Positions 1 to 7,113 of a DNA stretch of 7,113 nucleotides are shown piece after piece (positions within the stretch are counted from its first letter, which is position 1; every line of letters begins with the position of its first letter). The translations under genes and the position numbers were made by a program. This DNA comes from Trueperaceae bacterium (GTDB lineage: Bacteria > Deinococcota > Deinococci > Deinococcales > Trueperaceae): NCBI GenBank assembly GCA_024636105.1, contig JAGXHO010000146.1, forward strand, positions 1-7,113, written 5' to 3'. A model generated the notes under the pieces. That model made no database searches. It worked only from the letters and a program-made list of their open reading frames with translations, and was not told the DNA's origin.

Positions 1-589
1 AGGCCGGCACGAAGATCGGCACGTCGAGCTCGAACGCCGTCCGCACGATCGAATCGGCGCCCAGGTCGCGCTCGACCAGGTAGCGCCCCATCGCCTGCAG
101 GAACTCGCGGCTGGAGTACGCCCCGGGCGCCATGGCGTCGGCGATGACCTTGACCGTCTCGTCGCACAGGCGCAGTTGGTCTTCGTCGATGTACGTATCG
201 TAGATGCGGTCGATCATCAGCTCGCGCAGCGTGGCGTCGTTCGCGAACTTGTCGCCCTGGTAGTGCTGGAAGCCGAGCGCCTCGAAGAAGTCCTGGTCGA
301 CGACGTTGGCGCCGGTCGAGACGATCGCGTCGATCATGTTCGCGCGCAGCAGGTCGACGATCAGCTGCTTCTGGCCGGCCGAGACGATCGAACCGGCGAG
401 GGTGAGGATCACGCCGCCGTCGGGCTCGCGGATCATCTGGTCGAAGATGCGCCCGGCGCGGGCGAGGTCGCGGGCGCTGAACGCGGTCTCGGCCATCATG
501 TCGACGAGCGGTACCACGTCGACCTTCTTGATGTCGAGGTGGCGGACGACGCTCTGGAGCAGGTCGGATTTCTGGGGCAGGTCGGTCAT
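1..589 (-). CDS. Deoxyhypusine synthase-like protein (3'-truncated by window edge)
   Basis: I translated this on the minus strand; 196 codons are visible and the C-terminal part lies outside the window. Family members usually run about 310-370 residues. Family-typical blocks are AETAFSARDLARAGRIFDQM (33-52), GGVILTLAGSIVSAGQK (58-74), AIVSTGANVVDQDFFEALGF (88-107), the HYQGDKF block (109-115) and DSIVRTAFELDVPIFVPA (179-196). These match the NAD-binding Rossmann-like fold of deoxyhypusine synthase. The enzyme transfers the aminobutyl group of spermidine, onto eIF5A in archaea and eukaryotes. Bacterial homologues lack that target and some act on small polyamines, for example as homospermidine synthases. 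The catalytic lysine lies in the unseen C-terminal part, so activity cannot be judged. The ATG at 589-587 is preceded by GGAGG (601-597) with a 7-nt spacer. It is divergent from the three-gene operon, and speA lies about 2 kb away. The family call is firm; the substrate is open. Confidence 0.9.
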   Translation of the reverse strand, partial: MTDLPQKSDLLQSVVRHLDIKKVDVVPLVDMMAETAFSARDLARAGRIFDQMIREPDGGVILTLAGSIVSAGQKQLIVDLLRANMIDAIVSTGANVVDQDFFEALGFQHYQGDKFANDATLRELMIDRIYDTYIDEDQLRLCDETVKVIADAMAPGAYSSREFLQAMGRYLVERDLGADSIVRTAFELDVPIFVPA

Positions 590-601
590 GGCAAGGCCTC
601 C

Positions 602-937
602 GTCGTGGGCACGTCGGTCGGTGGGCGCGGGATCGGAAGGAAGCGCCACGGCGACCGGGGGCTGCGGCCGCGCACGCTGCGCGGACGATGGAGCCCTACG
701 CCAGTTCGGAGCGCAGCGGCGAAGCCGCGAGCGAGGAACCGACGCCATCGGAGCTCCCCGTGGCGACCTCAGGATGGGGCACCGGAGGGCGCTTGTCAAC
801 GCCGCCACGAACATGCGCCGCTCGACCACGCACCCGGAGCCCGCGCCCGACAGCGCGCGGATGAACGCGCCGTGAAGGCCCCCAGGCCCGCACCCATGAC
901 GAAAGCCCCAGCGCCGCGTCGGGATTGCTCGTTACGC
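602..937. other. Noncoding stretch between divergent transcription units
   Basis: No convincing gene is seen on either strand here. Long open frames cross it, but their translations are Arg/Ala/Pro-rich with no recognisable family, as expected of open frames in GC-rich DNA. It contains the minus-strand promoter candidate (771-799) and its presumed leader. A 6-bp hairpin (CCGCGC 668-673 / GCGCGG 679-684, loop ACGCT) lies in that leader, but such short GC stems are common at this base composition. I see no tRNA, no CRISPR array and no repeat of note. Confidence 0.6.
771..799 (-). promoter_or_regulatory. Candidate promoter of the deoxyhypusine synthase-like gene
   Basis: On the minus strand a perfect -35 consensus TTGACA (799-794) is followed after exactly 17 bp by CATCCT (776-771). 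That -10 box matches TATAAT at three of six positions. It predicts a start near 764 and a 5' leader of about 175 nt. The -35 and the spacing are good but the -10 is weak. This is an inference with no other support. Confidence 0.45.
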
Positions 938-943
938 TACACT
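938..943 (+). promoter_or_regulatory. -10 box (TACACT) of the three-gene membrane/DOMON operon
   Basis: TACACT fits the TAnAnT core of a sigma-70 type -10 box and predicts a start near 949-951, directly at the inverted repeat that follows. No good -35 is present at 16-18 bp (the 914-921 region is GC-rich). The promoter may therefore need an activator or be weak. The predicted untranslated leader to the GTG of the leader ORF is about 80 nt. Confidence 0.45.
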
Positions 944-946
944 CGC

Positions 947-970
947 TCGCATCGAACAGAACCGATGCGA
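947..970. promoter_or_regulatory. 24-bp inverted repeat at the operon start site (candidate operator or leader hairpin)
   Basis: TCGCATCG (947-954), an 8-nt spacer AACAGAAC and CGATGCGA (963-970) form perfect 8-bp arms. It begins 3 bp after the -10 box, so it covers the predicted transcription start. As DNA it is a good site for a dimeric repressor. As RNA it could fold as a hairpin only if transcription starts early enough to include the 5' arm. The half-site CGCATCG occurs again at 997-1003, giving an alternative partner for the middle arm. Confidence 0.5.
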
Positions 971-1031
971 CGAACGGGTCGCCGTGGGGGGCCCGCCGCA
1001 TCGCGAGCGTTCGAACCCATGGAGGTCCTTC

Positions 1032-1082
1032 GTGACGAATCCGACGCAAGGCGCGCTTCGAGCCCGGTGGGGTCGCGGATGA
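1032..1082 (+). CDS. Putative 16-residue leader peptide, overlapping the next start
   Basis: GGAGG at 1021-1025, the best ribosome binding site in this leader, is spaced 6 nt from GTG 1032. That frame encodes MTNPTQGALRARWGRG and stops with TGA at 1080-1082. The stop overlaps the ATG (1079-1081) of the membrane protein gene as ATGA. This arrangement would couple translation of the first structural gene to the leader. The peptide resembles nothing I know and has no run of a single regulatory codon, so classic amino-acid attenuation is unlikely. Alternatively the strong site serves the downstream gene directly, or a frameshift error hides an N-terminal extension. The gapless match of the downstream protein to its paralogue from Met1 argues against an extension. 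Confidence 0.45.
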   Translation: MTNPTQGALRARWGRG

Positions 1083-1522
1083 TCCCGGCGTTCCGCGCCG
1101 CCAACACCCAGACCGCTCGTGCGCTCGAGCTCGTGCGCATGGTGCTCCTGTTCCTCGTGGCCGGCGGCATGCTCGGGTACGCGCTCGAGCTCTACGTGAT
1201 CGGCCACTGGCTCGACAGCGCCCAGTCGCGGATCCCGTTCTTCGTCACCGTGCCGGGCGTGCTGTTCATCGTGTGGACCTACTTCGACCGCACCACGCCG
1301 TGGGTGCGTGTCGCCTACATCGCCACGATGGTGCTGCTGATCGCCACCGGCGTGACGGGCGCCTACTTCCACTGGGTGTGGAACATGCAGGACGGCGGCG
1401 GCATCAACTGGTCCTTCACGCCCGCGATGGAGGAGTTCCATGGCTACCGGCCCGTGCTCGCCGCGCTGGCCTACACCAACATGGGCGTGACCGGACTCGC
1501 CTGCATCTTCCGGGCCCGGTGA
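1079..1522 (+). CDS. Small four-helix membrane protein, paralogue A
   Basis: This encodes 147 residues of no family I can name. Predicted membrane segments are about 19-41, 53-70, 76-98 and 124-144. Arginines in the N-terminus (R6, R14, R20), in the 71-77 loop and at the C-terminus (RAR) put both ends inside. The two loops after His43 and His98 then face the periplasm. I chose ATG 1079 over GTG 1067 and ATG 1019 because the protein then aligns from Met1 without gaps to the next gene product. Shared residues include T10, R14, L16, F25, G30, Y34, E37, V40-I-G-H43, T90-G91, G94-A95, H98, V100, N102 and D105; the RPVLA motif near 124 is also shared, offset by one. GGTGGGG (1066-1072) is a fair ribosome binding site. 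It is first of three genes, 10 nt before the next. The paired histidines and several Met/Trp residues could bind heme or metal, which is inference only. Confidence 0.85.
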   Translation: MIPAFRAANTQTARALELVRMVLLFLVAGGMLGYALELYVIGHWLDSAQSRIPFFVTVPGVLFIVWTYFDRTTPWVRVAYIATMVLLIATGVTGAYFHWVWNMQDGGGINWSFTPAMEEFHGYRPVLAALAYTNMGVTGLACIFRAR

Positions 1523-1532
1523 GGGGACGACG

Positions 1533-2033
1533 ATGATCCAGCGAATGATGCGCGCCCAGACCGCCGACGAACGCACCCTCGCGTTCCTGCAGAACTTCTT
1601 CCTCTTCATCGCCGCCTTCGGCTTCATCTTCTACGGTATCGAACACTGGGTGATCGGCCACCAGGACCTCACCCACTGGTCGGCACTCATCCCCGGATGG
1701 GTCTCGCTCGTGGGCGCACCGCTGGCGATCGTGATGTTCTTCACGACCAGCCGTGTGGCGGGGTACGCCTTCGTCGGGATCTCCGTGGTGTCCTTCCTCA
1801 CGGGGCTCGTGGGCGCCAGCATGCACCTCGTCTTCAACTCCAGCGACCTCGGCGTCCAGCTGTTCTCCATCAGCGGGTTCCTCGAGTCGATGCAAGTCCC
1901 CTACCGCCCCGTGCTCGCCGGACTCGCCCACACCCACGTCGGCGCCGTGGCCCTCGCCGTAGGCCTGACCGCCTGGGTGAAGGACGAACCCACGGTCCCT
2001 CGTCCCACTGCCCCTCAAGGAGGCATCTCATGA
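1533..2033 (+). CDS. Small four-helix membrane protein, paralogue B
   Basis: This encodes 166 residues and is a tandem paralogue of the preceding gene. It aligns gaplessly from Met1 to about residue 105 and then with a one-residue shift through PYRPVLAGLAHTHVG (123-137). Predicted helices are roughly 18-40, 53-71, 77-98 and 126-147, followed by a hydrophilic Pro/Thr-rich tail of about 19 residues absent from paralogue A. It keeps E37, H43, H98, N102 and D105. It adds H38, H48, H133 and H135 and so is richer in histidine. The start is ATG 1533 with GAGGGG at 1521-1526, 6 nt upstream. The stop overlaps the next ATG as ATGA, implying translational coupling. I do not recognise the family. A role with the exported DOMON protein is inferred from operon structure alone. 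Confidence 0.87.
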   Translation: MIQRMMRAQTADERTLAFLQNFFLFIAAFGFIFYGIEHWVIGHQDLTHWSALIPGWVSLVGAPLAIVMFFTTSRVAGYAFVGISVVSFLTGLVGASMHLVFNSSDLGVQLFSISGFLESMQVPYRPVLAGLAHTHVGAVALAVGLTAWVKDEPTVPRPTAPQGGIS

Positions 2034-2578
2034 TCCTCAAACTGCTCGCCACCACCTTCGCGCTCGCCCTCATCGGCGCCTTCGCCTTCGCCCAGCCCGT
2101 GATCGACGGCGCCATCGCCGATGGCGAGTACGCCAACACCGTCGCCCACGAGGAGTCTGGCTCGATGCTCTACTGGACGATCGCCGACGACGCCCTCCAC
2201 ATGGGCTTCACCATCCCCGCCAGCGGCTGGGCCGGCATCGGCTGGCTCCCCGAGATGACCAACCGCAAGGCCGGCGGCGAGATCCTGATCGCCACCGTCG
2301 GCGACGGCGGCGCGGCCGTGTTCGACATGTTCCAGGAGTCCGCGCGCGGCGAGCCCGAGATGGACGCCCAAAACGACTTCGCGAACGCCGTCGCCGTGCA
2401 TGAAGGCGACGTCTGGACCGTCGAGTTCAGCCGCCCCCTCGCCACCGGCGACGCCATGGACGTCGACGTGGTCGCGGGCACCCCGATGGTGCTCATGATC
2501 GCGCACGGCACCACCATGGATTCGAGCCGCCAGCACCCGCGCGACGCGCGCTGGTACATCGAGGGCTTCACCTTCTGA
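2030..2578 (+). CDS. Exported DOMON-domain protein (putative heme or ligand binder)
   Basis: This encodes 182 residues. Residues 1-21 form a signal peptide: a Lys4 charge, a hydrophobic core, and an Ala-Phe-Ala cleavage site before Gln22. The mature part resembles a DOMON domain: an IDG-x-I-x-DGEY opening (25-34), a YWTI-x-DD strand pair (48-54), GWAGIGWLPEM (66-76), the GGEILIATV strand (82-90), the FSRPLATGD block (133-141) and a final VLMIAHG...RQHPR segment (154-171). DOMON domains are beta-sandwiches that bind heme b or sugars, as in cellobiose dehydrogenase and cytochrome b561 fusions. Met76 and His169 (or His159) sit where Met/His heme ligands are expected; this placement is my reading, not a structural alignment. 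ATG 2030 has AAGGAGG at 2018-2024 and overlaps the previous stop. A strong hairpin follows 20 nt after the stop. It is last in the operon and presumably acts in the periplasm beside the two membrane proteins. Confidence 0.8.
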   Translation: MILKLLATTFALALIGAFAFAQPVIDGAIADGEYANTVAHEESGSMLYWTIADDALHMGFTIPASGWAGIGWLPEMTNRKAGGEILIATVGDGGAAVFDMFQESARGEPEMDAQNDFANAVAVHEGDVWTVEFSRPLATGDAMDVDVVAGTPMVLMIAHGTTMDSSRQHPRDARWYIEGFTF

Positions 2579-2598
2579 TCGCCTGACGCAACCTGCCG

Positions 2599-2642
2599 GA
2601 ACGGCGCGGCGCCGGACCTTCGGGTCCGGCGCCGCGCCGTTC
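2599..2642. terminator. Bidirectional hairpin terminator with UUCG loop
   Basis: A perfect 20-bp stem (2599-2618 / 2623-2642) closes on TTCG with a C-G closing pair, the exceptionally stable cUUCGg tetraloop on the plus-strand transcript. On the minus strand the loop reads CGAA. It lies 20 nt after the DOMON stop and 25 nt after the speA stop, so it serves both convergent units. Neither side has a U-tract, so it may act with Rho or as a 3' end stabiliser. Confidence 0.85.
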
Positions 2643-2667
2643 GTTGGGCCGCGCGGCGCGGCGCCGA

Positions 2668-4593
2668 TCAGACCTGCTCGAGGTACGTGTACCCGACCAG
2701 CTCGGCGTCGTAAAGCTCGGTCACCTCGCGCTTGTCGTCCTCGCTGAGGTTGGTGCCGCTGCGCTCCGCCTCGCGGATCTCGTCCTGCAGCCAGCCGTGC
2801 AGCTCGCGGGTCTCGTACCCCATGTTCTCGATCACGCGCCGCGCCTTCTGGCCGTTCACGAAGCGCTCGAGCCGCCAGGTGCCGTCGGGGTCGAGGCGCA
2901 CGTGCGCCTCGTTCATGCGCCCGAACAGGTTGTGGTTGTTCGCGAGCACGTCCTGGTACGCCCCGGTCAGGAACGCGCCCAGGTAGTACGGCTTGCCCGG
3001 CACCAGGTCGTGCACCGGCAGCGTGGCCTTGACGTCGCGCAGGTCGATGAACTTCTGGATCTTGCCGTCGCTGTCGCAGCTGATGTCGACGAGCGTCGCC
3101 TCCCGGGTCGGCACCTCACCGAGGCGGTGCAGCGGCACGATCGGGAACAGCTGCTGGATGGCCCAGTGGTCGGGCATCCCCTGGAACAGGCTGAAGTTGA
3201 CCACGTACTGGTCGGCGAGCCGCTTGGGAAGCGCCTCGAGCTCCTCGGGGACGTAATCGAGCTGCTCGACCACCTTGGCGATCCGCAGCAACGTGCGGTG
3301 GGAGAGCTGCTCGACGTACGCCCGTTCGAGCAGGGTGATGTACCCGAGGTCGAAGAGGCTGTGCATGGTGTCCTTGTTCGACACCGCCTCGTTGAACACC
3401 TCGCGGTAGTTCTTGAGGTTGACGTCCTTGGCGAGCTCTTGCATGTCGCGCACGACCGCGTGCACCTCGCCCTCGAGCGGCGGGAGCTCGTACGTGGCGC
3501 GCGTCGGGCCGATCGCGTCGATGACCGGCAGCACGATCATCGCGTGGTGGGCCGTGAGCGCCCGCCCCGACTCGGTGACCACGATCGGGTGCGGCGCGCC
3601 GCCGTCGTCGCAGGTCTCCTTGATCGTGTAGACGACCGTGTCCGCGTACTCGCCGATGCCGTAGTTGGCGCTGGCGTAGAAGTTCGTCTTGGAGCCGTCG
3701 TAATCGACGCCGAGCCCACCGCCGACGTTCAGATAGCGGACGTCGGCGCCCATCCCGACCACGTCGACGTACACCTGCGCGGCCTCGCGCACCGCGACCT
3801 TGATCTTGCGCACGTCGGTGAGCTGGCTGCCGACGTGGCAGTGGATCATCTGGAGCGCGCCGAGCTTGCCGAGCGCCCGCAACCGGCCCACGGCGTGGAT
3901 CAGCTCGGTGGCGGTGAGGCCGAACTTCGCCTCGTCGCCGCCCGACGCCTCCCATTGACCCGCGCCCTTGGCGTGCAGCTTGAAGCGGATGCCGACCACC
4001 GGATCGACGTCCATCGCGGCCGACACGCGCAGAACGCGCTCGAGCTCGCTCGGCTTCTCGAGCGTGATCACCACGTTCTTGCCGAGCTTGCGCCCCCACA
4101 GCGCGAGCCGGATGAAGTCGTCGTCCTTGAACCCGTTGCAGCAGATGAGCGCGTCGGGGTGCGTGTCCTGCACCAGGATGAGCGCCAGCTCGGCCTTGCT
4201 CCCCGCCTCGAGCCCGGTGGCGTAGCGCGCGCCGTACTCGGCGACGGTCTCGACGACCACCCGGCGCTGGTTGACCTTGATCGGGTAGACGCCCTGGTAG
4301 CGCGCCTTGTAGCCCGCTTCGCGGATCGACGTCTGGAACGCCTGGTTGATGCGGTCCAGCCGGTCCTCGATGATCTGCGGGAAGCGCAGGATCACCGGCA
4401 ACGACCGCCCCTCCGCCACGAGCCCGGCGACGATCTTCGGGATCGAGGTGCCCGGCCCCTCCGTGTTGCGAAGGGTGACGTGCATGTCGCCGCCGGCGCC
4501 GACCTCGAAGTAGCCGCTCGACCACGATGGGACGGCGTAGAGCTCCTCGGCGTCGGCGACCTTGAACGGGACCTCGGGGACGGTGTGGACCAA
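2668..4593 (-). CDS. speA: Biosynthetic arginine decarboxylase (arginine to agmatine)
   Basis: This is a 641-residue PLP enzyme of fold type III (alanine-racemase-like barrel), the first step of agmatine-route polyamine synthesis in the cytoplasm. Visible motifs are YPIKVNQ with the PLP Lys106, CCNGFKDDDFI (151-161), GIRFKLH (201-207), HCHVGSQ (251-257), the glycine-rich GGGLGVDYDG (291-300) that holds the PLP phosphate, ESGRALTAHH (341-350), and CDSDGKI (506-512) with the catalytic Cys506. Length fits the family (about 630-660). I chose the TTG at 4593-4591 because GGAGG (4604-4600) lies 6 nt upstream and homology-like sequence begins just after it. A longer in-frame GTG start at 4689 would add low-complexity Arg/Pro residues. 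No speB, speE or speD is visible here, but a deoxyhypusine synthase-like gene lies nearby. Agmatine fate is therefore unknown. It has its own promoter, downstream of xylB on the same strand. Confidence 0.96.
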   Translation of the reverse strand: MVHTVPEVPFKVADAEELYAVPSWSSGYFEVGAGGDMHVTLRNTEGPGTSIPKIVAGLVAEGRSLPVILRFPQIIEDRLDRINQAFQTSIREAGYKARYQGVYPIKVNQRRVVVETVAEYGARYATGLEAGSKAELALILVQDTHPDALICCNGFKDDDFIRLALWGRKLGKNVVITLEKPSELERVLRVSAAMDVDPVVGIRFKLHAKGAGQWEASGGDEAKFGLTATELIHAVGRLRALGKLGALQMIHCHVGSQLTDVRKIKVAVREAAQVYVDVVGMGADVRYLNVGGGLGVDYDGSKTNFYASANYGIGEYADTVVYTIKETCDDGGAPHPIVVTESGRALTAHHAMIVLPVIDAIGPTRATYELPPLEGEVHAVVRDMQELAKDVNLKNYREVFNEAVSNKDTMHSLFDLGYITLLERAYVEQLSHRTLLRIAKVVEQLDYVPEELEALPKRLADQYVVNFSLFQGMPDHWAIQQLFPIVPLHRLGEVPTREATLVDISCDSDGKIQKFIDLRDVKATLPVHDLVPGKPYYLGAFLTGAYQDVLANNHNLFGRMNEAHVRLDPDGTWRLERFVNGQKARRVIENMGYETRELHGWLQDEIREAERSGTNLSEDDKREVTELYDAELVGYTYLEQV

Positions 4594-4599
4594 CGGGGG

Positions 4600-4639
4600 C
4601 CTCCAGAGCGACGGGCGCGCGTCGCGGCGCGCCCGGAGG
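4600..4639 (-). promoter_or_regulatory. speA leader hairpin that can occlude the ribosome binding site
   Basis: In the speA mRNA leader GGGCGCGC and GCGCGCCC (4634-4627 / 4620-4613) form a perfect 8-bp stem with a 6-nt loop. Immediately 5' of it lies CCUCC (4639-4635), which is complementary to the Shine-Dalgarno GGAGG (4604-4600) on the 3' side. The outer 5-bp helix with an 8-nt bulge would hide the ribosome binding site. Such structures gate translation in many genes, but GC-rich DNA makes chance pairing likely. Confidence 0.4.
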
Positions 4640-4712
4640 GGATGGTGGAGCGGTGCTGCAGGGCCGCCGTGCAGGCGGGCGCCGCGCACGGGACCCGGCG
4701 CGACGGCGCATC

Positions 4713-4721
4713 ACCATAGCA
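4713..4721 (-). promoter_or_regulatory. Extended -10 promoter of speA
   Basis: On the minus strand TGCTATGGT (4721-4713) is an extended -10 element (TGn plus TATGGT). It predicts a start near 4706 and a leader of about 113 nt before the TTG codon. No -35 of note is found at 16-18 bp, which extended -10 promoters can do without. It lies in the 234-nt gap between speA and xylB. Confidence 0.5.
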
Positions 4722-4781
4722 GAGCGCCAAGTCCGGGTCCGTAGGGCCGATCATCCCCGTCCTGGACGTCCCCACCGCGCA

Positions 4782-4820
4782 TCGCTCGGCCCCCTGGCGC
4801 GCACCGGTACGGCCGAGCGA
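4782..4820 (-). terminator. Hairpin after xylulokinase (putative terminator)
   Basis: TCGCTCGGCC (4782-4791) and GGCCGAGCGA (4811-4820) form a perfect 10-bp stem with a 19-nt loop. It starts 7 nt after the xylB stop codon. No U-tract follows on the minus strand, so it may be a Rho-assisted terminator or a 3' stabilising element. It separates xylB from the speA promoter. Confidence 0.6.
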
Positions 4821-4827
4821 CGCCGGC

Positions 4828-6345
4828 CTACTCGATGCCGGCGACCGCCTCGTGGAGCCCGAGTGCGTCGAGCGCCCGCACCCGATCGCGCCGCGCCGTC
4901 CACGCGGCCGTCCGCTCCGGCCGCGGCGCGACCGTCGCGGCCACCGCGAGCGGCGCGTGGCCCGCCGCGTCCGGGGTGTCCGCGTAGACGCCCGCCGCGA
5001 CGCCGCCCAACAGCGCCGCTCCGACGGCCGACGCCGCCGAGCTCGCCAGCACGTCGAGTGGGTGCCCGATCGCATCGGCGAGCGCCTGGGCGAAGGCCGG
5101 CTCGCGCAGACCACCGCCCGAGGCCCGGATGGGACCCACCGGGGCCCCCGCCTCGAGCAGCGTCGCCACGGCGTCCGCGATCGAGGCGACCACGCCCTCG
5201 ATGCCCGCGCGCGCCAGGTGGCGCGCGCCGTGCTCCGGCGCCAGACCGAGCCAGGCGCCGCGGGCGTGCCCCTTCATCAGCGGCGTGCGCTCGCCGGTCA
5301 GGTACGGGAGGAACAGGGGGGCGTCGTCGAGCGCGGGGTCATCGAGGGTCGCGTACAGCTCCGACCATTCGAGCCCGAGCACGTCCTTCGCCCAACCGAG
5401 CGCTGCGCCGGCGTTGTTCACGCTCGCCTGCGAGAGCCAGCCCTCGACGTGGGCGAAGGCATGCAGGCGCCCGGCCGGGTCGACGACCGGCGCCGCCCGC
5501 ACCGCCACCGCCTGGGCGCCGGTACCGACCATCAGCTGCATCTGGCCCGGGCGCACCGTGCCGGTGCCCACGGCCGCCGCCTGCTGGTCGCCTGCCCCGA
5601 AGGCGACGGGGATGCCGGCCGGCAGCCCGAGGTGGTGCGCCGCTTCGGTCGTGAGGCCGCCGGCGCAGGCGCCGCTCGTGCCGAGGCGGGGCAACAGCCG
5701 GTACGGGATGCCGAAGACGTCGCACGTGGCCCGCGACCAGCGGCGCCCGGGCACGTCGAACAGGAGCGTCGCGGAGGCGTCGGTCGGCTCGGCGCCCACC
5801 GCCCCCGTCATGCGCAGCCGCAGCCAGTCCTTGGCGCCCAGGAACCAGGTCGCGCCCTGCACGACGTCGGGTTCGTGGTCGCGCATCCAGACGAGCAGCG
5901 GGAGGCTGAGGCCGAGGACCACCGGGTTGCCGAGTTCGACCGCGAGGCCGGCATCCGCGACCCTGCGGCGCACGTCGTCGAGGAGCGTGCCGGCGCGCGT
6001 GTCCATCCACGTGACGGCCGGTCGCAGCGCGACGCCGTCGCCATCCACGAGCACGAACGTGTGCATCTGCCCGCTCAGGCCGATGCCGACGACTTGGGCG
6101 TCGGCCGGGAGCGATGCAGCGACCGTACGGCTTGCTGAACCGGCTGCGGCCCACCACGAAGCCGGGTCTTGCTCGGCCCAGCCGGGGTGGGGCGTGGCCG
6201 TGGGGTACGCGGCGGTGGCTTCGGCGAGCACGGTTCCATCGCTTCCGAGCGCAAGTGCTTTAAGGCTCGACGTACCGAGGTCGAGGCCGATCAGGGCGGT
6301 CGCCTCACGCAAAACCGGCCCGCCGCTCTCGTTCGGGGTGTCCAT
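4828..6345 (-). CDS. xylB: Xylulokinase (FGGY family carbohydrate kinase)
   Basis: This encodes 505 residues and phosphorylates D-xylulose with ATP to xylulose 5-phosphate, feeding the pentose phosphate pathway. Motifs are IGLDLGTSSLKAL (19-31, phosphate-1 loop), GLSGQMH (89-95) with the Met-His pair typical of xylulokinases, WMDTR (113-117), FGAGDQQ (249-255) with the likely catalytic Asp253, VGTGAQ (273-278), the YLTGERTP signature (348-355) and ASGGG (408-412) of the adenosine site. Length fits the family (about 480-510). I chose the ATG at 6345-6343. No Shine-Dalgarno is present, but TATGCT ends 7 nt before it, as in leaderless genes. An in-frame ATG at 6357 would overlap that box. Other FGGY kinases (ribulokinase, glycerol kinase) lack the SGQMH pattern. 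No xylose isomerase or transporter is in view. A LacI-type palindrome lies upstream. Confidence 0.93.
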   Translation of the reverse strand: MDTPNESGGPVLREATALIGLDLGTSSLKALALGSDGTVLAEATAAYPTATPHPGWAEQDPASWWAAAGSASRTVAASLPADAQVVGIGLSGQMHTFVLVDGDGVALRPAVTWMDTRAGTLLDDVRRRVADAGLAVELGNPVVLGLSLPLLVWMRDHEPDVVQGATWFLGAKDWLRLRMTGAVGAEPTDASATLLFDVPGRRWSRATCDVFGIPYRLLPRLGTSGACAGGLTTEAAHHLGLPAGIPVAFGAGDQQAAAVGTGTVRPGQMQLMVGTGAQAVAVRAAPVVDPAGRLHAFAHVEGWLSQASVNNAGAALGWAKDVLGLEWSELYATLDDPALDDAPLFLPYLTGERTPLMKGHARGAWLGLAPEHGARHLARAGIEGVVASIADAVATLLEAGAPVGPIRASGGGLREPAFAQALADAIGHPLDVLASSAASAVGAALLGGVAAGVYADTPDAAGHAPLAVAATVAPRPERTAAWTARRDRVRALDALGLHEAVAGIE

Positions 6346-6352
6346 GAGGACG

Positions 6353-6358
6353 AGCATA
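6353..6358 (-). promoter_or_regulatory. -10 box of a leaderless xylB transcript
   Basis: TATGCT (minus strand, 6358-6353) ends exactly 7 nt before the ATG at 6345. Transcription would then start at or within a base of the initiator codon. The absence of any purine-rich ribosome binding site supports a leaderless message. No -35 hexamer is recognisable; that position is taken by the palindrome at 6369-6380. Confidence 0.55.
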
Positions 6359-6368
6359 CCGGTGCGAT

Positions 6369-6380
6369 GGCAACGTTTCC
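6369..6380. promoter_or_regulatory. LacI-family-type operator upstream of xylB
   Basis: GGCAACGTTTCC is a near-perfect palindrome (only one symmetric pair of positions mismatched) centred on AACGTT with the central CG typical of LacI/GalR-family sites. It lies 10 bp upstream of the xylB -10 box, overlapping the -35 position. A bound repressor would block RNA polymerase. The identity of the regulator is unknown and no regulator gene is in the window. Confidence 0.5.
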
Positions 6381-6453
6381 TTCGTCGAACCGTCGACACG
6401 CTCCTTGCCACGACCGCTGGACGAACCACAGGATCATCGGACCCCTAACCAAC

Positions 6454-6490
6454 CCGTCGGGGACGCGGCATCCACGCCGCGCCCCGACGG
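6454..6490. repeat. 15-bp inverted repeat between divergent promoters
   Basis: CCGTCGGGG (6454-6462) pairs with CCCCGACGG (6482-6490). Inside it CGCGGC (6464-6469) pairs with GCCGCG (6476-6481), giving 15 bp with a single bulged A at 6463 and a 6-nt loop. It stands between two outward-facing promoters rather than after a gene. It ends 9 bp before the -10 box of the right-hand gene. It may insulate the two units from read-through or serve as a protein-binding site. Confidence 0.65.
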
Positions 6491-6496
6491 CTCCGG

Positions 6497-6505
6497 TGCT
6501 ACGCT
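6497..6505 (+). promoter_or_regulatory. Extended -10 of a leaderless transcript
   Basis: TGCTACGCT is an extended -10 element (TGn plus TACGCT). Six nucleotides separate it from the GTG at 6512, so the predicted transcription start coincides with the initiator codon. No Shine-Dalgarno is present. This mirrors the xylB promoter on the other strand. Confidence 0.55.
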
Positions 6506-6511
6506 CCGCGC

Positions 6512-7113
6512 GTGATCCGCTACACCGCCTGGACCGTGTCCGGACTCGGTCTGCTCGTGCTGTCGGTGACCGTCGCGCTGGCCGGTTTGACGCGGCTCGT
6601 CGCGAACGGCACCTGCGCGAACCACCCCGCCTTCGTCTCCACCCGACCCTGCCCGCCCGGCACCGAGGCGCTGATCCTGGTCGTGGGCGCCGCCTTCTTC
6701 ACCGGGTTCGCCGGGTGGGCGGCGTACGGGCTGCGCGCGCCCGGAGGCGGGCCGTCCCCCTGGCGCGACGGCCCGGACTACGGCGGGTTCTGGTGGCCGG
6801 CGCTCTTCCTCGGCGGCGCGACGCTCTTCTTCCGCGCCATGCGCGACTTCCAGGCCGCGGGCGCGACCGGCGACGCGTGGGGGATGGGGGTCGTCGGCGT
6901 GGTCTTCGTCGCCATGGGCGGCGTACCGCTTTTGGTGGTCGCGCGGCGGCTTCCCGCGCTGGTGTTCGGCGGACCGAAGCCACCTTCGTGGCTGGCGTCG
7001 GCGACCGGCGCCGCGCTCGGTGCGATCGGCGTGGCGCGCGCCGCTGCGCGGGCCGCCGCCGTCCCCGATCCCGCACCGGCGGGCGCTCCGGCGGCGGCCG
7101 CCACGGGCGGCGA
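6512..7113 (+). CDS. Multi-pass membrane protein with two-cysteine loop (3'-truncated by window edge)
   Basis: A GTG-start frame stays open for 200 codons to the window end. Predicted membrane segments are about 5-30, 52-73, 92-109 and 123-144. They are followed by a Pro/Ala-rich region from about 150 and a small hydrophobic stretch near 161-174. The loop after the first helix holds NGTCANHPAFVSTRPCPPGT (32-51), with Cys35 and Cys47 presumably disulfide-linked outside the membrane. I recall this G-[ST]-C-A...RPCP-x-GT loop from uncharacterised integral membrane proteins, mainly of Actinobacteriota. No function is known to me. Third-position GC is high throughout and the hydrophobic periodicity is consistent, so the frame is real. 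It is divergent from xylB, with an extended -10 placed for a leaderless message. Confidence 0.8.
   Translation, partial: MIRYTAWTVSGLGLLVLSVTVALAGLTRLVANGTCANHPAFVSTRPCPPGTEALILVVGAAFFTGFAGWAAYGLRAPGGGPSPWRDGPDYGGFWWPALFLGGATLFFRAMRDFQAAGATGDAWGMGVVGVVFVAMGGVPLLVVARRLPALVFGGPKPPSWLASATGAALGAIGVARAAARAAAVPDPAPAGAPAAAATGG

Follow-up and report, generated by a model that had tools for sequence, protein, structure and literature searches.

Two Paralogous Membrane Proteins and a DOMON Protein Encoded in Tandem: A Putative Periplasm-Side Electron-Transfer Unit of Deinococcus-Thermus Bacteria

Introduction

In Deinococcus-Thermus bacteria, three neighboring genes occur as a set; their products, two small membrane proteins (A and B) and an exported DOMON protein (C), appear to form a small electron-transfer unit at the outward-facing side of the inner membrane. 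In Thermus of hot springs, this cassette appears to occupy the place of the missing membrane subunit of a sulfur-respiration-like enzyme. The analysis started from a stretch of 7,113 nucleotides of a Trueperaceae bacterium, called the window in the following, whose closest named relatives are Trueperaceae MAGs. A preliminary description of this DNA had proposed a periplasm-facing complex with a role in redox chemistry or in sensing. Its redox part gains from the fold of C, which resembles EbdC, NxrC and the cytochrome of cellobiose dehydrogenase (CDH), and from a molybdoenzyme without NrfD beside 10 loci of the Thermus group, with heme in C being uncertain; nothing found speaks for sensing. 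Among the matches listed, no title or abstract of the open-licence literature described a DOMON-containing cassette from Thermus or Trueperaceae, which is weak evidence of absence with most subscription papers lying outside, and a search of this literature for Trueperaceae with DOMON returned nothing.

Gene Organization and Flanks of the Cassette

Genes A, B and C (Table 1) are co-directional and, as the preliminary description had stated, tightly packed, with 10 nt between A and B and an ATGA overlap of the B stop and the C start; the open reading frames confirm this arrangement. Purine-rich stretches resembling ribosome sites precede B and C, and a weaker one precedes A. The single promoter that had been claimed found no counterpart, with zero sigma-70-like sites in 600–2760, and the claimed strong terminator stands in part: a perfect hairpin separates the convergent genes C and speA (fold z −4.37 for 2579–2667), but it has no T-run, which is why a terminator scan gave zero intrinsic terminators. 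This hairpin is possibly a transcript end without T-run.

Table 1. Features of the cassette region in the window.
Feature	Position	Strand	Description	Evidence
Gene A	1079–1522	+	147 aa membrane protein, no named family	ORF; 56 homologues
Gene B	1533–2033	+	166 aa four-helix membrane protein	ORF; 41 homologues; model, mean pLDDT 89.4
Gene C	2030–2578	+	182 aa exported DOMON protein	PF03351; 54 homologues; model, mean pLDDT 88.6
Hairpin	2599–2642		20 bp perfect stem with UUCG loop; C and speA converge on it	Fold of 2579–2667

The cassette is flanked on the left by a gene of the deoxyhypusine-synthase/1,9-bis(guanidino)-5-aza-nonane-synthase kind and on the right by speA (arginine decarboxylase), both on the opposite strand, followed by a xylulokinase-like gene. 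A link to polyamines was considered; both flanking genes accompany the cassette in 3 of 31 loci (L045, L051, L055) and the deoxyhypusine-synthase-like gene without speA in L046 only, and they were taken as neighbors only. A role in defence was likewise discarded, PADLOC giving no match. The window has no Rfam match at gathering scores, no NrfD match in the Pfam search, and encodes none of TtrA, TtrB and TtrC according to Pfam and NCBIfam. An open-ended ORF of 200 aa at 6512–7111 contains hydrophobic segments and has no Pfam match.

Membrane Proteins A and B

A and B share 33% identity over 144 columns and are paralogues, and neither reaches the cut-off of any Pfam or NCBIfam family. At E-values up to 1, A matches only DUF6480 and PspC and B only DUF202, with scores well short of the cut-offs. 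No cytochrome b561 model matched A or B in these libraries at this E-value, in agreement with the earlier view that they do not look like b561. PADLOC gave no useful-score match, a joint profile of A and B had no match among PDB sequences up to an E-value of 10, and one Thermus A protein had no match in plasmids. Membership of a characterised family, which the preliminary description had named as a point to be checked, was thus found for neither protein in the libraries searched (Pfam, NCBIfam, PDB sequences, PADLOC).

The model of B, built from 64 sequences, is a four-helix bundle with helices at 11–40, 49–70, 74–106 and 127–146, and A was placed as a paralogue of B; of the two four-helix proteins announced earlier, one is therefore modelled and the other rests on paralogy. 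The listed PDB fold matches of B, among them IgE receptor beta, copper-storage protein and de novo heme bundles, are middling and do not go beyond usual helical-bundle matches, and were treated as ordinary. Neither PsrC nor a known membrane cytochrome is among these listed matches, which excludes nothing, and homology to NrfD was not found when A/B were compared by hhalign with eight TtrC rows (probability 0.2%, E 0.34).

Charge counts place loop 2–3 of both proteins and the termini of A inside and the acidic loops 1–2 and 3–4 of both outside; the termini of B are mixed in charge and do not support the topology by themselves. Because loops 1–2 and 3–4 likely lie outside, the conserved histidines fall on the periplasmic side, as had been predicted, and on this membrane side only (H43 and H98 of A; H38, H43, H98, H133 and H135 of B). 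In rows taken from the genomes (32 A-like, including the window and two distant single relatives, and 30 B), E37, H43, H98 and N102 are invariant in both proteins; B additionally has H38, D105, R125 and H133 in 30/30 rows and H135 in 29/30. When 64 database rows from the two families are aligned more broadly, H43 and N102 stay invariant and E37 and H98 nearly so. The conserved positions gather where helices 1, 3 and 4 end on the periplasmic side.

G007 (L049, 2–838) and G037 (L050, 3410–3883) each encode a lone, distant relative of A, with neither B nor a DOMON gene next to it; both relatives retain E37, H43, H98 and N102, a hint that the membrane-protein superfamily is wider. P0093, a metagenomic protein of 147 aa, is A-like throughout except for the region of loop 3–4, where it is B-like, and judged from its sequence may reflect gene conversion between the paralogues or an assembly chimera.

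The DOMON Protein C

The assignment of C as an exported DOMON protein holds: it scores 50.7 bits against PF03351 (cut-off 32.7) and has a signal-peptide-like N-terminus. Fold lists are led by DOMON structures, with EbdC, NxrC and the CDH cytochrome among the best PDB matches, and the modelled fold resembles heme-b proteins among others. Against PF09459, the ethylbenzene dehydrogenase (EB_dh) gamma subunit, the window C reaches 25.5 bits and a Thermus C 34.8 bits at a cut-off of 33.3. The predicted axial positions are K80, at the canonical methionine site, and H169, both invariant in a 17-row and a 54-row alignment and in all complete cassette C rows. Of the axial Met and His that characterize heme-b DOMON cytochromes, cassette C therefore keeps His169 and lacks the methionine, and the invariant lysine in its place makes heme in C uncertain; C possibly holds a heme b whose Lys/His ligands would be unusual. 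Six stand-alone DOMON relatives contain the canonical Met and His motifs in 6/6 cases. Stand-alone proteins with canonical motifs are encoded by further genomes of the phylum at L087 6080–6739, L088 6954–7553, L091 1184–1789 and L092 6748–7344; an ORF near the one in L087 we take, by motif, to be P-type-ATPase-like. No signalling domain was detected in A, B or C with Pfam and NCBIfam.

Several known systems resemble the cassette in part. In the CDH cytochrome domain heme is ligated by Met/His, whereas the axial Met is Lys in C. In cytochrome b561-DOMON (CYBDOM) proteins, too, DOMON stands next to a membrane protein that bears histidines; unlike them, the cassette consists of separate genes and has two membrane proteins that lack a b561 match and bear their histidines on one side. 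Cytochrome b558/566 (CbsAB) of Sulfolobus also pairs a heme-b DOMON-like protein with a membrane protein. For EbdC-type gamma subunits, heme b with Met/Lys ligands is reported (PMC8840923), in contrast to the predicted Lys/His of C; moreover, the partner enzyme of the cassette is TtrA-like and not type II, and membrane proteins are added.

Distribution in the Phylum

The A profile matches in 33 of 111 genomes of the phylum (G007 and G037 with only a distant single relative), the A-B pair occurs in 31, and the C profile matches in 36, six of which have a stand-alone DOMON protein without A-B pair (G012–G015, G021, G037). The genes form an A-B-C tandem at 29 of the 31 A-B loci, with A-B gaps of −5 to 13 nt and B-C gaps of −4 to 141 nt, and the other two loci stop at the end of a contig (immediately downstream of B in G080, within A in G081), so that the co-occurrence proposed as a check was found. 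The gene upstream of A differs between loci (ruvC, sugar-isomerase-like, divergent deoxyhypusine-synthase-like, ttrA). Since the flanking genes vary, the cassette is the conserved unit, and its conservation across the phylum makes the A-B-C order more than chance. Organisms named among the protein homologues were only Trueperaceae and Thermus, most matches carrying no organism, and a single scan of genome contigs gave three Trueperaceae loci. The genus of G058 was taken as Thermus from named homologues with matching sequence (Thermus oshimai, Thermus sp.), and G080, G081, G083, G088 and G089 are called Trueperaceae-like from cassette similarity to the named G001–G003.

SoxZ is encoded in 47/111 genomes, including all 18 cassette genomes in the genus of G058 as well as G045 and G075, but is absent from all eight Trueperaceae-like carriers and from G097, G098 and G108; sulfur oxidation therefore does not explain the cassette, and this link was rejected. 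A Sulf_transp gene (YedE/TsuA-like, below cut-offs) follows C on the same strand in 14/31 loci; in the genus of G058 it is present in 14/18 genomes with cassette and 4/9 without, and the tie was judged to be only loose.

In L099 (6259–8349; G072, a genome without ttrA) gene C is in two pieces, A and B are open, and a sensor-kinase remnant lies between ruvC and A, so that a molybdoenzyme block was apparently deleted and the cassette kept. In L043 (976–3249; G098) an ORF of 757 aa lies convergent to the cassette; its many CxxCH motifs resemble those of a multiheme cytochrome c, and it is a possible electron partner.

A TtrAB-Like Molybdoenzyme Beside the Cassette in Thermus

In 10/31 loci, all of the Thermus group, ttrB-ttrA lies directly upstream of the cassette at a spacing of 73–86 nt, and a sensor kinase, in most cases with a PhnD-like protein, diverges upstream. 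The neighbor TtrA comes closest to the NCBIfam TtrA model (402 bits, cut-off 1750) and the neighbor TtrB to that of TtrB (182 bits, cut-off 416); being far below the cut-offs, they are relatives rather than assigned members. A search of the phylum at E 1e-50, with type 2 defined as at least 80% identity to the query, found TtrA relatives in 27/111 genomes; type 2 occurs in 12 of them and type 1 in 17, both types being present in two.

In type-1 loci, TtrC (NrfD, about 10 helices) adjoins ttrA in 15/15 examined and ttrB precedes this pair in 14/15, the ttrB of L150 being uncalled by a simple gene finder; counted by genome, TtrC is beside ttrA in 16/17, G021 being judged by coordinates, and G030 has a partial ttrA only and no TtrC match. 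The TtrC profile matched at none of the 12 type-2 loci. Genome-wide it gave no match in 9/12 type-2 genomes and one weak distant match in G056; G048 and G049, which have both types, contain the TtrC of their own type-1 locus. In a TtrA tree of 26 rows (11/12 type 2, 15/17 type 1; G068, G021 and G030 were omitted as decayed or partial) type 2 is one clade (support 100/100), and midpoint rooting places it in an unresolved fork with two NrfD-bearing clades, a third NrfD-bearing clade lying outside.

The cassette is present in 12/12 type-2 genomes, and it was not seen adjoining type-2 ttrA in G075 (different contigs) and G068 (cassette at contig start). Within the 27 genomes of the genus of G058, type 2 occurs in 11/18 cassette genomes versus 0/9 others (p 0.0024, uncorrected for relatedness). 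The type-2 ttrA of G068 (L118/L154) contains in-frame TGA codons and is decayed or low-quality sequence. Conversely, 19/31 carriers, including the eight Trueperaceae-like ones, have no type-2 TtrA (G053 and G055 have type 1), so that the module must work there with something else and its general function is one that we infer. For T. scotoductus, a molybdopterin oxidoreductase is reported together with an nrfD gene, separate from it, among the parts of a sulfur reductase (PMC3235269).

The type-2 loci share with TtrABC systems a ttrB-ttrA pair, which precedes the cassette at the 10 loci, together with a twin-arginine start, 16 cysteines in TtrB (three type-2 TtrB examined) and a conserved Cys motif in TtrA, and A plus B would provide two four-helix bundles, as NrfD has. 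They differ in that type-2 loci lack TtrC, so that TtrA, TtrB and TtrC do not stand in one locus, and add a DOMON protein, in that A and B are separate four-helix proteins without detectable NrfD homology, and in enzyme scores far below the TtrA/TtrB cut-offs. A TtrC-type NrfD-like subunit normally passes electrons of the quinol pool to periplasmic TtrAB, and NrfD-like proteins consist of two four-helix bundles with a quinone site on the periplasmic side, with His/Asn/Tyr (PMC8076601).

Proposed Mechanism and Alternatives

We propose that A-B-C is a quinol-linked electron-transfer unit of the periplasmic side which in Thermus feeds the TtrAB-like enzyme in place of TtrC, a model supported almost wholly by genomic evidence, to which we give close to an even chance. 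A and B would pair to an eight-helix membrane unit displaying conserved His, Glu, Asn and Arg at its periplasmic surface, and menaquinol would be oxidised at this patch, directly or via heme b held by the A/B histidines. The electrons would be passed to C, in which Lys80 and His169 are predicted to ligate heme b, and C would hand them on to an acceptor in the periplasm. For Thermus this acceptor would be the TtrAB-like molybdoenzyme, presumably in complex with the cassette proteins, its NrfD-type TtrC having been lost and functionally replaced; replacement is suggested by gene order and TtrC absence, not by homology. In Trueperaceae and others C would exchange electrons with some acceptor (or donor) other than type-2 TtrA.

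The absence of type-2 TtrA from 19/31 carriers and the variable gene upstream of A also fit an independent periplasmic reductase or shunt that moves electrons from quinol to a soluble cytochrome c, a metal or a radical in the manner of DOMON-b561 proteins, ttrBA adjacency in Thermus having arisen by chance. This appears unlikely, since the TtrA clade adjoining the cassette is the one without NrfD and the conserved A/B histidines lie on one membrane side only, unlike the two-sided arrangement of b561. Electrons might also flow in reverse, from a periplasmic oxidation (in Thermus of thiosulfate or another sulfur donor via TtrAB) through C, acting like the gamma heme of ethylbenzene dehydrogenase, to quinone or cytochrome c. 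The EbdC-like fold of C, its PF09459 scores (below cut-off for the window protein), the Sulf_transp gene after C and the high potential of the EbdC heme with its Lys/Met ligands (PMC8840923) agree with this direction, but the molybdoenzyme is nearer to TtrA than to type II dehydrogenases (402 vs. 54 bits), Sulf_transp occurs in 4/9 genomes of the genus without cassette and is missing from 4/18 with it, and the eight Trueperaceae-like carriers have no SoxZ; we regard reverse flow as unlikely. Against a non-redox unit, in which C would be a heme-free ligand- or metal-binding DOMON protein and A/B its membrane scaffold or sensor, speak the invariance of H169 and K80, the lack of signalling domains and the ttrBA adjacency, which make it quite improbable.

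Significance

NrfD-like proteins and di-heme cytochrome b are reported to be the commonest membrane charge-translocating subunits of energy-transducing complexes (PMC8076601). If the proposed quinol-linked model is true, two small paralogues together with a DOMON protein would be a further, unrelated solution and a new type of quinol dehydrogenase. The type-2 loci would then amount to a replacement experiment done by nature within a single enzyme clade, C would offer a case in which to test Lys/His heme ligation in the DOMON fold, and proteins without family name in 31 of the 111 genomes of the phylum would receive a first role. A rather doubtful extension, which we put forward tentatively, is that A and B form a new class of membrane subunits that oxidise quinol and have no sequence relation to NrfD, NarI and b561, and that with the Lys/His-heme DOMON protein they are a portable module that displaced NrfD in a working respiratory molybdoenzyme of the Thermus TtrA type.
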